Both the position numbers and the translations under genes were made by a program. The notes beneath the pieces are model-generated. The model was given only the letters and a program-made list of their open reading frames with translations. It made no database searches and was not told where the DNA came from. Source: Alphaproteobacteria bacterium (GTDB lineage: Bacteria > Pseudomonadota > Alphaproteobacteria > DSM-16000 > Inquilinaceae). Taken from it: a stretch of DNA of 64,000 nucleotides. Positions 1 to 64,000 of this stretch are shown here, in pieces. The stretch lies in assembly GCA_028277405.1 (NCBI GenBank), contig JANQGH010000055.1, positions 124,001 to 188,000 of the forward strand, read 5' to 3'. Numbering within the stretch: the first letter of the stretch is position 1; each line of letters opens with the position of its first letter.

Positions 1-2
1 TC

Positions 3-296
3 GATACGCCGGCCCATCCCTACACCCAGGCGCTCCTGTCCGCCCACCTGCCGCCAGACCCGGCGGTCAAGGTGCAGCGGCACCTTCTGGAGGGCGAGGT
101 GCCCAGCCCGATCCATCTGCCGCCGGGCTGCCGCTTCGCCGGGCGCTGCCCGCTCGCGATCGACCCCTGCCGTTCCGCCCTGCCGCCGCTCGACTCCGTT
201 CCCGGCGATGTCGCCGATCATCGCGCCGCCTGCATTCGCATCGCCGAAGGCGCCAACCGCCTTGTCCAACCGCAACACCAGATGGCCAACCCATGA
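3..296 (+). CDS. Oligopeptide/dipeptide ABC transporter ATP-binding protein, C-terminal fragment
   Basis: Only the last 97 codons are inside the window; the reading frame is open from the first base. The fragment has the signature tail of peptide/nickel-type (DppD/DppF, OppD/OppF) ATPases: HPYTQALL near its start, then a P-S-P-x(4)-PPGCRFAGRCP motif with the Cys pair that marks the oligopeptide-ABC C-terminal domain, and a further Cys in the usual last block. Walker A and B lie upstream of the window. The stop overlaps the start of the next gene by 4 bases, so the transporter and the flavin oxidoreductase are probably cotranscribed, suggesting import of the compound that the following enzymes oxidise (inference). 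Confidence 0.9.
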   Translation, partial: DTPAHPYTQALLSAHLPPDPAVKVQRHLLEGEVPSPIHLPPGCRFAGRCPLAIDPCRSALPPLDSVPGDVADHRAACIRIAEGANRLVQPQHQMANP

Positions 297-2302
297 CCGA
301 CCCGCGCTACCCGAACCTGCTGGCACCGATCGATATCGGTCCGCGCCGTGTGCGCAATCGGGTCTGGATGCTGGCCCACGCGACCTTGCTGGTGAAGGAC
401 CACCTGTTCACCGACGCGCATGTCGCCTATTACGTCGCCCGCGCGCGGGGCGGTGTCGGCGCCATCACCATGGAGGCGATGGCCGTCCACCCGACCACCC
501 AGCCCTATAAGGGCAAGGCCTTCGCCTTCGACGAGCGCATGGTCGCGCAGTACAAGAAGATCGCCGACGCGGTCCACCAGGAAGGCGCGATCCTGCTGAC
601 CCAGCCCTGGCACCGGGGGCGGCAGACGAACAGCGTTGCCAACGGGCTGCCGGTCTGGGCACCGTCCTCGGTGCCCTGCGCGGTCTATCGCGAAATGCCC
701 CATGTCATGAGCCCGAGTGAAATCGATGACATCATCGAGGGCTACCGGTTATCCGCGCGACACGCCAGATCGGGCGATCTCGACGGCATCGAGGTGGCGG
801 GCCTGGCCCACGGCTACCTGATCGGCCAGTTCCTGTCGCCGGCGATCAATCACCGCACGGACCAATTCGGCGGCTCGCTGGAAAACCGGCTGCGCATCGT
901 CGAGGAGATCCTGCAGGCAACCCGCGAAGAGGCCGGCCCCGACCTGATCGTCGGTGTGCGCATGAACGGCGATGACGGGCATCCGGGCGGCTTGGGGCCG
1001 GACGAGTGGGCCGACATCGCCCGCCGGCTGGAGGCCACTGGGCTGGTCGACTACTTCTCCGTCAGCCAGGGCACCTACATCAACCGGATGCTGATCTACC
1101 CGACCAGCCCGGAAATCCACGGCTTTCAAATGCCGGCGACGCACAAGATCGCCGACGCGGTCGAGGTGCCGGTGATCGGCGGTGGCCGCATCGTCACCCA
1201 TGAGGAGGCGGAGCGGTTCCTGGCCGACGGCGCCTGCGACATCATCGGCGTCGCCCGACAGTTGATCGCCGACCCGGACTGGGTCGCCAAGGCGGCCGAT
1301 GCGAAGGCGGAGCCGATCCGACCCTGCGTCGGCGCCAACTGGTGCATGTCCTCGATCTTCGCCCAGGCCCCGATCGCCTGCATCCACAACCCGGCGGCGG
1401 GTGCGGAGACCGAGCTGGGGCCGGACACGCTGACCAAGGCCGATCAGCCCAAGAAGGTCGCGGTCATCGGCGGCGGGCCGGCGGGCCTGCGCGCGGCACT
1501 CACCGCCGCTCAGCGTGGCCACCGCGTCACCTTGTATGAGGCGCGCGCACAACTGGGCGGCCAGGTGCGCCTGTGGAGCCAAGCCGAAAGCCGGCGCGAA
1601 CTGGTCGAGATCGTCGACTGGCTGTCCGACCGTTTGGCCGAGACCGATGTCGAGATCAGAACCGGTGTCCGCGCGGATGCCCAGACCCTGCTGGACGAGG
1701 GTTATGACTCGGTGGTCGTTGCCACCGGCGCCGTTGGCCTGAAGCATGGCTGGACACCGCTGCGGCCCGAAAAATGGGACGGGCACAGCACGGTTCCGGG
1801 TGCGGAAACCGCCACCGTCTATTCCTACATCGAGCTTCTGGAACGCCGTCCGAAGCTGCCTTCCAAGGTCCTTGTCTTCGACGCGCTCGGCGGTCGACAG
1901 GGTGCCGTGGTGGCGGAGTATTGCGCGCGCCACGCCGACGAGGTGGTGTTTGCCACCCAGCTTGGCCAGCCATCGCCCGACCTCGGGTCCAGCCGCGACT
2001 GGGGGAAGGTGCACGGCATGTTGCGCAAGCTGGGCGTTCGTTTTGTCGCCGATGTCGAGTTAGCCGAGATCCATCCCGACGCCGTCCTACTGCGCGACGT
2101 TTACACGGGCGACGTCCAGCGTGAGGATGGGGTCGGCGCCGTGGTGATGATGGTCGGCGCGGCGGCCGAAGACAGCCTCTATCACGCGCTGGAACCATCG
2201 CGCGACGCCGGCTTGTCGCTGGCGCTGATCGGCGACGCGGTGGCCCCCCGCCGGGCCAGCGACGCCATCCGCGAGGCCGAGATCGCCGCCCGCGCCATCT
2301 GA
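293..2302 (+). CDS. TMADH/2,4-dienoyl-CoA-reductase-like NADH:flavin oxidoreductase (FMN barrel plus FAD/NAD(P) domain)
   Basis: 669 residues, the full length of the old-yellow-enzyme branch that fuses an FMN TIM barrel (about 1-340) to an iron-sulfur loop (345-363) and a dinucleotide-binding half (about 385-669, starting with a GGGPAG fingerprint). Relatives include trimethylamine and dimethylamine dehydrogenases, N-methylproline demethylases and dienoyl-CoA reductase. The iron-sulfur loop reads C345-V-G-A348-N-W-C351 and then C363: the residue where the TMADH-type cluster has its second Cys is Ala. The ATGA overlap with the upstream ABC ATPase ties it to uptake of a small molecule, perhaps an N-methylated or enoyl compound (inference). 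Substrate not identifiable from sequence. Confidence 0.85.
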   Translation: MTDPRYPNLLAPIDIGPRRVRNRVWMLAHATLLVKDHLFTDAHVAYYVARARGGVGAITMEAMAVHPTTQPYKGKAFAFDERMVAQYKKIADAVHQEGAILLTQPWHRGRQTNSVANGLPVWAPSSVPCAVYREMPHVMSPSEIDDIIEGYRLSARHARSGDLDGIEVAGLAHGYLIGQFLSPAINHRTDQFGGSLENRLRIVEEILQATREEAGPDLIVGVRMNGDDGHPGGLGPDEWADIARRLEATGLVDYFSVSQGTYINRMLIYPTSPEIHGFQMPATHKIADAVEVPVIGGGRIVTHEEAERFLADGACDIIGVARQLIADPDWVAKAADAKAEPIRPCVGANWCMSSIFAQAPIACIHNPAAGAETELGPDTLTKADQPKKVAVIGGGPAGLRAALTAAQRGHRVTLYEARAQLGGQVRLWSQAESRRELVEIVDWLSDRLAETDVEIRTGVRADAQTLLDEGYDSVVVATGAVGLKHGWTPLRPEKWDGHSTVPGAETATVYSYIELLERRPKLPSKVLVFDALGGRQGAVVAEYCARHADEVVFATQLGQPSPDLGSSRDWGKVHGMLRKLGVRFVADVELAEIHPDAVLLRDVYTGDVQREDGVGAVVMMVGAAAEDSLYHALEPSRDAGLSLALIGDAVAPRRASDAIREAEIAARAI

Positions 2303-2349
2303 ATTCCCCCGCCTTCAACAAAGCTGACCCGGAACAAGAGGAACTGATC

Positions 2350-2757
2350 ATGCCGTTGACACCAGAAGGCCAGGCAGAGCTGGACAAGATCCGCGAGGTT
2401 CGCGGCTATACGCTGCCGCTGCACGAGATGCTGGCCGAACTCGGGCCGGAGTTCCTGAAGCGCTACGGCAATCTGGCCTCCTACACACTGTTCGGTGAGC
2501 CCGACGGACGGCCGATGGATCTGAAGACCCGCTTTCTCGTGCTGGTCGGCGTCACCACGGCGGTCAAGGGCGATCGGGAGGGCATGGAATGGGCCGCCGC
2601 GCGCGCGGTCCAGAACGGCGCCACGTGGGACGAGGTGGTCGAGGCTGCCTTCATGGCCGCGTTGCCGGCCGGCATTCCTGCCTTTGAAAACTTCTGCCGC
2701 GTTATGCGGGACATGCGCGAGGGCAAGGGCTGGGTCGACCAGAAGGTGCCGGACTGA
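2350..2757 (+). CDS. Carboxymuconolactone decarboxylase (CMD)-family protein
   Basis: 135 residues with the all-helical CMD/AhpD-like pattern: an R-x-K-x-L-like helix (LKTRFLVLVGVTTAV), then the A-x(3)-G-A-T-W-D-E-V-V-E-A helix-turn-helix that is the family hallmark. There is no CxxC pair, so it is of the decarboxylase/lyase type and not an AhpD peroxidase. It sits 47 bases after the flavin oxidoreductase with a plausible ribosome site (aagagg) and 5 bases before the GMC oxidoreductase, so it belongs to the same operon. Exact reaction unknown. Confidence 0.8.
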   Translation: MPLTPEGQAELDKIREVRGYTLPLHEMLAELGPEFLKRYGNLASYTLFGEPDGRPMDLKTRFLVLVGVTTAVKGDREGMEWAAARAVQNGATWDEVVEAAFMAALPAGIPAFENFCRVMRDMREGKGWVDQKVPD

Positions 2758-2762
2758 CCGCG

Positions 2763-4409
2763 ATGCACGCAACGGCAGACCCGCACGTCGACGCCGTCAT
2801 CGTTGGTGCCGGCGCCGCTGGTGCTGCCGTCGCCTGGCGGATGGCCAAGGCCGGTCTCTCGGTCTCGGTGCTGGATCGCGGGCCGTGGCTAAACCAGCAG
2901 GAGGCCGCAAACAGCCGCGATGACTGGGAATGGGTGATGTGCACCGACCATCACCCTGATCCCGGTATCCGCAAGGCGCCGGCCGACTACCCGGTCACCG
3001 CCGACGATACGCCGATCCGCCCGGCCTACTATGCGGGCATCGGCGGCAGCACCTTGCATTGGGGTGCGCATTTCCCGCGTTTTCATCCGTCGGACTTCAA
3101 GACCTTCACCCTGGACGGTGTCGGCCGTGACTGGCCGATCGACTACTGGGATCTTGAGCCCTATTACGACCTGAACGACCAAATCATGGGCGTCAGCGGC
3201 CTGGCAGGCGACCCGGCCAATCCGGTCCGCGCGAGCCGCGCCATGCCGCCGGTGCCGCTCTGTGCCGGGACACAACGCCTGGCCGAGGCGGCGGACCGGC
3301 TGGGCTGGCACTGGTGGCCGTCGGACAGTGCCATCAATCTCGACCAGGATGGGCTGGGGCGGAACTGCTGCAATCAATGCGGGCCGTGCGGCATGGGCTG
3401 TCCCAGGCACGCCCGCGCCTCGACCGACATCACCTATTGGCCGCTGGCGATCGAGGCCGGCGTGACCGTGCGGCCGGAGGCGACCGTCGGACGGATCGAA
3501 ACCGACGATGACGGGCGCGCGAGATCCGTCCTGTGGCGGGATCGCGACGGCGCGTGGCATCGGCAAGCGGCCGATCTGATTGTCCTGGCCGCGAACGGCA
3601 TGGGCACGCCGCGCCTGATGCTGCATTCGACGTCGGCCGCGCATCCAAACGGCATCGGCAACAGAAGCGACCAGGTCGGCCGCCACCTGATGCACCATCC
3701 AACCGCCCTGGTCAGCGGCGTATTCGACGAGTCGCTAGGGCCGCCGGCTGGCCCGTTTGCCTGTGCGTTGTACAGCCAGGAGTTCTACGAGACCGATCGC
3801 GGCGACACAGGTGCTATGCGCGGTTATCAAATGCAGGCGATCCGCGGCCAAGGCCCACTCGGCACTGCGCTCGGAGGTTATGTGACGCGCCTGGATTGGG
3901 GGGGCGATCACCACCGCCAGTTCGAGAACTCGTTTCAGCACACCGTCAGCCTGACGGTGACGACGGAGGATCTGCCGGAACCGGAAAACCGGGTCGATCT
4001 GGATGATCGGGCCGAAGATGCTGCCGGTGTGCCGGCCGCGCGCCTCACCTACCGCGTCAGTGAGAACAGCCAGCGGCTGCTGACCCACGGGATTGAGCGG
4101 ACCACCGGCTGGCTGCGCGAGGCCGGTGCGACAGAAACCAAGGTCACCGCATTGTCACGCCAGGCCGGCTTTCATTTCCTCGGCACGGTCGCCATGGGCG
4201 AGGACCCGGACCGGTTCGTCGTCGACCCGGCAGGGCGCGTGCGCGATTGCCCGGGCTTGGCGGTGGTCGACGGCTCTGTCTTTCCCAGTGCCGGCGGGGT
4301 CAACCCGACCTCGACCTTGCAGGCCAACGCGCTGCGCCTGGCCGATTTGCTGGCCGGACAGACGCCGATGCGGCGCGGCCGCGCCGAAGCAAGGGACATG
4401 ACAACATGA
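2763..4409 (+). CDS. GMC-family FAD oxidoreductase with Cys-rich (3Fe-4S-like) insert
   Basis: 548 residues. The N-terminus has the GMC dinucleotide fingerprint (VIVGAGAAGAA, about 13-23); the C-terminus has the GMC_oxred_C block with GFHFLGT and a V-N-P-T-S-T end. A Cys cluster at 202-213 contains C203-x5-C209-x3-C213 plus C202 and C206; the C-x5-C-x3-C spacing matches the 3Fe-4S site described for the catalytic subunit of bacterial FAD glucose dehydrogenase and its relatives (from memory). The next gene is a small Gluconate_2-dh3-like subunit overlapping by 4 bases, as in those complexes, although no multiheme cytochrome subunit is visible. It probably oxidises an alcohol or sugar and passes electrons to a respiratory acceptor. 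A paralogue lies at 9833-11479. Confidence 0.88.
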   Translation: MHATADPHVDAVIVGAGAAGAAVAWRMAKAGLSVSVLDRGPWLNQQEAANSRDDWEWVMCTDHHPDPGIRKAPADYPVTADDTPIRPAYYAGIGGSTLHWGAHFPRFHPSDFKTFTLDGVGRDWPIDYWDLEPYYDLNDQIMGVSGLAGDPANPVRASRAMPPVPLCAGTQRLAEAADRLGWHWWPSDSAINLDQDGLGRNCCNQCGPCGMGCPRHARASTDITYWPLAIEAGVTVRPEATVGRIETDDDGRARSVLWRDRDGAWHRQAADLIVLAANGMGTPRLMLHSTSAAHPNGIGNRSDQVGRHLMHHPTALVSGVFDESLGPPAGPFACALYSQEFYETDRGDTGAMRGYQMQAIRGQGPLGTALGGYVTRLDWGGDHHRQFENSFQHTVSLTVTTEDLPEPENRVDLDDRAEDAAGVPAARLTYRVSENSQRLLTHGIERTTGWLREAGATETKVTALSRQAGFHFLGTVAMGEDPDRFVVDPAGRVRDCPGLAVVDGSVFPSAGGVNPTSTLQANALRLADLLAGQTPMRRGRAEARDMTT

Positions 4410-4831
4410 GCACGGATCGGCTCACCATCGTCCTGGACCGATTGCTGCCCGGCGATCCGGACGCAGGGTGGCCGGCGGCCGGGGCCCTTGGCCTGGCCGA
4501 CAAGGCGCGTCAGATGGCGGCCGAGCGCGGCGACGCCGATCGGCTCGCGGGCATTGTGGCTGCCTTGCCGGCCGATTTCGACGACGTCAGCGAGGCCGGC
4601 CAGGTCGCCGCGCTGAAGGCCCTTGAGGCCGACCAGCCCGACGCGTTCGATCTGCTGATCCTCTACGCCTATGGCGTCTACTACACCGATCCGCGCGTGC
4701 GTGACGTGGTCGAGGCCCGCACCGGCTATCCGAACCGGCCGCCCCAGCCGGAAGGCTACGAATTGCCGCCGTTCGACGAGCGGCTGTTGGACAAGGTTAA
4801 GCAGCGCCCGCCTTTCTGGCGCCGTCCGTGA
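4406..4831 (+). CDS. Gluconate 2-dehydrogenase subunit 3-like small protein
   Basis: 141 residues, starting at an ATG that overlaps the GMC stop (ATGA). The N-terminal pattern L-x-x-L-D-R-L-L-P-G-D followed by W-P-A-A-G-A-L-G resembles subunit 3 of gluconate/FAD-glucose dehydrogenases, in which a small helical subunit escorts or stabilises the FAD subunit. Unlike many members it shows no Tat or Sec signal, so the complex may be cytoplasmic, or its export may differ. The C-terminus (YYTDPRVRDVVEARTGYP) also resembles that family. Assignment rests on position next to a Cys-rich GMC enzyme and weak motif similarity. Confidence 0.65.
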   Translation: MSTDRLTIVLDRLLPGDPDAGWPAAGALGLADKARQMAAERGDADRLAGIVAALPADFDDVSEAGQVAALKALEADQPDAFDLLILYAYGVYYTDPRVRDVVEARTGYPNRPPQPEGYELPPFDERLLDKVKQRPPFWRRP

Positions 4832-5748
4832 CGGCAGAGGCCAACAGCCGGCCCGCCAGCCGTCCGACGGTGGGCGTGGTGGCGATGCTGGGCACGACCG
4901 TGCTGATCCCGCTGATGGGCTTGGCGGTGAAATGGCTGCACGATTTGGGCTTGGGCGCACTTGTCGTCATGGGTGTCCGCTCCGGCGGCGCTCTCCTGCT
5001 ATTGCTGCCGTTCCTGCTCTTGCGGCCGTTGCGGCAGGCCCTCGTCCGTGCCGACAAGCGGGCGCATTTCTGGCACGCGCTGTTCGGCCTCAGCTCGATG
5101 ACCTGCTTCTATTACGGCCTCGGCCAGATGCAGTTGGTCGCGGTCACGGCGATCAACTTTACCACGCCCATGTTCGTCATGCTGTTGGCGATCCCGTTTC
5201 TCGGCGAACGGCCCGACTGGCAGTCCTGGGCGGCCGCATTCGCGGGGCTCGTTGGGGCGGTGCTGGTCATGGACCTTTCCGCCGGCAGTTTCGAATGGGC
5301 CGGCCTGATCGTTTTGCTCGGCTCGCTGCTGACCGCCTTCATGCTGATCACCATCCGGCGCATGCCCAGCCAGAGCACCCATTTCGCCGTGCTGTTCTAC
5401 TACGCTGCCGTCGGCTTCGTGGTCTTTCCCGTCTTGGCCGCCCTGACCGCAACGCCGGTCGAGATGGCCGCCTTGGGCCTGACAGAAAGCTGGCTCTGGC
5501 TGATCGGCCTGATCGTCGTCGCGGTGTCGATGCAGTTCCTGCTGACCTTGGCCTATCGCTTGGCGCGCTCCAGCAGCATCGCGGCGATGGACTATTTCCG
5601 CCTGATCTGGGCCGGCCTGATCGGCTGGCTGATCTTCGCCGAAACCCCGGACACCGAGGCGTTGATCGGCATGCTCATGATCGTCGCCAGCGGGCTGGTC
5701 CTAATCGGCCGCCAGCATCACGGCGCCGCGCCCTCCGCCGGTTCGTGA
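4828..5748 (+). CDS. EamA/DMT-family transporter
   Basis: 306 residues with ten hydrophobic segments in two EamA repeats (about 12-140 and 160-295). The GTG start overlaps the previous stop (GTGA), extending the same operon. It begins with a V-x-A-M-L-G-T helix and contains the polar turn after helix 3-4 usual in drug/metabolite exporters. Likely exports or imports a metabolite of the adjacent oxidative cluster; direction and substrate cannot be told. The 3' end overlaps the convergent gene at 5718-6599 by 31 bases. Confidence 0.88.
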   Translation: MTAEANSRPASRPTVGVVAMLGTTVLIPLMGLAVKWLHDLGLGALVVMGVRSGGALLLLLPFLLLRPLRQALVRADKRAHFWHALFGLSSMTCFYYGLGQMQLVAVTAINFTTPMFVMLLAIPFLGERPDWQSWAAAFAGLVGAVLVMDLSAGSFEWAGLIVLLGSLLTAFMLITIRRMPSQSTHFAVLFYYAAVGFVVFPVLAALTATPVEMAALGLTESWLWLIGLIVVAVSMQFLLTLAYRLARSSSIAAMDYFRLIWAGLIGWLIFAETPDTEALIGMLMIVASGLVLIGRQHHGAAPSAGS

Positions 5749-6599
5749 TCCAGGAAGCCGGCGATCGCGGCGGCGGTCTCGTCGGCATCCTGCTCCGTCG
5801 CCGTGCCAGGCAGCAACGCCGATGGGGCACCCGGCAGCAGGGCGGCCATGCGCGGCAAGGCGGTATGGATCATGTCGGTCTTCTGCGCGCAGATCAGGGC
5901 CGGCTGGGTGAGTTCCGGCACCGCCTTGCTCATGTCATAGCGAAACGCCGCCCGGTACGACCGGTGATAGGTGGTGAGCGATTTCATGATCTCGACGAAG
6001 AGGTCGTGCAGGAAGGCGGGTGGCGGCAGATCCAGCGACACGCGCTTGTCATCCCGCTTGTCGAACCAGGGAAACCAGATCCACTGGTCGCGCGCGAAGT
6101 GCCAGCCCCACATCAGATGCCTGCCCAGCGGATCGGGCGCCTGTTCCGGCGCATAGACCGACAGGATCTCGTCCCTCTCGTCGGTGGTGTAGAGACCGAA
6201 ACCGTCCAGCACGATGCGGCGCACCCGTTCGGAGAACCGCAGCGCGATCGAGCAGGCGAGCCGCGCGCCGGTGTGGCTGCCATACAGATCGAACGGCTGA
6301 TCGTCCGGGCAAAGCCTGGTGATGGCAGCCAGCAGCGCATCGGCCAACTCGTCAATCTCCGGCACCTCTGCCGCCAACGGCTCGCTGTCACCATTGCCGG
6401 GGCAGTCCGGCGCCAAGACCCGACGGCCCATGCCCAGGCGGCCGATCAGCGATTCAAGCTGTTTCGACGACCCAGGCGACGCGTGCAGCATCACGAGGGG
6501 CGTCCCTGACTGACCAATGTCCGCGGTACGGACGTGGATTTGACCGTCGTCCACGTCGACAAAGCGGCGACGGAGTCTGGCTTGCGGGTGCGCCGTCAT
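5718..6599 (-). CDS. Alpha/beta-hydrolase-fold protein with atypical nucleophile elbow
   Basis: 293 residues. The fold is supported by LVMLHASPGSS (about 35-45, oxyanion-hole strand), VLAPDCPGNGDSE (61-73) and a strand-elbow-helix LYGSHTGARLA (105-115). In the usual G-x-Nuc-x-G elbow the nucleophile is Ser, Cys or Asp; here the central residue is His109 (G107-S-H-T-G111). The C-terminal region, where the catalytic His is expected, reads GTATEQDADE with no His. It may use a different mechanism or be non-catalytic. It overlaps the upstream amidase by 4 bases, so the two are cotranscribed leftward. Confidence 0.82.
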   Translation of the reverse strand: MTAHPQARLRRRFVDVDDGQIHVRTADIGQSGTPLVMLHASPGSSKQLESLIGRLGMGRRVLAPDCPGNGDSEPLAAEVPEIDELADALLAAITRLCPDDQPFDLYGSHTGARLACSIALRFSERVRRIVLDGFGLYTTDERDEILSVYAPEQAPDPLGRHLMWGWHFARDQWIWFPWFDKRDDKRVSLDLPPPAFLHDLFVEIMKSLTTYHRSYRAAFRYDMSKAVPELTQPALICAQKTDMIHTALPRMAALLPGAPSALLPGTATEQDADETAAAIAGFLDHEPAEGAAP

Positions 6600-8197
6600 C
6601 GGCTGTGTTTCCTGTTGGCGTCGCCATAGCCGGCCGGATGTCTTGGGCTGGGCCGCAGCAAGCTTTCGAGCAGTTGGCCGGCACCCAGGACCTTGCCGTC
6701 ATCGCCACGCCGACCCGCCAGCTTGACCCCGATCGGCAGCCCTTCCGTGCTGGTACCGGCGCGCACCACAAGGGCGGGCGCCCCGGCGATGTTGGCAGCG
6801 GAAAACAGGATCGGCGATTGCAGATAGTAGAACGGCGCGACGTCGCTTTGCAGCGGGGCAGGGCCGGGCGACCCAATGGTCAGCATCACGTCGCTATCCG
6901 CAAACGCCGCTTGCCATGCGGCGGTGAGCCGCTCGCGCATCTGTATCGCATGCCGATAGGCGTCGTCGGTGACGAAGGCGCCGAAGCCAAGTCTCATGCG
7001 CGTCGTACTGGCATAGAGGCGGCCGTGTCTGGCGAGACGCTCGGCATGGACCTGCCAACCTTCGTAGCCGACAATGATACTGGTGGTGGCCGAGTACGGC
7101 CAAAGCGGTGGCAGGTCGACCACGCGGATCTCCGCGCCCGCCTTGGCCAGAGCGCTGGCCGCCGCGAACAGCGCCTTGACCGCGTCCGGGTGCGCCGACG
7201 GACAATCCGCGCCATGTCCGCGCGGCACGCCAACGCGCAGCCCTGTCGCTTGCGGTGCATCAGCCGTTTCTTTGTCCAGCTTGCCAATCGCCGCCAATGC
7301 CAGCGCGCAATCGCCTGCCGTTGCTGCCAGAGGCCCGGCGTGATCCAGTGACGTCGACAGCGGAAAGACGCCATCGGTTGAAATCAGATCCTGGCTCGGC
7401 TTCAGCCCCGCCACGCCGGTGAGTGTCGCCGGCAAACGTACCGAGCCCCCCGTATCGGTGCCAAACGCCAGCGGGACCAGCCCGGCCGCGATCGCCGCCC
7501 CGGCGCCGGACGACGAGCCGCCGGCATAGCGGGGCAGATCCCAGGGATTGTTCGCCGGACCATAGCCGCCATCGCGCGCCGGCCCGCCGAAGCAGAACTC
7601 GGACGTGTCCAGTTTGCCGATCAAGACGGCCCCAGCCTCGTTCAGGTCGGCGACCAGGGCAGCGTCCTTCGTCGGCACGCGGTCGGCAAAGACGCGGGAG
7701 CCGACGGTGGTTCGGATGCCGGCGGTGTCGAAAGCGTCTTTCAAGGCGTAGGGGATGCCATGGAGCGGCCCCCGCCTCCTTCCGTCTCGCAGTTCAATAT
7801 CGGCCATCTCTGCGCTGCGCCGCGCATGGTCGGCCGTCACCGTGAGGAACGAACTCAATGGCCCGTCATGCTGCTCGATGCGGTCGAGGCAGAGCTCCGT
7901 GAGCGCCAGCGCTGTCGTCTGGCCGTTTTTGAGCGCGTCGGCCATGGCGGCGACGGTGGTCATGGGCCAGCCGTCATCGGGTTCGATCGGCGTTTCGGCC
8001 TTCGGTTTGGGGGGCGACCAACCGTCCAGCGGATCGGTCTTCGCGGCCTGCAGAGGCTCGTCCAGATGCCCGATCAAGACGTCCATACGCGATACCGCAT
8101 CGCGCATGATCGTCCGCTCGTTGTCATCGAGCGGTAGTTGGCTTGACTTCAATCGGGCGTCGAAATCGTCAGGCAATTCTGGTTTCCTTGTCGCCAT
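6596..8197 (-). CDS. Amidase signature family enzyme
   Basis: About 533 residues from the ATG at 8197. The Ser-cisSer-Lys catalytic set is complete: Lys153 in YALKDA, the GGSSSGA Ser stretch at 228-230, and Ser252 in GTDTGGSVRLP. About 80 residues precede the signature domain, as in GatA-like or atrazine-biuret-type amidases. In-frame starts at 8218 and 8275 would reach into the divergent gene at 8217; none has a strong Shine-Dalgarno sequence. Hydrolysis of an amide is expected; cotranscribed with the alpha/beta-fold protein. Confidence 0.88.
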   Translation of the reverse strand: MATRKPELPDDFDARLKSSQLPLDDNERTIMRDAVSRMDVLIGHLDEPLQAAKTDPLDGWSPPKPKAETPIEPDDGWPMTTVAAMADALKNGQTTALALTELCLDRIEQHDGPLSSFLTVTADHARRSAEMADIELRDGRRRGPLHGIPYALKDAFDTAGIRTTVGSRVFADRVPTKDAALVADLNEAGAVLIGKLDTSEFCFGGPARDGGYGPANNPWDLPRYAGGSSSGAGAAIAAGLVPLAFGTDTGGSVRLPATLTGVAGLKPSQDLISTDGVFPLSTSLDHAGPLAATAGDCALALAAIGKLDKETADAPQATGLRVGVPRGHGADCPSAHPDAVKALFAAASALAKAGAEIRVVDLPPLWPYSATTSIIVGYEGWQVHAERLARHGRLYASTTRMRLGFGAFVTDDAYRHAIQMRERLTAAWQAAFADSDVMLTIGSPGPAPLQSDVAPFYYLQSPILFSAANIAGAPALVVRAGTSTEGLPIGVKLAGRRGDDGKVLGAGQLLESLLRPSPRHPAGYGDANRKHSR

Positions 8198-8216
8198 CGC
8201 AATTGGGGGCCGAATC

Positions 8217-9035
8217 ATGACCGACCTGCGGGATCGGCTAAGGGGATTTTCCGCGCCTTTGTCGCCGGATGGCAAGAGCGCGAGCTATGGCCCGCCGCCT
8301 TGGCACTTTGCCGGCCGGTCGCTGACGGTCGTCGCCGACTGCAATCCGGACGCCGTCGCGGCGCTCGTGCCCACCCCTCTGCGGCTGCTCGACGGCCCGG
8401 CCCGGGTGCGTTTCAGCGTGCATCGATTGATCTGCGATCTCGGCTTCGGCTGGGACTTCGCGCAAACCCACCCGGAGCGTTGTCAGTTTCATGAAGCCGT
8501 GGTCGGTTTGGCGGTCTCGCATAGGGGGCAGGAGGGTTATTGGGACCCGTTCTTGTGGTGTGATGGCGAGGCGGAAATCGCCGTCGGGCGCGAGGTGTAT
8601 GGCTGGCCGCAACGGCAGGCGCTGTTGAACTTTACCGAACCGCATCCGCAGTTTGGCTGGCGGCCCGGAGACAAGGCGGTGGGCAAGGTCAGCTACTATC
8701 ACGAGCCGGCGATGCGCCTGTCGCTGACCATCGACCGCGATGGCGGCTTGGGCATCGATTTGCCCTCATTCTCGACCTTCTTCACCGAGCGTGTCTTGCC
8801 GGACCCGGAAACCGGTTCCGTGACGCGCGAACTGTTCGCGTCGGAGATGGAGGATGTCCAGACCGGCGGCCTGCATGCCGGCGAGGCCGATCTGGCGCTC
8901 GACGCCCCGGAACTCCAGCCCTTGAAGCCCTACCAGGTCCTGGGCGGCTGGACCAATACCATCCAATGGACCAAGAACAGGGCACGGCGGATCGCATCGC
9001 GATTGGTCGATGCCGACGGCCGTTCGGTGGGCTGA
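8217..9035 (+). CDS. Acetoacetate decarboxylase (ADC)-superfamily protein lacking the Schiff-base lysine
   Basis: 272 residues from the ATG at 8217. The ADC barrel is recognisable from FSVHRLICDLGFGWDF and from the block VGREVYGWPQRQALL, which corresponds to the family motif G-R-E-x-x-G-x-P-K-K. At the position of the catalytic Lys this protein has Gln132, followed by Arg133, so canonical decarboxylation through a lysine imine is not possible. It may be a sequence-divergent hydratase/lyase or a binding protein. Its start lies 20 bases from the divergent amidase start, so the two genes share or overlap their promoter regions. Confidence 0.78.
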   Translation: MTDLRDRLRGFSAPLSPDGKSASYGPPPWHFAGRSLTVVADCNPDAVAALVPTPLRLLDGPARVRFSVHRLICDLGFGWDFAQTHPERCQFHEAVVGLAVSHRGQEGYWDPFLWCDGEAEIAVGREVYGWPQRQALLNFTEPHPQFGWRPGDKAVGKVSYYHEPAMRLSLTIDRDGGLGIDLPSFSTFFTERVLPDPETGSVTRELFASEMEDVQTGGLHAGEADLALDAPELQPLKPYQVLGGWTNTIQWTKNRARRIASRLVDADGRSVG

Positions 9036-9083
9036 ACCGTTGCCGCGCGCCTTACTGATGGTCTCCGACACGGTGTGCTGCCC

Positions 9084-9830
9084 ATGCTGACGGGTGAGAC
9101 AGCCTTGGTAACCGGTGCCGGCCGAGGCATCGGCGCCGCGATCGCCAAGGCCCTGGGCGCGGCCGGCGCGGCCGTCGCCTGCTTGGACCTGGATGCAAAA
9201 GCGGCGGCGGAGGTTGCCGACGCCATCGCTGCGATGGGCGGCGTCAGCGCGGCGGTTTCGGCCGACATCACCTCGCCCGACGCCATGGCGGCGGCGATCG
9301 ACGGGCTGCCGGAGCGATGGCGCACGCTCGATATCGTGGTCGCCAATGCCGCCGCTGTGACCCAGCCGGCGCCCGTCGTCGACTTGCCGCTCGACGCCTG
9401 GTCCCAGGCCATCGCCGTCAACCTGACCGGCACGTTCGTGACGGCCAAGACCGTGATCCCGCTGATGCCGGCGGGCGGCCGCATGATCCTCGTGGCGTCT
9501 CAGCTCGGCTCCGCCGCCCAGCCCGGACGCGCGCCCTATTGCGCCAGCAAGGCGGGTGTCCTGCAGCTCGCCCGCGTGTTGGCGCTGGAACTCGCGGAGC
9601 AGCAAATCCGGGTTAACAGCCTGTCGCCAGGCCCGACCTGGACTGATCGCCTGGGGCGGTTCTTTGCCGACCGCGAGGCGGCGGAGGCGTCCTTGTCAGC
9701 GGATGTACCGCTCGGCCGGCTTGCCGAGCCGGAGGAGATTGCCGCAGCCGCTCTTCTGCTCGCCGACCCAGCCTGCGGATATGTGACGGGCGCCGATTTG
9801 GTCGTCGATGGCGGCTATCTGGCCCGCTGA
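9084..9830 (+). CDS. SDR-family NAD(P)-dependent oxidoreductase
   Basis: 248 residues of classical SDR type. The cofactor motif TGAGRGIG is at 10-17, the acidic D35-L-D after strand 2 suggests NAD preference, ANAA replaces NNAG at 87-90, and the catalytic set is Ser139, Tyr152 and Lys156 (YCASK). The family C-terminal G-Y-V-T-G-x(4)-V-D-G-G-Y is present. A GTG 9 bases upstream (9075) is an alternative start. It lies 48 bases after the ADC-like gene and converges with the second GMC gene two bases past its stop. It likely oxidises a hydroxyl group in the same pathway. Confidence 0.88.
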   Translation: MLTGETALVTGAGRGIGAAIAKALGAAGAAVACLDLDAKAAAEVADAIAAMGGVSAAVSADITSPDAMAAAIDGLPERWRTLDIVVANAAAVTQPAPVVDLPLDAWSQAIAVNLTGTFVTAKTVIPLMPAGGRMILVASQLGSAAQPGRAPYCASKAGVLQLARVLALELAEQQIRVNSLSPGPTWTDRLGRFFADREAAEASLSADVPLGRLAEPEEIAAAALLLADPACGYVTGADLVVDGGYLAR

Positions 9831-9832
9831 GC

Positions 9833-11479
9833 CTAAGCGGCGATGTCGCGCCGGGTCGCGATCAGCCGGTCCGCCGCGCGCAAGGCCAACGCCTGCAAGG
9901 TATGTGTCGGATTGACCGCTGCCGCCGTCACAAACAGGCTGCCGTCGATGACCCAGAGATTTTCGACGTCGTGGCACTGGCCCCACCGGTCGGTTACGGA
10001 GGTCTCTGGGTCGTCCCCCATGCGGGCCGTGCCCATCAGATGAAACCCCGCATCGGCGATGACGGGCTGGTCGTAGAGCTCGACCGCGCCGGCCTCCGTC
10101 AGCGCTTCGCGCGCCCGCGCCATGCCGAAGTCCAGCGCCCGCCGGCTGTTCTCGCCGACCCGGTAGATCATGCGCGCGGCGGGCAGGCCGCTGCTATCGG
10201 TCTGGCGATCGTCCAGAACGACGCGGTTGTCCATCTCCGGCAGATCGTCGACGCAGATCGACAGGCTGGCCGTGTGATCGAAGACCTCTTCAAAGCGCCC
10301 GTGATGACCATCACCCCAGTCAAAGCGTGGCAGGGTCGAGCCCAGCGCCACCATCAGCGGCCCGTGTGAGCGCAGCAGTTGCAGTTTGGCACCGCGCGCG
10401 AAGCCGCGTGCCGTATCGGTTTCGTAGAAATGATGGCTGACCAGCACGCCGGCGGCGATGCCGCGATGGCCAAAGACGGGTTCATCGAAACGCCCGACAA
10501 TACGCGCCAGCGGGTGCAGCATCAGCCGGCGCCCGACCAGCCCCGACCGGTTGGCCAGCCCGTCGGGCCAGCGCCCGGTTGCCGAAAGGAAGAGCAGGCG
10601 CGGGGTACCGACGCCGTTGGCCGCGAGCATGACACTGCTTGCCACAAGACGATGCGTCGCGCCCGATCCGTCGCGCCAGATGACCGCCTTGGCTCGATCC
10701 TGGTCGTCGACCTCGATGGCAGTCACCCGCGCCTCGGTCTGCAACCGGGCACCTTGCCTCAGCGCCTTCGGCCAGTAGGTGAGGTCGGCGCTGGACTTGG
10801 CGCGCTGCGGACAGCCGAGTTCGCACGGGCCACAATGGGTGCAGGCGCCCCGTCCGTCATGCGGGGCCGTGTTCAAGGCCAGGTCCGCCGGCCACCAGGA
10901 CCAGCCCAGCCGATCGAAGGCAGCGGCGACCCGCTCGCCCCCCGGCCCGAGCGGCGCCGGTGGTGTCTGGCGACCAGGCAGCGACGGATAGGCCGGATCG
11001 CCCGCCAGGCCGGCCACGCCCGTCATCCGCTCGTTGAGACCATAGTACGGCGCCAGTTCGTCGTAGCTCACCGGCCAGTCGTCGCCGACGCCATCCAGGC
11101 TGGCCATGCGAAAGTCGCTGGGATGAAATCGGGGCAGGTGGCACGACCACATCACCGTGCTGCCCCCGACGCCGTTGAACATCAGCGGCTGGATCGGGCT
11201 GGTATCGGCCAAGACCGGATAGTCGGTCGCCAGGCTGCGAACGTTCGGGTTGGGGTGCCAGGCGCCTAGCCGTGTCCACTCCCAATCGTCGTCTCCGGTA
11301 GGAATGCGGTCACGGGCCGCGTGATCCCCTTGCTCCAGGCAGACAACGTCAAAACCGGCCTGGCTCAGGCGCCAAGCTGCCGCAGCACCAGACGCTCCGG
11401 CCCCGACGATCGCGATGTCGCATTGGGTCGGCGGCGGCTCCGGCGTCGCTATGGTTCCACCGCCAGCGTTTGGCCCCAA
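9833..11479 (-). CDS. Second GMC-family FAD oxidoreductase with Cys-rich insert
   Basis: 548 residues if the TTG at 11479 is the start, the same length as the paralogue at 2763. No ATG or GTG lies between the end of the overlapping gene and the FAD fingerprint IAIVGAGASGAA; the TTG has an AAGGA sequence about 12 bases upstream. The insert carries C213-x5-C219-x3-C223 plus C216, equivalent to that of the first GMC gene, and is followed by the same S-(A/T)-D-(L/I)-T-Y-W segment. The C-terminus has GFHLMGT and A-V-N-P-T-H-T. It overlaps the ureidoglycolate-lyase-like gene by 31 bases. There is no adjacent small subunit, so it might share the one at 4406-4831 (inference). Confidence 0.85.
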   Translation of the reverse strand: MGPNAGGGTIATPEPPPTQCDIAIVGAGASGAAAAWRLSQAGFDVVCLEQGDHAARDRIPTGDDDWEWTRLGAWHPNPNVRSLATDYPVLADTSPIQPLMFNGVGGSTVMWSCHLPRFHPSDFRMASLDGVGDDWPVSYDELAPYYGLNERMTGVAGLAGDPAYPSLPGRQTPPAPLGPGGERVAAAFDRLGWSWWPADLALNTAPHDGRGACTHCGPCELGCPQRAKSSADLTYWPKALRQGARLQTEARVTAIEVDDQDRAKAVIWRDGSGATHRLVASSVMLAANGVGTPRLLFLSATGRWPDGLANRSGLVGRRLMLHPLARIVGRFDEPVFGHRGIAAGVLVSHHFYETDTARGFARGAKLQLLRSHGPLMVALGSTLPRFDWGDGHHGRFEEVFDHTASLSICVDDLPEMDNRVVLDDRQTDSSGLPAARMIYRVGENSRRALDFGMARAREALTEAGAVELYDQPVIADAGFHLMGTARMGDDPETSVTDRWGQCHDVENLWVIDGSLFVTAAAVNPTHTLQALALRAADRLIATRRDIAA

Positions 11480-11988
11480 CGGATCTGCACGTCCTTCTTG
11501 TCGAGGTCGTCGCCATAGGCGTCGGTGCCCGAGCGCTGCTGCAGGTTCCGGTTGGTCTCGTGGCGCAGTATGACGATCGCATGGGTATCGTCTTCCAGCG
11601 GAAAGGGGAATTCGTGCCAGGTGCCCACCTTCATGCAAACGCCCTGACTGCCGTCGAAGCGAAAGGCGCGGACCGATGCCGGGTCGGGCATATCGCCTTC
11701 CGTCGGCGGCGCCAGTGCGACGATGAACGGCTTGCCGTTCAGCGGCAGGAACACTTGGGTATGCTTGAAATGCCGTTCCAACCAGCGGATGGCGAAAGGT
11801 CGCCTGTCCAGCCGCACGGTCGACAGCGTCGTATCCGCATCGGAGGCGAAATCCGCCGGTTTCCAGATGCGGGCGTTGTAGTCGGGCACGTCGCGGCCCG
11901 TGTCGCCGGTATCGACGGCGATCAGATCGCCAAAGGGTGCCAGTGCTGTCTCGGTTGCCGGTTCGGCACGAATTGTAAGCTGTGACAT
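11449..11988 (-). CDS. Ureidoglycolate lyase (AllA)-family protein
   Basis: 179 residues from the ATG at 11988 (an alternative ATG is at 12015). It has the cupin-like AllA architecture: an early F-G-D-L-I strand, F-x-V-A-L-A-P-P at mid-protein, then the conserved W-H-E-F-P-F-P-L segment where the family has a Trp-His-Pro motif. True AllA releases urea from ureidoglycolate, but many relatives sit in other catabolic clusters, and no allantoin genes are visible here. It is cotranscribed with, and overlaps, the GMC gene. Confidence 0.72.
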   Translation of the reverse strand: MSQLTIRAEPATETALAPFGDLIAVDTGDTGRDVPDYNARIWKPADFASDADTTLSTVRLDRRPFAIRWLERHFKHTQVFLPLNGKPFIVALAPPTEGDMPDPASVRAFRFDGSQGVCMKVGTWHEFPFPLEDDTHAIVILRHETNRNLQQRSGTDAYGDDLDKKDVQIRWGQTLAVEP

Positions 11989-12071
11989 TGCCGACACGGC
12001 ACGGACCTCGCGCATTGGTTAGGATCGCGCTAATTCTACCAAGAGCGCGCACGCGATTGAAAGGACAGAGA

Positions 12072-12800
12072 ATGGTGGGGCCGGGACCTCATGAAGCGGT
12101 AGCCGTGATCGGCGCCTTTGGCGGCATAGGACAGCCGGTGACAGAAGGCCTGGCGCAGACCGGGTGGCGCCCGGTGCTGGCGTTCGATCGGCCGGCGATG
12201 CTGCCTGAGCAATCGTCCGGCGTGATCGTGCCGTTGCCGATCGAGCTGTCGGACGCGGATGGCATCGTGCCGGCGCTGGAGGCGGGCCGGCGCCACGCGC
12301 CGCATATCGGTGGACTGGTCGTCACCGCCGGCATCGTCGACACGACGCGCTCGGCGGCGCTGACGAGGGAGCGCTGGGCAGAGGTTCTGGCCGTAAACCT
12401 GACCGGCGTCTTTTTCGCGGTGCAAGCGGCGCTGGACTGGCTGGCCGATGGCGGGCGCGTGGTGCTGCTGGGCTCGCTCGCCGGGCGCACCGGCGGCGTC
12501 ATCACGGGGCCGGCCTACGCCGCCAGCAAGGGCGGTATCGAAAGTCTGACCAAGTCTCTGGCCCAGGATCTGGCGCCGCGCCGGATCACCGTGAACTGCG
12601 TTGCGCCCGGCGCCATCGAAACACCGATGACCGCGAACCATCCGCCCGAACGCAAGGCCGCCATGGATGCCGCAACCCCGCTGAAACGCCATGGCCAGCC
12701 GGACGAGGTGGCCGCGACCATCGGCTTCTTGCTGTCACAGGGTGCTGGCTACATCACCGGGGCGACAATCCCGGTCAATGGCGGCATTCGTATGGACTGA
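12072..12800 (+). CDS. SDR-family oxidoreductase
   Basis: 242 residues from the ATG at 12072, with AAGGA 6 bases upstream. The cofactor motif is slightly altered (G14-A-F-G-G-I-G20), the catalytic set is Ser135, Tyr149 and Lys153 (YAASK), and the terminal strand is YITGATIPVNGG. It is divergent from the AllA-like gene (83 bases between starts) and probably carries out a further alcohol/ketone step in the same cluster. Its stop is 10 bases from the convergent desaturase stop. Confidence 0.88.
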   Translation: MVGPGPHEAVAVIGAFGGIGQPVTEGLAQTGWRPVLAFDRPAMLPEQSSGVIVPLPIELSDADGIVPALEAGRRHAPHIGGLVVTAGIVDTTRSAALTRERWAEVLAVNLTGVFFAVQAALDWLADGGRVVLLGSLAGRTGGVITGPAYAASKGGIESLTKSLAQDLAPRRITVNCVAPGAIETPMTANHPPERKAAMDAATPLKRHGQPDEVAATIGFLLSQGAGYITGATIPVNGGIRMD

Positions 12801-12810
12801 TCGGCGCCAG

Positions 12811-13926
12811 CTACTTCGCCGCCGCTACCGGCATGACATCCCCATGAAACTCCGCCCGGTAGGGCGCGGCCCCGGGCGGCAGGTCCTTCTTGATGAACCA
12901 GCGTTGGTTGCGTAGCTGGCGCTTCAGCGCTGGCCAGACTTCGCGATAGGCGTCGAGGAAGCTGGTATTGGCGGCCGGCAGGTCGTGTTTGATCAGCGCG
13001 TGCAAGGCCGGCAGTTGGTGGTAGGGCACCATGGGGAACATGTGGTGCTCCACATGATAGTTCATGTTCCAATAGATGAAGCGGCTGATCGGGTTCATCA
13101 GCACGGTGCGGGAGTTGAGCCGGTGGTCCAGCACATCCTCCGCCAGCCCGGCATGCTGCAGGACGCCACACAGCACCGCGTGCCAGGCGCCGTAAAGGCG
13201 GGGCAGGCCGATGACCATCAGCGGCAGGATCGATTGGATGACCAGCGCCAGCGCGATCGTGGCCGCATAGATCGCGACCCAGATGCGCGCCACCCACACC
13301 AGCTTGGGCCATTCGGATTTCGGGATGTAGGTCGCCTCTTCCGCCGTCGGCCGGCCGCTGGCATTGACCACCATGCGCGACAGGCCGCTCCACAGATCGG
13401 TCAGGCCGAAGAACGTGGCCAACAGGCGCAACAGGGCCGGTGGTCGCATCAGCAGGATTTCGGGGTCGCGGCCGACGATGATCGTGTCGGTATGGTGGCG
13501 CGCATGGCTCCAGCGCCAGGCCACCGGGTTGCGCACGATCATGAAGCTGGCGATCTGGTAGACGACGTCATTCATCCAAGGTGTCTTGAACGCCGTGCCA
13601 TGACCACACTCATGCCAGCGCGAATCCGAGGCAGACCCGTAAAGCACGCCGTACGCGAGCCAGAAGGGCGCCGACCACCAACTCGGCCACAGCCAGATGC
13701 CGATGCCGGCAAAGAGGATCATCAGGCCGAGCCAGAGGATGGTGTCTCGGATGGCCGGGCCATCCGAGCGCTTCATCACCGCCTTCATGCCTTGGCGAGG
13801 CACGTCGGTGTGATACCACTTGGCGGCCGCCAGACCGTGTTCGACCGCCTGCGCGCCGTCCGCGCCCAGCAGGCTGTAGTCGCGCCGGGATGCTTGGCCG
13901 ACGCTATCCGCGCTGACCCCGGTCAA
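12811..13926 (-). CDS. Membrane fatty acid desaturase-family protein
   Basis: 371 residues with the three histidine boxes of membrane di-iron desaturases/hydroxylases: H105-ECG-H109, H141-AR-HH145 and H291-VE-HH295. Hydrophobic segments flank them at about 62-95, 122-133 and 212-245, and an extra His/Gln segment (LQHAG) lies between boxes 2 and 3. The TTG start at 13926 keeps an N-terminal stretch (LLGADGAQAVEHGLAAAKWY) that looks like family sequence rather than noise. Likely acts on an acyl or carotenoid-like lipid; substrate unknown. No neighbour explains it. Confidence 0.85.
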   Translation of the reverse strand: MTGVSADSVGQASRRDYSLLGADGAQAVEHGLAAAKWYHTDVPRQGMKAVMKRSDGPAIRDTILWLGLMILFAGIGIWLWPSWWSAPFWLAYGVLYGSASDSRWHECGHGTAFKTPWMNDVVYQIASFMIVRNPVAWRWSHARHHTDTIIVGRDPEILLMRPPALLRLLATFFGLTDLWSGLSRMVVNASGRPTAEEATYIPKSEWPKLVWVARIWVAIYAATIALALVIQSILPLMVIGLPRLYGAWHAVLCGVLQHAGLAEDVLDHRLNSRTVLMNPISRFIYWNMNYHVEHHMFPMVPYHQLPALHALIKHDLPAANTSFLDAYREVWPALKRQLRNQRWFIKKDLPPGAAPYRAEFHGDVMPVAAAK

Positions 13927-14002
13927 CCGTCGGTCCGATACGTCCTCTCCATCACCGAACGATAGCCGGATATCTCCACGGTTTGAAGCCGCCGGACCCC
14001 GA

Positions 14003-15250
14003 TCAGTCGAACACCTGGCCGTGATGGAACTGCTCGTCCTGGCCGGCGGCGGCGGTCAGGGCCGCGACATTGTCCTTGGTGAAGAAGCCGTCATAGTGGT
14101 GGCAGCGCTCGATATACTCCGTGATCAGCAGGGTGAAGGCCGAGTGCTTGGAGAAGATCTGCTTCAGATTGGGGTCGTCCTTGCACTCGCCGACAATGTG
14201 GGCGAGGAACGGAATGCCCTTTTCCTTCAGCGCGCCAACCACGAAGTCGACATTCTTTTCACCCGCGCGGTGATCGCCGTCGAGGATCTCGACCGCCATG
14301 TGATGCATACGCCGGCCGAAATTGCGCACGAAATTCTCCGTCGGCATCGGCAGGCCCTCGAACGAGTTCACGAAAGACGGCGTGTTGTTGGCGGTGAACA
14401 CCTTGGCCGGCGAGATTTTGTCGTCGTCGACATCCGGGCAGCGGCTGACATTGGTCGACGAGTTCATGTCGGCGATGTTGTAGGCGCCCCAGAAATAGTA
14501 GGGCACCATGGTCAGGAACTCCAAGATCGCGTCTTCCCGGTCGGCCGCGAGGATGCGCGTCGCCATATGGTCGTAGCCCAGCATCAGCGGGGTGATCTTC
14601 TCGTCCACGCCAAAGGCGGCCGCCGTTTCCAGCCGCGCCTTGTCCGCGTCGCTGATGTCGATCCTTTCTCCCAGGCCCAGCGAGTCCGGATCGTTCACAT
14701 CGTGGGGCGTATAGCCGATGCGGTTGCCGGTGAAGTCCGACGGCACGGAGAACAGGTAGCCCTCGTGCGTATAGAGCGGATTTTCCGTGTCGCCGGGATA
14801 CTCAAACCGGATGTTGTGGCTTTCCAGCACCCTGCGTGTCTCTTTGAGATCCGATGAGGCGAACAGTTCGCCGATGTAGCGCGTCTGCGGCTTTGGCCGG
14901 GCCAGCGGGTACATGCTGTTGAAGCGCGAGACGAAATCGGCGAAGTCCGCGCTAAGCGGCTCCATGATGATCAGCGCTGGAAACTCCGGCTTGTTGTGCA
15001 GCACGAAGAAGCGGTGGGTTGCGCTTTGGTAGGCGGCGGTGAACCGGTTGGGCGTCATGATGTAGATCTCGGCCATTGTGTCGACGCCCTTGCCGGCATC
15101 GACCTGGATGATGGGCGCCCGCATGTGGCCGACCAAGCCATCAACGCCGCTGGATTTGCGGCGCTGGTAGATCATCGGCAGATATTGGTTGAAGAAGTCC
15201 GAGTTCTTCTTGTCGCCCCGAGGCTTGTAGGTCATGGGATCTATGGACAC
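14003..15250 (-). CDS. VOC-superfamily protein resembling 4-hydroxyphenylpyruvate dioxygenase
   Basis: 415 residues. The C-terminal half looks like the catalytic half of HPPD-type dioxygenases: a GYDHMATRI strand with His228, then a second strand MHHMAVEI with His317, then LITEYIER with Glu378, in the order His-His-Glu expected for the Fe(II) site, and finally a short DGFF turn like the HPPD C-terminal G-F-G. The N-terminal half looks like a degenerate VOC domain. It is longer than usual HPPD (about 350-380) and the similarity is distant, so I do not assign tyrosine catabolism. It stands 43 bases upstream of no clear partner on its strand other than the malic enzyme behind it. Confidence 0.6.
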   Translation of the reverse strand: MSIDPMTYKPRGDKKNSDFFNQYLPMIYQRRKSSGVDGLVGHMRAPIIQVDAGKGVDTMAEIYIMTPNRFTAAYQSATHRFFVLHNKPEFPALIIMEPLSADFADFVSRFNSMYPLARPKPQTRYIGELFASSDLKETRRVLESHNIRFEYPGDTENPLYTHEGYLFSVPSDFTGNRIGYTPHDVNDPDSLGLGERIDISDADKARLETAAAFGVDEKITPLMLGYDHMATRILAADREDAILEFLTMVPYYFWGAYNIADMNSSTNVSRCPDVDDDKISPAKVFTANNTPSFVNSFEGLPMPTENFVRNFGRRMHHMAVEILDGDHRAGEKNVDFVVGALKEKGIPFLAHIVGECKDDPNLKQIFSKHSAFTLLITEYIERCHHYDGFFTKDNVAALTAAAGQDEQFHHGQVFD

Positions 15251-15293
15251 GGGTCGGCTCCTTCCTCGTTGGGTCGGCTAGAAGTGGAACGGA

Positions 15294-16973
15294 TCAAGAG
15301 AGGTCCGAAAGATCGGCGTAAGCGGGGGTCCAATACTTCTCGGCCAGTTTGGCGTCCAGCGCGTCTTCGCTCGTTTGGGGCGCCACGCGGTCGGCCTGGG
15401 CTTGGCGCGCAACCGCCCGCGAAATCTGGCGGCTGACCGCCCGGATATTGCCGATCGCGGGCAGGAGGGCCGCACCCGGTGCGGTCAGATCGCCGGCGGC
15501 GGCCGCCAGCGCCTCGGCGGCGGCCATGAACATGCCGTCGGTCACCCGCGTCGCCTCGGCCGCCAGGATGCCCAGGCCCATGGCCGGGAAGATGTAGGTG
15601 TTGTTGCTTTGGGCGATGTTGTAGGTGGTTCCGTCGTGGGCGACGGGCTTGAACGGGCTGCCGGTGGCGATCAAAGCTCGGCCGTCCGTCCAGCGGATCA
15701 GATCCTCCGGCACCGCTTCCGAGCGCGATGTCGGATTGGACAGCGGGAAGATGATCGGGCGCTTTGTCTCGGCCGCCATCGCACGCACGATCGCCTCGCT
15801 GAACAGGCCGGGCTGCCCCGAAACGCCGATCAGGATGGTCGGTTTGGCGTTGGCAACGACATCCCCAAGGCCGATCTCCCCGTCCGAACCGCTCGCCCAG
15901 CCGGCGATCGCGTCATGCGGCTGGACCAGTTTCTCTTGAAACGGCATCAGGCCGGTCATCTTGTCGTGCAAGAGACCGTGTCGGTCGACCATGAAGATGC
16001 GGGCCCGGGCGTCCTGATCCGAAAGGCCCTGTTTGACCATGGCCGCGACGATCTGTTCCGCGATGCCGGCGCCGGCCGAGCCAGCCCCCAGGAAAGCCAC
16101 GCGGTGATCACGCAGCTTCGTGCCGGTCACCTTGGTGGCCGCGAGCAGCGTGCCAACCGCGACAGCGGCCGTGCCCTGAATGTCGTCGTTAAAGGTGCAA
16201 AGCTGGTCACGGTACCTGTTGAGCAGCGGCGCGGCATGGGGCTGTGCAAAGTCTTCGAACTGCAGCAGCACGTTCGGCCATTTGCGTTTGACCGCCTGCA
16301 CGAAGCGGTCGACGAAATCGAAATAGTCGTCTCCGGTCACCCGCTCGTGCCGCCAGCCGATATAGAGCGGGTCCTTCAACCGCTCCTGATTGTTGGTGCC
16401 GACATCCAGCAGCATCGGCAAGGTCGTCGCGGGGTGGACGCCGCCCACGGCCGTATAGAGCGAGAGCTTGCCGATCGGGATGCCCATGCCGCCCGCGCCC
16501 TGGTCGCCCAGGCCCAAGATCCGCTCACCATCCGTGACGACGATGGCCTCGACATTCTTGTGCGGGGCGTTGTCGAGTATCTCGTCGATGCGCTCGCGAT
16601 CGGGATAGCTGATGAACAGGCCGCGCGGCTGCCGGTAGATCTCGCTGAACTGTTCGCACGCGGCACCGACCACGGGCGTATAGATCAGCGGCATGATCTC
16701 TTCGACGTAATTGACCACCAAATTGTAGAAGACCGTTTCGTTCTGGTCCTGCAGGTTGCGCATGTAGATATGGCGCTCGATGTCGGACTCGTTCATGTGC
16801 AGGCCGTGATAGGCCCGCACGGTCTGTTCCTCCAGCGTCTCGATATGGGGCGGTAGCAACCCCATCAGCCCGAAACGCTCTCGCTCCCCCAAGGAAAAGG
16901 CGGTGCCCTTGTTCAGGCCTGGCTGGCGAAGCGCCTGAATGATCCGATAGTCGGACGCGGCGATCTTCGGCAT
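15294..16973 (-). CDS. maeA: NAD-type malic enzyme (large form)
   Basis: 559 residues from the ATG at 16973, preceded by GGGAGGT. The length matches the large bacterial malic enzyme (SfcA/MaeA). Visible family blocks are L-N-K-G-T-A-F (20s), [12 protein letters not shown] near 110, a [16 protein letters not shown] block, [11 protein letters not shown], and a nucleotide-binding [13 protein letters not shown]. It oxidatively decarboxylates malate to pyruvate. An upstream in-frame extension to 17129 is Arg-rich and low-quality, so it was rejected. The 270 bases between this start and the next gene hold the promoter region. Confidence 0.93.
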
Positions 16974-17243
16974 GCGACACCTCCCTTGCCTTTTGATGGC
17001 TTTCCGCCCGCTGGGCGAAAGGCGCCTTATTGTCGGCGTGCGCTGGCGGCGTCTGGCACGCCGCCGGGCCTGAACCACAAGGCCAGCCCGTTTTAGTGAC
17101 CGTTTGCTTACGACAATTTGGGCGTTCACCTTAACGCACCTTCTTAACTTGATTGCGAATGGCTAATCAATCATCGTTCGAAAATGGAGGGCGGTCGTTG
17201 CGCATCAGCCCCCGATCCAACCGAGCAATACAAGAGGTCCGCG

Positions 17244-17537
17244 ATGCGATTGATGATGACGATCAGGATCCCCGTCGAGCATGGCAACAAGGCGATCCGG
17301 GACGGGTCGATGGGAAAGGCGTTCGAGCGCCTCTTTGAGGCCGTGAAGCCCGAGGCAACTTATTTCAGCATGCTCGACGGCTATCGGGCGGCCTACATCG
17401 TCTACGAGCTAGACGAACAGTATAAGCTACTGGATCTCCACGAACCCCTGTTCGCCGCCATGGGTGCGCTGATCGACGAACGGCCGGTTTTGAACTGGGA
17501 CGACATGGAACGGGCCTTCGCCGAGTTGAAGAGCTAG
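17244..17537 (+). CDS. Small conserved protein, DUF3303-like
   Basis: 97 residues from the ATG at 17244, with agagg 7 bases upstream. The form is that of a dimeric alpha+beta-barrel-like small protein: first strand M-x-x-M-M-T-I-R-I-P-V-E-x-G-N, a helix A-I-R-D-G-S-M-x-K-A, a strand P-E-A-T-Y-F, and G-x-R-A-A-Y-I-V. This pattern resembles proteins annotated DUF3303 (from memory). It is divergent from the malic enzyme. Function unknown; no catalytic motif stands out. Confidence 0.7.
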   Translation: MRLMMTIRIPVEHGNKAIRDGSMGKAFERLFEAVKPEATYFSMLDGYRAAYIVYELDEQYKLLDLHEPLFAAMGALIDERPVLNWDDMERAFAELKS

Positions 17538-17579
17538 ACGCGCGAGACCCCCGAACACGAAGGGCTCGGCTTCCCGCAC

Positions 17580-18977
17580 CTATCTACGCCGGATCACCGT
17601 CATCTTGTCGATCACCATGTCTTCCATCGTGTAGGGAATGCCCCCGATGCCCAGGCCCGACTGGCGCAGGCCGGCAAAGGGCATCCAGTCGACCCGGAAC
17701 GCCGAATGGTCGTTGACCATGACCGCGCTGGCGTCCAGCCGGTCGGCCATGACCAGCGCCTTGTCGATGTCCTGTGAGAAGACGGCCGCCTGGAAGGCAA
17801 AGGGCAACGCATTGGCCTGGGCGACCGCGTCATCGATGTCGTCGAACCCGTAAACGCATGTCACCGGCCCGAACACCTCCAGCGTCGAGACCTTCGCATC
17901 TGAGGGTGGATCGACCAAGACGGTCGGCTGATAGACATGGTCGGACACTTGGCCACCGCCGATGGCAAGCCCGGCGCCGGCCGCCACTGCCTCGTCGACC
18001 CACGATCCAACGCGCTCCACCTCGCGCGGCGTGATCAGCGGACCGACCTCGGTCTCGGCCAGCTCCGGGTCGCCGACGACCAGCTTGCCGACCTGGTCGG
18101 TCAGCGCCTCGACAACCCGGTCCTTGATGGCGTTGTCGACGAACAGGCGCTGGACCGACACGCAGACCTGCCCCGCATGGTAATAGCCGCCCTTCACGAT
18201 CAACGGCAGCGCCCGATCGAGATCGGCGTCGGCATGGACCACGACCGGCGCCGCGCCGCCATGCTCCAAGGCACAGCGGGTGCCCGGCGCCAGCTTTGAC
18301 CGCAGATACCAGCCGACCTTGGCCGAGCCGATGAAGGTGAAGAAGGCCACTCTCGGGTCCGTCACCAGCTTTTCGGCCGTCGGGATGTCGGTCACGACCG
18401 CCTGACACCAGTCCGGCGGCAATCCAGCGCGATGAACGGCAGCGACGAACTTCAGGCAAGACAAGGGCGTGGTGTCCGCCGGCTTCACGATCACGGGGCA
18501 GCCGGTGGCGATCGCCGGCACCACCTGATGGACAATCAGGTTCAGCGGATGGTTGAAGGCGCTGATCGCCACGACCGGCCCGATCGGGTGCTTGCGCGTG
18601 AAGGCGATCCGGCCGTCGCCGGCGGCGCTGAGATCCATGGGCAGTTCCCTACCGCCATGATGCTCGATCTCCCCGATCGCCAGCCTCACGCCGTTGATGG
18701 CCCTGGCGACCTCGACCCGCGCGTCGGCGAGCGGCTTGCCGCCCTCCTGCGCGATCAGGACGGCATAGGCCTCGGCCTCGGCCTCCATGTCGTCGGCCAG
18801 CGCCTGCAGGATCTCGATGCGCCGGTGGGCGGGCAGGGCGGCCTGCTGTCGATGCAGGGCCGCCGCCGTTTCCAGCATGCCGTCCAGCATGTCCCAGCCG
18901 GTCAGCGCTACCTCGTCGATCGGCTGACCGTCATAGGCCTTGGTGACGGTCAGCCGACCGTCAGTGCTCGTCGTCAT
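17580..18977 (-). CDS. Aldehyde dehydrogenase family protein
   Basis: 465 residues with the full catalytic set: Asn142 (FNHP), Glu238 (LEHGG) and Cys272 (GQVCVS). Strand/loop blocks for NAD(P) binding (PVVAISAFNHPLN, VKPADTTP, FIGSAKVGWYL) are intact. It is slightly short for the family and has the G-Y-Y-H-A-G-Q variant of the active-site loop that is common in lactaldehyde/phosphonoacetaldehyde-type enzymes. It follows the ThDP enzyme by 15 bases, so it probably oxidises an aldehyde made or released by that enzyme (inference). Confidence 0.9.
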   Translation of the reverse strand: MTTSTDGRLTVTKAYDGQPIDEVALTGWDMLDGMLETAAALHRQQAALPAHRRIEILQALADDMEAEAEAYAVLIAQEGGKPLADARVEVARAINGVRLAIGEIEHHGGRELPMDLSAAGDGRIAFTRKHPIGPVVAISAFNHPLNLIVHQVVPAIATGCPVIVKPADTTPLSCLKFVAAVHRAGLPPDWCQAVVTDIPTAEKLVTDPRVAFFTFIGSAKVGWYLRSKLAPGTRCALEHGGAAPVVVHADADLDRALPLIVKGGYYHAGQVCVSVQRLFVDNAIKDRVVEALTDQVGKLVVGDPELAETEVGPLITPREVERVGSWVDEAVAAGAGLAIGGGQVSDHVYQPTVLVDPPSDAKVSTLEVFGPVTCVYGFDDIDDAVAQANALPFAFQAAVFSQDIDKALVMADRLDASAVMVNDHSAFRVDWMPFAGLRQSGLGIGGIPYTMEDMVIDKMTVIRRR

Positions 18978-18992
18978 GGTCGATCCTCCGGC

Positions 18993-20639
18993 CTACAGCG
19001 CGTCGACGCGGTCGCCCAACTCGTCGATCAAGACGCGCGTGTTTTCCGAATAGTCGACGGGCACGTCGACCAGGTGCACGCCGCCTTCGGCGAAGCAGGC
19101 GTTGAAGATGCTCTCCAGATCTTCGGTCTTGGTCACGCGATGACCGGTGGCGCCGTAGCTGTTGGCGTAGTCGACAAAGTCCGGGTTGCCGAACTCCAAG
19201 CCCCAATCGGCGAACTTGTCGATCTTCTGCTTCCAGCGGATCATGCCATAGCTGTCGTCACGCAGGATCGTGACCACCAGGTTCAGGCCCAGGCGCACGG
19301 CGGTTTCCATCTCTTGCGAGTTCATCATAAAGCCGCCATCGCCGCAGATCGCCATCACCCTTTTGTTCGGGTGCAGCATTGCCGCCATCATGGCCGACGG
19401 CAGACCGGCGCCCATGGTCGCCAGAGCGTTGTCCAGAAGAACGGAGTTGGAGTGCTGGGTGCGGTAGTTGCGCGCGAACCAGATCTTATAGACACCGTTG
19501 TCCAGCGCGATGATCCCGTCGGGCGGCATGACCTTGCGGACATCGGCGACCAGGCGCTGCGGTTTGACCGGGAAGCCGGCATCGTTCGCGCCCTCGCCGA
19601 TATGGCTCATCACCTCCGCCCGGGCCCGCATGAAGTAGGTGAAATCGTGCTCCGTGTCCGGGGTCAGGTCACGGGTGTTCAGCCGTTCGAAGGTGTTGGC
19701 CAGATCGCCGACCAGTTCGAGCTGCGGGAAATAGACCTCGTCGATCTGCGCCGGGCTGAAATTGGCGTGGATCACCTTGGTGCCGCCATGCGCCATGAAG
19801 AAGGGCGGCTTTTCGACCACGTCGTGACCGGCATTGATGATCAGGTCAGCATGGTCGATGGCCAGGTGCACATAGTCGCCGTCGGACAGCGCGGCCGTGC
19901 CGATATAGCATTCCGGGTGATCGTTGATCACGCCCTTGCCCATCTGGGTGTTGACGAACGGAATGCCGGTCTTGTCGACAAAGGCGCCCAGCGCCTCCAT
20001 CACCCGTTTGCGGTTCGCGCCCGCACCGACCAGCAGCAGCGGGTGCCGTGCGGCCCGGATCATCTCCGCCGCGGCGTCCAGCGAGCGGTAGTCGCAGCCA
20101 GGCCTGTAGGGCGTGGTCGCGGGGATCAGATCGGTGTGCTCCGCCTCCTCCGCCGCGATGTCCTCCGGCAGTTCCAGATGAACCGCGCCCGGGCGTTCCT
20201 CCTGGGCCAAGCGAAAGCTTTCGCGCACCAGGCTGGGGATCAGATTGGCGTTGACGATCTGCTTGGCGTATTTGGTGATCGGCCCCATCATCGAGACCAC
20301 GTCGACGATCTGGAAACGGCCTTGCTTGCTGCGCTTGATCGGCTTCTGGCCGGTGATCATCACCATCGGCATGGCGCCAAGCTGGGCGTAGGCGGCCGGT
20401 GTCACCAGATTGGTCGCGCCAGGGCCGAGGGTCGCGAGGCAAACGCCTGCTTTGCCGGTCAGCCGGCCATAGGTCGCCGCCATAAAGCCCGCGCCTTGCT
20501 CGTGCCGTGTCAGCACCAGCTTGATCGACGACGTCCTCAGCGATTCAAGCAAATCGAGGTTTTCTTCGCCGGGCACGCCGAAGATGTACTCCACGCCCTC
20601 GTTCTCAAGGGCGCGCACGAACAGATCCGAGGCCTTCAT
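18993..20639 (-). CDS. Acetolactate synthase large subunit-like ThDP enzyme
   Basis: 548 residues from the ATG at 20639, with GGAGA 7 bases upstream. The three ThDP-family domains are visible: Pyr (FGVPGEEN early, catalytic-Glu segment TRHEQGAGFMA), central, and PP with GDGGFMMNSQE followed by LRDDSYGM, where the usual Asn-Asn end of the ThDP motif is Asp-Asp. No separate regulatory (ACT) subunit is nearby, so this resembles the catabolic/AlsS-like or unassigned alphaproteobacterial group rather than the IlvBN complex. It may condense pyruvate with an aldehyde or 2-oxoacid. Cotranscribed with the aldehyde dehydrogenase. Confidence 0.87.
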   Translation of the reverse strand: MKASDLFVRALENEGVEYIFGVPGEENLDLLESLRTSSIKLVLTRHEQGAGFMAATYGRLTGKAGVCLATLGPGATNLVTPAAYAQLGAMPMVMITGQKPIKRSKQGRFQIVDVVSMMGPITKYAKQIVNANLIPSLVRESFRLAQEERPGAVHLELPEDIAAEEAEHTDLIPATTPYRPGCDYRSLDAAAEMIRAARHPLLLVGAGANRKRVMEALGAFVDKTGIPFVNTQMGKGVINDHPECYIGTAALSDGDYVHLAIDHADLIINAGHDVVEKPPFFMAHGGTKVIHANFSPAQIDEVYFPQLELVGDLANTFERLNTRDLTPDTEHDFTYFMRARAEVMSHIGEGANDAGFPVKPQRLVADVRKVMPPDGIIALDNGVYKIWFARNYRTQHSNSVLLDNALATMGAGLPSAMMAAMLHPNKRVMAICGDGGFMMNSQEMETAVRLGLNLVVTILRDDSYGMIRWKQKIDKFADWGLEFGNPDFVDYANSYGATGHRVTKTEDLESIFNACFAEGGVHLVDVPVDYSENTRVLIDELGDRVDAL

Positions 20640-20677
20640 TGTCTTCTCCAGTATCAGCCGCCGGGGGAGGGGGATCT

Positions 20678-22195
20678 CTAGGCGACTTGGTCGAGGTCTA
20701 ATTTGGGTGTTTGCGGTGGAAAAAGCTCGTCCAGCGGACGCGATTTTCCATCGGATTGCACGATGCGCACATGGTGGCGCTTCAACTGGCGCGGATGATC
20801 GACGCCGCAGGAATGGGCGATCAGGCCGACCCCTTGGTGCATCCGGTTCACGAAGTTCATCACGCGCACGGATTTCTCTTCCGGGTTCAGGCCGCGTTGC
20901 AGGCGGCGGTCGTGGGTCGTGATGCCGGTGGGGCAGGTGTTCTTGTTGCACTTCAAGGCCTGGATACAGCCGAGTGTGAACATGAAGCCACGCGCCGAGG
21001 CGACGAAGTCGGCCCCGGCGCACAGCGCCCAGGCCACTTCCGCCGGCGTGATCAGCTTGCCCGAGGCGATCAACCGGATGCGATCGCGCAGCCCGTGGCG
21101 GCAGAGAATATCGACCACCATCGGTAGGGACTCGCGAATGGGCAGGCCTACATTGTCCATCAACGGCATCGGCGCCGCGCCCGTGCCGCCATCGCCGGAA
21201 TCGATCGCGATGAAGTCGGGGGCTGATTCCTCGCCCCGCGCGACGATCTCCTGGCACATCTGTTCCAGCCAGCCATAGGCGCCGATCACCGACTTGAATC
21301 CGGTCGGCTTGCCAGTGACCGCGCGAATATGCGCGATCATGTCCAGCAGTTGGGGCGTGGAGTTGATTTCCGGGTGACGGTTGGGCGAGATCGAGTCCTC
21401 GAAGGCCGGGATGCCGCGGATCCTGGCGATTTCCTCATTCACCTTCGCCGCCGGCAGGATGCCGCCCTTGCCGGGTTTGGCCCCCTGAGACAGCTTCAGT
21501 TCGAACATCTTGACCTCGGGATGGGCAGCGACCTCCGCTAGCTTTTCGTCCGACAGAGTGCCGTCCGGGTCGCGCACGCCGTACTTGGCCGTGCCGATCT
21601 GAAACACGATATCGCTGCCGCCTTCCAGATGGTGCGGCGACAACCCGCCCTCGCCGGTGTTCAGCCAGCAGCCGGCCATGGCGGCGCCCTTCGACAACGC
21701 GCGAATGGCCGGCGTCGACAGCGCGCCGTAGCTCATGCCCGAGATATGGATGATCGATTGGGTGCGGTACGGGTGGGGCGTGTGCGGGCCGATCGTCACT
21801 TCCGACGGCTCCGACGCGTCAATATCCAGCGTGGGGTAGGGGCAGTTCACGAAGATCGCGGTACCGACCGGCGAGAGGTTGCGGGTCGATCCGAAGGCGA
21901 CGGTGTTGTCGACGCCGCGCGCGGACTTGGTGACCCATTCGCGCTCCGCCCGGTTGAACGGCATCTCTTCGCGGTCCATGGCGAAGAAATACTGCCGGAA
22001 GAACTCGCCCAGGGTCGAAAACAGATAGCGAAAGCGGCCGACGACCGGATAGTTGCGTCGAACCGCGTCCTTCTTCTGGGTCAGGTCGACGACGAGCATC
22101 ACCGCCACGCACAAGACCACGACGCCGATCACAAAGACGAACAGCGTCGACAGAAAGTTCAGGCTGGACATCGCAAAGCCGGAAAACGCCTCCAC
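20678..22195 (-). CDS. FMN-binding glutamate synthase-domain protein with N-terminal membrane anchor
   Basis: 505 residues. The GTG at 22195 is chosen because a perfect AAGGAGG sits 5 bases upstream on the coding strand. One transmembrane helix (about 13-35) precedes a GltB2-like FMN barrel: ISGMSYGALS, GEGGLSPHH, the K-L-S-Q-G-A-K-P-G-K-G-G loop, DSGDGGTGAAP, and the Cys region C-x-Q-A-L-K-C-N-K-N-T-C-P-T-G. No glutaminase domain is present. Such stand-alone proteins are usually annotated glutamate synthase-like but their reaction is not settled. It lies 38 bases upstream of the ThDP enzyme on the same strand. Confidence 0.87.
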   Translation of the reverse strand: MEAFSGFAMSSLNFLSTLFVFVIGVVVLCVAVMLVVDLTQKKDAVRRNYPVVGRFRYLFSTLGEFFRQYFFAMDREEMPFNRAEREWVTKSARGVDNTVAFGSTRNLSPVGTAIFVNCPYPTLDIDASEPSEVTIGPHTPHPYRTQSIIHISGMSYGALSTPAIRALSKGAAMAGCWLNTGEGGLSPHHLEGGSDIVFQIGTAKYGVRDPDGTLSDEKLAEVAAHPEVKMFELKLSQGAKPGKGGILPAAKVNEEIARIRGIPAFEDSISPNRHPEINSTPQLLDMIAHIRAVTGKPTGFKSVIGAYGWLEQMCQEIVARGEESAPDFIAIDSGDGGTGAAPMPLMDNVGLPIRESLPMVVDILCRHGLRDRIRLIASGKLITPAEVAWALCAGADFVASARGFMFTLGCIQALKCNKNTCPTGITTHDRRLQRGLNPEEKSVRVMNFVNRMHQGVGLIAHSCGVDHPRQLKRHHVRIVQSDGKSRPLDELFPPQTPKLDLDQVA

Positions 22196-22372
22196 GTCGG
22201 CCTCCTTACTTGCCTTTGGCTCGGCACACGGCTTTGCCCCGGTCGGGCGGATCGCGCTTGCCAATGCCGATTAGCGTTGAGTGGGTCCCGTGCTTAGATG
22301 TCGGACCGGCGCCAAAGGTAACAGCCAAAGCCTGATCACTTTTCCGCGCTCGCCGCGTGACGGCATGAATCG

Positions 22373-23479
22373 CTAAAGTGCGGTCAGGTGATTGTCCCAG
22401 TGGGCGATGGGCGCGATTGGGCCGGCCAGCGGCTGAAGGTGGCCGGTTGCGAGGTCAAAGCGCCACAGGCCGCCGGTGCCGCTTGACAGCGCGAACGTGC
22501 CGGCCGCGCCGCCGGGGGCGATGCCGCATCCGTCGGCGATCGACACGCTGGTGCGAAAGCGCCCGTCGGTTTGCCAGAAGGTGAAGAGGTTGCCGCGCGG
22601 GCTGGAGACGCCGAAGCAACTCCCGTCGCGGTCAAAGGCGACGCTGCCGCAGTAGTTGGCCATCGCTGTTTGAACGGGGTCTGGCGCGTTCAGGAATTCC
22701 AGCCCGTGGCGGTCGTTGACCAGCGCGATCAAAGGAGGTGTTTCGGTCGCGTCGCCTTGATACTGCATGACGACCGCGACCGTGCCCTCGCGGCTGACGG
22801 ACAGGTGCCGGCTGCTCAACAGGCTAAGCGTCTGCGGTATCTCGATCCGATGGGCCAGATCGCCGGTTTGGCTGTCGATAAGGCCAAGGTTGGGCGCCAT
22901 CGTATCGAGATTGAGCGGCTCGCGCCCGCTGTCCGGATGGGTCAGGATCCCGCCATTGGCGACCACCAGTGTGCGGCCATCCGGGTGCAGCACCAGTTCG
23001 TGCGGTCCGATGCCGTGGGACCGCCATTCCCCAAGCCGGCGATAACCATTGACGGCGTCGTAAACGCCAATGCGCCCGTCACCGCTGTCGAACGCGTTCT
23101 CGGTGGTGAACAGGACGGCGCCGTCAGCCGAGAAGCAGGCGTGCCCATAGAAGTGCCGATCCGGCTGGGCGGCAATCTCGTGAACCGCGCTCAGGGTCGG
23201 CAGATCGATGACGGTGACGAACCGCCCGGCGCGTCGGGCGCAGAGTACCGCCGTCCTGCCATCCGGGCTGACCGCCGCAGCGTGCCCGCGCGCCGGCAGT
23301 TCGTGGGCAAGGCGGGTGCGACCGGCATCGTCGATCACCGCTGCGTGATGGATCATGCCGGCATCGGCTCCGCCGCTCATGTACCAGCCGGCCCTGCCGG
23401 TGTCGGTGGCAAGGCTTGGGCTCACGGGCAGGGAGGCGGCGGCAGCGGTCGCCAGAAACGCCCGCCGCGACAGAGCCAT
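22373..23479 (-). CDS. DUF1513 family protein (Tat-exported, iron-operon associated)
   Basis: 368 residues. It opens with a twin-arginine signal (S-R-R-A-F-L-A-T, then an Ala-rich h-region ending at about residue 25). The body is WD/beta-propeller-like with repeated G-R-x(4)-V/A-strands (PDGRTAVLCARR, HPDGRTLVVANGG), typical of DUF1513. This family is regularly the last gene of imelysin/di-heme operons, and here it starts 3 bases past the imelysin stop. Periplasmic; role in iron handling inferred from context only. Confidence 0.88.
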   Translation of the reverse strand: MALSRRAFLATAAAASLPVSPSLATDTGRAGWYMSGGADAGMIHHAAVIDDAGRTRLAHELPARGHAAAVSPDGRTAVLCARRAGRFVTVIDLPTLSAVHEIAAQPDRHFYGHACFSADGAVLFTTENAFDSGDGRIGVYDAVNGYRRLGEWRSHGIGPHELVLHPDGRTLVVANGGILTHPDSGREPLNLDTMAPNLGLIDSQTGDLAHRIEIPQTLSLLSSRHLSVSREGTVAVVMQYQGDATETPPLIALVNDRHGLEFLNAPDPVQTAMANYCGSVAFDRDGSCFGVSSPRGNLFTFWQTDGRFRTSVSIADGCGIAPGGAAGTFALSSGTGGLWRFDLATGHLQPLAGPIAPIAHWDNHLTAL

Positions 23480-23482
23480 GGG

Positions 23483-24556
23483 TCAGTCGCCGTCCAGGCT
23501 GTTGAAGCCGAGATTGAGGTTCAATGCCGGTCCAACCTCATCCGCCCAGATCCGCCGTGCCTCGGCGACATGCTGACCCAGCGTGACGAGGTTGGCCCGC
23601 TGATCCGGATCCGCCACCAACTGGTCGATCGGCTGGTCGCGCAACAGTTCCGCCAGCGCAATCGCGGCGTCCAATTCCGCGATGACCCGGTCAGCGATGT
23701 CGACGCCGCCCGGGGCGTCGCGCAATAGGTCGGCAAATCCGGTCTGGTCACCATTCTCAGTCAGATCGCGCAAGGTCGCCAGGTTAACGCCGATATTGCG
23801 CAGGGCACGGCCGCTGCGCCAGTTCTCCGCCAGCCGCGGACGCGCCTGGTCAGCGCTCTCGCCAAGGGGGGCGGCCAGCTTGCGCGTCAAGATCAGCTCC
23901 AGTTGCTCAAAGGCCGCCTGAAACATGGTGACGGTGAGTGCAGCGTCATCAGGCAGAGCCGCGGCTGGCGCTTCGGGATCGGACCACGCCGCGCCGAGAT
24001 CCGCGCCAATGGCTTCAAGATTGGCCGCAATCGCGATGCCCAAGGCGCAGGTGTAGGACTCCGGCGCCAAACCGTCGCCCTCGAACAGCAGCCGCTCCAA
24101 CGCGGGCAACCCTTGCAAGGCGACACTGGCCGAGGCCAGCACCTCAGGGTCGAGCAGGTCGTCGCGCGGTTCGTTCAACACGCCGGCAAGTTGGCGCCCA
24201 ACCGTGTTTCGGCTGTCCGGCCAGAAATGGACGCGCACCGGCCGCATAAACAACGATTGCGGGCCGAAATTCACCCAGCTCACCGCCATCCACCCATCAT
24301 AGGTGTCGTGATAGGCATCGAAGACCGTGTCGAGACCGCTTGTCTCCGTCACGCAATAGCCGTCCAAGGCGGCGGCAAGGTCCCGCGCGGCGATGGCAAA
24401 GGCCTCATGCGCAGGCGCGATCTGGTGCGTGATGATCGCGTCGTTAAGCTCCGCGTAGCGTGCTCCTTCCGGCGCCGTTTGCGCGGCCGCAAACGGCGTC
24501 ATGAAGCCGAGGCTGAGCGCGGTAATCGTACTGATTGCGATGCGCGGATGTTTCAT
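23483..24556 (-). CDS. Imelysin-family periplasmic protein (second paralogue)
   Basis: 357 residues with a Sec signal peptide (hydrophobic core about 8-24, A-A-A-Q cleavage). Helical imelysin/M75 fold. The GxHxxE signature of the family is replaced by G149-L-P-A-L-E154: the His position is Pro. This form is typical of the second imelysin of iron operons as far as I recall, so it is probably a subgroup trait. It lies between the di-heme oxidoreductase (10 bases) and the DUF1513 gene (3 bases). Thought to bind iron or haem in the periplasm. Confidence 0.87.
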   Translation of the reverse strand: MKHPRIAISTITALSLGFMTPFAAAQTAPEGARYAELNDAIITHQIAPAHEAFAIAARDLAAALDGYCVTETSGLDTVFDAYHDTYDGWMAVSWVNFGPQSLFMRPVRVHFWPDSRNTVGRQLAGVLNEPRDDLLDPEVLASASVALQGLPALERLLFEGDGLAPESYTCALGIAIAANLEAIGADLGAAWSDPEAPAAALPDDAALTVTMFQAAFEQLELILTRKLAAPLGESADQARPRLAENWRSGRALRNIGVNLATLRDLTENGDQTGFADLLRDAPGGVDIADRVIAELDAAIALAELLRDQPIDQLVADPDQRANLVTLGQHVAEARRIWADEVGPALNLNLGFNSLDGD

Positions 24557-24566
24557 TTGGCCCCCG

Positions 24567-26072
24567 TCAAAGCGAGTTGAGGAACGTGAGCAGTGCCGCG
24601 CGTTCATCTGGCGTCATGGCGATGAAGGTATCGCGCTGTTCTTCGGCTTCGCCACCGTGCCAGAGGATGGCCTCCGTCAGGTTGCGCGCCCTGCCGTCAT
24701 GCAGATAGAAGGTGTGATCGTTGACCATCTCGGTCAGGCCGATGCCCCATAGCGGTGCAGTGCGCCATTCCTGGCCCGAGGCCTGGCCGTCGGGTCGGTT
24801 GTCCGCCAGGCCCGGCCCCATATCGTGAAGCAGCAGGTCGGTGTAGGGCCAAATCAACTGGCGGGACAGGGCCTCCGTCGAGGCGTCATCCCGCGTCAGG
24901 TGGCGGCTGACATGGCAGGCGTCGCAGCCGACTTCGTAGAAGAGTTCACGTCCCGCCAGCACCGCCGGGTCGTCGACATTGCGCCGCGCCGGCACGGCGA
25001 GATGCGCGGTGTAAAACTCCAGCGGTTCCATCAGCGTCGCGGGGATCTCGATGCCGTCGCCGTTTTCGATATCTCCGTGGATGGCGTTGCGACAGTCCGC
25101 CTGGGCCTCGGTGCAATCGCCCCAGGGTGACGGCGCCAGCGGGCTCGACAAGCCGATATCGCCGGCAAAGGCGTGGGCGTTTTGCTGGTTCAACGTGGGC
25201 TCGTTCGATTTCCAGCCGAACCGGCCCAGCGCCAGACCGTCGGCCTCGGTGCTCCACACCCAGTTCGGCCGGCCGGAGATGCCGTCGCCATCCCGATCGT
25301 CGGGGTCGGCCAGCGCGAGGATGCGCTCTTCCGGTATGGCCTCCAACAAGCCAAGCCCGATCATGGGCGGCGCCACGCGCACCGACATCATGACGTCCGG
25401 CGACAGCGGCCCGTAGGCCGGGTTGGCGATTGAATAGGTCGGCTCACGCAAGGACGCGACCTCGCCGCCGTTCATCTCCACCGGTGTTTCTGTCCACTCG
25501 GTATGGATATGCCCTTCGGCCGGCAGGTTTGCGATGCCGAGATCTTGTAGCTGACCACCATAGGTCGGCTCCGGCAGGCTGTTGACGCGTCCCTCGGCCA
25601 ACAAGGCCCGCTCTTCGTCGGTCGTGGGCGGCACGCTGAGCCGCATGAGAATGGACTCGGCATTGTCTTCGGGGAAGTTCGCCGCCGGCGGATGGCCGCG
25701 CCCGTCGCGCAGGTGACAGCTTTGGCAGCCGCGCGAGTTGTACAGCGGCCCCAGCCCGTCCGATGCGGCCGTCGATGACGGTGCCGTCACCCACAGGCGC
25801 CGAAACACCGCATTGCCGATGTTGAAATCGGCGCGTTCGGCAAAGCTGAGATTCGCCGCCGGCTGCGAAAACGCATTGCGGTTAAGCGGCCCTCGAACGG
25901 TGCCCGCGCCGCCGGAGTTGGTTTCGTACCGCTCGGCACGATCGAACGGCGGCGAGGGGGTCAGGATGTCCAACTGCTGCGCGACCGCGGGCACGGTGAA
26001 CATCAAGACGATTGCTGCGATTACCTTGATCTCGGGGGGAAGATTTCGGCGAAGTCTTCCGGTGGATACCAT
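24567..26072 (-). CDS. Di-heme c-type oxidoreductase (DHOR family)
   Basis: 501 residues with an N-terminal signal anchor (hydrophobic 16-31, A-V-A-Q). Two haem c sites are seen: C116-Q-S-C119-H120 and C383-D-A-C386-H387, far apart as in MauG/CcpA-like and thiol-oxidoreductase-type di-heme proteins. A G-G-A-G-T motif is present near residue 54, and Asp/Gly-rich calcium-like stretches (DPDDRDGDGISG, 256-267) follow. In this operon type it works in the periplasm beside imelysins, probably as a redox partner in iron acquisition. It ends 10 bases before the second imelysin. Confidence 0.9.
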   Translation of the reverse strand: MVSTGRLRRNLPPEIKVIAAIVLMFTVPAVAQQLDILTPSPPFDRAERYETNSGGAGTVRGPLNRNAFSQPAANLSFAERADFNIGNAVFRRLWVTAPSSTAASDGLGPLYNSRGCQSCHLRDGRGHPPAANFPEDNAESILMRLSVPPTTDEERALLAEGRVNSLPEPTYGGQLQDLGIANLPAEGHIHTEWTETPVEMNGGEVASLREPTYSIANPAYGPLSPDVMMSVRVAPPMIGLGLLEAIPEERILALADPDDRDGDGISGRPNWVWSTEADGLALGRFGWKSNEPTLNQQNAHAFAGDIGLSSPLAPSPWGDCTEAQADCRNAIHGDIENGDGIEIPATLMEPLEFYTAHLAVPARRNVDDPAVLAGRELFYEVGCDACHVSRHLTRDDASTEALSRQLIWPYTDLLLHDMGPGLADNRPDGQASGQEWRTAPLWGIGLTEMVNDHTFYLHDGRARNLTEAILWHGGEAEEQRDTFIAMTPDERAALLTFLNSL

Positions 26073-26119
26073 GCGCGCCTAGCTCACTGCGGGGTTACGG
26101 TTCATCGATCGACAGCCAG

Positions 26120-26154
26120 GTGCGCATCCCACACCGACGTGGTGGGATGCGCAC
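26120..26154. terminator. Perfect 13-bp hairpin between imelysin and di-heme genes
   Basis: Arms 26120-26132 and 26142-26154 are exact complements (gtgcgcatcccac / gtgggatgcgcac) with a 9-base loop. It sits in the 118-base gap between two leftward genes. No T-tract follows on the minus strand, so it is more likely a stabilising or attenuating RNA structure that sets different levels of the first imelysin and downstream genes than a classical terminator. Confidence 0.6.
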
Positions 26155-26190
26155 ACCGTCGATGGCTCGTTTACGGGATCGAGCGGTCGA

Positions 26191-27465
26191 CTAATGGAAG
26201 ACGGCGTCCGGGTCGTCCAGGCTGTCGGAGCCCTCGAAGGGGCCGATCTGCAGATCCAGCGCGACGACCACCTCCTCAAAACCCGCAGCCTGGTCGACCA
26301 GACGGTCGATCACCGCCTGCAGAACGGCGTTGCCGTCGTCATTGCCCTCGGCCAGCATCTGGTCGTAGGCCGTGCCGCCTTCGGCCGTTGCCACCATCGC
26401 CTGCATGGCCGACGTGGTTGCCGACATGAGATTGAGAATTGTGGTGTCCAGCTCTTCGGAGTTGGCGGCCACCAGGTCGCTCATGGACGCACCTTCGACG
26501 ACCGACCCGTCGGTTCGCACATACCGTCCGGTGTAGACGGCGGTCATGCCGACCTGATTGTAGTAGTGCGAGTTGTGGGTGTTGTCGGCGAAGCAGTCAT
26601 GCTCCTCTTCCGGATCATGCAGCAGTAGGCCCAGCTGCATGCGTTCGCCCGCCAACTCGCCATAGGACAAGCTGCCCAGGCCGGTGATGATGGCCGAGGG
26701 CCCCGCTGTCTCGGGGTCCGCCGTGACTTCGGCGCGCGCCGCACCGCCCTCGGCCCAATTGTCGACCATCTCCTCCAGATCGCTGATCAGCAGGGCCGAT
26801 GCGGAAACCAGAAACTCGGCCCGCCGGTCGCAGTTGCCGCCGGTGCAGTTGGCGGTGTCGAAGTCGGTTGCCGGCCGGTTTCCGGCGCCCGGCCCCGTGC
26901 CGTTCAGATCCTGGCCCCAAAGCAGGAACTCGATGGCGTGATAGCCGGTCGCGACATTGGCTTCCACGCCGTCGACCTCATGCAGATCGTCCTGCAACAG
27001 GGACGGCGTGATGCTGGACGCGTCGATCGTCGTGCCGCCGAAGGTGAACTGTGGATTAGCCACGACGTTGGCGGTGTAGAACATGTTCTCGTCGCTGGCG
27101 TCGCCATAGTTGGAGACGTCGACATAGTCGATCAGGCCCTCATCGAGCGGCCAGGCGTTCACGCGCCCCTCCCAATCGTCGACGATCGGATTGCCGAACC
27201 GGTACACCTCCGTCTGCTGGTAGGGCACCCGCGCCTCGATCCAGGCCTGGCGCGCCGCGGCCAGGTTGGCCTCGGTCGGCGTGCTGACCAAGGTGCCGAT
27301 CGCTGTGTCCAGGATCCGCGCCGTCGCCAGTGAATCGGCGTACATCGCATGGGCGATATCGGCGTAGGTGGTCATCACCGCCGCTGGGTCGGGCTGTGCC
27401 TGGGCAACTGCCGATGGAGCAATCAGGGCCACCGCAACAGCGGCTGTAACCGATAAGCGACGCAT
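26191..27465 (-). CDS. Imelysin-family periplasmic protein (first gene of iron operon)
   Basis: 424 residues from the ATG at 27465 with GGAGA 8 bases upstream. It has a Sec signal (hydrophobic 5-22). The imelysin signature is intact: G174-Y-H176-A-I-E179 within ATGYHAIEFLLWG, plus a C-T-G-G-N-C pair after it. This is the canonical iron-regulated imelysin (ICMP/IrpA-like) form. A Fur-like box lies 61-79 bases upstream, so expression should rise under iron limitation. First gene of the leftward operon with the di-heme protein, the second imelysin and DUF1513. Confidence 0.92.
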   Translation of the reverse strand: MRRLSVTAAVAVALIAPSAVAQAQPDPAAVMTTYADIAHAMYADSLATARILDTAIGTLVSTPTEANLAAARQAWIEARVPYQQTEVYRFGNPIVDDWEGRVNAWPLDEGLIDYVDVSNYGDASDENMFYTANVVANPQFTFGGTTIDASSITPSLLQDDLHEVDGVEANVATGYHAIEFLLWGQDLNGTGPGAGNRPATDFDTANCTGGNCDRRAEFLVSASALLISDLEEMVDNWAEGGAARAEVTADPETAGPSAIITGLGSLSYGELAGERMQLGLLLHDPEEEHDCFADNTHNSHYYNQVGMTAVYTGRYVRTDGSVVEGASMSDLVAANSEELDTTILNLMSATTSAMQAMVATAEGGTAYDQMLAEGNDDGNAVLQAVIDRLVDQAAGFEEVVVALDLQIGPFEGSDSLDDPDAVFH

Positions 27466-27525
27466 GCGAAATCTCCGTGCCTGTCCGCAAATAGGAACCA
27501 TTCGCGTTCTTAGCTCGGAGTTCTT

Positions 27526-27544
27526 GAGAATGCAATCCATTATC
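27526..27544 (-). promoter_or_regulatory. Candidate Fur box upstream of the imelysin operon
   Basis: On the minus strand the sequence GATAATGgattgCATTcTC matches the 19-bp Fur consensus (GATAATGATAATCATTATC) at 13 of 19 positions, with one half-site perfect and the other at six of seven; flanking T and A also fit. It is 61 bases upstream of the imelysin start codon. Fits the known iron control of this operon type. Confidence 0.6.
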
Positions 27545-27696
27545 ATGTGGCCAGATGGATGACGGTTGACAGGTTTGCTGGCGTCAGGTGAGACCGCTCA
27601 GCCTGTGCGTCGTGCCAGCTTTGGCCTTGGCCGATCGGGACGGCGATCGGCAGTTTTCGGCTGGCGTCTTAAGGAGGGCGCGGTTTCCAGTCTGGT

Positions 27697-28140
27697 TTAG
27701 GCGATGACCCGGCCGATGGCCTGCGCGGTCTGCAGGTAGGAGGACAAGCGGCCGGCCGACTTGAAGGCGGGGTCGGGGCGAACCGCCAGTTCACCGCTTT
27801 TCTCCGCCGGGATCAGGCTGCGCAGGTCGATCTCGCCGACATCCGGAGAGCCGGACCCGAGGTCGATCAGGCCGGCTGCTCTGTATCGCTGCTCGGGATC
27901 GATCTCGGTGACCAGCCAGACCGCGTTGCTGATCGGATCCACCAGTTTGGCGACCGGGTGATAGTCGATTTTCTTTTGTCCGCTGGCCAACCGCTCCGCG
28001 CTGCGCCGCCCATTGTCCAGCAACCGGGCATACTGATGGGGCGTGAACAGGCGCAGGCCGAGGTCTCTGGCCATGTGAGCCAGCGGCCGCTCCGTCCTTC
28101 CTGCACGCTCGTCGCGCTCCTGCTTGCGCGAGAAACTCAT
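27697..28140 (-). CDS. DUF2958 domain protein
   Basis: 147 residues. The central block H-P-V-A-K-L-x-D-P...V-W-L-V-T-E-I-D-P-E-Q-R-Y-R-A-A-G-L-I-D-L-G-x-G-x-P-x-V-G-E-I-D-L-R-S-L matches the DUF2958 pattern (from memory: P-x-x-K-L-F, T-W-x-x-T-E-x-D, G-x-x-x-L-G-x-x-E-x-G). The first 50 residues are basic and look like a non-family extension. DUF2958 genes are usually carried on plasmids and integrative elements, yet no other mobile gene is seen here. Isolated, with 230- and 595-base spacers on either side. Confidence 0.7.
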   Translation of the reverse strand: MSFSRKQERDERAGRTERPLAHMARDLGLRLFTPHQYARLLDNGRRSAERLASGQKKIDYHPVAKLVDPISNAVWLVTEIDPEQRYRAAGLIDLGSGSPDVGEIDLRSLIPAEKSGELAVRPDPAFKSAGRLSSYLQTAQAIGRVIA

Positions 28141-28735
28141 GCAGCGCTTCCCCTTTCGTCCGGCAGAAGAGGCCGGTCGGATGATTTCGAGATCGAACGC
28201 TGTTTACATAATCGATGCTTTCGTCGAATAAGTCGAGCGAAACGAGCACGGAAATAACGCGTCAGACCGTCTAAGTGACGCAACTATAGACATAAGTACG
28301 TGTTAGTAGCACCTGCGATGAGAGAAGTTAGTAACTTACGGCTGTTTTCGAACACATTTTTGACAAATTTTCGACACTCTCGCGCCCATGTTCGTTCCGG
28401 TTCCGCGGCGTTTCTTGGCCATCTACGTCGGGCGCATATCCGGTATTCGGTGTCCTGCTAGGCTGCTTGGATATCGACGCTTCGACCCAATGTGCCTGCG
28501 CCGCAGCCGTCGATGGCTTGCAGGCCGCGCAGATGAGAAAACTGCCGAAACTGCTGTCTGGCTGCGCCGTCGGGACCAAGCAGGCGCTGCGGGATTTGAC
28601 CGACAATGCGACCCGGCATCATGGTCCACCGACAGACGTGCCGGTCTGCGACTGTGTCGCTGAAAGGCAGCGACAACGATGATCCGATGGTTGTCGGTAA
28701 GGCCCCTCTCGGCTCCGCAGTGAACGATCAGCGTG
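28141..28735. other. Sparse spacer without convincing gene
   Basis: This stretch of 595 bases contains only short overlapping open frames with no ribosome site, motif or consistent composition. The part around 28200-28400 is visibly richer in A and T than its surroundings and has a small palindrome (aagtt-agt-aactt, 28325-28337). No tRNA fold, insertion-sequence ends or direct repeats were recognised. It separates the DUF2958 orphan from the peptide/protease locus. Confidence 0.6.
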
Positions 28736-30874
28736 CTAAGCGGGTGTTCGCTCCGTCGCCTCTACCGTGGCGGGTGCTGCCAGTTCGCATTTATACTTTG
28801 CAGCCAGGCTGTCGCCGGAATAGGCCTGCAGCTCGATCCTGCGCGTCTGCAGACCGGCGTTTGGAATCAGGATCTTGGCACAGCCCTCACCATCCGCAAT
28901 GCCGCCGCCCGCGGGCCGGTCGTCCACATAGGCGTAGAGCGAATCGAGACCGACCATCCGCGACGTAACCGTGATCCTGCCGTCGATGCGATCGACCTGA
29001 ACGTCCAGGCTGCGCCGCGGCATGTCGTTGAGTTGCTTGATCGCGAAATCCATCAGGTCGCGGTTGCCTTCGGTCAGGTCGCGATAGGTCGGCCGGTGCC
29101 AATGGTCGGCGACGACGCCCAGCTCCTCAACGGGTTCGCCGGCGTTCTTGCCAACCCGAAGGCAGCGCCGGACCGCGAAGCGCAACTGGGTGCCTTGCGG
29201 CAGTTGACGGACCTCCGGCGCCAGGTCCGACGCCCGCTGGGTCAAGCGAAGATGGCGCCAGACATTGCCGCCTCCGGCTCCGGTGGTCGGATCGACGCCG
29301 ATTACGGGGCCAATCTCGTGGTCCTGGAAGCCGGCGGCGAAGATGTCGGCGGAACTGTAGCTGCCCGCGCTGGTGATCAGCACGACAGGCCCGTAATACT
29401 CCTGACCGATCCTGTTTGCGATCACGGGGCTGGTCAACGGCGCGCCCGTTGAATACAAGCCGCCCGTCGCGCGCGCGATATCGATCGACCCGCCCCAGGT
29501 CTCTTGAAGGCGTTTTCGCCATCTGAGCGCGGCGAACCCGATATCCTCCTGCGGGTGGGTCAATTGGTCGGTCAAGCGCGACGACACGAACTGAAACGGC
29601 TCCGGCGTTACGGTTTTCGGTGTCAGGAGTTGAAGCAGGGATTCCGCCGATTGGATTTCGCCACCGGGATTGTCGCGAACATCGATGATCAGTCCCGATT
29701 GCGGCATTTGGCCAAGCAGGCGCCTGAATTCGGGGACAAACCGCTTGTAGTGGTCCAGAAACGCGCGAATGCGGATATAGCCATAGTCAACGTCTCCGCG
29801 CCTTTCGATCCTCGCCTCCAGCTGTCTCGGCAGGGCGGACCGCAGCGGGTCCGCCCGATTGGCATTCAACGCGGGGCCCCTGACGCCTTGAGCCGCCAGG
29901 CGCATCGTTTCAGCCAAATGCTGCTGGTCGTTCGCGCGGGCCGTTTCTTCGTCGACCACCTTGTCGTGTCGGAAAAGCCGTCGCCGCGTCAGGTTTTCGA
30001 TGGCCGTGCGCTGGTTGACGGCGAGGCGGTCTTCCTCTTCCAACGGCGGATCGTCGCTGTCGTCCTCCACGCCGTCGGGCTCTGCCTCGTCGCCGAAATC
30101 CTCGTCGGACTGTTCGTCGAACAGCCACACCGCCTGCAGGCCGATGGTGAATTCCGGCAGCCCTTTCAGGCGCAGCAGCCGCCATGGCATCCTGATCTCG
30201 TGATGCTGGTTGTTTGCCTCGTAGCCGACAATCACCCAGGCGCCGTCCGGCGGCAGCGAACAGCCGAGCCATCGAACGGTGATGTAGAGCAGCCCGAGGG
30301 CCATCTGGGCGGCCGGATTGGAGCCGTTCTCCCGTTCCGCGTTGCGCCTGACCGCACGCTGCATGGGAATGCCGTTCCAGGAGGTGATCTCGACCCCCGG
30401 CCGGAAGGTCGGGTGGTCGAACCCGTCCAAGGTCGCCGACACGATGAACATCCGTTCGCCGGCCTCGTCGTAGCAGGCCTCGACCATAAATGGCAGGAAG
30501 GCGACGAGGTCCGCGAACGGCGGCGGTGGGCGGTAGGCGGTATGGCTGTCGCACAGGCTTTTCAGGGCGAGCATGAACTCCTCGTGAAAGGCCTGGTGGT
30601 CGAGCGTGTCCAACCGCCCGCGCAGGATTTTGAGGCGATGCACCGCGTCCGCCGGACGACGCGTCTTCTTCAGCGGCCGGTGAGCATAAAGCTCGGTCAG
30701 CACGATCAGCGTCTGATCGATCAGCAGCGCGCGATCGTCCAGCGACAGGCTGGACGTCATGTCTTCAAGCTCGTCGATGTCGTGGATTGTGCCCAGCTTC
30801 TGCAGTGCTGACAGAAACTGAGGGCTCTGCGATGGGTCTTCCGTTTTTGGGGCCGGTTGGCTCGAGTCGGTCAT
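28736..30874 (-). CDS. Cytosolic S41-like (C-terminal processing protease family) protein
   Basis: 712 residues, GGGAGAG ribosome site, no signal peptide or membrane helix. An N-terminal helical region (about 1-130), a PDZ-like middle (PGVEITSWNGIPM near 165-180) and an acidic low-complexity linker (about 250-285) precede the S41 core: GYIRIRAF, LIIDVRDNPGG, VVLITSAGSYSSAD. The nucleophile should be Ser507 (S-S-A-D510). The Lys expected 25 residues later in the CtpA dyad falls on Gly532, so the catalytic base differs or is absent. The C-terminal 120 residues are unassigned. Starts 27 bases after the diiron-protein stop, hence same transcript; may process the divergent peptide (inference). Confidence 0.82.
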   Translation of the reverse strand: MTDSSQPAPKTEDPSQSPQFLSALQKLGTIHDIDELEDMTSSLSLDDRALLIDQTLIVLTELYAHRPLKKTRRPADAVHRLKILRGRLDTLDHQAFHEEFMLALKSLCDSHTAYRPPPPFADLVAFLPFMVEACYDEAGERMFIVSATLDGFDHPTFRPGVEITSWNGIPMQRAVRRNAERENGSNPAAQMALGLLYITVRWLGCSLPPDGAWVIVGYEANNQHHEIRMPWRLLRLKGLPEFTIGLQAVWLFDEQSDEDFGDEAEPDGVEDDSDDPPLEEEDRLAVNQRTAIENLTRRRLFRHDKVVDEETARANDQQHLAETMRLAAQGVRGPALNANRADPLRSALPRQLEARIERRGDVDYGYIRIRAFLDHYKRFVPEFRRLLGQMPQSGLIIDVRDNPGGEIQSAESLLQLLTPKTVTPEPFQFVSSRLTDQLTHPQEDIGFAALRWRKRLQETWGGSIDIARATGGLYSTGAPLTSPVIANRIGQEYYGPVVLITSAGSYSSADIFAAGFQDHEIGPVIGVDPTTGAGGGNVWRHLRLTQRASDLAPEVRQLPQGTQLRFAVRRCLRVGKNAGEPVEELGVVADHWHRPTYRDLTEGNRDLMDFAIKQLNDMPRRSLDVQVDRIDGRITVTSRMVGLDSLYAYVDDRPAGGGIADGEGCAKILIPNAGLQTRRIELQAYSGDSLAAKYKCELAAPATVEATERTPA

Positions 30875-30901
30875 TGTTCTCTCCCGCGTTGGACCGCGCG
30901 G

Positions 30902-31555
30902 TTAGGGCGTTGTCAGTCCGTCGATACACTCCGCCAAGAGGTGTGCCGTGTTCGCCATGCTCATGCCGATCAGGCCGGCCAGCGCCGGGGTCAGCGGCAT
31001 TTGGTCGAGTGCGGCGTTAAACGAGGCCATATGGTCGTGATCCGCCTCGCCATGCATGCGGTAGCTGTCGAACGCCGCCTCCGGCAGTCCGCTTCTACGC
31101 CTGATTCTCTCGATGTGCTCGACCGACGGCGGATTGCTCTCAAGCACGGCGATGTAGCCTAAGACGGCCACGGGGTGGTGATGGTAGATCCAGTAGTACT
31201 GGGCCCCGACCATGGACGCGACACGGGGCAACGGCGTCCGGGCAAGCACGGCCTCGCGATCGGCTCCCGCCGCGCTCAGGTCGTTCAGCAGCCAGTCGTC
31301 ATGCTCCTGCTCTTCGGCGATGTGCTCATCGAGATAGGTCGCAAGATCCGCGCACAGCCGGTCGGATTGCTTGCTCGCCTGATCGCGTGCCGCCACCATC
31401 AGCGGCACGCTCGCGCGAATGATCTGGTGAAACAAGATCATGAAGGCGATGAACGCCTCCGCCGCATCGTCACGCTGCCAGTGCCGCTGCAGGGCTTCGG
31501 CAAGTGGACGGCAGGTCAACTGCATCTTGAAGTGCAAGACTTCACTTTGCGTCAT
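30902..31555 (-). CDS. Iron-containing redox enzyme (heme-oxygenase-like diiron, HDO) family protein
   Basis: 217 residues, all helical, from the ATG at 31555. Metal-binding helices show H78-IAE81-E82-xx-H85 and H168-xxx-D172-xx-H175, the arrangement of HDO-type diiron oxidases (relatives of CADD, SznF and UndA); further candidates are His43 and His125-127. Such proteins often tailor small molecules or peptides. Its start is 169 bases from the divergent start of a 63-residue peptide gene, and the S41-like protease follows on its strand. The pairing suggests peptide oxidation, but this has not been shown. Confidence 0.75.
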   Translation of the reverse strand: MTQSEVLHFKMQLTCRPLAEALQRHWQRDDAAEAFIAFMILFHQIIRASVPLMVAARDQASKQSDRLCADLATYLDEHIAEEQEHDDWLLNDLSAAGADREAVLARTPLPRVASMVGAQYYWIYHHHPVAVLGYIAVLESNPPSVEHIERIRRRSGLPEAAFDSYRMHGEADHDHMASFNAALDQMPLTPALAGLIGMSMANTAHLLAECIDGLTTP

Positions 31556-31724
31556 TGCTAATGTCCGCCGCCTGAACTGGTTTGTGATTTTGATGTCTGG
31601 CCAACGAAAGCATAAAGCCGCTGATTCTTGCAATGATGCTGGGCTGGTTCCGCGATTATCGCTTCCAATACGCCGGTAGACTGCTCTAGGATCGGCCACG
31701 CTCGATTGAAAACCGGAGGGGTCA

Positions 31725-31916
31725 ATGAACAGCAATCCATCCAATGTCGACCGTTTGGTCGCCGCAGGGGTCCTGGACTCGGACTCACTTTCCGATGAGA
31801 TGTGGCAGGCACTCGACTCGCGGCTGACCAGTGAAGAGGTCGACGCGTTGATCTCGATAAAGGGCAAGTTCAATCTGCAGCCATGGGGTTTCTCCGGAGA
31901 CGGTGGGTTCCTCTAA
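31725..31916 (+). CDS. Small leader-plus-tail peptide, candidate RiPP precursor
   Basis: 63 residues with a strong ribosome site (GGAGGGG, 5 bases before the ATG). Residues 8-48 form two amphipathic helical segments (VDRLVAAGVL, LTSEEVDALISIKGKF), which look like the leader domain of small proteins that I recall as labelled aroma-sacti cluster domain in public databases. The last 12 residues (LQPWGFSGDGGFL region, 51-63) switch to a Trp/Phe/Gly/Asp-rich, helix-breaking tail without Cys. That split, the divergent HDO enzyme and a terminator directly behind the gene fit a modified-peptide precursor. It could also simply be a small structural protein. Confidence 0.6.
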   Translation: MNSNPSNVDRLVAAGVLDSDSLSDEMWQALDSRLTSEEVDALISIKGKFNLQPWGFSGDGGFL

Positions 31917-31931
31917 GGGCCGCCTGACCGG

Positions 31932-31966
31932 CACCGGTCGCTTGGGAGCGCCGGTGATGTGTTTTT
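31932..31966 (+). terminator. Rho-independent terminator after the peptide gene
   Basis: CACCGG-t-CGC (31932-31941) pairs with GCG-CCGGTG (31948-31956) with one bulged T and a short loop, and is followed by atgtgttttt. It lies 16 bases past the peptide stop, so the peptide is probably made from a short monocistronic RNA. Confidence 0.65.
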
Positions 31967-32059
31967 GATGGACTATTCGATCGTCGGCGTTCGGGAGGTT
32001 CGAGCGCCGGCACGATATTGAAGCGTCGGACTTTGGCGATTATCGAAGACCATCTGCGA

Positions 32060-32083
32060 CGCCCGGTTTTCCGGGCGCTTTCT
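32060..32083 (+). terminator. Short GC hairpin before the cyclase/ATPase gene
   Basis: CGCCCGG (32060-32066), loop tttt, CCGGGCG (32071-32077), then ctttct. It lies 15 bases before the next start codon, so it is either a second weak terminator or a 5' leader structure of the regulator mRNA. Confidence 0.45.
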
Positions 32084-32097
32084 GCCGTGCTCGGACG

Positions 32098-34767
32098 ATG
32101 AACGGGCACGAACCGGCCAGCGCGCGCCTGCCGTCCGGCATCCTGACGAGCCTCTTTACGGATATCGAGAGCTCGACGCGCCTGCTTGAGCATTTGGGGC
32201 CGTCCTACGGTGCGGCGCTGGCACGCCACTTCGAGATTCTGAGAAGCGCGCTATCCACGCATGACGGGCATGAGGTCGATGCCATAGGCGACGCCTATTT
32301 CGCCGTTTTCGATCAGCCGCACCAGGCTCTGGCGGCGGCGGTTGACGCCCAACGCATGCTGGCGGCCGAGCAATGGCCCAACGGTGCGGCGTTGCGGATC
32401 CGCATCGGCGTGCACACGGGCGAGTTCTCGCCCGATAAGAACCGCGAACTCGGCTATGTCGGTCTTGACGTACACCGCAGCGCCCGGATCAGCTCGGTCG
32501 CCCATGGCGGACAGATCGTGTTCTCCGGCGCGACCCGAAAACTGCTTCAGGATTCGGCACTGCCGGATGGCGTCGCGATCAGGGACTTGGGAACCCATCG
32601 CCTGAAGGATCTGCGGTATCCCGAAACGCTCTATGACGTGACCATCGAGGGGCTGAACAGCAACTTCGCCCCCATCGACACGCTGGACAACCGGCCCAAC
32701 AATCTTCCCGCCGCTGCAGTGGAGATCGTCGGCCGGGAGCGGGAAATCGAAAGGGCGCACGGGCTGCTGCGCGATCGCGATACAAGACTGTTGACGCTCA
32801 CCGGACCGGGCGGCGTCGGCAAAACGCGTCTGTCGCTCGCCATCGCCGGCGGCCTTCTTGAAACCTTTCCGTCCGGTATCTTTCAGGTGCCGCTGTCCGC
32901 TGTCACCGAACCGACATTGGTGCCACCGACGATCGCGCAGACGCTGGGCGTTCAGGAATTTCCCGGACAGTCGGCGATCGACGGGTTGAAGCACGCCATC
33001 GGCAACCGGCACATGCTGCTGGTCATCGACAATTTCGAGCAGGTCGTCGATGCCGCCGGAACGCTGGTCGATCTCCTGCAGACTTGCGAAAACCTGAAGC
33101 TGCTGGTCACCAGCCGCGAAACGCTCAACGTTCCGTACGAGAGCGAGTTGGCGGTGTCGCCGATGACCTTGGCGGCCGTGGATGAGACCGATGATCCGGA
33201 TCGGCTTATGCAATCGCCCGCCGTCCGCCTGTTCGTCGAGCGCGTCAGGGATTTCCAGCCGGACTTCGCAATCACGCCGGAAAACGCCTCGGCGATCGCG
33301 CAAATCTGCAGGAAGCTCGATGGCCTGCCGCTCGCCATCGAACTGGCCGCGCCGCGCCTGAGGTTGCTCAGCCCCGACGATCTTCTCAGACGGCTGACCC
33401 AGAGCCTGGACGCGCTGCAGGCCGGACGCCGCGGCGCCGACCAGCGCCACCGGACGCTGCGTGACGCTGTGAACTGGAGCTACGATCTGCTCCCGCCCGG
33501 TGAGAAGGCGTTGTTCCGACGCGTAGCTGTCTTCGTTAGCGGTTTTCAGATCGAGGCGGCCGAAGACATCTGCCACGATTTGGATCCGGCCGGTTTCGAC
33601 GTTCTCGAAATGCTGTCGTCCTTGCTGAGCAAGAGCCTGCTCAGACGCGAGACGGCGGACGGGCTGCCTCGGCTTCACATGCTGGAAACCGTACGCGAGT
33701 TTGGCCTCGAGCGGCTGCGCCAGAGCGACGAGTATGACGGGTATCGCAAAAGGCACGGCGATCATTTTCTGGCTCTTGCCGAGACATTGGCGCCGGATCT
33801 GCTGGGGCGCCAACAGCGCAGCTCCGTTGGACGCTTGTTGACCGAGACGGACAATCTGCGTGCGGCCCTGGTCTGGGCGTCCGAACAGCCCGAACCGGAG
33901 GCGACCGGTCGCTTGCTTGATGCGCTGCTCTGGCTGTGGGTGCCGCGAGGCCAGTTCACCGAAGGCAGCGCCTGGGCGGATCGCGCGGTCGCCCGGTTCG
34001 CCGGCGCACAGCCAAGCCGGTCGCTCGGGCTGATCTACAAGGTCGCCGGATGGCTGAAGATGATGTCCGGCGATTATCCTGGCGCGCTGCCGCTTTGCCA
34101 GCGCGCTTATGAGGTTTTCGGCCAAGTCGGCGACGAGGTGGAAGCCGCCCGCGCGCGCATGATGTATGGCATCACGATGGCGGCGACCGGCGCCGCTGAA
34201 GAGGGCATAGCCCAGGTCATGGGGGCGCTGGAGCAGTCACAGGCCTTGGACGATCGGATCGGCGCCGCTGTGACATTGATCGCAATCGGCGAAGGCGCGC
34301 GACATGGCGGTGACCTGGCGACCGCTCGCGACTTCTACGAAAAGGCCCTGGCGCTGTTGCGCAGCCTGGACAACACTTACTGGACCGCCGGCCTGCTGCT
34401 CAATCTGGCGCAGTTGAAGCTGCGTGACGGCGCGGTGGCGGATGCCTTGGAATTCCTGGCCGAATCCATCGAATTGGGCCGCGAGTTCGACTATCCCATG
34501 GTCATCAATCTTTACGTTGTGATCATGGGTGCGGTTGCCCACGCAAAGGGCGACGCGGACCAGGGCGCGCGTCTGTTCGGTGCCGCCGACGCGCTGTTGC
34601 GCACGCTCGGGGCGGCGCTCGAACCACCGGATCAGGCGGAGTTCGACCGCTTCAAGGACGAGGCGAAGGCCGCGTTGGGTGAACAGCAGTTCGCGGCCCT
34701 GTTCGCCGAGGGCGCGTCATGGTCGCGTGACGAGACGATCGCGGCGGCCACCGCGCTGCACACCTGA
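32098..34767 (+). CDS. Class III cyclase-like domain / NTPase / TPR regulator
   Basis: 889 residues. Residues 15-185 form a class III nucleotidyl cyclase homology domain with metal Asp22 (FTDIESST) and Asp65 (GDAYFAVF). The purine-binding Lys is Asp61 and the transition-state Asn is His126 (VHRSAR130), so cyclase activity is doubtful. An NB-ARC/AAA-like NTPase follows, with a Walker A GPGGVGKTRL near 235-245, a Walker B LLVIDNFE near 310, and an L-V-T-S-R-E sensor. The C-terminal half is TPR-like helices (about 560-870). No HTH domain is seen. Architecture as in mycobacterial-type signal ATPases. The ATG at 32098 follows the peptide gene on the same strand; it may sense or control that locus (inference). 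Confidence 0.85.
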   Translation: MNGHEPASARLPSGILTSLFTDIESSTRLLEHLGPSYGAALARHFEILRSALSTHDGHEVDAIGDAYFAVFDQPHQALAAAVDAQRMLAAEQWPNGAALRIRIGVHTGEFSPDKNRELGYVGLDVHRSARISSVAHGGQIVFSGATRKLLQDSALPDGVAIRDLGTHRLKDLRYPETLYDVTIEGLNSNFAPIDTLDNRPNNLPAAAVEIVGREREIERAHGLLRDRDTRLLTLTGPGGVGKTRLSLAIAGGLLETFPSGIFQVPLSAVTEPTLVPPTIAQTLGVQEFPGQSAIDGLKHAIGNRHMLLVIDNFEQVVDAAGTLVDLLQTCENLKLLVTSRETLNVPYESELAVSPMTLAAVDETDDPDRLMQSPAVRLFVERVRDFQPDFAITPENASAIAQICRKLDGLPLAIELAAPRLRLLSPDDLLRRLTQSLDALQAGRRGADQRHRTLRDAVNWSYDLLPPGEKALFRRVAVFVSGFQIEAAEDICHDLDPAGFDVLEMLSSLLSKSLLRRETADGLPRLHMLETVREFGLERLRQSDEYDGYRKRHGDHFLALAETLAPDLLGRQQRSSVGRLLTETDNLRAALVWASEQPEPEATGRLLDALLWLWVPRGQFTEGSAWADRAVARFAGAQPSRSLGLIYKVAGWLKMMSGDYPGALPLCQRAYEVFGQVGDEVEAARARMMYGITMAATGAAEEGIAQVMGALEQSQALDDRIGAAVTLIAIGEGARHGGDLATARDFYEKALALLRSLDNTYWTAGLLLNLAQLKLRDGAVADALEFLAESIELGREFDYPMVINLYVVIMGAVAHAKGDADQGARLFGAADALLRTLGAALEPPDQAEFDRFKDEAKAALGEQQFAALFAEGASWSRDETIAAATALHT

Positions 34768-34912
34768 CCGCTGCTCCCCGGCGGCGTTTGCCTTGGTCCT
34801 AGAGACTATCTAGGGCTGTACACGGGCTCCACAAAAACGGGGTGAGGGCCAGCCGGCGCCCTTGGTGTCGGTTGCGCGGATTGCCTAGAAATCGGCGAAG
34901 CAGTCTATGGCC

Positions 34913-36055
34913 CTATGCAGGGATGGCCTTGCCAATGGTGGTGACGTTGCCCTGGCTGTCTTTGCGGTCTTCCCAGTAGAGGCCCAGTTTCTTCACGGCC
35001 GGCGCGTCTGACACGCAGTAGATCACCGCGTCTTCCGTGTTCGAGGCGTTCACATGCTCGTGCCACATATAGGTCGGCACGCAGAAGATATCGTCCTCCT
35101 CCCACTTGTATTCCCGGCCGTTGATGATCGTCGAGCCGCTGCCCTCGATCACCACATAGACGCTGGACGAGGTGTCGCGGTGCGACAGGGTGTGTTCGCC
35201 CGGCCGCAGCAACTGCATCGAGAAGTTCTGTGTCCTTTGGATCGGGCCGCCATCCATGATGTTGACGTAGTCGACGATCACGCCGTCATACGGATCGCCG
35301 GCCTCGTCACGCACCGCGTTCAGCGCCCGTCTCGTGTCGGCGTATTTGAAGTGGAGTTGCGGCGAGCCGTTGTCGTTGCCGATGACCTGCTCGGCAAACC
35401 GCGGCCGCACGCCGCCGACGGCAAAATGGCGCTGCGAATAAAGCTGCGATCGGGTCGGTGACTGCATCTCGCGCGCGACACCGTTTTCCGTGTAGTCGAA
35501 GCCGAATTTCCCGGCGTTGAACAGCATGGCAACCGGGATATCGAGCATATCGACCCAAACCATCGGCACGTCGCCTTCGTTGCCGTGATCGTGCCAGGTT
35601 CCCGATGGCGTGGTGATCAGGTCGCCGCGCTCAAGATAGGCTTTTTCGCCCTCGACCGTCGTGTAGCCCTTGCCGTCGCTTTTGAGCAGCATCCGGCTCG
35701 CCGCGGGGCTGTGAATATGGGGATGGAAGACCTCGCCGGGCATGTAGACCGAGTAGGCCACGAACTGGGTGTTGGTCGTGGCCGGTTTCGTCATGTCCAG
35801 GCCGGGGTTGTGCAGGATGATGCCACGGCGGTCGGCAAGCTCGTGGGGTACGATCTCGCCGGCAAGCATCACATGCTCTTCAAAGTCCTTCCAGCGCCAG
35901 ACATGGGGGACTTCGCGAACGCGCGGTTCGCGAGGCTCCATGTCACCTTGGATCGTCCAAAAGCCGAAGGCATCCAGCGCGCGAAGTGCCGCATACATCT
36001 GCTGGCGCTTCTCTTCGATCTCGGTGTCTTCCGTGATGGCATCAAGCTTGGTCAT
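34913..36055 (-). CDS. Gentisate 1,2-dioxygenase-like bicupin
   Basis: 380 residues with two cupin domains. The first has the His cluster 111-115 (H-P-H-I-H) followed by R121, an E-G-E-K/G-D-L-I-T-T-P-S turn and W154-H-D-H-G-N, the same layout as gentisate and 1-hydroxy-2-naphthoate dioxygenases. The second cupin (about 275-360) is intact as well, with LSHRDTSSSVYVV and PTYMWHEH. It should open an ortho/para-hydroxylated aromatic ring using Fe(II). It is divergent from a dienelactone hydrolase across an AT-rich regulatory gap and near an FAH-family hydrolase, the usual downstream step. Confidence 0.87.
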   Translation of the reverse strand: MTKLDAITEDTEIEEKRQQMYAALRALDAFGFWTIQGDMEPREPRVREVPHVWRWKDFEEHVMLAGEIVPHELADRRGIILHNPGLDMTKPATTNTQFVAYSVYMPGEVFHPHIHSPAASRMLLKSDGKGYTTVEGEKAYLERGDLITTPSGTWHDHGNEGDVPMVWVDMLDIPVAMLFNAGKFGFDYTENGVAREMQSPTRSQLYSQRHFAVGGVRPRFAEQVIGNDNGSPQLHFKYADTRRALNAVRDEAGDPYDGVIVDYVNIMDGGPIQRTQNFSMQLLRPGEHTLSHRDTSSSVYVVIEGSGSTIINGREYKWEEDDIFCVPTYMWHEHVNASNTEDAVIYCVSDAPAVKKLGLYWEDRKDSQGNVTTIGKAIPA

Positions 36056-36082
36056 CGAACCTCCCTAACGTAACGACGTGGT

Positions 36083-36108
36083 ATTATATTAAATATATCA
36101 TATATAAT
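36083..36108. promoter_or_regulatory. AT-rich inverted repeat upstream of the gentisate-dioxygenase gene
   Basis: Arms attatat (36083-36089) and atataat (36102-36108) frame an almost GC-free core. It is 28 bases upstream of the cupin start codon in an otherwise GC-rich window, so it likely overlaps the promoter and an operator. Confidence 0.45.
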
Positions 36109-36230
36109 GAGAGCGCGATTTTGGTCAAGCAGACCTGGCAAACCCTTGTAGTCCTAGGAAAAACAGCCAGTTTGAGAATAGCGAAAGGCTTAGGGCGCGA
36201 TTATCGCTTGTCGTCGTGGTCGTCCGAAAT

Positions 36231-36247
36231 ATAACATACATAACATA
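36231..36247. promoter_or_regulatory. Direct repeat ATAACATA x2 before the dienelactone hydrolase gene
   Basis: Two copies of ataacata are separated by one base, 27 bases upstream of the GTG start at 36274. The embedded 8-mer tacataac (36237-36244) is also found in the palindrome region at 47225-47232, upstream of the dipeptidase-like gene, hinting at a shared regulator. Confidence 0.4.
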
Positions 36248-36273
36248 TAGAATCGCATCGGAAGGAAAAGCGC

Positions 36274-36981
36274 GTGACCGAACCGCAAAGCGCATGGATC
36301 TCGGTGGAGGTGCCCGACGGCACGATGGATGCGTACTTGGTACGCCCGTCAGGCGGGTCGGGACCGGGCATCGTGATGCTGCAGGAGATCTTCGGCGTGA
36401 ACGCAGCCATGCGCGCGAAGGCGGGTGACTTTGCTGCGGCGGGTTATGTCGTCCTGGTCCCGGACGTGTTTTGGCGCCTCGAGCCACGCGTCGATCTGGC
36501 CTACACCGAAGCGGATCGCACGAAGGCGTTCAGCCTCATGCAGGCGCTTGACTGGCCCAAGGCCATCGGCGACATCGCGGCGGCCTACGAGGCGCTGAAG
36601 GGCATCGACGGCGTGGATACCGCGCCGGCGTTCGTCGGCTATTGCCTGGGCGGCAAACTGGCGGTTCTGGCCGGCGCAAAGGTTGGCGATGCGTCGGCGG
36701 TGGTGTCCTTCTATGGCGTCCGGCTCGACGAAAACATCGAGCAAATCAAGGCGCTGCCGTGTCCCGTCAGCATTCACGTCGGCGACGATGACGCGCATGT
36801 CCCGATGGAGGTCGTCGATACGCTGAAAACGGCCCTGGACGACGAAGACGGTGTCGAGATCTCCGTCTATCCGGGCGCGCAACACGGGTTTTTCAACAGA
36901 CTTCGCACCGATGTTTACGACGCCGAGGCATCGAACAAGGCCTGGGCGAAAGCGATGGAGGTGTTGCCAACACCTGGATGA
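36274..36981 (+). CDS. Dienelactone hydrolase family protein
   Basis: 235 residues from a GTG with AAGGA 7 bases upstream. The catalytic set of the family is complete: Glu38 (LQEIFG), nucleophile Cys124 (GYCLGG), Asp in the GDDDAHVP turn (about 173) and His204 (QHGFF). It hydrolyses lactone or ester bonds of ring-cleavage products. Divergent from the gentisate-dioxygenase-like gene with 218 bases between; first gene of a rightward run with a TAXI TRAP transporter. Confidence 0.9.
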   Translation: MTEPQSAWISVEVPDGTMDAYLVRPSGGSGPGIVMLQEIFGVNAAMRAKAGDFAAAGYVVLVPDVFWRLEPRVDLAYTEADRTKAFSLMQALDWPKAIGDIAAAYEALKGIDGVDTAPAFVGYCLGGKLAVLAGAKVGDASAVVSFYGVRLDENIEQIKALPCPVSIHVGDDDAHVPMEVVDTLKTALDDEDGVEISVYPGAQHGFFNRLRTDVYDAEASNKAWAKAMEVLPTPG

Positions 36982-37043
36982 AAAAGAAGCCAGCACTGAA
37001 CAGCTGGCCGACCAAAACCAAGCGATGAGGGAGGAACATCACT

Positions 37044-38009
37044 ATGAGGATGAAGCTGCTTGCTGCGCTCTGCGCGGCCATGATTGCCGTGTCCGGCTCG
37101 GTCATGGCCCAAACCGTGTCCATCGGCACGCTGAACCAGGGCTCGGTCTTTCACACCATGGGATCGGTGATATCCCGCGTCGCGCGGGACACGGAAGGCA
37201 TGAACGTGGTCGTGCAGCCAAACGGCGGCACGTTCGTGATGATGAGCGCGGTCGATGGCGGCTTTTCCGATTTTGCCATCAACGATGTGAATGACGTCAT
37301 TGCAGCGCTTGAAGGCCTTGACGAGCATGAAGGCAGCCCGATGGAGAATTTGCGGGTGGTCCTCACCATCGCGCCCCTGCCCATGGGCCTGATCGTATCC
37401 GACGACAGCGGCATCACGTCGGCCGAAGACCTGCGCGGCCAGCGGCTGCCGTCGGGCTGGAGCGCCTTTCCGTTGGCCAATTCGCATGTCGAGGCGGTGC
37501 TGGCGGCATCCGGAATGACCATGGAGGATGTGGACCCCGTGCCGACGACCGGCCTGATTCGCGCAGCGGACGATTTCGTCGCCGGCCGGCTTGATGCCAC
37601 CTATTTTGCCATCGGCGCGCCGAAAGTGGCCGAGATGAACGCCGCCTTGGGCGGCATCCGGTATCTGCCGGTGCCGGACACGCCGGCGGCGTTGGCGGCG
37701 GTACAGGCGGTCCGGCCCGCATTCTACATCACGACGGTACCGCCGCTTGACCACCTTGCCGGGATCAATGAGCCGACCCCGCTTGTGACGTGGGATGCCG
37801 TCCTTCTGGCTGGTGCCGATGTGCCGGATGACACGGTTTACGCCATGGTCCGCAGCATCATGGAAAACCGCGACGCCCTTGTCGCGGCCTACCCGCCGTT
37901 CAACAGCTTCCGCCTGGAGGCCGCGGCCAGGCAGCATCCGGTGGTCGCATACCACCCCGGTGCCGTTCGCTATTACCAGGAAGCGGGTGTCTGGCCGGCC
38001 TCTGAGTGA
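37044..38009 (+). CDS. TAXI-family TRAP transporter substrate-binding protein
   Basis: 321 residues with a Sec signal peptide (about 1-22, V-M-A-Q). The TAXI pattern is visible: an early V-S-I-G-T-L-N-Q-G-S strand-loop, a D-L-R-G-Q-R-L-P-S-G turn, and G-R-L-D-A-T-Y-F-A-I-G-A-P near 190-202. GGGAGGA ribosome site. It delivers a carboxylate-type substrate to the fused permease encoded immediately after (4-base overlap). The substrate is presumably an aromatic or hydroxy acid used by the neighbouring enzymes (inference). Confidence 0.88.
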   Translation: MRMKLLAALCAAMIAVSGSVMAQTVSIGTLNQGSVFHTMGSVISRVARDTEGMNVVVQPNGGTFVMMSAVDGGFSDFAINDVNDVIAALEGLDEHEGSPMENLRVVLTIAPLPMGLIVSDDSGITSAEDLRGQRLPSGWSAFPLANSHVEAVLAASGMTMEDVDPVPTTGLIRAADDFVAGRLDATYFAIGAPKVAEMNAALGGIRYLPVPDTPAALAAVQAVRPAFYITTVPPLDHLAGINEPTPLVTWDAVLLAGADVPDDTVYAMVRSIMENRDALVAAYPPFNSFRLEAAARQHPVVAYHPGAVRYYQEAGVWPASE

Positions 38010-39982
38010 CCATGGGCGATGGAACTGCTGGCCGGCCGGATGACGGCCACGGGCACGTGTCGGCTGACAAAACGCCGAAGGCGCTGGCCACGATCTGCCA
38101 TGTCCTGGCGGCGCTGCTGTCGCTGACGGCGATCGTTTGGGCCGCCGATGCGTTCCGGTACCTGGGCCTCGCGCCCTACACCGAGCAGTTCCTTGCCGCG
38201 GTGCTCAGCCTGTGCCTCGGGATCGTCTTTCTGCGCGATCCCAGGGGCCGCAGGGGACGGTGGCGCACCCGGCTCGATGTGACGTTCGCACTCCTGGCGT
38301 CGCTGTCGGCGCTCTATCTGACGGTGCGGTATCCGACGCTCGTGCTGCAGCAACTGCAGATGCCGGCCGACGGGCTGATCGTCAGCGGGGTGCTCCTGGT
38401 CGCTATCCTGGAAGGCGTTCGGCGCACCATGGGGCCGCTGCTGGTCTTGGTGATCGCGGCGGTCATCGCCTTTGGGCTTTTGGGCCATTTGATTTCCGGC
38501 CCGCTTCAAACCCGTTATGTCCCGCCGGAACGCGCGCTGATGTATCTGGGCGTCGATTCCGGCGGCATGCTCGGGCTCACCTTGCTGATCGCCGCGACGA
38601 TCGTCATCGCCTTCATCCTGTTCGGCCAAGTTTTGCTGGCAAGTGGCGCCGGTGCCTTCTTCAACGATCTATCGCTTGCCTTGATGGGGCGCCGGCGCGG
38701 CGGTTCGGCGAAGATCGCCATCGTCGGCTCGGGTCTTTTCGGGACGATCTCGGGTGTCGTCGTCTCGAACATCGTGGCTACCGGGATCATCACCATCCGG
38801 ATCATGATCAAAGGCGGGTATCGCCGCACCAGCGCGGGCGCGATCGAGGCCGTCGCCTCGACCGGCGGTCAAATCCTGCCGCCGATCATGGGCGCGGCGG
38901 CCTTCCTCATGGCTGAGATCCTGCAGGTTCCCTATACCGCCATCGTCGTCGCGGCGCTGGTTCCGGCGCTGCTCTTCTACATCGCAATCCTGTTGCAGGC
39001 GGATCTTGAGGCGGCGCGCCTGCGCATTCCACCCGTCGCGGAAAATCTGATCCTGCCCCTGTCCCGTGTCCTGCGCTCGGGCTGGCCGTTCTTCGTGCCC
39101 TTCGCCGTGGTCATCGTTTCGCTGTTCTGGTTCGGCCTGCGCGCGGACACGGCCGCGTTCTACGGGGCGGTCGCCGGGCTGTTGGTCGGACTTGTCGCCG
39201 CCTACCGGACGCGTCGTTTTGCGCTTGGCGATCTTTGGGCGATCCTGGTGCGCACGGGCATGTCCGTCATCGACGTGGCCCTGATTGCGGCCTCGGCGGG
39301 CTACCTGATCGGCATGCTGAACATCAGCGGCCTAGGCTTCGGCCTCAGCTACAGCTTGGTGCAACTGGGTTCGGGCAATCTGTTCGTGCTGCTGGTACTG
39401 GCCGGCGCGATTTGCATCGTCCTCGGCATGGGCATGCCGACGGTGGGTGTCTATCTCGTCCTCGCCGTGCTGATCGCCCCGTCGCTGGTCGAGGTCGGCG
39501 TGGCGCCCATCGCCGCGCACCTGTTCATCTTCTATCTGGGCATGATGTCGATGGTCACGCCGCCCGTCGGCATCGCGGCGTTTTTCGCGGCCAGCATCGC
39601 CGGGGCGGACAAGATGCGCACCGCGCTGGAGGCGATGCGCTTCGGCTGGGTCGCCTACGTCATCCCGTTCGTCTTCGTCGTGACCCCATCGCTGCTGCTC
39701 GAAGGACGACCCTTGGACATCGTCGCCGACATTGCCGCCGCCATCGCCGGGGTCTGGCTGATTTCATCCGCGGCGGTGGGGTGGTTTCGAGGGGATCTCA
39801 GCGGTCCGTGGCGCCTGCTTGTCGGCATGATCGGCGTCGCCTTTCTCTTTCCCGATCACATCGTCTTCGGCGCCTGGCACGTGATCGACCTGGGCGCGAT
39901 CCTCGCCCTCGCGGGGGCCGCCGCCCTGCGTTGGCACAGCGCCGCCCCCTCCGACACGCCGATTGAAAGGAGCATGGAATGA
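38006..39982 (+). CDS. TRAP transporter fused permease (4TM + 12TM)
   Basis: 658 residues with about 17-18 hydrophobic segments, the single-chain fusion of small and large permease subunits that accompanies TAXI binding proteins. Conserved DctM blocks include GSGLFGTISGVVVSN, a G-G-Q-I-L-P-P-I-M-G-A-A-F segment, LGMGMPTVGVYL and MSMVTPPVGIAAF. The GTG at 38006 overlaps the preceding stop; an ATG at 38012 is an alternative. Inner membrane, sodium-coupled import expected. Confidence 0.92.
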   Translation: MTMGDGTAGRPDDGHGHVSADKTPKALATICHVLAALLSLTAIVWAADAFRYLGLAPYTEQFLAAVLSLCLGIVFLRDPRGRRGRWRTRLDVTFALLASLSALYLTVRYPTLVLQQLQMPADGLIVSGVLLVAILEGVRRTMGPLLVLVIAAVIAFGLLGHLISGPLQTRYVPPERALMYLGVDSGGMLGLTLLIAATIVIAFILFGQVLLASGAGAFFNDLSLALMGRRRGGSAKIAIVGSGLFGTISGVVVSNIVATGIITIRIMIKGGYRRTSAGAIEAVASTGGQILPPIMGAAAFLMAEILQVPYTAIVVAALVPALLFYIAILLQADLEAARLRIPPVAENLILPLSRVLRSGWPFFVPFAVVIVSLFWFGLRADTAAFYGAVAGLLVGLVAAYRTRRFALGDLWAILVRTGMSVIDVALIAASAGYLIGMLNISGLGFGLSYSLVQLGSGNLFVLLVLAGAICIVLGMGMPTVGVYLVLAVLIAPSLVEVGVAPIAAHLFIFYLGMMSMVTPPVGIAAFFAASIAGADKMRTALEAMRFGWVAYVIPFVFVVTPSLLLEGRPLDIVADIAAAIAGVWLISSAAVGWFRGDLSGPWRLLVGMIGVAFLFPDHIVFGAWHVIDLGAILALAGAAALRWHSAAPSDTPIERSME

Positions 39983-40848
39983 AGCTGGTGCGCTTCGACG
40001 ACAACCGCCTGGGTGTGCTTCAGGGCGACCAGGTGCGGGACGTCACGCCCATCCTGGATGCGCTGGCGCCCCAGGCCTGGCCGGCGCCGCACGGCGACGC
40101 GCTGATCGCCGCGCTGCCCGACCTCCTGCCCCGGATCGCCGCGGCCCGGGACGGCGCGCCGAGCGTTCCGCTTGCCTCGGTCCGGGTGCGATCCCCGGTC
40201 GCGCGCCCGTCCAAGATTATCGCCGCGCCGGTGAACTATCTGTTGCATCGGGAAGAGGCGCTGGCTTCGGCCGAGATCAACTATGGCATGCCGGTCAAGA
40301 CGATCGACGAGTTGGGCCTGTTCCTGAAATCGAACACCTCGCTGGTCGGGCCGTCGGACGGTGTCCTGCACCATCTGCCCGACCGACGGATCGACCACGA
40401 GATCGAGCTGGCCGTGATTATCGGACGCACGGCGCGCAACGTGCCCCGGGACGACGCGCTCGGCTATGTCGCGGGCTACACGATCGGCCTGGATATGAGC
40501 GTCCGGGGAACCGAGGACCGGTCCTGGCGCAAGTCTCTCGACAGTTTCACCGTCCTTGGGCCGGCACTGGTCACCGCCGACGAAATCCCGGACCCGAACA
40601 CGCTTGACTTCACACTCTCGGTCAATGGCGAGGCGCGGCAGGCCTCGAACACGCGGCTCTTGGTTTTCGATGTCGCGAAACTGATCTGCTACGCGTCGGA
40701 CAGCTACACGCTCTATCCCGGTGACGTGATCCTGACGGGCACGCCTGAAGGCGTGGCGCCGGTTGAGGCGGGCGACGAGATCCAGTGCTGGATCGAGGGC
40801 ATCGGCGATATGCACGTTGCCGTCCATGCCCCTGGGGTGGCGGCATGA
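39979..40848 (+). CDS. Fumarylacetoacetate hydrolase (FAH)-family protein
   Basis: 289 residues with the FAH-domain metal motifs: D-H-E-I-E-L-A-V-I-I-G (about 135-145) supplying the Glu-x-Glu ligands, then G-L-D-M-S-V-R-G for the Asp, and a C-terminal TGTPEGVAPVEAGDEI. In gentisate clusters this family hydrolyses fumarylpyruvate or maleylpyruvate. No maleylpyruvate isomerase is nearby, so direct hydrolysis of the cis product is one option. ATGA overlaps on both sides join it to the permease and the enolase-superfamily gene. Confidence 0.88.
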   Translation: MKLVRFDDNRLGVLQGDQVRDVTPILDALAPQAWPAPHGDALIAALPDLLPRIAAARDGAPSVPLASVRVRSPVARPSKIIAAPVNYLLHREEALASAEINYGMPVKTIDELGLFLKSNTSLVGPSDGVLHHLPDRRIDHEIELAVIIGRTARNVPRDDALGYVAGYTIGLDMSVRGTEDRSWRKSLDSFTVLGPALVTADEIPDPNTLDFTLSVNGEARQASNTRLLVFDVAKLICYASDSYTLYPGDVILTGTPEGVAPVEAGDEIQCWIEGIGDMHVAVHAPGVAA

Positions 40849-41921
40849 GCCCGGTCATACAAGAGGCGCGGGTGGGGCTCTTGACCTACCGCCTCGAGCG
40901 TCCGATGGGCGGCTCAGGCGTCTCCGTGGTCGACCTGATCGTCGCTGAACTGGCCGATGCGGATGGGGTGCCGGGCTTCGGCTTCAGCTACGTGATCGCC
41001 GGGGGCGGGGGGCTCGTGGCCGAGCGCTGCGCTGCCCTCGCGGCGCGGTTTCTCAAGGCCAAACCGCTGCACCCGGCACCATGCCATTGGCGCGAGATTG
41101 CCAAGAGCTTCAATCGCACGGGGCCTGGTCCGAATCTCGTGGCGCTCGCGGCGCTGGACTTGGCGCTTTGGGATCTGAACGCGCGTCGGCACGGCGTGTC
41201 GTTGGCCGCGGAAATGGGCGGCAAGGCGCGGGCGGTCCCCGTCTATGCCAGCGGCGGCTTTCGACCCGGCATGGACCCAGGCGAGGCCGCCGACATCGCC
41301 ACCGCTTGCGTCGAGGCGGGCATGGCGGGGGTCAAGCCCCGGATCGAGGGCCGGCCTTCGGACGCGGCGCTTATCGCCGCGGTGGCGAACGCCGTGTCCG
41401 GGCGGGCATGGGCCATGGCCGATATGAATGAAAAGGGCGACCAGGTGCGGGCACGGTGGGCGCTGGACATGGCCCGTGACCACGGCCTGTTGTTCGTTGA
41501 GGAACCGCTGCCGGTCGCTGATCATGAGGGGCTGCGCGGTCTTGCCTCCCGCGCCGGTCCATGGATCGCAACGGGAGAACACCTTCAGCCGGTCGCGGCC
41601 TTTACCGACCTGGCCCGCAACCGCCTCGCCGCTGTCTTGCAGCCGGATCTCGCCATGGTCGGCGGCATGACGCCCAGTTTGCACGTCGCGCTGATGGCCG
41701 AGGCCTTGGGCCTTCAGGTCATGCCCCATTTTCTGCCCGGCCTTTATTGCCATCTCGCAAGCGCCGTTCCGTCCGTCACGATGCTGGAGGATTTTCCGCT
41801 GCTGGAGCCGCTGTTCCAAGGCATGCCCGTCATCGAAAACGGTACGGTCGCGCCCCGCGATACGGCCGGCCACGGCCTTGGCCTCGATCCGGGCCGTGTC
41901 TCACAGATCACCTGGCTTTGA
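40845..41921 (+). CDS. Mandelate racemase/muconate lactonizing enzyme (enolase superfamily) protein
   Basis: 358 residues from the ATG that overlaps the FAH stop. The barrel carries K164-P-R166 on the second strand, metal ligands Asp193 (with Asn195), Glu219/220 and Glu245, an Asp268 on strand 6 and His295 or His303 later. That set fits the mandelate-racemase or glucarate-like sugar/hydroxy-acid dehydratases rather than a MLE with two lysines. The capping domain is residues 1-130. Likely abstracts a proton alpha to a carboxylate in the same pathway. Confidence 0.87.
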   Translation: MSPVIQEARVGLLTYRLERPMGGSGVSVVDLIVAELADADGVPGFGFSYVIAGGGGLVAERCAALAARFLKAKPLHPAPCHWREIAKSFNRTGPGPNLVALAALDLALWDLNARRHGVSLAAEMGGKARAVPVYASGGFRPGMDPGEAADIATACVEAGMAGVKPRIEGRPSDAALIAAVANAVSGRAWAMADMNEKGDQVRARWALDMARDHGLLFVEEPLPVADHEGLRGLASRAGPWIATGEHLQPVAAFTDLARNRLAAVLQPDLAMVGGMTPSLHVALMAEALGLQVMPHFLPGLYCHLASAVPSVTMLEDFPLLEPLFQGMPVIENGTVAPRDTAGHGLGLDPGRVSQITWL

Positions 41922-41935
41922 GCGGAGGGCGCGGC

Positions 41936-42247
41936 ATGCTGTTCGTCGTCACCGCCCGCCTCGCCGAAGGCCCCGAGGCAGAAGAGAAACGCACCATCTT
42001 GCGCCCGGCGCACACGCAAACCGTTCGTGCCATGGCCGCCGACAGGCGCATGGTGCTCGGCGGCGCGCTCATGGACGGCGAGAAGGCGGGCCCGGCGAGC
42101 TTCGCCATCTTGGATCTGCCGGACCGTGCCAGCCTGGACGCCTGGCTCGCCGGCCACCCCTACCAAATGGCTGGGGTCTGGTCCGAGACAAGCGTTGCGA
42201 CACTGTCGCTTGCGCCGGTCTTCATTGCGGATAGGCGCCGGACGTGA
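41936..42247 (+). CDS. YciI-like (YCII-domain) protein
   Basis: 103 residues from the ATG at 41936 with GGAGG 7 bases upstream. Pattern of the YciI dimeric alpha/beta barrel: R-x(2)-H-x(2)-(T/Y) segment (RPAHTQTVRAM), GGALMDGE and a D-x-A-x-L-D-x-W-L-A-G-H-P-Y block. The conserved His/Asp pair of the family is present. Often acts as a small lyase or isomerase beside catabolic genes (muconolactone-isomerase-like). Exact function unknown. Confidence 0.85.
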   Translation: MLFVVTARLAEGPEAEEKRTILRPAHTQTVRAMAADRRMVLGGALMDGEKAGPASFAILDLPDRASLDAWLAGHPYQMAGVWSETSVATLSLAPVFIADRRRT

Positions 42248-42305
42248 GGCGCAGCCTGCTTGAATATTCCCGCCCGGTCTGCGAGGGATTCGGTGTTTTG
42301 CGGAC

Positions 42306-43112
42306 ATGAGACTACGACATCAGATGGCCGACACTCCCGAAAAGCTTGGCATTCAATCCGCCGAAGTCGCCGCTGAAATCCTTGAGGCGCTGACGCGGAT
42401 CGGACGCTCGGCGCAATTGAAGGATCTCGCCGCCGAGGCGGGCATGCCGCCGGCCAAGGTGCATCGGTATCTCGTCAGCCTGGTGCGGACCAATCTGGTG
42501 GCCCAGGATCCGGAATCCGGCTTCTATTCGATCGGCAGCCAAAGCATCATGATGGGGCTCGTGGGCCTGCGCGGCCTCGATGTGGTGCGACTGGCCGGGG
42601 CTGCCCTGCCAACGCTTCGTCAGCGCACCGAGGAGACGGCGATCCTGGCCATTTGGACCGACAATGGGCCGGTGGTCGTCCAGTTCGACGAATCCGCGCG
42701 CCCCGTCTACATGAATGTCCGCGTCGGCTCGGTTCTGCCGATCCCCTCGACCGCGGTCGGCCTTGCCTTCGCGGCCCATATCGACCGGCGTATCGTCGAT
42801 GCCGTCCTTCGCAGCCACGGGGTGCATCGCATGCCGACCGGGGGCGAAGGGGCGTTCGAGGCGCAGCTGGAGCGGGTCCGGCGCGACGGCATCGCCTTCG
42901 TTCACGGCTCGCTCGTGTCCGGCGTTTCCGCAGTTGCCGCGCCGATCTTCGACCACAAGGACATGATTACGGGCGTGATCGGCGTCATCGGACGGCAAGA
43001 GGATGTCACCCGGACGTTCGATACGGTGATCGTGCCCAGTGTCCGCGACGTGGCGACCGATCTGACAAGACGCCTAGGCGGCGACCTGAACGCGCCGCAA
43101 CGCGCACGCTAA
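42306..43112 (+). CDS. IclR-family transcriptional regulator
   Basis: 268 residues. Winged-helix HTH at about 15-75 (LKDLAAEAGMPPAKVHRYLVSLV) and an IclR effector domain at 85-255 with V-x-P-S-T-A-x-G-L-A-F-A-A and the Phe-Val-His-Gly-S turn. It is the last gene of the rightward run and probably controls the gentisate/TRAP genes in response to an aromatic or hydroxy acid. Ends 6 bases from the convergent TRAP operon. Confidence 0.92.
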   Translation: MRLRHQMADTPEKLGIQSAEVAAEILEALTRIGRSAQLKDLAAEAGMPPAKVHRYLVSLVRTNLVAQDPESGFYSIGSQSIMMGLVGLRGLDVVRLAGAALPTLRQRTEETAILAIWTDNGPVVVQFDESARPVYMNVRVGSVLPIPSTAVGLAFAAHIDRRIVDAVLRSHGVHRMPTGGEGAFEAQLERVRRDGIAFVHGSLVSGVSAVAAPIFDHKDMITGVIGVIGRQEDVTRTFDTVIVPSVRDVATDLTRRLGGDLNAPQRAR

Positions 43113-43118
43113 GCTAAG

Positions 43119-43634
43119 CTAGGCAGAGCCGTCACGCTTGCGGCGACGATGTCGCCAGGCGCCCCAGATGGCGATGATCGCCGTTACCGTGACGACCGCA
43201 TAGCCGAAAGAGATCGGCAGGTGAAACACATGCGGCGACCAATCCAGCGATTGGCTTCGTTGCCCCGTAGCATGGGTTGCGAAGCTTTCGTCCCATGTGA
43301 GATAGGCCAGCCAGCCCAGGAAAAGGCCGCCAAGCAGCAGCCACAGACCGTCCAACGCCCGGTTCACCGCTTTCGGTGCCTTTTGGGTCGCGATCTCGAC
43401 AACGATGTGCTCGCCGCGCAAGAAGCAATGAGGCAGTGCCCAGCTGCCGGCAATAATCATCGCCAGAAATGTCAGTTCCAAAATGCCGCGGACCGCGAAG
43501 AGACCGGTATTGCGTCCAACGACATCGATGATCGTAATCAAAGCCAGAAAGAAAATCGCAAGTGCTGCAACAAGACGCATGCCTCGAACAATCGAGGCGA
43601 TGATTCCCGGCAGGGTACCGACCCAGTCCGTCAT
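43119..43634 (-). CDS. TRAP transporter small permease (DctQ)
   Basis: 171 residues, four transmembrane helices (about 15-38, 50-70, 92-112, 133-155), G-x-x-E-L-T-F-L and G-E-H-I-V-V-E motifs of the DctQ family. It starts with an ATG overlapping the DctM stop. Last gene of the leftward dctP-dctM-dctQ order. Forms the membrane complex with the next gene. Confidence 0.9.
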   Translation of the reverse strand: MTDWVGTLPGIIASIVRGMRLVAALAIFFLALITIIDVVGRNTGLFAVRGILELTFLAMIIAGSWALPHCFLRGEHIVVEIATQKAPKAVNRALDGLWLLLGGLFLGWLAYLTWDESFATHATGQRSQSLDWSPHVFHLPISFGYAVVTVTAIIAIWGAWRHRRRKRDGSA

Positions 43635-44947
43635 CAGAGCAGCCCTCCGTACACCAGGTCGGGCAACCAAAGCGATATCGCCGGGATTGTCACGATAAGC
43701 GCCAGCCGAAGCAAGTCGGTCACGACGAACGGCGCAACGCCCCGAAACGCCGTCCAAAGGTCCAGATCCGGTACCATCCGGGCCATGACGTACACGTTGA
43801 GGCCGACCGGCGGTGTGACGAGACCCAGTTCGATCGTAACCACCATGACGATGCCCCACCAGATCAGGTTGAGGTCCATCTCGACAATAAGCGGATGCAG
43901 CACCGGGACGGTCAGCAGTATGACCGTCAGTGATTCCAAGAAACAGCCAAGCAAGATAAGCACAAGCAGGACGATCATTACGACCTGCCAAGGCTCGGCA
44001 TCAAAGGATCGTATGAAAGACGCGAGTTCCTGTGGAAATGAAAGCGCGTTGAGAAAGAACTCGAAAATCACGATGCCAAGCAGAATGAACAGCAATGAGA
44101 CGCTGAACGACGCCGTCTCGCGCAGGCTTGCCAAGATGGCACTGGCGTTCAGTGTGCCGCCGGCCAGCCCAATCACCAGGGCCATGCCGACCCCTATCGC
44201 GGCCCCTTCGGTGGGCGAGAAGATGCCGGCAACGATGCCGCCGACGACCACCGTGAAAAGCGTGAACATGCCGAGCATGTGCCGCTGATCAAGCACGCGT
44301 TGAACGAAGGGCAGGGGCTTTTGCGGCGGGCCGGCCAGTTCGGGATTGAGCCGCGTCCAAATTGCCACGGTGGTGGCATAAAGGACGATGGCGATGATGC
44401 CGGGTATCAGGCCCGCGAGAAAAAGCTGGCCGACCGACGTTTCCGTCAGAATTGCGTAGATCACCATGGCGACTGACGGCGGAATCAAGATGCCCAACGT
44501 ACCCCCGGAGGCCACCGTGCCCGCCGCAAGCGCCTTTGAATAGCCAAAGCGCTGCATCTCCGGCAGGGCGATCCGGCCGATGGTCGCGACCGTGGCGAGA
44601 CTCGACCCGCAGACCGCCCCGAAGGCACCCGAAGCCAGGATCGTCGAGGTCGCCAGTCCGCCGCGATAGTGCCCGACAAGGGCATTGGCGGACTTGTACA
44701 GGCCGCTGGCCAGCCCACCGCGGGCGGCCAACGCACCCATGAGAATGAACAGAGGAACAACCGACAGCGTATAGTTGGACAGCGAGTCGACCGGTGCGTT
44801 CGACAGCACAAAAATGAGGCTGCGTTCTCCGTCGACGATCCAAAGCCCGCCAGCGCCGACAAGGGCCATCGCAAGCCCCAGCGGCATTCGCAAAGCCAGG
44901 AGGAGGAGCACACAGCCTAGCGCCAGCGCGCCCCCCAGAATGGCCAT
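43634..44947 (-). CDS. TRAP transporter large permease (DctM)
   Basis: 437 residues with about 12 hydrophobic helices and classic DctM blocks: FGAVCGSSLATVATIGRIALPEM, ASGGTLGILIPPSVAM and GLVTPPVGLNVYVM. It overlaps the binding-protein stop by a single base and the small permease by 1. Sodium-driven import across the inner membrane. Confidence 0.93.
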   Translation of the reverse strand: MAILGGALALGCVLLLLALRMPLGLAMALVGAGGLWIVDGERSLIFVLSNAPVDSLSNYTLSVVPLFILMGALAARGGLASGLYKSANALVGHYRGGLATSTILASGAFGAVCGSSLATVATIGRIALPEMQRFGYSKALAAGTVASGGTLGILIPPSVAMVIYAILTETSVGQLFLAGLIPGIIAIVLYATTVAIWTRLNPELAGPPQKPLPFVQRVLDQRHMLGMFTLFTVVVGGIVAGIFSPTEGAAIGVGMALVIGLAGGTLNASAILASLRETASFSVSLLFILLGIVIFEFFLNALSFPQELASFIRSFDAEPWQVVMIVLLVLILLGCFLESLTVILLTVPVLHPLIVEMDLNLIWWGIVMVVTIELGLVTPPVGLNVYVMARMVPDLDLWTAFRGVAPFVVTDLLRLALIVTIPAISLWLPDLVYGGLL

Positions 44948-46011
44948 TACCGGTTTGTCCCGTCACCCTCGCCATGCCGCGCCATGCCGTCCAAGAGCGT
45001 CTGATACGTCGCGTGGGCCGGCAGGCCGTCAGCTTCCATCTCTTCCAGGATTTCGTTGACGGTCGGCGCCAGAACCTCGCGGGCCACACTGATCTGTGCG
45101 TCGGTTGCAACCGTCACCACATTGCCCGCCTCTTCGGCGAGCCGGATTCCCAGCTGATCGAGATCGATGAAGCACTGGGTTGCGTACTCCGCGAGTGCCC
45201 AGCCCGAGAAGTGCTCATCCACAATCGCTTGCAGATCCTCGGGCAGCCGGTCGTAGGCGTCCTTGTTCATGCCGATAATCGTCGGGCTTGCGATCATGTT
45301 GGAAAGGAAATGGTGGTCGGTCACCTCATGAAGGCGGAAGACGGCGATCGCCGCCCCGGTCAGAAGGCCGCCATCGATCACGCCGCGTTGCAGGTTCTCA
45401 TAGAGTGCCGACAGCGGAATGCTGACCGGGTCCATACCCAAGGCGCGCGCCGATTGTTCGACCTCTCGACCGATGGCGCGCACCCGCAGGCCCCCCAGAT
45501 CCTCGAACGAGGCAATCGGCTCGCGGGCATGCACGTCGGACATGGGCCCGGTGAAGATGGCCAGGATGCGGATGTCGTCGAACTCGTCCGCAAGATCTGT
45601 TTCGGACATCTCCAGCAATGTTCGGCTTGCCGCCATGCGGTCGGAAACGCTGAAGGGCAGGGTGATCAGAGACGTCAGCGGGAACCGCCCCGGGTGGTTT
45701 TGCAGCGCGACATAGGTGTAGTCGAGCACGCCGGCCACGAGTTGATCATATTGCTGGGTCTGGTCGGCGAACGTATTGCCGCCGCTAAAGGTCTCGACCT
45801 CGATGCGCCCCTCCGACCGCGTCTCAAGCTCTTGGGCCATCCATTCGAACAGGCACTCCGCGATCGGGCTGGTCGAAGGTCCGGGATAGGCCGTCCGCAA
45901 GGTAATGGTGTCGCCAGTCGCCTCAGATGCACCGGCAAGGACCACGGTGCCACCGACGACCGCGGCAATCACCGATGCACGGATGTTTCTGGATCTCATG
46001 GCTTTTTTCAT
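44947..46011 (-). CDS. TRAP transporter substrate-binding protein (DctP)
   Basis: 354 residues with a Sec signal (hydrophobic 12-32). The DctP hallmarks are the G-G-L-R-V-R-A-I-G-R segment with its carboxylate-binding Arg, and a G-x-I-D-G-G-L-L-T-G turn. The first gene of this TRAP set, 42 bases after the dipeptidase-like gene, so both may respond to the MarR regulator upstream. Substrate unknown; the context suggests an amino-acid-derived or peptide-derived carboxylate. Confidence 0.9.
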   Translation of the reverse strand: MKKAMRSRNIRASVIAAVVGGTVVLAGASEATGDTITLRTAYPGPSTSPIAECLFEWMAQELETRSEGRIEVETFSGGNTFADQTQQYDQLVAGVLDYTYVALQNHPGRFPLTSLITLPFSVSDRMAASRTLLEMSETDLADEFDDIRILAIFTGPMSDVHAREPIASFEDLGGLRVRAIGREVEQSARALGMDPVSIPLSALYENLQRGVIDGGLLTGAAIAVFRLHEVTDHHFLSNMIASPTIIGMNKDAYDRLPEDLQAIVDEHFSGWALAEYATQCFIDLDQLGIRLAEEAGNVVTVATDAQISVAREVLAPTVNEILEEMEADGLPAHATYQTLLDGMARHGEGDGTNR

Positions 46012-46053
46012 GGTCTTTTGCTCCCTGTTTAGGGCCCGTTTCGAAACAGGCTC

Positions 46054-47181
46054 TCAATGGCTGGCCTCCAGCGTGCGACGCGTGAAAGAGAGCCAATTCC
46101 CTCCGATCAGCCCCGCCGTCTCTTCGGGGGAAAAGCGGCCTTGCAAGGCCGCGGTGATCGACGGCCATTTCTCGTAGGCGTCAAACTCGATCAGCGCTTC
46201 TCCGAGCGGCGGGACTTCGTGCAGGGCAAAACCCGCGGCGATGAAGGCATCCTTCGCGCCCTGTTGCATCTGGGACGGCATGTCGGGCGTGACCCCGCCC
46301 CAGTCGGTAGCGATGCCCACGCGCTCGATCCCGACGGTGTTGGCCGCGTGATCGACATGCCGGATGATGTGGTCGACGCTTGCATGTGGGTCGTCGGTGA
46401 GAAAATGCGGAATGGCGACAACGCCGAAAAAACCATCCGCATCGCGGATCGCGTGCAGCACGTCGTCGGACTTGGCCCTGGGATGATCATGCAGAGCGCG
46501 ACAAGCGGCATGGGTTACCGCCGTTGGCCGCGTGGCAACATCGATTGCATCCAGGCTGGTTCTCTCGCCGCTATGGGACACATCGACGATGACGCCAAGC
46601 GCGCCGAGATGTTTCACGAACGCGGTGCCGAAGCGGCTCAGGCCGGCATTGGCCGGTTCGCTGCACCCGTCGCCGATCAGATTGCGCTGGTTGTAGGTCA
46701 GTTGAACGACCCGAACGCCTGCGCGATACAGCGTATCTATCCGATCAAACTTGCGGTCGGCCCAGGCCGCATCCTGGGTGCCGAGCAGTACACCCAGAAC
46801 GTTATCCGACGCAGCCGCTTCCAGTTCGTCGGCCGTTCGGCACAAACGCAAGAAGCCCCCGCATTGCTCGGCGCGCAGATACCACGCCAGGTCCCGGATA
46901 TAGCCGTCCCAGCCTGACGGATCGATCTCAAGGCCGCCAAGCGTCACCTGTATCGCCTTGACACCGGATCTGCGCCAAACCTCGGCTTCGCTGCTGTTCC
47001 TGAACCCGCCGTCGGTGAAGGTGGCGAGGCGCGCGTTCATCATCGACCGGATGATGTGGCCGATCGGCTGCCTCTGCTCCAAGCCGGCCTGCATCGCTTT
47101 CTTCAGTTCCGGCGTCATGACGATCGGTCCGCACATTGGCGCGAAATCGAACACGAACGGGTCGTCGGAGTTCTGGCGCAT
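46054..47181 (-). CDS. Membrane dipeptidase (M19)-like protein with incomplete metal site
   Basis: 375 residues from the ATG at 47181. The TIM-barrel motifs of renal-dipeptidase-like enzymes are clear: RVVQLTYNQRNLIGDGC, DVSHSGERTSLDAI, THAACRALHDHPR and GIERVGIATDWGG. Three metal/active-site positions are kept (His in SHS, His in THA, Asp in TDW), but the N-terminal H-x-D is missing and the bridging Glu position reads LGTQDA. It may be a distinct subfamily with another chemistry. Upstream of the DctP gene on the same strand. Confidence 0.82.
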   Translation of the reverse strand: MRQNSDDPFVFDFAPMCGPIVMTPELKKAMQAGLEQRQPIGHIIRSMMNARLATFTDGGFRNSSEAEVWRRSGVKAIQVTLGGLEIDPSGWDGYIRDLAWYLRAEQCGGFLRLCRTADELEAAASDNVLGVLLGTQDAAWADRKFDRIDTLYRAGVRVVQLTYNQRNLIGDGCSEPANAGLSRFGTAFVKHLGALGVIVDVSHSGERTSLDAIDVATRPTAVTHAACRALHDHPRAKSDDVLHAIRDADGFFGVVAIPHFLTDDPHASVDHIIRHVDHAANTVGIERVGIATDWGGVTPDMPSQMQQGAKDAFIAAGFALHEVPPLGEALIEFDAYEKWPSITAALQGRFSPEETAGLIGGNWLSFTRRTLEASH

Positions 47182-47227
47182 TGAGCACACCAACCTTACT
47201 TGGATTGTCGTTGCGTTTGTCAGTTAC

Positions 47228-47240
47228 ATAACTTAGTTAT
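47228..47240. promoter_or_regulatory. MarR-type palindromic operator candidate
   Basis: ATAACT-T-AGTTAT is a perfect 6-bp inverted repeat with one central base, 46 bases upstream of the dipeptidase-like start, in the gap after the MarR gene. Length and symmetry suit MarR dimers. Confidence 0.55.
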
Positions 47241-47293
47241 CCATTGCAACGCCTTTTTGACCAGGTGATTTCGATGGACGTCGGAAAGTGGGA

Positions 47294-47890
47294 TTAGGTT
47301 CGTTCGCGGTTTTTCGCCGTTTGGCTGGCCAGCATTTCGTGCACCACTTCGTTCGCGTCATCGGCGTCGCGCACGAGGTTTTGCAGGATCGCCTCGAACG
47401 CGGTCAGACTGTCAGCATCCAGCGAACGAAACATGCGATCATTGGCCGCCTGCACCACATCGGTGACCATCTCGATGTAGTCTTCGCCCGCCGTCGTCAG
47501 CCGCAGAAGCGTGTGGCGTTGATCCTGCGGGTCCGGCTCTTTGGTCATAAGGCCCTTGGTGGCCAGCCCCTTGGTTTGTGCCGCGATGAACGGGCTGCTG
47601 ACACGCATGTAGGTCGCCAGCGCCATGACCGTAACGCCCTTGCGGCCTTGCAGGTCGGCCACGGCGGTCATGATCGTATGTTGGGGTGCGGTCAGATCAA
47701 AAGCCCGGGCAAGATCGCGGATCATGTCGTTCAACCGGTCCTTCACGGCGAAAATGTTGAACAGCATCCGGCGAAACCTGCGATAGTCCTCCGGCGCCCG
47801 AAACAGCGGCAAGGTGACCGACGGGCGGGGCTTGAACTCCTCATTCGTTCCGCCTCGGGGGGATTTCGAGCGACTGTTGACGGCTGGCAT
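47294..47890 (-). CDS. MarR-family transcriptional regulator
   Basis: 198 residues from the ATG at 47890 (an ATG at 47929 is possible). Winged HTH at about 85-155: LTAPQHTIMTAVADL, V-T-V-M-A-L-A-T-Y-M-R-V-S-S-P, then the wing D-P-Q-D-Q-R-H-T-L-L-R-L-T. Longer N-terminus than usual (about 45 extra residues). Divergent from the PLP enzyme at 47946 and upstream of the dipeptidase/TRAP operon, so it may control both. Confidence 0.9.
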   Translation of the reverse strand: MPAVNSRSKSPRGGTNEEFKPRPSVTLPLFRAPEDYRRFRRMLFNIFAVKDRLNDMIRDLARAFDLTAPQHTIMTAVADLQGRKGVTVMALATYMRVSSPFIAAQTKGLATKGLMTKEPDPQDQRHTLLRLTTAGEDYIEMVTDVVQAANDRMFRSLDADSLTAFEAILQNLVRDADDANEVVHEMLASQTAKNRERT

Positions 47891-47945
47891 GAAACGACTT
47901 CCCGGCTGGAGCTTCTCCCGAATATGCATAGATAGACACGGCGCT

Positions 47946-49133
47946 ATGAAAAAGCCCCTTCCTCGCCCCGCCGCCGATGGCCTCGCCGATTGGCAGCCCT
48001 CCGCAACCCAAGACTGGCGCCAAGTTCCCGACCTGGAGACACCGTTCGTGGCTGTCTCAGAAGCGCCGCTTATGCGCAATCTGCAGCGCGGCGCGGCAAT
48101 CGCGAAGCGTGAAGGCCTGTCGCTGCGGCCGCACATCAAAACCCACAAATCGCTAGCGATCGCGCGCAGTCAACTGGCGTTAGGCGCCAGCGGACTTACC
48201 GCATCGAAGCCGCGGGAAGCGCTGGTCTTCATCAAGGCGGGATTTCCCTCGATCACCATCGCGTACCCCGTCGTTGCCGCAGGGGCGGCGCGAACCGTTC
48301 TGCGTGAGGCCCAAGAGGCAGGGTGCGACCTTCGCATGATCGTGGATTCCGTTGCTGGGGTTGAGTCGCTGGAAGAGGCTGCGACACGTCCACTGCCGGT
48401 GTTCTTGAAGGTCGATGTCGGCCTCGGGCGCTGCGGCGTCAGGCCCACTACCGCCGCGTTCGACGCCGTTTTGAAAGCCCTGCTCAAGGCCCCGAACCTG
48501 AAGATGACGGGCTTGCTCTCTCATGCCGGCCACAGCTACGCAGCCGGCGGGCCGGACGGCATTCGGGGCGTCGCTGAGCAGGAAATCGATGTTCTCGAGC
48601 ACGCACGCGACCGCGTCGTGCAAGCGGGTGGGTCGGTGGACGAAATCTCGGTTGGTTCAACACCCACCGTTCTTGCCGCAACCGATTTCGGTCAGGCGAC
48701 GGAACTGAGACCTGGCAATTACGCCTTCCTTGATCTGACTGCGCTGCGCCTGGGCATCGCCGGTTGGAAGGATCTCGCACTGGCGGTCGTTGCGACGGTG
48801 ATCAGCGAGAATGACGGCTTCAGCATCATCGATGCAGGCTCCAAGACCCTGTCGTCGGACGGGGCGCCGCACGGCGGCACGGCGGCGGGGTTCGGGCTTG
48901 CCATACCAGTGTCGGGCAGCGACGATCGACTGCCGCTCACCGTGGCGCGCCTTTCCGAGGAACACGGATTTGTCGACCATGGCGGCCAGAGGCTGGGCAT
49001 TGGCAGCCGTCTGGCGATCTTTCCAAATCACGCCTGTCCCGTCGCCAATCTCGCAACGACGCTGACCATGGTATCGACGGACGGGACATACGAGCGGGCA
49101 AGTGTTGACGCCCACGCGACATCGTCAAGTTAG
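47946..49133 (+). CDS. D-threonine aldolase / D-serine dehydratase-like PLP enzyme (alanine racemase N-terminal fold)
   Basis: 395 residues. Fold-type III PLP barrel with Schiff-base Lys65 in RPHIKTHK and a C-terminal metal pair H362-A-C364 (PNHACP), the signature of DSD1 and low-specificity D-threonine aldolases. Other blocks: SHAGHSY (about 192-198) and GSTPT (238-242). It cleaves or deaminates D-beta-hydroxy amino acids. The neighbouring dipeptidase-like protein and TRAP importer suggest use of D-amino-acid compounds. ATG 47946 was chosen; an in-frame ATG at 47889 would overlap the MarR gene. Confidence 0.87.
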   Translation: MKKPLPRPAADGLADWQPSATQDWRQVPDLETPFVAVSEAPLMRNLQRGAAIAKREGLSLRPHIKTHKSLAIARSQLALGASGLTASKPREALVFIKAGFPSITIAYPVVAAGAARTVLREAQEAGCDLRMIVDSVAGVESLEEAATRPLPVFLKVDVGLGRCGVRPTTAAFDAVLKALLKAPNLKMTGLLSHAGHSYAAGGPDGIRGVAEQEIDVLEHARDRVVQAGGSVDEISVGSTPTVLAATDFGQATELRPGNYAFLDLTALRLGIAGWKDLALAVVATVISENDGFSIIDAGSKTLSSDGAPHGGTAAGFGLAIPVSGSDDRLPLTVARLSEEHGFVDHGGQRLGIGSRLAIFPNHACPVANLATTLTMVSTDGTYERASVDAHATSSS

Positions 49134-49156
49134 GCAAGCGGGCACACGGTTTGGCC

Positions 49157-49174
49157 GGGCCCTTAGGGCCCTTT
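49157..49174. terminator. Short hairpin at a convergent junction
   Basis: GGGCCC-tta-GGGCCC (49157-49171) followed by tttc lies between the convergent stops at 49133 and 49163; it includes the stop codon of the leftward gene. Short stem and weak T-run, so only a tentative terminator. Confidence 0.4.
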
Positions 49175-50248
49175 CGATCCATTCGGGGCCGGTTCTGCCT
49201 GGCGATAAGCGCGGTGGTCGAAGCCGGCGCGGCGCAGTTCTGCTTCGTTGACAAGGTTCCGCAGCCGACCCTGCCGCAGGTAGAGCATCGCCGTTTCGGC
49301 CGAAAGACGCCGCGCATCGGTTTGGCTTTCGGGGCTGCACCAGGCGCCGTGCGGCGTGACGACGAGACGGTCCTTGAGGCCGGACCGGTCGAGATCGGCA
49401 TAACAGCGGACCATCGGATCGTCGCGCGGCGGCGGCTCCTGCGGCAACACGTCGAGGCCTGCTCCGGCAATGTCGCCAGCCGCAAGGCCGGCAAGCAGGG
49501 CTGCGGTATCGACGATCCCACCGCGGGCCGTGTTGATCAGGATGGCGTCGTCCTTCATCGCCTTGAGCGCGGCCGCGTCGATCATGCCGCGCGTCTCTTC
49601 GGTCAGCGGCGTATGCAGGCTGACGACATCGCTGGCCGACAACAGGGCCTGAAGGCTGTCGACCCGCTCGACGCCCAGCGCGATTTCGGTGCCCGAGGGC
49701 AGGTAGGGATCATAGGCCATCACCCGCATGCCGAAGGCCTTGGCGCGCAGCGCCGTTGCGGTCCCGATGCGCCCCAGACCGACAATGCCCATGACCCTGC
49801 CGCGAATGCGGCGCACCAGCGGCGCACGCGAAAAGTGGTAGTTGCCGACCGGATCCAGCCGAAGATGTTCGTGATAGGCAGTGACGCCGCGCGTCAATGT
49901 CAAGAGCAGCGCCAGCGCGTGGTCGGCGACCTCGCTGGTGCCATAGTCCGGCGTGTTGCAGACCGGAATGCCGGCACTGGCGGCCGCTTCGAGGTCGATA
50001 TGGTCGAAACCGACACCCGCCCGCACGATCACCTTGCAGCGCTTCAGACGCTCGATCACCTGCCGGTTCATGCTGGCCTCGTGCCAGACCACCAGCGCGT
50101 CGGCGTTCGTGACCAGTTCGTCGGCAATGGCGCGCCAGCCGCCGCTGCGTTCGCGGAAGACATGCCAGTGCGCGTCTGTGCCCGTCGTCTGCCGCTCGAC
50201 CGTGGCGTCGTCCGAATACTGCGCGTCGGGCGTCAGGATGTGAAACAC
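49163..50248 (-). CDS. D-isomer-specific 2-hydroxyacid dehydrogenase (CtBP-like)
   Basis: 361 residues from the GTG at 50248 (GGAGA 10 bases upstream). NAD-binding GLGRIG at 157-162, substrate-side Arg76 (VRAGVGFDHID) and Glu106 (GTSEVADH), catalytic Arg in INTARGGIVD, Glu in LDVLPQEPP and His in TPHGAWCSPES. Reduces a 2-oxoacid or oxidises the D-hydroxyacid. It follows the FAH-type dehydratase with 94 bases between, in the sugar-acid cluster. Confidence 0.9.
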   Translation of the reverse strand: MFHILTPDAQYSDDATVERQTTGTDAHWHVFRERSGGWRAIADELVTNADALVVWHEASMNRQVIERLKRCKVIVRAGVGFDHIDLEAAASAGIPVCNTPDYGTSEVADHALALLLTLTRGVTAYHEHLRLDPVGNYHFSRAPLVRRIRGRVMGIVGLGRIGTATALRAKAFGMRVMAYDPYLPSGTEIALGVERVDSLQALLSASDVVSLHTPLTEETRGMIDAAALKAMKDDAILINTARGGIVDTAALLAGLAAGDIAGAGLDVLPQEPPPRDDPMVRCYADLDRSGLKDRLVVTPHGAWCSPESQTDARRLSAETAMLYLRQGRLRNLVNEAELRRAGFDHRAYRQAEPAPNGSKGP

Positions 50249-50342
50249 GATGCTTGGTTCTCCGTCTTGCTGAAAAGGTTCGCGGCCAAACCGTTCCAAG
50301 GCCGGTCATGGAACTGCTGGATGAAGGCCGCAGGCTCCGCGC

Positions 50343-51497
50343 CTAGAGCAGCCCGCGTTGGGCAAGATTGCGCATTAGCGCGCCGGTCCCGAACGTCCAT
50401 TCCGGTGCTTCGGTCGACAGCCTGACGGTGTTTTCCAGTGCCCCCAGTGTCGGGGTCGCGATGGTGACGACATCGCCGAGGTGATGGGTGAAACCCTGGC
50501 CGGGCGCATCGCGATCCTCGGTCGGCGCGAACAATGTGCCCAGATAGAGCATGAAACCATCGGGGTACTGGTGATGGCGCCCGCGCGTCTGGCCCACGAG
50601 ATCGGCCGGGTCCCGGCTGATCTCGCGCATCGACGAGGCGCCGTTCAGGACAAACCCATCCTCGCCGGTCACCGTCAGCGCCAGGTCCAGTCCGCGCACC
50701 GTGTCGAGGTCGAAACCCGCGTCGAACAACCGGATGAAGGGGCCGATGGCGGCCGCGGCGTTATTGTCCTTCGCCTTGCCGAGCAGAAGCGCCGAACGGC
50801 CCTCCACGTCGCGCAGGTTCACGTCGTTGCCGAGCGTCGCCCCGACGGTGCGGCCGGCGCTGTCGACCGCGAGCACCACTTCCGGTTCGGGGTTGTTCCA
50901 TTGAGAGATCGGGTGCAGGCCGACATCCGCGCCCCAGCCGACCGCCGACATGGGTTGGGCCTTGCTGAACACTTCGGCGTCCGGGCCGATCCCGACCTCC
51001 AGATATTGCGACCACAACCTCTCTTTCTGCAGCATCGCCTTCACCTCGGCGGCCGCCTCCGATCCGGGCACCAGGTCGCGCAGGCTGTCGCCGACGATGG
51101 TCGTGACGCGCGCGCGGATCGTCTCGGCCTTCGTCGGATCGCCGCCGGCGCTTTCTTCGATCACCCGCTCGATCATGGAGCGAGCGAAGGTGACGCCGCA
51201 GGCCTTCACCGCCTGAAGGTCGCACGGCGCAAGCAGGCGGTCGGCATCCGGCTCCGCAGCACCCCGGCTCTTGGCGATCCAGGCGTCCAGCGGACCCAGA
51301 TCGACACCGTCGATGGCGGCGATGAAGTCGGCGTGGTCGCCCTGTTCCAGGAGATCGCGCATGGTCGGCGCCTTGCGCGAGGTGATGTCGACAAGATTGT
51401 CATCGCGCAGCGTGACGAGGCACGGTCCGATGCCGGCGCGCCAAACACGTCCCACGAACAAGCCATCGGCTGGCAGCAAAAGGGAAGAAACGGTCAT
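50343..51497 (-). CDS. FAH-family dehydratase/hydrolase (2-keto-3-deoxy-pentonate dehydratase-like)
   Basis: 384 residues, longer than FAH hydrolases because of an N-terminal domain of about 110 residues; this matches the 2-keto-3-deoxy-D-arabinonate/xylonate dehydratase group. Metal motifs are N-P-E-P-E-V-V-L (Glu-x-Glu) and G-N-D-V-N-L-R-D-V-E-G; an additional F-A-R-S-M-I-E-R segment supplies an upstream Glu. With the IlvD/Edd dehydratase at 58574 it would complete the two dehydrations of a Weimberg-type route (inference). Confidence 0.83.
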   Translation of the reverse strand: MTVSSLLLPADGLFVGRVWRAGIGPCLVTLRDDNLVDITSRKAPTMRDLLEQGDHADFIAAIDGVDLGPLDAWIAKSRGAAEPDADRLLAPCDLQAVKACGVTFARSMIERVIEESAGGDPTKAETIRARVTTIVGDSLRDLVPGSEAAAEVKAMLQKERLWSQYLEVGIGPDAEVFSKAQPMSAVGWGADVGLHPISQWNNPEPEVVLAVDSAGRTVGATLGNDVNLRDVEGRSALLLGKAKDNNAAAAIGPFIRLFDAGFDLDTVRGLDLALTVTGEDGFVLNGASSMREISRDPADLVGQTRGRHHQYPDGFMLYLGTLFAPTEDRDAPGQGFTHHLGDVVTIATPTLGALENTVRLSTEAPEWTFGTGALMRNLAQRGLL

Positions 51498-51525
51498 GGA
51501 TGGTGTCCCAATTTGATGGGTCGGT

Positions 51526-52428
51526 TCACGCTTGCCTCGCCGCTTGGCGACGCTCGCGCACGAAAATGTAGAGCCCGGCCGACACGATGATGGCCCCGCC
51601 CAAGAGCATGTCCGGCCTTGGCACGTCGCCGAAGAACAGCCAGCCCAGAAGGATGGCCCAGGGCAGAAGCGTGTATTGGAACGGCGCGACCACGCCCGCG
51701 TCAACCAGCTTCAAAGCGCGGCTGACGCACAGATGGGCCAGCATCGCGACAATGCCCAGCGCGCACAAGAGCGCAACGTCCATCGCGCCGGGCGGCACCC
51801 AGCCAATGGGCGCCAGTACGAGGCCGATCGCCAGGGCGCCGGCCATCTGCCAGACCACAAGCGTGATGTCCGGCGTGCCGCGCAAGGCCCGCCCGGTGAT
51901 CAGCATCAGGGCAAAGCAGAGTGTGCCCACCATGGCAACCAGCGTCGCGCCCATATGCAGCTCTCCTGAGGGCGCCAGCGCGATCACCACGCCGCCAAAG
52001 CCGATCATGATGACAAGCCAGCGACGCACATCGATCCGTTCGCCAAGCAGAAAGGGCGACAGCATCGCCACCCATATCGGCGCGGCGAGCCAGAATGTCA
52101 TGACGTCGGCCAGCGGCAGAAACCGTACCGCCCAGTAAAAGCAAAAGACCTCGGCGGTGGACAGCGCCACGCGCAGCACCTGAAGGCCGGGCCTGTCCAC
52201 CCGCCAGACGGTCAAGACGCCGCGCCGCAGCACCAGGGGCGCCAGGATCGCAAGACCCGTCGCGCTGCGCAGCAAAAGCACCTGACCGACCGTGTAGGTC
52301 GCCACCAGCCATTTGCCGAGCGTATCGTTGAGCGCAAACAACAGCATGCCAAGCAGCATCAAGGCGATGCCGAGGCCGGCTGGGCCGGCCCGACGCCAAG
52401 GCGCCGCGGCAGGGGCCAACTGTGTCAT
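51526..52428 (-). CDS. EamA/DMT-family transporter
   Basis: 300 residues with ten hydrophobic helices in two EamA repeats, from the ATG at 52428 with GGGAG upstream. Different from the DMT protein at 4828. It lies between the TRAP binding protein and the FAH-type gene in a leftward run, 28 bases from the latter. Exports or imports a metabolite of the sugar-acid pathway; direction unknown. Confidence 0.9.
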   Translation of the reverse strand: MTQLAPAAAPWRRAGPAGLGIALMLLGMLLFALNDTLGKWLVATYTVGQVLLLRSATGLAILAPLVLRRGVLTVWRVDRPGLQVLRVALSTAEVFCFYWAVRFLPLADVMTFWLAAPIWVAMLSPFLLGERIDVRRWLVIMIGFGGVVIALAPSGELHMGATLVAMVGTLCFALMLITGRALRGTPDITLVVWQMAGALAIGLVLAPIGWVPPGAMDVALLCALGIVAMLAHLCVSRALKLVDAGVVAPFQYTLLPWAILLGWLFFGDVPRPDMLLGGAIIVSAGLYIFVRERRQAARQA

Positions 52429-52494
52429 GAGGCTCCCACCCAAGCAAATGGCGGGGCCGTCGCCGGCCCCGCCACCCAAGGTTCATCGCGACAA

Positions 52495-53514
52495 TCAGTT
52501 ATTCCGCAGTTCGGCCAGCGCGTCGCGGATGCCGTCGACCACGTTGGTACCGATCGTTTCGGCGTGACGGTCATAGACCGGCGCCACCGCATCGCGGATG
52601 CGCTGCATTTCCGCCTCGTCCAGCTCGTTGTACTGCATGCCGTTTTCCTGGATGTTGGCGAGCGATTGGTCGGACAGCGCCCGGCTCGTGGCGCGCTGCA
52701 CGTCGCGACCGATCACCGCGCAGTCGAACAGGATCTGCTGCTCTTCTTCAGAGTAGGTGCCGAAGATCGGCCCGGAGAACAGCACCATGAACGGCGTGTA
52801 GGCGTGGCGGGTGGCCGAGACATAGTCCTGCACCTGGTAGAACTGCGATGTCTCGATGGTCACGAACGGGTTTTCCTGGGCATCGATGGCCCCGGTCTCA
52901 AGCGCGGTGAACACTTCGCCGAACGCCATCGGCGTGGCGTTGGTGCCAAGCGTCTGGAAGGTGTCGAGGAAGATGTTGTTCTGCATCACGCGCACGCGCA
53001 TGCCGTCGAAATCGTCAAGGCTTTCCACCGGCCGCACCGAGTTGGTGAGGTTGCGGAAGCCGTTCTCCCAGTAGGCGAGGTTGACGACGCCGGCTTCGGC
53101 CAGTTGGTCGCTGATCATCTGGCCGAACGCGCCATCCAGGATGGCGTCCGCCTCTTCGGCGTTGGCGAACAGGAACGGCAGGTCGAACACGCCGAGCGCC
53201 GGCTCGATGCCGACCAGCGGCGAGGTCGAAGTGATGACCATCTCCTGGGTACCCGAACGCAGTGCCTGCGTGGCCTGAAGATCGTCGCCCAGCGAGGACG
53301 ACCAGAACGCGTTCAGCGTCCAGGCGCCGTCCGTGCGCTCGGTCATGCAGGCGCGCATGGCTTCGACGCCATCGGCAACCGGGTGGGTTTCGGACACGCC
53401 GTTCGACACGGTGATCGTGCGCTCGGAGATTTCGGCCAGGGCCGGGGTGGCGAGACCAAGCGTCAGGATGGTCGTGACGCCCAGCCGGGCCAGAGTCTTG
53501 GATGTCGATTTCAT
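52495..53514 (-). CDS. TRAP transporter substrate-binding protein (DctP)
   Basis: 339 residues, Sec signal (A-L-A-E cleavage near 27), AAGGAGA ribosome site. DctP blocks: FDGMRVRVMQNNI with the carboxylate-binding Arg, N-A-T-P-M-A-F-G-E-V-F-T-A-L-E-T-G-A-I-D-A-Q-E-N-P. This Q-E-N-P end is the form seen with uronate and aldonate binders, which fits the enzymes around it. Third TRAP system of the window. Confidence 0.91.
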   Translation of the reverse strand: MKSTSKTLARLGVTTILTLGLATPALAEISERTITVSNGVSETHPVADGVEAMRACMTERTDGAWTLNAFWSSSLGDDLQATQALRSGTQEMVITSTSPLVGIEPALGVFDLPFLFANAEEADAILDGAFGQMISDQLAEAGVVNLAYWENGFRNLTNSVRPVESLDDFDGMRVRVMQNNIFLDTFQTLGTNATPMAFGEVFTALETGAIDAQENPFVTIETSQFYQVQDYVSATRHAYTPFMVLFSGPIFGTYSEEEQQILFDCAVIGRDVQRATSRALSDQSLANIQENGMQYNELDEAEMQRIRDAVAPVYDRHAETIGTNVVDGIRDALAELRNN

Positions 53515-53591
53515 GGTTGGTTTTCTCCTTGAGGGGTTGCGGGGAGTGGGTTGCGGGCTTTGCGGTTTCTGGCCGCGGCGGACCGTTCGCC

Positions 53592-54869
53592 TCATCTCAG
53601 AAAATCAAGCGGCACCAACACGATCTGCGGGAAGGCGACGAGCAGGGCCAGGACGACGACCTGGGCGATGAGGAACGGCGCGACGCCGACGATCACTTGG
53701 CCGAGGGGAACGCGCGAGACGCCGCTGACCACGTTCAGCACCACCCCGACCGGCGGCGTGATCAGCCCGATACAGGTGGTCATGACGAACACCACGCCGA
53801 AATAGACCGGATCGATCCCCGCCTCGCGCACCAGCGGCATCAGGACCGGCGACAGGATCAGAATGGTCGGCGCCAGATCGAGGACCGTGCCGACGACCAG
53901 CACCAAAAGCACGATCACCAGCATCAGAAGCTGCGGTCGATCGATCAACGGCTGGATGATGTCGCCGACCTCGGCGGGAATGTTGGCGCGGGTGATCAGC
54001 CAGGACGTCACCAACGCCGAGGCGACCAGAAAGAGCACCACCGAGGTCGTCTTGGCGGCGCTGATGAACACCGCATAGAGCTGGGCGACGCGCAGTTCGC
54101 GGTAGACGACCAAGCCTACGAACATGGCGTAGGCGGCCGCGATCACCGCCGCCTCGGTTGGCGTGAAAACGCCGAACCGGATGCCGCCGAGGATGATGAT
54201 CGGCATGATCAGCGCCCAGATCGCCGCCACCGATGCCCGAAGGCGCACCTGGCCCGATTGGCGCGGCAAGGTTTTCACATCTTCCTTGCGCGCCACGAAC
54301 ATCCACATCGCCGTCAGCGACAGCGCCATCATCAGGCCTGGCACGATGCCGCCCATGAACAGGCCGGTGATCGACACATTGGCCGCCACGCCGAAGATGA
54401 TGAACGCGATGGAGGGCGGTATGACCGGCGCGATCACGCCGCCCGCCGCCATAAGCCCGGCCGAACGCGGCACATTGTAGCCCGCTTCGCGCATCATCGG
54501 GATCAGGATGGCGGCCAGAGCCGCCGAATCGGCCGCCGCCGAACCCGACAGGCTGGCCATGATCACGGCGGCGAAGATCGCCACGATGCCCAGCCCGCCT
54601 CTTATATGGCCGACACAGGCGATGGCGAAATTGACGATGCGCTTCGACAGCCCGCCGGCATTCATCAGTTCGCCGGCCAGCAGGAAGAACGGAATCGCCA
54701 GCAAGGTGAAGGTGTTGGCCCCGGAGATCATCTGCTGGGCGACGATCTGGGTGTTGAAGATGTCCATGTAGAACATCAGCACGATGCCGCAGAACATCAG
54801 CGCAAAGGCCACCGGAACGCCGAGCGATAGCGTGCCGAACAAGGTGACGAGGAAGACGGCGATCGTCAT
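53592..54869 (-). CDS. TRAP transporter large permease (DctM)
   Basis: 425 residues, about 12 helices, with SLSGSAAADSAALAAILIPMM, AAGGVIAPVIPPSIAF and GLITPPVGVVLNV. It starts with an ATG overlapping the small permease stop by 4 bases. Gene order dctQ-dctM-dctP on the minus strand differs from the previous TRAP set (dctP-dctM-dctQ). Confidence 0.93.
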   Translation of the reverse strand: MTIAVFLVTLFGTLSLGVPVAFALMFCGIVLMFYMDIFNTQIVAQQMISGANTFTLLAIPFFLLAGELMNAGGLSKRIVNFAIACVGHIRGGLGIVAIFAAVIMASLSGSAAADSAALAAILIPMMREAGYNVPRSAGLMAAGGVIAPVIPPSIAFIIFGVAANVSITGLFMGGIVPGLMMALSLTAMWMFVARKEDVKTLPRQSGQVRLRASVAAIWALIMPIIILGGIRFGVFTPTEAAVIAAAYAMFVGLVVYRELRVAQLYAVFISAAKTTSVVLFLVASALVTSWLITRANIPAEVGDIIQPLIDRPQLLMLVIVLLVLVVGTVLDLAPTILILSPVLMPLVREAGIDPVYFGVVFVMTTCIGLITPPVGVVLNVVSGVSRVPLGQVIVGVAPFLIAQVVVLALLVAFPQIVLVPLDFLR

Positions 54870-55408
54870 ATCCGACCCTCTTGGTGAGGATCGTGCTCGT
54901 TCTCCGCGTACTCGCCGGCGAAATGGGCGATCTCGGCATCGCTCATGCGCCCGAGCGCGATGCGCAACAGGCGCCAGGCCGCGATGGCACCGATCCCCGC
55001 AGAAGTGAAATAGCCAATGCCGAAGACCCAGATCATCGAAATGCCGACGACCGGCGCCGTCATCGAGGCGTTGATGCCATGCTGCTGCCAGGTGCCATGG
55101 AAGAACACCACCGCGCACAGAAGAATGATGGCGTTGGACAGCACCATGCAGACCAGCCGCCCGCGCCGCCCGAAAAACCGCACCATCGTCTCAACGCCGA
55201 TGTGCCCATGCTCGGCAAACGTCAGAACCGCGCCGATGAAGGTCAGCCAGACAAAGAAGTAGCGCGACATCTCCTCGGAGAAGTTCAGCCCGGTGTTGAA
55301 CACGTAGCGCAACACCACGTTGCCGAAGACCATCACAACCATGCCGGCCAGCAGGCAAAACAGCATGAATTCGATCGCGCGCGCCATCCAGCCGGTGGCG
55401 CGGGTCAT
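54866..55408 (-). CDS. TRAP transporter small permease (DctQ)
   Basis: 180 residues from the ATG at 55408; an ATG at 55465 adds 19 Arg/Pro-rich residues. Four helices (about 15-37, 50-70, 90-112, 130-152), with N-F-S-E-E-M-S-R-Y-F-F-V-W and G-H-I-G-V-E-T blocks. First gene of the leftward TRAP run, divergent from the LacI regulator. Confidence 0.88.
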   Translation of the reverse strand: MTRATGWMARAIEFMLFCLLAGMVVMVFGNVVLRYVFNTGLNFSEEMSRYFFVWLTFIGAVLTFAEHGHIGVETMVRFFGRRGRLVCMVLSNAIILLCAVVFFHGTWQQHGINASMTAPVVGISMIWVFGIGYFTSAGIGAIAAWRLLRIALGRMSDAEIAHFAGEYAENEHDPHQEGRI

Positions 55409-55610
55409 CGATGGCCACCATGCGGGCGGCCGACGGCGGCGGAAACGGCTGCGCCATGCGGGCATCGATTGAGGTCGCGCCGCGGAAAGCGGCGTGAAAC
55501 GAAGGCATGCAAGGCGTGTCGTCCTCCCTCGCCATGGGCCGGACGCTGGGCGCCGACCTATCGCTGCCGCAGTCTTTTCAGCGGCGCTGTTACTTTTTGC
55601 TTGAGTTAGA

Positions 55611-55625
55611 TGGTAGCGTATATCA
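55611..55625. promoter_or_regulatory. Partly palindromic operator candidate between TRAP and LacI genes
   Basis: tggtagcgtatatca keeps one half of the LacI/GntR-type consensus (TGGTAGCG) and a weaker mirror half (tatca). It lies 47 bases upstream of the LacI-family gene in the divergent promoter region, the usual site for such an operator. Confidence 0.5.
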
Positions 55626-55671
55626 TTGTCAATAGAAAACCACCGTTTGCGGCAAGGAACAACACCCTAGG

Positions 55672-56709
55672 ATGGTGGAAAAATACAGAGAAAATAAGGC
55701 AGCAACGCTGAAAGACGTGGCATCACATGCCAATGTGAGCGTTATCACTGCCTCGCGAACCCTGCGAACGCCGGAGATCGTGTCGCCCGAAATGCGCGAT
55801 CGTGTGCGGCAGGCGGTGAAGGCGCTGGGCTATGTGCCCAATCCCGCGGCGCAGGCGCTGGCCTCTAACCGGTCGAACATCATCGGCGTGATCATTCCGT
55901 CGGTCGCCAACTGGGTGTTCGCCGAGGTACTCAGCGGCATGCTCGACGCCGCCGAGAAGACCGCCTTTGAGATCCAGTTCGTCACCAGCCGCTATGTCGC
56001 CGCGCGCGAGACGGAATTGCTGCGCGTGCTGGCCACGCAAAGGCCGGCCGGGGTGATCGTCACCGGGTATAATCAGACGCAAGATGGGCGGCGCATCCTC
56101 GAAAGGATGGGGTGCCCGGTCGTGCAGATCATGGAGATCGGCCCCGACCCGGTGGATCTGATGATCGGGATCGATCATGCCGCCGCCGCCGGTGCGATGG
56201 TCGAACATCTGTTTGAGCAAGGCTATCGCAGGATCGGGTTCCTGGGCGCCCGCATGGACCCGCGCTCGCAACGTCGTCTGGCGGGCTACCGGGCGGCCAT
56301 GGGGAAAGCCGGGCTTGATCGGCCCGAGCGCGTATTGACGACGCCCGAAGCGACCAGCGTTTCCAAAGGCGCGGAGATGCTGGCGGATTTCCTGGCCCTT
56401 ACACCCGATCTGGACGCCGTTTTTTGCAACAATGGCGATCTGGCGCTCGGCGCGTTGTTCGAGGCCCAGCGCCAGGGCCTGCGGGTTCCGCAACAGCTTG
56501 GTGTCGCCGGCTTCAACGATTTCGATATGGAGGCGGCCGCCTTTCCCTCCATCACCAGCGTGCGCACCCGGCGCTACGAGATGGGGTGCCGGTCGGTGGA
56601 GATGCTGGCCGCGGCGGTAGCCGGCGAACGGCCCGACCCGGCGGTCATCGATCTGGGTTTCGAGATCATGGCGCGGCAAAGCACCGCCCGTCTGGCGTCC
56701 TTGGCATAA
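55672..56709 (+). CDS. LacI-family transcriptional regulator
   Basis: 345 residues. The N-terminal HTH and hinge are typical (TLKDVASHANVSVITASRTLR, then V-R-Q-A-V-K-A-L-G-Y-V-P-N-P-A-A-Q-A-L). The periplasmic-binding-like effector domain spans 70-340, with GVAGFNDFD near its end, like GntR/IdnR-type gluconate regulators. Divergent from the TRAP operon and upstream of the rightward sugar-acid genes, so it likely controls both with a sugar acid as inducer. Confidence 0.93.
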   Translation: MVEKYRENKAATLKDVASHANVSVITASRTLRTPEIVSPEMRDRVRQAVKALGYVPNPAAQALASNRSNIIGVIIPSVANWVFAEVLSGMLDAAEKTAFEIQFVTSRYVAARETELLRVLATQRPAGVIVTGYNQTQDGRRILERMGCPVVQIMEIGPDPVDLMIGIDHAAAAGAMVEHLFEQGYRRIGFLGARMDPRSQRRLAGYRAAMGKAGLDRPERVLTTPEATSVSKGAEMLADFLALTPDLDAVFCNNGDLALGALFEAQRQGLRVPQQLGVAGFNDFDMEAAAFPSITSVRTRRYEMGCRSVEMLAAAVAGERPDPAVIDLGFEIMARQSTARLASLA

Positions 56710-56749
56710 GACACATCAGCGAACGCGCTGTCGCGCAAAGGAGTATTTC

Positions 56750-57745
56750 GTGCACATTCTCATCATCGGCGCGGCCGGCATGCTCGGCCGCAAGATCACG
56801 GCGGCGATCCTGGCCGAACCGACCATCGGCGGCCGGACAGTCACGGCGCTTTCGCTGGTTGATCTAATGGCACCACAAGCGCCGGATTGGCCAGCAGGTC
56901 GGGTGTCCGCCAAGGCGGCCGATCTCGGCGGTTCCGCCGCGCCGGCGGAGCTGATCGAGGACCGTCCGGACGTCATCATCCATCTGGCGGCCGTCGTCTC
57001 GGCCGATGCGGAGCTGCATTTCGACAAGGGCTATAGGGTCAATGTCGACGGCACACGCGCGCTGCTGGAGGCAGTCCGTCACGCCGGCGATGCTTATCAC
57101 CCGCGTCTTGTCTTCGCCTCCTCGCTGGCGGTCTTCGGCCCGCCCTTCCCAAACCGCATCCCCGACGATTTCGCGCCCGCGCCGCGCACAAGTTACGGCA
57201 CCCAGAAGGTCATCGCGGAACTGTTGATCAACGACTACTCGCGCAAGGGCATGATTGATGGCGTCTCGCTACGGCTGCCGACCATCAGCATCCGTCCGGG
57301 CAAGCCCAATGCGGCCGCATCGGGCTTCTTTTCCGGCATCATCCGCGAGCCGCTGATCGGTCAGCCCGCCGCCCTGCCGGTGCCCGACACCACGCGCCAC
57401 TGGCACGCCAGTCCGCGCAGCGCCGCCGGCTTCTTCCTACATGCCGCCGGCATGGACACCGCGTCGCTCGGCCATCGGCGGGCGCTGAACATGCCGGGTC
57501 TTTCCGCGACCGTGGCCGAACAGATCGAGGCCCTGCGTGCGGTGGCCGGGCAGAGCGCCATCGACCTGATCCGCCCGGCGCCCGATCCGCTGGTCGCCGA
57601 CATTGTCGGCGGCTGGGGCGGGGATTATGAGGCGAGCCGTGCCCGCGCGCTCGGCTTTACCACCGAGGGCAGCTTCGAAGACATCATCAGAGTTCACATC
57701 GAAGACGAGCTGGGCGGCGCTCTGCCCGCGCCCGCCGCGCACTAG
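56750..57745 (+). CDS. denD: NAD-dependent epimerase/dehydratase family protein, DenD-like (D-erythronate dehydrogenase)
   Basis: 331 residues, extended SDR. Cofactor motif G7-A-A-G-M-L-G13, catalytic Ser124/125, Tyr149 and Lys153 (SYGTQK). The N-terminal I-G-G-R-x-V-x-x-L-x-L-V-D stretch and the R-x-R-P-G-K-P-N-A-A-A-S-x-F-F-S segment are the forms I know from D-erythronate dehydrogenase (DenD) proteins of tetronate catabolism. OtnC/OtnI partners are not seen here, so a four- or five-carbon acid substrate is likely but not certain. It follows the LacI gene by 40 bases. Confidence 0.75.
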   Translation: MHILIIGAAGMLGRKITAAILAEPTIGGRTVTALSLVDLMAPQAPDWPAGRVSAKAADLGGSAAPAELIEDRPDVIIHLAAVVSADAELHFDKGYRVNVDGTRALLEAVRHAGDAYHPRLVFASSLAVFGPPFPNRIPDDFAPAPRTSYGTQKVIAELLINDYSRKGMIDGVSLRLPTISIRPGKPNAAASGFFSGIIREPLIGQPAALPVPDTTRHWHASPRSAAGFFLHAAGMDTASLGHRRALNMPGLSATVAEQIEALRAVAGQSAIDLIRPAPDPLVADIVGGWGGDYEASRARALGFTTEGSFEDIIRVHIEDELGGALPAPAAH

Positions 57746-57781
57746 GCGGGCCGAACACATGATTGAAAGGAAACGACCTCA

Positions 57782-58534
57782 ATGAGCAGGAAGACCGCGA
57801 TCGTGACCGGGGCCGGAACCGGCGTCGGGCGCGCCGTCGCCCGAGCGCTGGCCGACGATGGCTGGCATGTCGCCTATGCCGGCCGGCGCGAGGCACCGCT
57901 CGCCGATGCCGCCCGACAGATCGATCCAACCGGCGCGTCCAGCCTCGTCGTGCCGACAGACGTGACCGACGTGGAGGCGGTGAACGCCCTGTTCGACAAG
58001 GTTGCTGCCGAGTGGGGCCGGGTCGATCTTCTGTTCAACAATGCCGGAACCGGCGCGCCGCCCGTGCCGATGGACGAACTGGCTCCGGAAGACTGGCGTG
58101 CGGTGGTGGATGTCAACCTGTCGGGCATGTTCTATTGCATGGCGGCGGCGTTCCGCGCCATGAAGCGGCAGGACCCGCGCGGCGGACGCATCATCAACAA
58201 CGGATCGATCTCGGCGACGACCCCGCGCCTTCATTCGGCACCCTACACCGCCACCAAGCACGGCGTTCTAGGCCTGACCAAGTCCGGCGCGCTGGATGGC
58301 CGCCGCTTCGACATCGCCGTCGGCCAGATCGACATCGGCAACGCGGCGACCGACATGACGGAAAAGATGCCGCAAGGCGTTTTGCAGGCGGACGGGTCCA
58401 CCGCGCAAGAGCCGGTCATCGATGCCGCCCATATCGGCCGGTCCGTGGCGCACATGGCCTCCCTGCCGCTCGACGCCAATGTTCTGACCATGAATGTCAT
58501 GGCACTCAAAATGCCCTTCGTAGGCCGCGGCTGA
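57782..58534 (+). CDS. SDR-family oxidoreductase
   Basis: 250 residues. Cofactor motif T9-G-A-G-T-G-V-G16, NNAG at 86-89, catalytic Ser142, Tyr155 and Lys159 (YTATK). AAAGGA ribosome site. The C-terminus ([11 protein letters not shown]) differs from sugar dehydrogenase SDRs that end in D-G-G. It lies between the DenD-like and IlvD/Edd genes, so a sugar or sugar-acid dehydrogenase is the best guess. Confidence 0.87.
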
Positions 58535-58573
58535 CCAAGCGCGAGAAGAATCCGGATTTCAGGAGCCTCCATC

Positions 58574-60343
58574 ATGTCATCGACTCGCGCCGGGAAGCGC
58601 TTTCGCAGCCAGGAATGGTTCGACAACCCCAACAATCCAGGCATGACCGCTCTCTATCTGGAGCGCTACCAGAACCAGACCTTCACCCGCGAGGAACTGC
58701 AATCGGGCCGGCCCGTGATCGGCATCGCCAACACAGGCTCGGAACTGGTGCCCTGCAACAAGATCCACCTATTCCTGATGGACCGGATCAAGGCCGGTAT
58801 CCGTGATGCCGGCGGCATCCCTATGGAGTTTCCGGTGCATCCGATTCAGGAGACCGGCAAACGACCGACCGCCGCGCTCGACCGCAACCTCGCTTACTTG
58901 AGCTTGGTGGAAGTGCTGCACGGCTATCCCATCGACGCGGTGGTGCTGACCACCGGCTGCGACAAGACCACGCCGGCCATGCTGATGGGTGCGGCCACCG
59001 TGGATCTTCCGGCCATCGCGCTCAATGGCGGCCCCATGCTCGACGGCTGGTGGAAGGGAAAGCGTGCCGGCTCGGGCTCCATCGTTTGGGAATCCCGGCG
59101 CCTTCTGGCCGAGGGCAAGATCGACTACGAGGAGTTCATCGGCCGGGCCTGCGCCTCGGCGCCGTCGCTCGGCCACTGCAACACTATGGGCACCGCATCG
59201 ACCATGAACGCCATGGCCGAAGCGCTCGGCATGACGCTGCCGGGGTCCTCGGCGATCCCCGCGCCCTTCCGTGAGCGCATGGAAATGGCATTTCGGACCG
59301 GCAGGCGTGCCGTCGAGATGGCCTATGACGACCTCAAGCCCAGCGACATCCTGACCCGCAAGGCCTTCGAAAACGCGATCAGGGTCAACACGGCGATCGG
59401 CGGCTCCACCAACGCGCCTCCGCATTTGCAGGCCGTCGCGCGCCACGCCGGCGTCGACCTCGACGTCTTCGACTGGCAGCGGGTCGGTTTCGAGCTGCCG
59501 CTTCTGGTCAATATGCAGCCCGCGGGCGAATATCTGGGCGAAAGCTTTTTCCGCGCAGGCGGCGTGCCGGCGGTGATGGGCGAGCTTCTCGCGGCAGGCC
59601 ATCTGCACGGCGATGTCATGACGGCCTCCGGTGTGCCGGTTTCCCGGGCGCTCGACGGTGCCCGCAGCGGTGATCATGCGGTTATTCGCCCCGTCGACAA
59701 ACCGCTTCGCGCGAAGGCCGGCTTCGTCGTGCTGACGGGGAACCTGTTCGACAGCGCCTTGATGAAGACCTCGGTCATTTCCGAGGATTTCCGCGCCCGC
59801 TTCCTCCAAGACGGGATGTTCGAAGCCCGCGCGGTCGTGTTCGAGGGGCCTGAGGACTATCACCAGCGGATCAACGATCCATCGCTCGGCATCGACGAAA
59901 AGACCATCCTTTTTATCCGCAATGTAGGCTGCGTCGGCTATCCGGGCTCGGCCGAAGTGGTCAACATGCAGCCGCCCGACGCGCTCATCCAAGGCGGCAT
60001 CAACCACCTGCCGACCGTTGGCGACGGCCGCCAGTCGGGCACGTCGGAGAGCCCGTCGATCCTCAACGCTTCCCCCGAAGCCGTGGTCGGCGGCGGTCTC
60101 GCCCTGCTTCGGACCGGCGACATTGTGCGGCTGGATGTCGAGAACGGCACGCTGAACGCCGTTGTTCCGGAGGCGGAATGGCAGGCCCGCCGTGATGCCT
60201 GGTCAGCGCCGGAGCTGGCGCACCAGACGCCATGGCAGGAAATCTACCGCAGCCATGTCGGCCAGTTGGCGCAGGGCGGCTGCCTGGAACTGGCAACCGC
60301 CTATCAGCGCATCGGCCGCAATCTCCCCCGCGACAATCACTAG
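58574..60343 (+). CDS. IlvD/Edd-family aldonate dehydratase (L-arabinonate/D-xylonate dehydratase-like)
   Basis: 589 residues, the length of sugar-acid dehydratases. The three iron-sulfur Cys are C61 (VPCNKIH), C129 (TTGCDKTTP) and C202 (GHCNTMGTAS), matching the layout of the L-arabinonate dehydratase group; Ser and Mg2+ residues in the C-terminal barrel (TSESPSI) are present. Converts a pentonate or similar acid to the 2-keto-3-deoxy product. Last gene of the LacI-controlled run. Confidence 0.92.
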   Translation: MSSTRAGKRFRSQEWFDNPNNPGMTALYLERYQNQTFTREELQSGRPVIGIANTGSELVPCNKIHLFLMDRIKAGIRDAGGIPMEFPVHPIQETGKRPTAALDRNLAYLSLVEVLHGYPIDAVVLTTGCDKTTPAMLMGAATVDLPAIALNGGPMLDGWWKGKRAGSGSIVWESRRLLAEGKIDYEEFIGRACASAPSLGHCNTMGTASTMNAMAEALGMTLPGSSAIPAPFRERMEMAFRTGRRAVEMAYDDLKPSDILTRKAFENAIRVNTAIGGSTNAPPHLQAVARHAGVDLDVFDWQRVGFELPLLVNMQPAGEYLGESFFRAGGVPAVMGELLAAGHLHGDVMTASGVPVSRALDGARSGDHAVIRPVDKPLRAKAGFVVLTGNLFDSALMKTSVISEDFRARFLQDGMFEARAVVFEGPEDYHQRINDPSLGIDEKTILFIRNVGCVGYPGSAEVVNMQPPDALIQGGINHLPTVGDGRQSGTSESPSILNASPEAVVGGGLALLRTGDIVRLDVENGTLNAVVPEAEWQARRDAWSAPELAHQTPWQEIYRSHVGQLAQGGCLELATAYQRIGRNLPRDNH

Positions 60344-60510
60344 CTGTGCGGTGCCGGCATCTGGTGCGCCGGAGTCCACAAAAGCAGGAAGGTGGTGTTG
60401 GGAGCCCTTGGTCACTACACTTTGAAAACAGAGCGAAAGACATCATCTGTCGCGAACACAGGCAGTGCTCGTCGGTTAGAATTCGTCTGTGGTGTAGGAA
60501 AGCCATAGAA

Positions 60511-61518
60511 GTGATTGATAAATATCACAAAGTTTCAGTCGCGCCGATGATGGACTGGACGGATCGGCATTGCCGGTTCTTACATCGCCAATTGTCGAAG
60601 CGCGTGGTGCTGTACACCGAAATGGTCACGGCCGACGCGGTGATTCATGGCGATCGGGCGCGCCTGATCGGCTTTGATGCGGCGGAGCATCCGTTGGTGC
60701 TGCAGCTTGGCGGTTCCGATCCCGAACGCATGGCCGAGGCCGCCTCGATCGGGGCGGATTGGGGCTATGGCGCGATCAACATCAATGTCGGCTGTCCCAG
60801 CGACCGGGTCCAGTCGGGCCGCTTCGGCGCCTGTTTGATGGCCGAACCCGAAACGGTTGCCGCTTGTGTCGACGCGATGGCCCGGCGCGTTGATGTTCCA
60901 GTGACCGTGAAGTGCCGGATCGGTATCGACGACCAGGACAGCGAAGCCGATTTGGACCGGTTCATCGATACGGTCGCCGATGCCGGGTGCGAGACCTTCA
61001 TCGTGCATGCGCGCAAGGCGTGGCTCAGCGGCCTCAGCCCGAAGCAGAACCGCGACGTGCCGCCCCTGGACTATGACCGCGTGCTGCGCCTGAAAGCCCG
61101 GCGGCCGGATCTGACGATCGTGCTGAATGGCGGCATCACGACACTGGCGCAGGCCGGCGACCTGCTCGAAGCGGTCGACGGCGTGATGCTGGGCCGTGCG
61201 GCCTATCAGAATCCGTTTCTGCTTGCCGAGGCGGATCGAACCCTGTTCGGCGACCCGGCCGAGCCGCCCGACCGTCTGGAGGTCGTCGACCGCATGGCGC
61301 CATACATCCAGCGCGCCGTGGCGCAAGGCACACCGCTGCATGCGATCACGCGGCACATGCTTGGCCTGTTCCAGGGGCAGCCGGGCGCCCGCACCTGGCG
61401 TCGACATCTGTCGGAGAATGCCAGCCGTCGCGGCGCCGACGGCGACGTCGTGCGCCGGGCGGCCGACATTGTCCGACACGCGCTGGCGAGCCGCCAGTAT
61501 CAGGATCAAGCGGCCTGA
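60511..61518 (+). CDS. dusA: tRNA-dihydrouridine synthase A
   Basis: 335 residues from the GTG at 60511 (AGGA about 10 bases upstream). DusA features: VAPMMDWTDRH (9-20), NVGCPSDRVQSGRFGACLM with catalytic Cys95, VKCRIGID, and the FMN-phosphate loop NGGI...GRAAYQNP. Reduces U20/U20a in the tRNA D-loop. A housekeeping gene that separates the sugar-acid cluster from the next accessory block. An upstream in-frame extension to 60232 is not credible. Confidence 0.93.
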   Translation: MIDKYHKVSVAPMMDWTDRHCRFLHRQLSKRVVLYTEMVTADAVIHGDRARLIGFDAAEHPLVLQLGGSDPERMAEAASIGADWGYGAININVGCPSDRVQSGRFGACLMAEPETVAACVDAMARRVDVPVTVKCRIGIDDQDSEADLDRFIDTVADAGCETFIVHARKAWLSGLSPKQNRDVPPLDYDRVLRLKARRPDLTIVLNGGITTLAQAGDLLEAVDGVMLGRAAYQNPFLLAEADRTLFGDPAEPPDRLEVVDRMAPYIQRAVAQGTPLHAITRHMLGLFQGQPGARTWRRHLSENASRRGADGDVVRRAADIVRHALASRQYQDQAA

Positions 61519-61541
61519 TAGGCTCTGATGCCGACCAGGCG

Positions 61542-62426
61542 CTAGCCCCGCTCCAGCCTGCGCCAGCGTGACGGGTTGATGCCGATCGCGCGCTTGAACT
61601 CGCGGCTGAGATGGTAGACGTCGCTGAACCCGCTGCGCTCGGCGATCTCGGAGATGCGCAGATTGGTGTCCAAGAGCAAGGTCTGGACCAGCAGCAGCCG
61701 TTCGCGCATCAGCCATTGGCGCGGGCTGGATTGCAGATGCCGCCGGAAAAGGCGCCGCAAATGCGGGGCGCTGACATTGCTTTCCCGGGCCAGGTCGGCC
61801 GCATTCCAGCGCCGTTCCGGGTTGGCCCGCATGCCATCGACCGCCCGCAGTAGGCTGTGCGGCAAGGGGGAACCATCCAGCCCCCTTTGGCTTTCCTCGA
61901 TCAAGACCAGCATTTCGGCGACCAGCCGGTTCAGCACGGCGTCGATGCCCGTGCTGCGGCTGCGGAACACTTCGAATAGCTGCTCGAACCAGGCCACGGC
62001 ACCGGCCGGCTGCGGCGGTGTCACCACCGGCCGGTTCGGGCCGAACAGGGCGGAGCGGCAAGCCTGGTTGTCGGGGCCGTCGAGGCGGACCCACAACACC
62101 GTCCAGGGCCGGTCGGGGTCCGCCCAGTGGGCATGCGGCCGCTCGTTGGCGATCCAGGCCAGCTGGTTGGGACCAACGGCGTAGCGCTCGCCCTCCGACA
62201 GGATGAAGCCCGCGCCCGAGACGCAAAACAGCAGGTCCTGACCGGGATAGCTGGGCCGCGAGATCGCATAGTCGGGCGCGGCGCCAACCTTGCCCGCGCG
62301 CAGGATCGTGAAGCAGCTGCGCGTCCAGCCGGCGGCCGGAAAATAGTGATGATCCTCGAAGAAGACTGAGGTCGACGTCGTATCGGCCATGCGCGTTTTG
62401 TACAAAAAGAAGTCTGGTTCGTCCAT
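61542..62426 (-). CDS. AraC-family transcriptional regulator
   Basis: 294 residues (or 282 from an ATG at 62390). N-terminal cupin-like sensor (about 20-170), C-terminal double HTH with W-N-A-A-D-L-A-R-E-S-N-V-S-A-P-H-L-R-R-L-F-R and I-S-E-I-A-E-R-S-G-F-S-D-V-Y-H-L-S-R-E-F-K-R. Divergent from the phytanoyl-CoA-dioxygenase-like gene with 65 bases between, so it probably activates that gene and the ABC permease behind it. Confidence 0.92.
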   Translation of the reverse strand: MDEPDFFLYKTRMADTTSTSVFFEDHHYFPAAGWTRSCFTILRAGKVGAAPDYAISRPSYPGQDLLFCVSGAGFILSEGERYAVGPNQLAWIANERPHAHWADPDRPWTVLWVRLDGPDNQACRSALFGPNRPVVTPPQPAGAVAWFEQLFEVFRSRSTGIDAVLNRLVAEMLVLIEESQRGLDGSPLPHSLLRAVDGMRANPERRWNAADLARESNVSAPHLRRLFRRHLQSSPRQWLMRERLLLVQTLLLDTNLRISEIAERSGFSDVYHLSREFKRAIGINPSRWRRLERG

Positions 62427-62491
62427 TCCTGGCGCCCGCGAGATTGCCTAGCGTCAAGGACCGCTCTCACTTTAAAGAAGGGGCGACAGCG

Positions 62492-63256
62492 ATGCTTGAG
62501 CCGACACCACAAGAGTTCGAACAGTTCGAACGCGGCGGCTTTTTTGTCCGGCCCGGCCTGTTGTCGGCGGCGGAGGTCGACCAGTTCCGCGCCCATGCGC
62601 GGCGTGAGCTTGAGGCAGAGGCCGCGAACCAGGCCGTCATGGAAAAGGGCGATCAGGAGGGCAACAAGACCCTCTTGAAGATGTGGAACACGGCCGAAGA
62701 CGATCAGTACGGCCTGCTGGCGCGCGACGAGCGCCTGGTGGGGTTGGCGCGCGGCGTGATCGGCAAGGACATCTATCTCTACAGCCACAAGATGACCATG
62801 AAACAGCCGGGCGAGGGCGGGGCCTGGGAGTGGCATCAGGATTTCGGCTATTGGCACCAGTATGGCTGCCTGGCGCCGGAGATGCTCAGCATCTGGATCG
62901 CTTTGGATAAATCGACGGCGGCGAACGGCTGCCTTCAGGTCATGCCCGACACCCATCGGCTCGGCCGCCTGAACCACATCAGGCAGGACGGGCAGACGAA
63001 TGTCGACCCGGAATACCTTCAGGCAGCACTAGATCGCTACGCGCTGCGCTATGTGGAGATGGAGGCGGGCGATGCCCTGGTCTTCCACTGCAACCTGCTG
63101 CACCGGTCGGATGCCAACCGCAGCGACACCTATCGCTGGGGCTATATCTGCTCGTACAACGCGGTCGAAAACGCACCGTTCAAGCGCGTGCGCGACTATG
63201 GCAATTATGAAGAGCTGAAGCCGGTGGCCGCCGGCAGCTTCATGAATGCAGCCTGA
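62492..63256 (+). CDS. Phytanoyl-CoA dioxygenase (PhyH)-family Fe(II)/2-oxoglutarate enzyme
   Basis: 254 residues from the ATG at 62492. Fe(II) triad H115-Q-D117 and H204 (LLHRS), 2-oxoglutarate Arg215 (DTYRW). Typical PhyH beginning (F-x-x-x-G-F-F-V-R-P-G-L-L). It hydroxylates a small substrate that is likely imported by the ABC transporter starting 13 bases later. No ectoine or ethanolamine markers nearby. Confidence 0.88.
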   Translation: MLEPTPQEFEQFERGGFFVRPGLLSAAEVDQFRAHARRELEAEAANQAVMEKGDQEGNKTLLKMWNTAEDDQYGLLARDERLVGLARGVIGKDIYLYSHKMTMKQPGEGGAWEWHQDFGYWHQYGCLAPEMLSIWIALDKSTAANGCLQVMPDTHRLGRLNHIRQDGQTNVDPEYLQAALDRYALRYVEMEAGDALVFHCNLLHRSDANRSDTYRWGYICSYNAVENAPFKRVRDYGNYEELKPVAAGSFMNAA

Positions 63257-63269
63257 AGGGGGCATCGGC

Positions 63270-64000
63270 GTGAGAAGTCAGGCGAGGTCGGCCTCGATGG
63301 GGGTTGGCGGCTATCTCCGCCGCATGATGTTGGCGCGCGAGACCGGCATTTTCCTCGCCCTGTTGCTGATGTGCTTCGTGCTGTCGCTGACGACGGACGC
63401 CTTTCTCACCTCGCAAAACCTGCTGAATGTCGGCCGCCAGGTCTCCCTGCTGGGGATCATGGCGGTGGGCATGACCTTCGTCTTGATTTCCGGCGAGGTC
63501 GACCTCTCGGTCGGCTCGACCTACGCCTTATCCGGCCTGACCACCGGCATGCTGATCGTGGAACAATGGGCCCTGGTGCCGGCGATTACCGGCGGCCTGG
63601 CCGTGGGCTTGGCGATCGGTCTGGTCAACGGCGTGCTGTCCACGTATGGCCGCATCCCGTCGCTTATCGCCACCCTGGGCATGCTCAGCGTCGTGCGCGG
63701 CCTGGCGCTGGTCATCACGGACGGTCAGCCGGTGACGGTGAACGAACGGCAAGGCGCGCTGGAAGGCGTGCTGGCACGGTTCGAATTCATCGGCCAGGGC
63801 TATCTGTTCGGCACGATCCCGATGCAGCTGGTCTTTTTCATTGTGGTCGCGCTGATCGCCTGGCTGGTCCTGTCCAACACCAATTTCGGCTTTCGCATCT
63901 TCGCCGTCGGCGGCAACGCCAAGGCCGCCCGGGTTTCGGGCATGCCGGTCAACGCGGTGAAGATCTGCGCCTTCATCGTCATGGGACTGCTGGCGGCCCT
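63270..64000 (+). CDS. Ribose-type (RbsC/AraH) ABC transporter permease, 5' part
   Basis: Runs off the window end; about 243 codons are present. The GTG at 63270 follows GAAGGGG. Hydrophobic helices and the BPD_transp_2 family blocks are clear: GMTFVLISGEVDLSVGS (about 72-88), a G-L-V-N-G-V-L-S-T-Y-G-R-I-P-S-L-I-A-T-L-G-M segment, and an N-T-N-F-G-F-R-I-F-A-V-G-G-N-A-K-A-A-R-V-S-G region. These belong to sugar or polyol importers. Controlled presumably by the AraC regulator. Confidence 0.9.
   Translation, partial: MRSQARSASMGVGGYLRRMMLARETGIFLALLLMCFVLSLTTDAFLTSQNLLNVGRQVSLLGIMAVGMTFVLISGEVDLSVGSTYALSGLTTGMLIVEQWALVPAITGGLAVGLAIGLVNGVLSTYGRIPSLIATLGMLSVVRGLALVITDGQPVTVNERQGALEGVLARFEFIGQGYLFGTIPMQLVFFIVVALIAWLVLSNTNFGFRIFAVGGNAKAARVSGMPVNAVKICAFIVMGLLAA

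Follow-up and report, generated by a model that had tools for sequence, protein, structure and literature searches.

A YcaO-less candidate RiPP locus in an alphaproteobacterium that pairs a small peptide with a predicted heme-oxygenase-like diiron enzyme

Described pathways and the layout of the locus

Heme-oxygenase-like diiron oxidases/oxygenases (HDOs) carry out chemistry that few other enzymes manage, and about a dozen have been characterised, nearly all of them on small molecules. The 3H/3C ligand set has been defined for these enzymes, nearly all characterised members act on fatty or amino acids, and in five substrate-bound diferrous structures of the 3H/3C type Fe1 is ligated by the substrate itself (PMC13108848). 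We found one genetic precedent for the involvement of a heme-oxygenase-like enzyme in RiPP biosynthesis, namely VarO of the thiovarsolin pathway, in which deletion of varO removes a dehydrogenation that takes place either on the peptide or after proteolysis (PMC6511847). This pathway is actinobacterial, has a repeating precursor and requires YcaO-TfuA, and its seven genes, reported to be sufficient, include neither an S41 protease nor a cyclase/STAND regulator. A heme-oxygenase-like gene has also been mentioned, in one sentence that gives no function, in TfuA-YcaO clusters of Sinorhizobium (PMC8120280). Daptides, in turn, are RiPPs modified at the C terminus, by the DapB/DapC oxidative decarboxylase, an aminotransferase and a methyltransferase, with no HDO (PMC12670281).

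The locus described here lies in a 64,000-nt stretch of alphaproteobacterial DNA (the window), with the following features:

28736-30874, minus strand: gene for a predicted cytosolic S41-family protease (712 aa; PF03572)
30902-31555, minus strand: HDO gene (217 aa; PF14518)
31556-31724, no strand: divergent intergenic region between the HDO and peptide genes (divergence kept in 9 of 10 loci)
31725-31916, plus strand: predicted precursor peptide gene (63 aa; ATG start, GGAGG upstream)
31875-31913, plus strand: putative core/tail, peptide residues ~51-63 (Trp and C-terminal Phe-Leu)
32098-34767, plus strand: gene for a cyclase-like/NB-ARC (STAND)/TPR regulator or sensor (889 aa; Pfam)

All four genes are present and arranged as an earlier note on this DNA had described, and, as it had also stated, no YcaO, radical SAM or lanthipeptide enzyme occurs among the window genes scanned (~15-41 kb). 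Its claim of no metabolic neighbours was too strong, since a gentisate-dioxygenase-like cupin gene follows the regulator gene at 34913 and an imelysin/DHOR operon flanks the other side. The operon (22373-27546), encoding an imelysin, a DHOR di-haem protein, a second imelysin and a DUF1513 protein, is of a type commonly tied to iron uptake. No transporter or immunity gene was seen near the cluster, promoter and terminator scans of 31400-32150 returned nothing, and the window's HDO/peptide intergenic region showed no inverted repeat.

Like the thiovarsolin pathway, the window appears to combine a RiPP precursor with a heme-oxygenase-like enzyme, VarO being likened to the latter by description only; unlike that pathway, it has an S41 protease and a cyclase/STAND regulator, lacks YcaO-TfuA and encodes a precursor that looks unrelated. 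With YcaO and TfuA both absent from the cluster, the locus falls outside the thioamidated (TfuA-YcaO) RiPPs. The S. fredii loci collected in this study (L013-L016) fit the published description of the Sinorhizobium clusters and share the peptide, HDO and regulator families with the window, which differs from those clusters in being without YcaO-TfuA, in carrying the S41 gene and in its peptide tail. Part of the wider family has therefore already been noticed in Sinorhizobium (PMC8120280); for the YcaO-less HDO/S41 form, no description was found in the literature searched, in which subscription journals were mostly outside coverage.

The diiron enzyme and the peptide encoded beside it

The HDO matches PF14518 with 51.1 bits and starts at ATG 31555, as judged from homologues and the upstream sequence, the TTG start at 31873 given in the ORF list being unsupported by homologues. 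Its 3H/3C ligand set is complete (E82-x2-H85, E139, H168-x3-D172-x2-H175) and invariant in 11 homologues, except that D172 is replaced by Glu in one Myxococcus copy. The AlphaFold2 model (pLDDT 94.6) resembles 3dde, CADD (CtCADD) and HrmI, with VIA Z values of 22.2, 19.8 and 18.6, respectively; heme oxygenases are also among the best PDB matches, and UndA is among the Foldseek matches. From ligand set and model together, the window enzyme is a predicted heme-oxygenase-fold diiron oxidase/oxygenase with a complete 3H/3C site. In fold and ligands it resembles UndA, CADD, AetD, HrmI and MboA (PMC13108848), whose substrates are small molecules or the proteins themselves, whereas a ribosomal peptide would be the substrate here. 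Among enzymes with both a solved structure and a known function, AetD (E 0.024) and MboA (E 0.15) come closest by sequence profile, matches so weak that they assign no reaction to the window enzyme.

Together with related HDOs, the window HDO forms one clade apart from other HDOs (support 100/100), whose members are rare and scattered. Relatives from Variovorax and Vibrio (~30% identity) were considered and set aside, as they fall outside the clade; on Vibrio and Variovorax plasmids (L017, L018) this different HDO clade sits in an operon of thermostable hemolysin, AMP-binding, HDO and SDR genes. Similar HDO matches, some annotated as AMP-binding, occur on Pseudoalteromonas plasmids.

The 63-aa peptide (MNSNPSNVDRLVAAGVLDSDSLSDEMWQALDSRLTSEEVDALISIKGKFNLQPWGFSGDGGFL) matches the NCBIfam RiPP precursor leader domain NF045560 (aroma_sacti_dom) over residues ~7-50 with 30.2 bits against a cut-off of 30, a margin of 0.2 bits. 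The end of this match, at residue 50, was taken as the boundary between leader and tail, the latter reading ...IKGKFNLQPWGFSGDGGFL. Seven of the ten members of the peptide family match the same leader model, and in their alignment the leader is conserved and the tails are variable. In the S. fredii group the dN/dS of the peptide is ~0.3-0.4, indicating purifying selection and therefore a translated, constrained gene. By these features the peptide is predicted to have the anatomy of a RiPP-type precursor, that is, a leader followed by a variable tail. Membership among sactipeptides related to StsA was rejected: the StsA sactipeptide model gave 22.8 bits, below its cut-off of 75, the tail has no Cys, and no radical SAM gene is among the neighbouring genes scanned.

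Peptide and HDO recur together. The HDO scan of the genome collection returned three relatives of 44-46% identity, in Rhizobium altiplani (L002), Seongchinamella unica (L003) and Myxococcus (L004), and in all three the HDO is adjoined by a small member of the peptide family; a plasmid search added the Sinorhizobium fredii locus, where the peptide is likewise present. A search of 395 Rhizobiaceae genomes with the HDO yielded five further loci, and in each of them the HDO-adjacent peptide was the top match (E 1e-7 to 3e-24) to a profile built from the first five peptide sequences, which makes this a prospective test, the loci having been located through the HDO only. In the reverse direction, a profile of the ten peptides picked out five of the 243 Rhizobiaceae genomes searched; these are precisely the HDO carriers, and the matches lie at the HDO locus. 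Because this profile was built from HDO-adjacent peptides, the independent evidence in that result is the absence of the peptide elsewhere. Adjacency thus holds in 10/10 lineages, namely the window and nine others from Rhizobiaceae, a gammaproteobacterium and a myxobacterium. The system is rare, being found in 1/17 genomes of the window's order and 1/385 drawn from its class, in 1/294 of Seongchinamella's order and in 1/145 of Myxococcus's order, each time in the seed genome. The two genes are divergent in 9/10 loci; in Myxococcus (L004:6819-8684) two HDOs, one of them the copy with Glu for the Asp ligand, flank a single peptide gene on one strand.

The earlier note had expected peptide, HDO and protease to co-occur in related genomes, which is true of the peptide and the HDO throughout and mostly untrue of the S41 protease (2/10); the regulator co-occurs for the most part (orthologous in 8/10). 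Since the layout recurs in nine other lineages, it is more than chance. A fortuitous neighbourhood of unrelated genes would accommodate the poor conservation of S41 and the ordinary metabolic genes on either side, but is contradicted by recurrence in ten lineages with a conserved divergent arrangement, and we regard it as most improbable.

We consider it likely that the locus is a RiPP cluster of an HDO-defined family, in a YcaO-less form, in which the HDO modifies the peptide tail. The earlier note's proposal of a small ribosomal peptide system tailored by the HDO is, in this respect, well supported by the RiPP leader domain and the recurrence in ten lineages; its expectation of a co-occurring protease held only in part. 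Several points weigh against our reading: (i) the narrow margin of the leader-domain match; (ii) the absence of a transporter near the cluster; (iii) the lack of S41 in 8/10 loci; and (iv) the fact that well-characterised HDOs all act on free small molecules or themselves.

Peptide tails, YcaO-TfuA and the proposed reaction

Six of the ten loci (Seongchinamella, S. fredii, G162, G169, G245 and G386) carry YcaO-TfuA, in each case between peptide and regulator, and the pair is absent from the window, R. altiplani, G165 and the short Myxococcus contig; the window therefore belongs to a larger family, of which it represents a branch without YcaO. In our preferred reading, the HDO is the signature maturase of the family and, in the window, the only recognisable one.

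The ten tails end in GGFL, PTML, PMMF, GGMF, ICGL, ICGF, ICGL, VCGL, AMGL and TCGF, so that [G/M/F][L/F] terminates 10/10. When the last 16 residues of eight lineage representatives were shuffled, the probability was ~2e-6 for Leu or Phe in the last position of all and ~2e-11 for [G/M/F][L/F], values that are indicative only because the residue classes were chosen after inspection. The C-terminal Leu/Phe is the sole strongly constrained position of the tail. An end of the form [C/M]-G-[L/F] is seen in the tails of 5/6 YcaO loci and in none of the three YcaO-less alphaproteobacterial tails, which, the window's included, have a Trp in common (LQPWGF, FEWPI, FDWPI). R. altiplani and G165 have the shortest tails.

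These distributions bear on whether the window is a diverged thioamide RiPP, which has either lost its YcaO-TfuA or is served in trans by a pair encoded elsewhere. The presence of YcaO-TfuA in 6/10 related loci is in keeping with this, as is a TfuA-YcaO pair in the window's own genome, on contig C38 (L005, G000:C38:254345-255286), distant from the cluster. The YcaO of that pair belongs, however, to another subfamily (110 bits versus ~288 for the cluster type), and the Gly-[L/F] ends after Cys or Met that typify the YcaO loci differ from the ends of the YcaO-less alphaproteobacterial tails, making this explanation quite unlikely.

Also unlikely is a scheme in which the substrate of the HDO is a free amino acid or another small molecule and the peptide is a chaperone, inhibitor or carrier for the enzyme. 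Such a scheme would agree with the fatty and amino acid substrates of nearly all characterised HDOs (PMC13108848) and with the sequence-profile similarity, weak as it is, to AetD and MboA, which work on small molecules, but the YcaO-less loci are without partner enzymes for a pathway of this kind, the leader family and the leader and variable-tail anatomy are of the RiPP precursor type, and YcaO-TfuA in six loci requires a peptide substrate.

If the HDO does modify the tail, the helical leader of the 63-aa precursor would recruit the enzyme and the short tail would be oxidised with iron and O2, which would probably amount to a kind of peptide remodelling that has not been described before. The most likely site would be the C-terminal residue, by desaturation, hydroxylation or UndA-like oxidative decarboxylation; alternatively, the enzyme could act on the Trp of the YcaO-less tails. 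We favour the C terminus because substrates ligate Fe1 in the substrate-bound HDO structures reviewed and because this is the most constrained end of the peptide. By analogy with those structures, the carboxylate would be an obvious candidate Fe1 ligand, and we put chemistry at this end forward tentatively; modification at the C terminus would be a feature shared with the daptides. The broader proposition is of a RiPP class matured by one HDO alone, which would alter the C-terminal Leu/Phe or the tail Trp, for instance by oxidative decarboxylation or a nitrile-type rearrangement; we hold it with somewhat more conviction, yet still as a conjecture. Both reactions have so far been mostly small-molecule chemistry, and a leader-guided HDO, if the proposition is true, would provide a diiron oxidase for peptides that is genetically encoded and can be programmed. 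HDO action on ribosomal peptides, at which VarO hints, becomes directly testable with two short genes, and the peptide/HDO pair offers a class marker for genome mining that YcaO-based searches would miss.

The S41 protease and the regulator

The S41 protein matches PF03572 with 71.2 bits (cut-off 24), and its N-terminal sequence, read by eye, has no signal peptide. A gap of 27 nt separates its gene from that of the HDO, with which it is likely to be co-transcribed. Only the window and Seongchinamella loci carry the gene, directly behind the HDO in both, and the two proteins are 41% identical; read by eye, H111, S507 and E583/E584 are conserved between them and make up a candidate catalytic set. 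An AlphaFold2 model, built on this two-sequence alignment, reached a pLDDT of 36. No S41 relatives were found at E 1e-8 in seven other HDO-bearing genomes, nor in the S. fredii locus when checked locally, and among 13 genomes tested S41 co-occurs only with this HDO. The protease is thus an accessory part of the system; judging by its gene position, it may take part in maturation or leader removal, in which case it would trim the modified peptide in the window and Seongchinamella and the other lineages would have to rely on a housekeeping protease. S41 relatives on plasmids have unrelated surroundings, and on a Mesorhizobium onobrychidis plasmid a gene annotated as an S8 peptidase (L047:5231-9160) also spans an S41 domain akin to that of the window protease.

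The regulator combines Guanylate_cyc, NB-ARC and TPR domains (Pfam), with no recognisable DNA-binding domain among its Pfam matches. Orthologues are present in 8/10 loci, and the remaining two hold cyclase/AAA/TPR-type proteins of other make-up. Class III cyclases normally have a catalytic Asn; at the expected position the window protein has His (YVGLDVHRSAR), and its cyclase-like domain may therefore be degenerate. The protein would either control the locus or sense its product, and it could be a sensor of the latter.

A sensing role leads to another account of the system: after modification by the HDO and cleavage by S41, the peptide would serve as a signal, between or within cells, that the TPR/STAND protein perceives, and not as an antimicrobial or other effector. 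This account is compatible with the proposed HDO chemistry and differs from it in purpose. A TPR-bearing cyclase-like/AAA-type protein in the locus of every lineage (orthologous in 8/10) fits it well, as does the fact that no transporter or immunity gene was seen; against it, NB-ARC/TPR proteins are common regulators, and neither a known receptor family nor a DNA-binding domain was identified for this one. We regard a signalling module as possible but doubtful, and retain tail modification by the HDO as the preferred reading whatever the product is for.

A role in defence was dropped because PADLOC gave the window genes no match, the sole match to defence families being a TIR domain in the Seongchinamella regulator. 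In that protein (L003:1980-5102) the TIR domain is N-terminal and fused to the cyclase-NB-ARC-TPR arrangement, unlike at the other loci.
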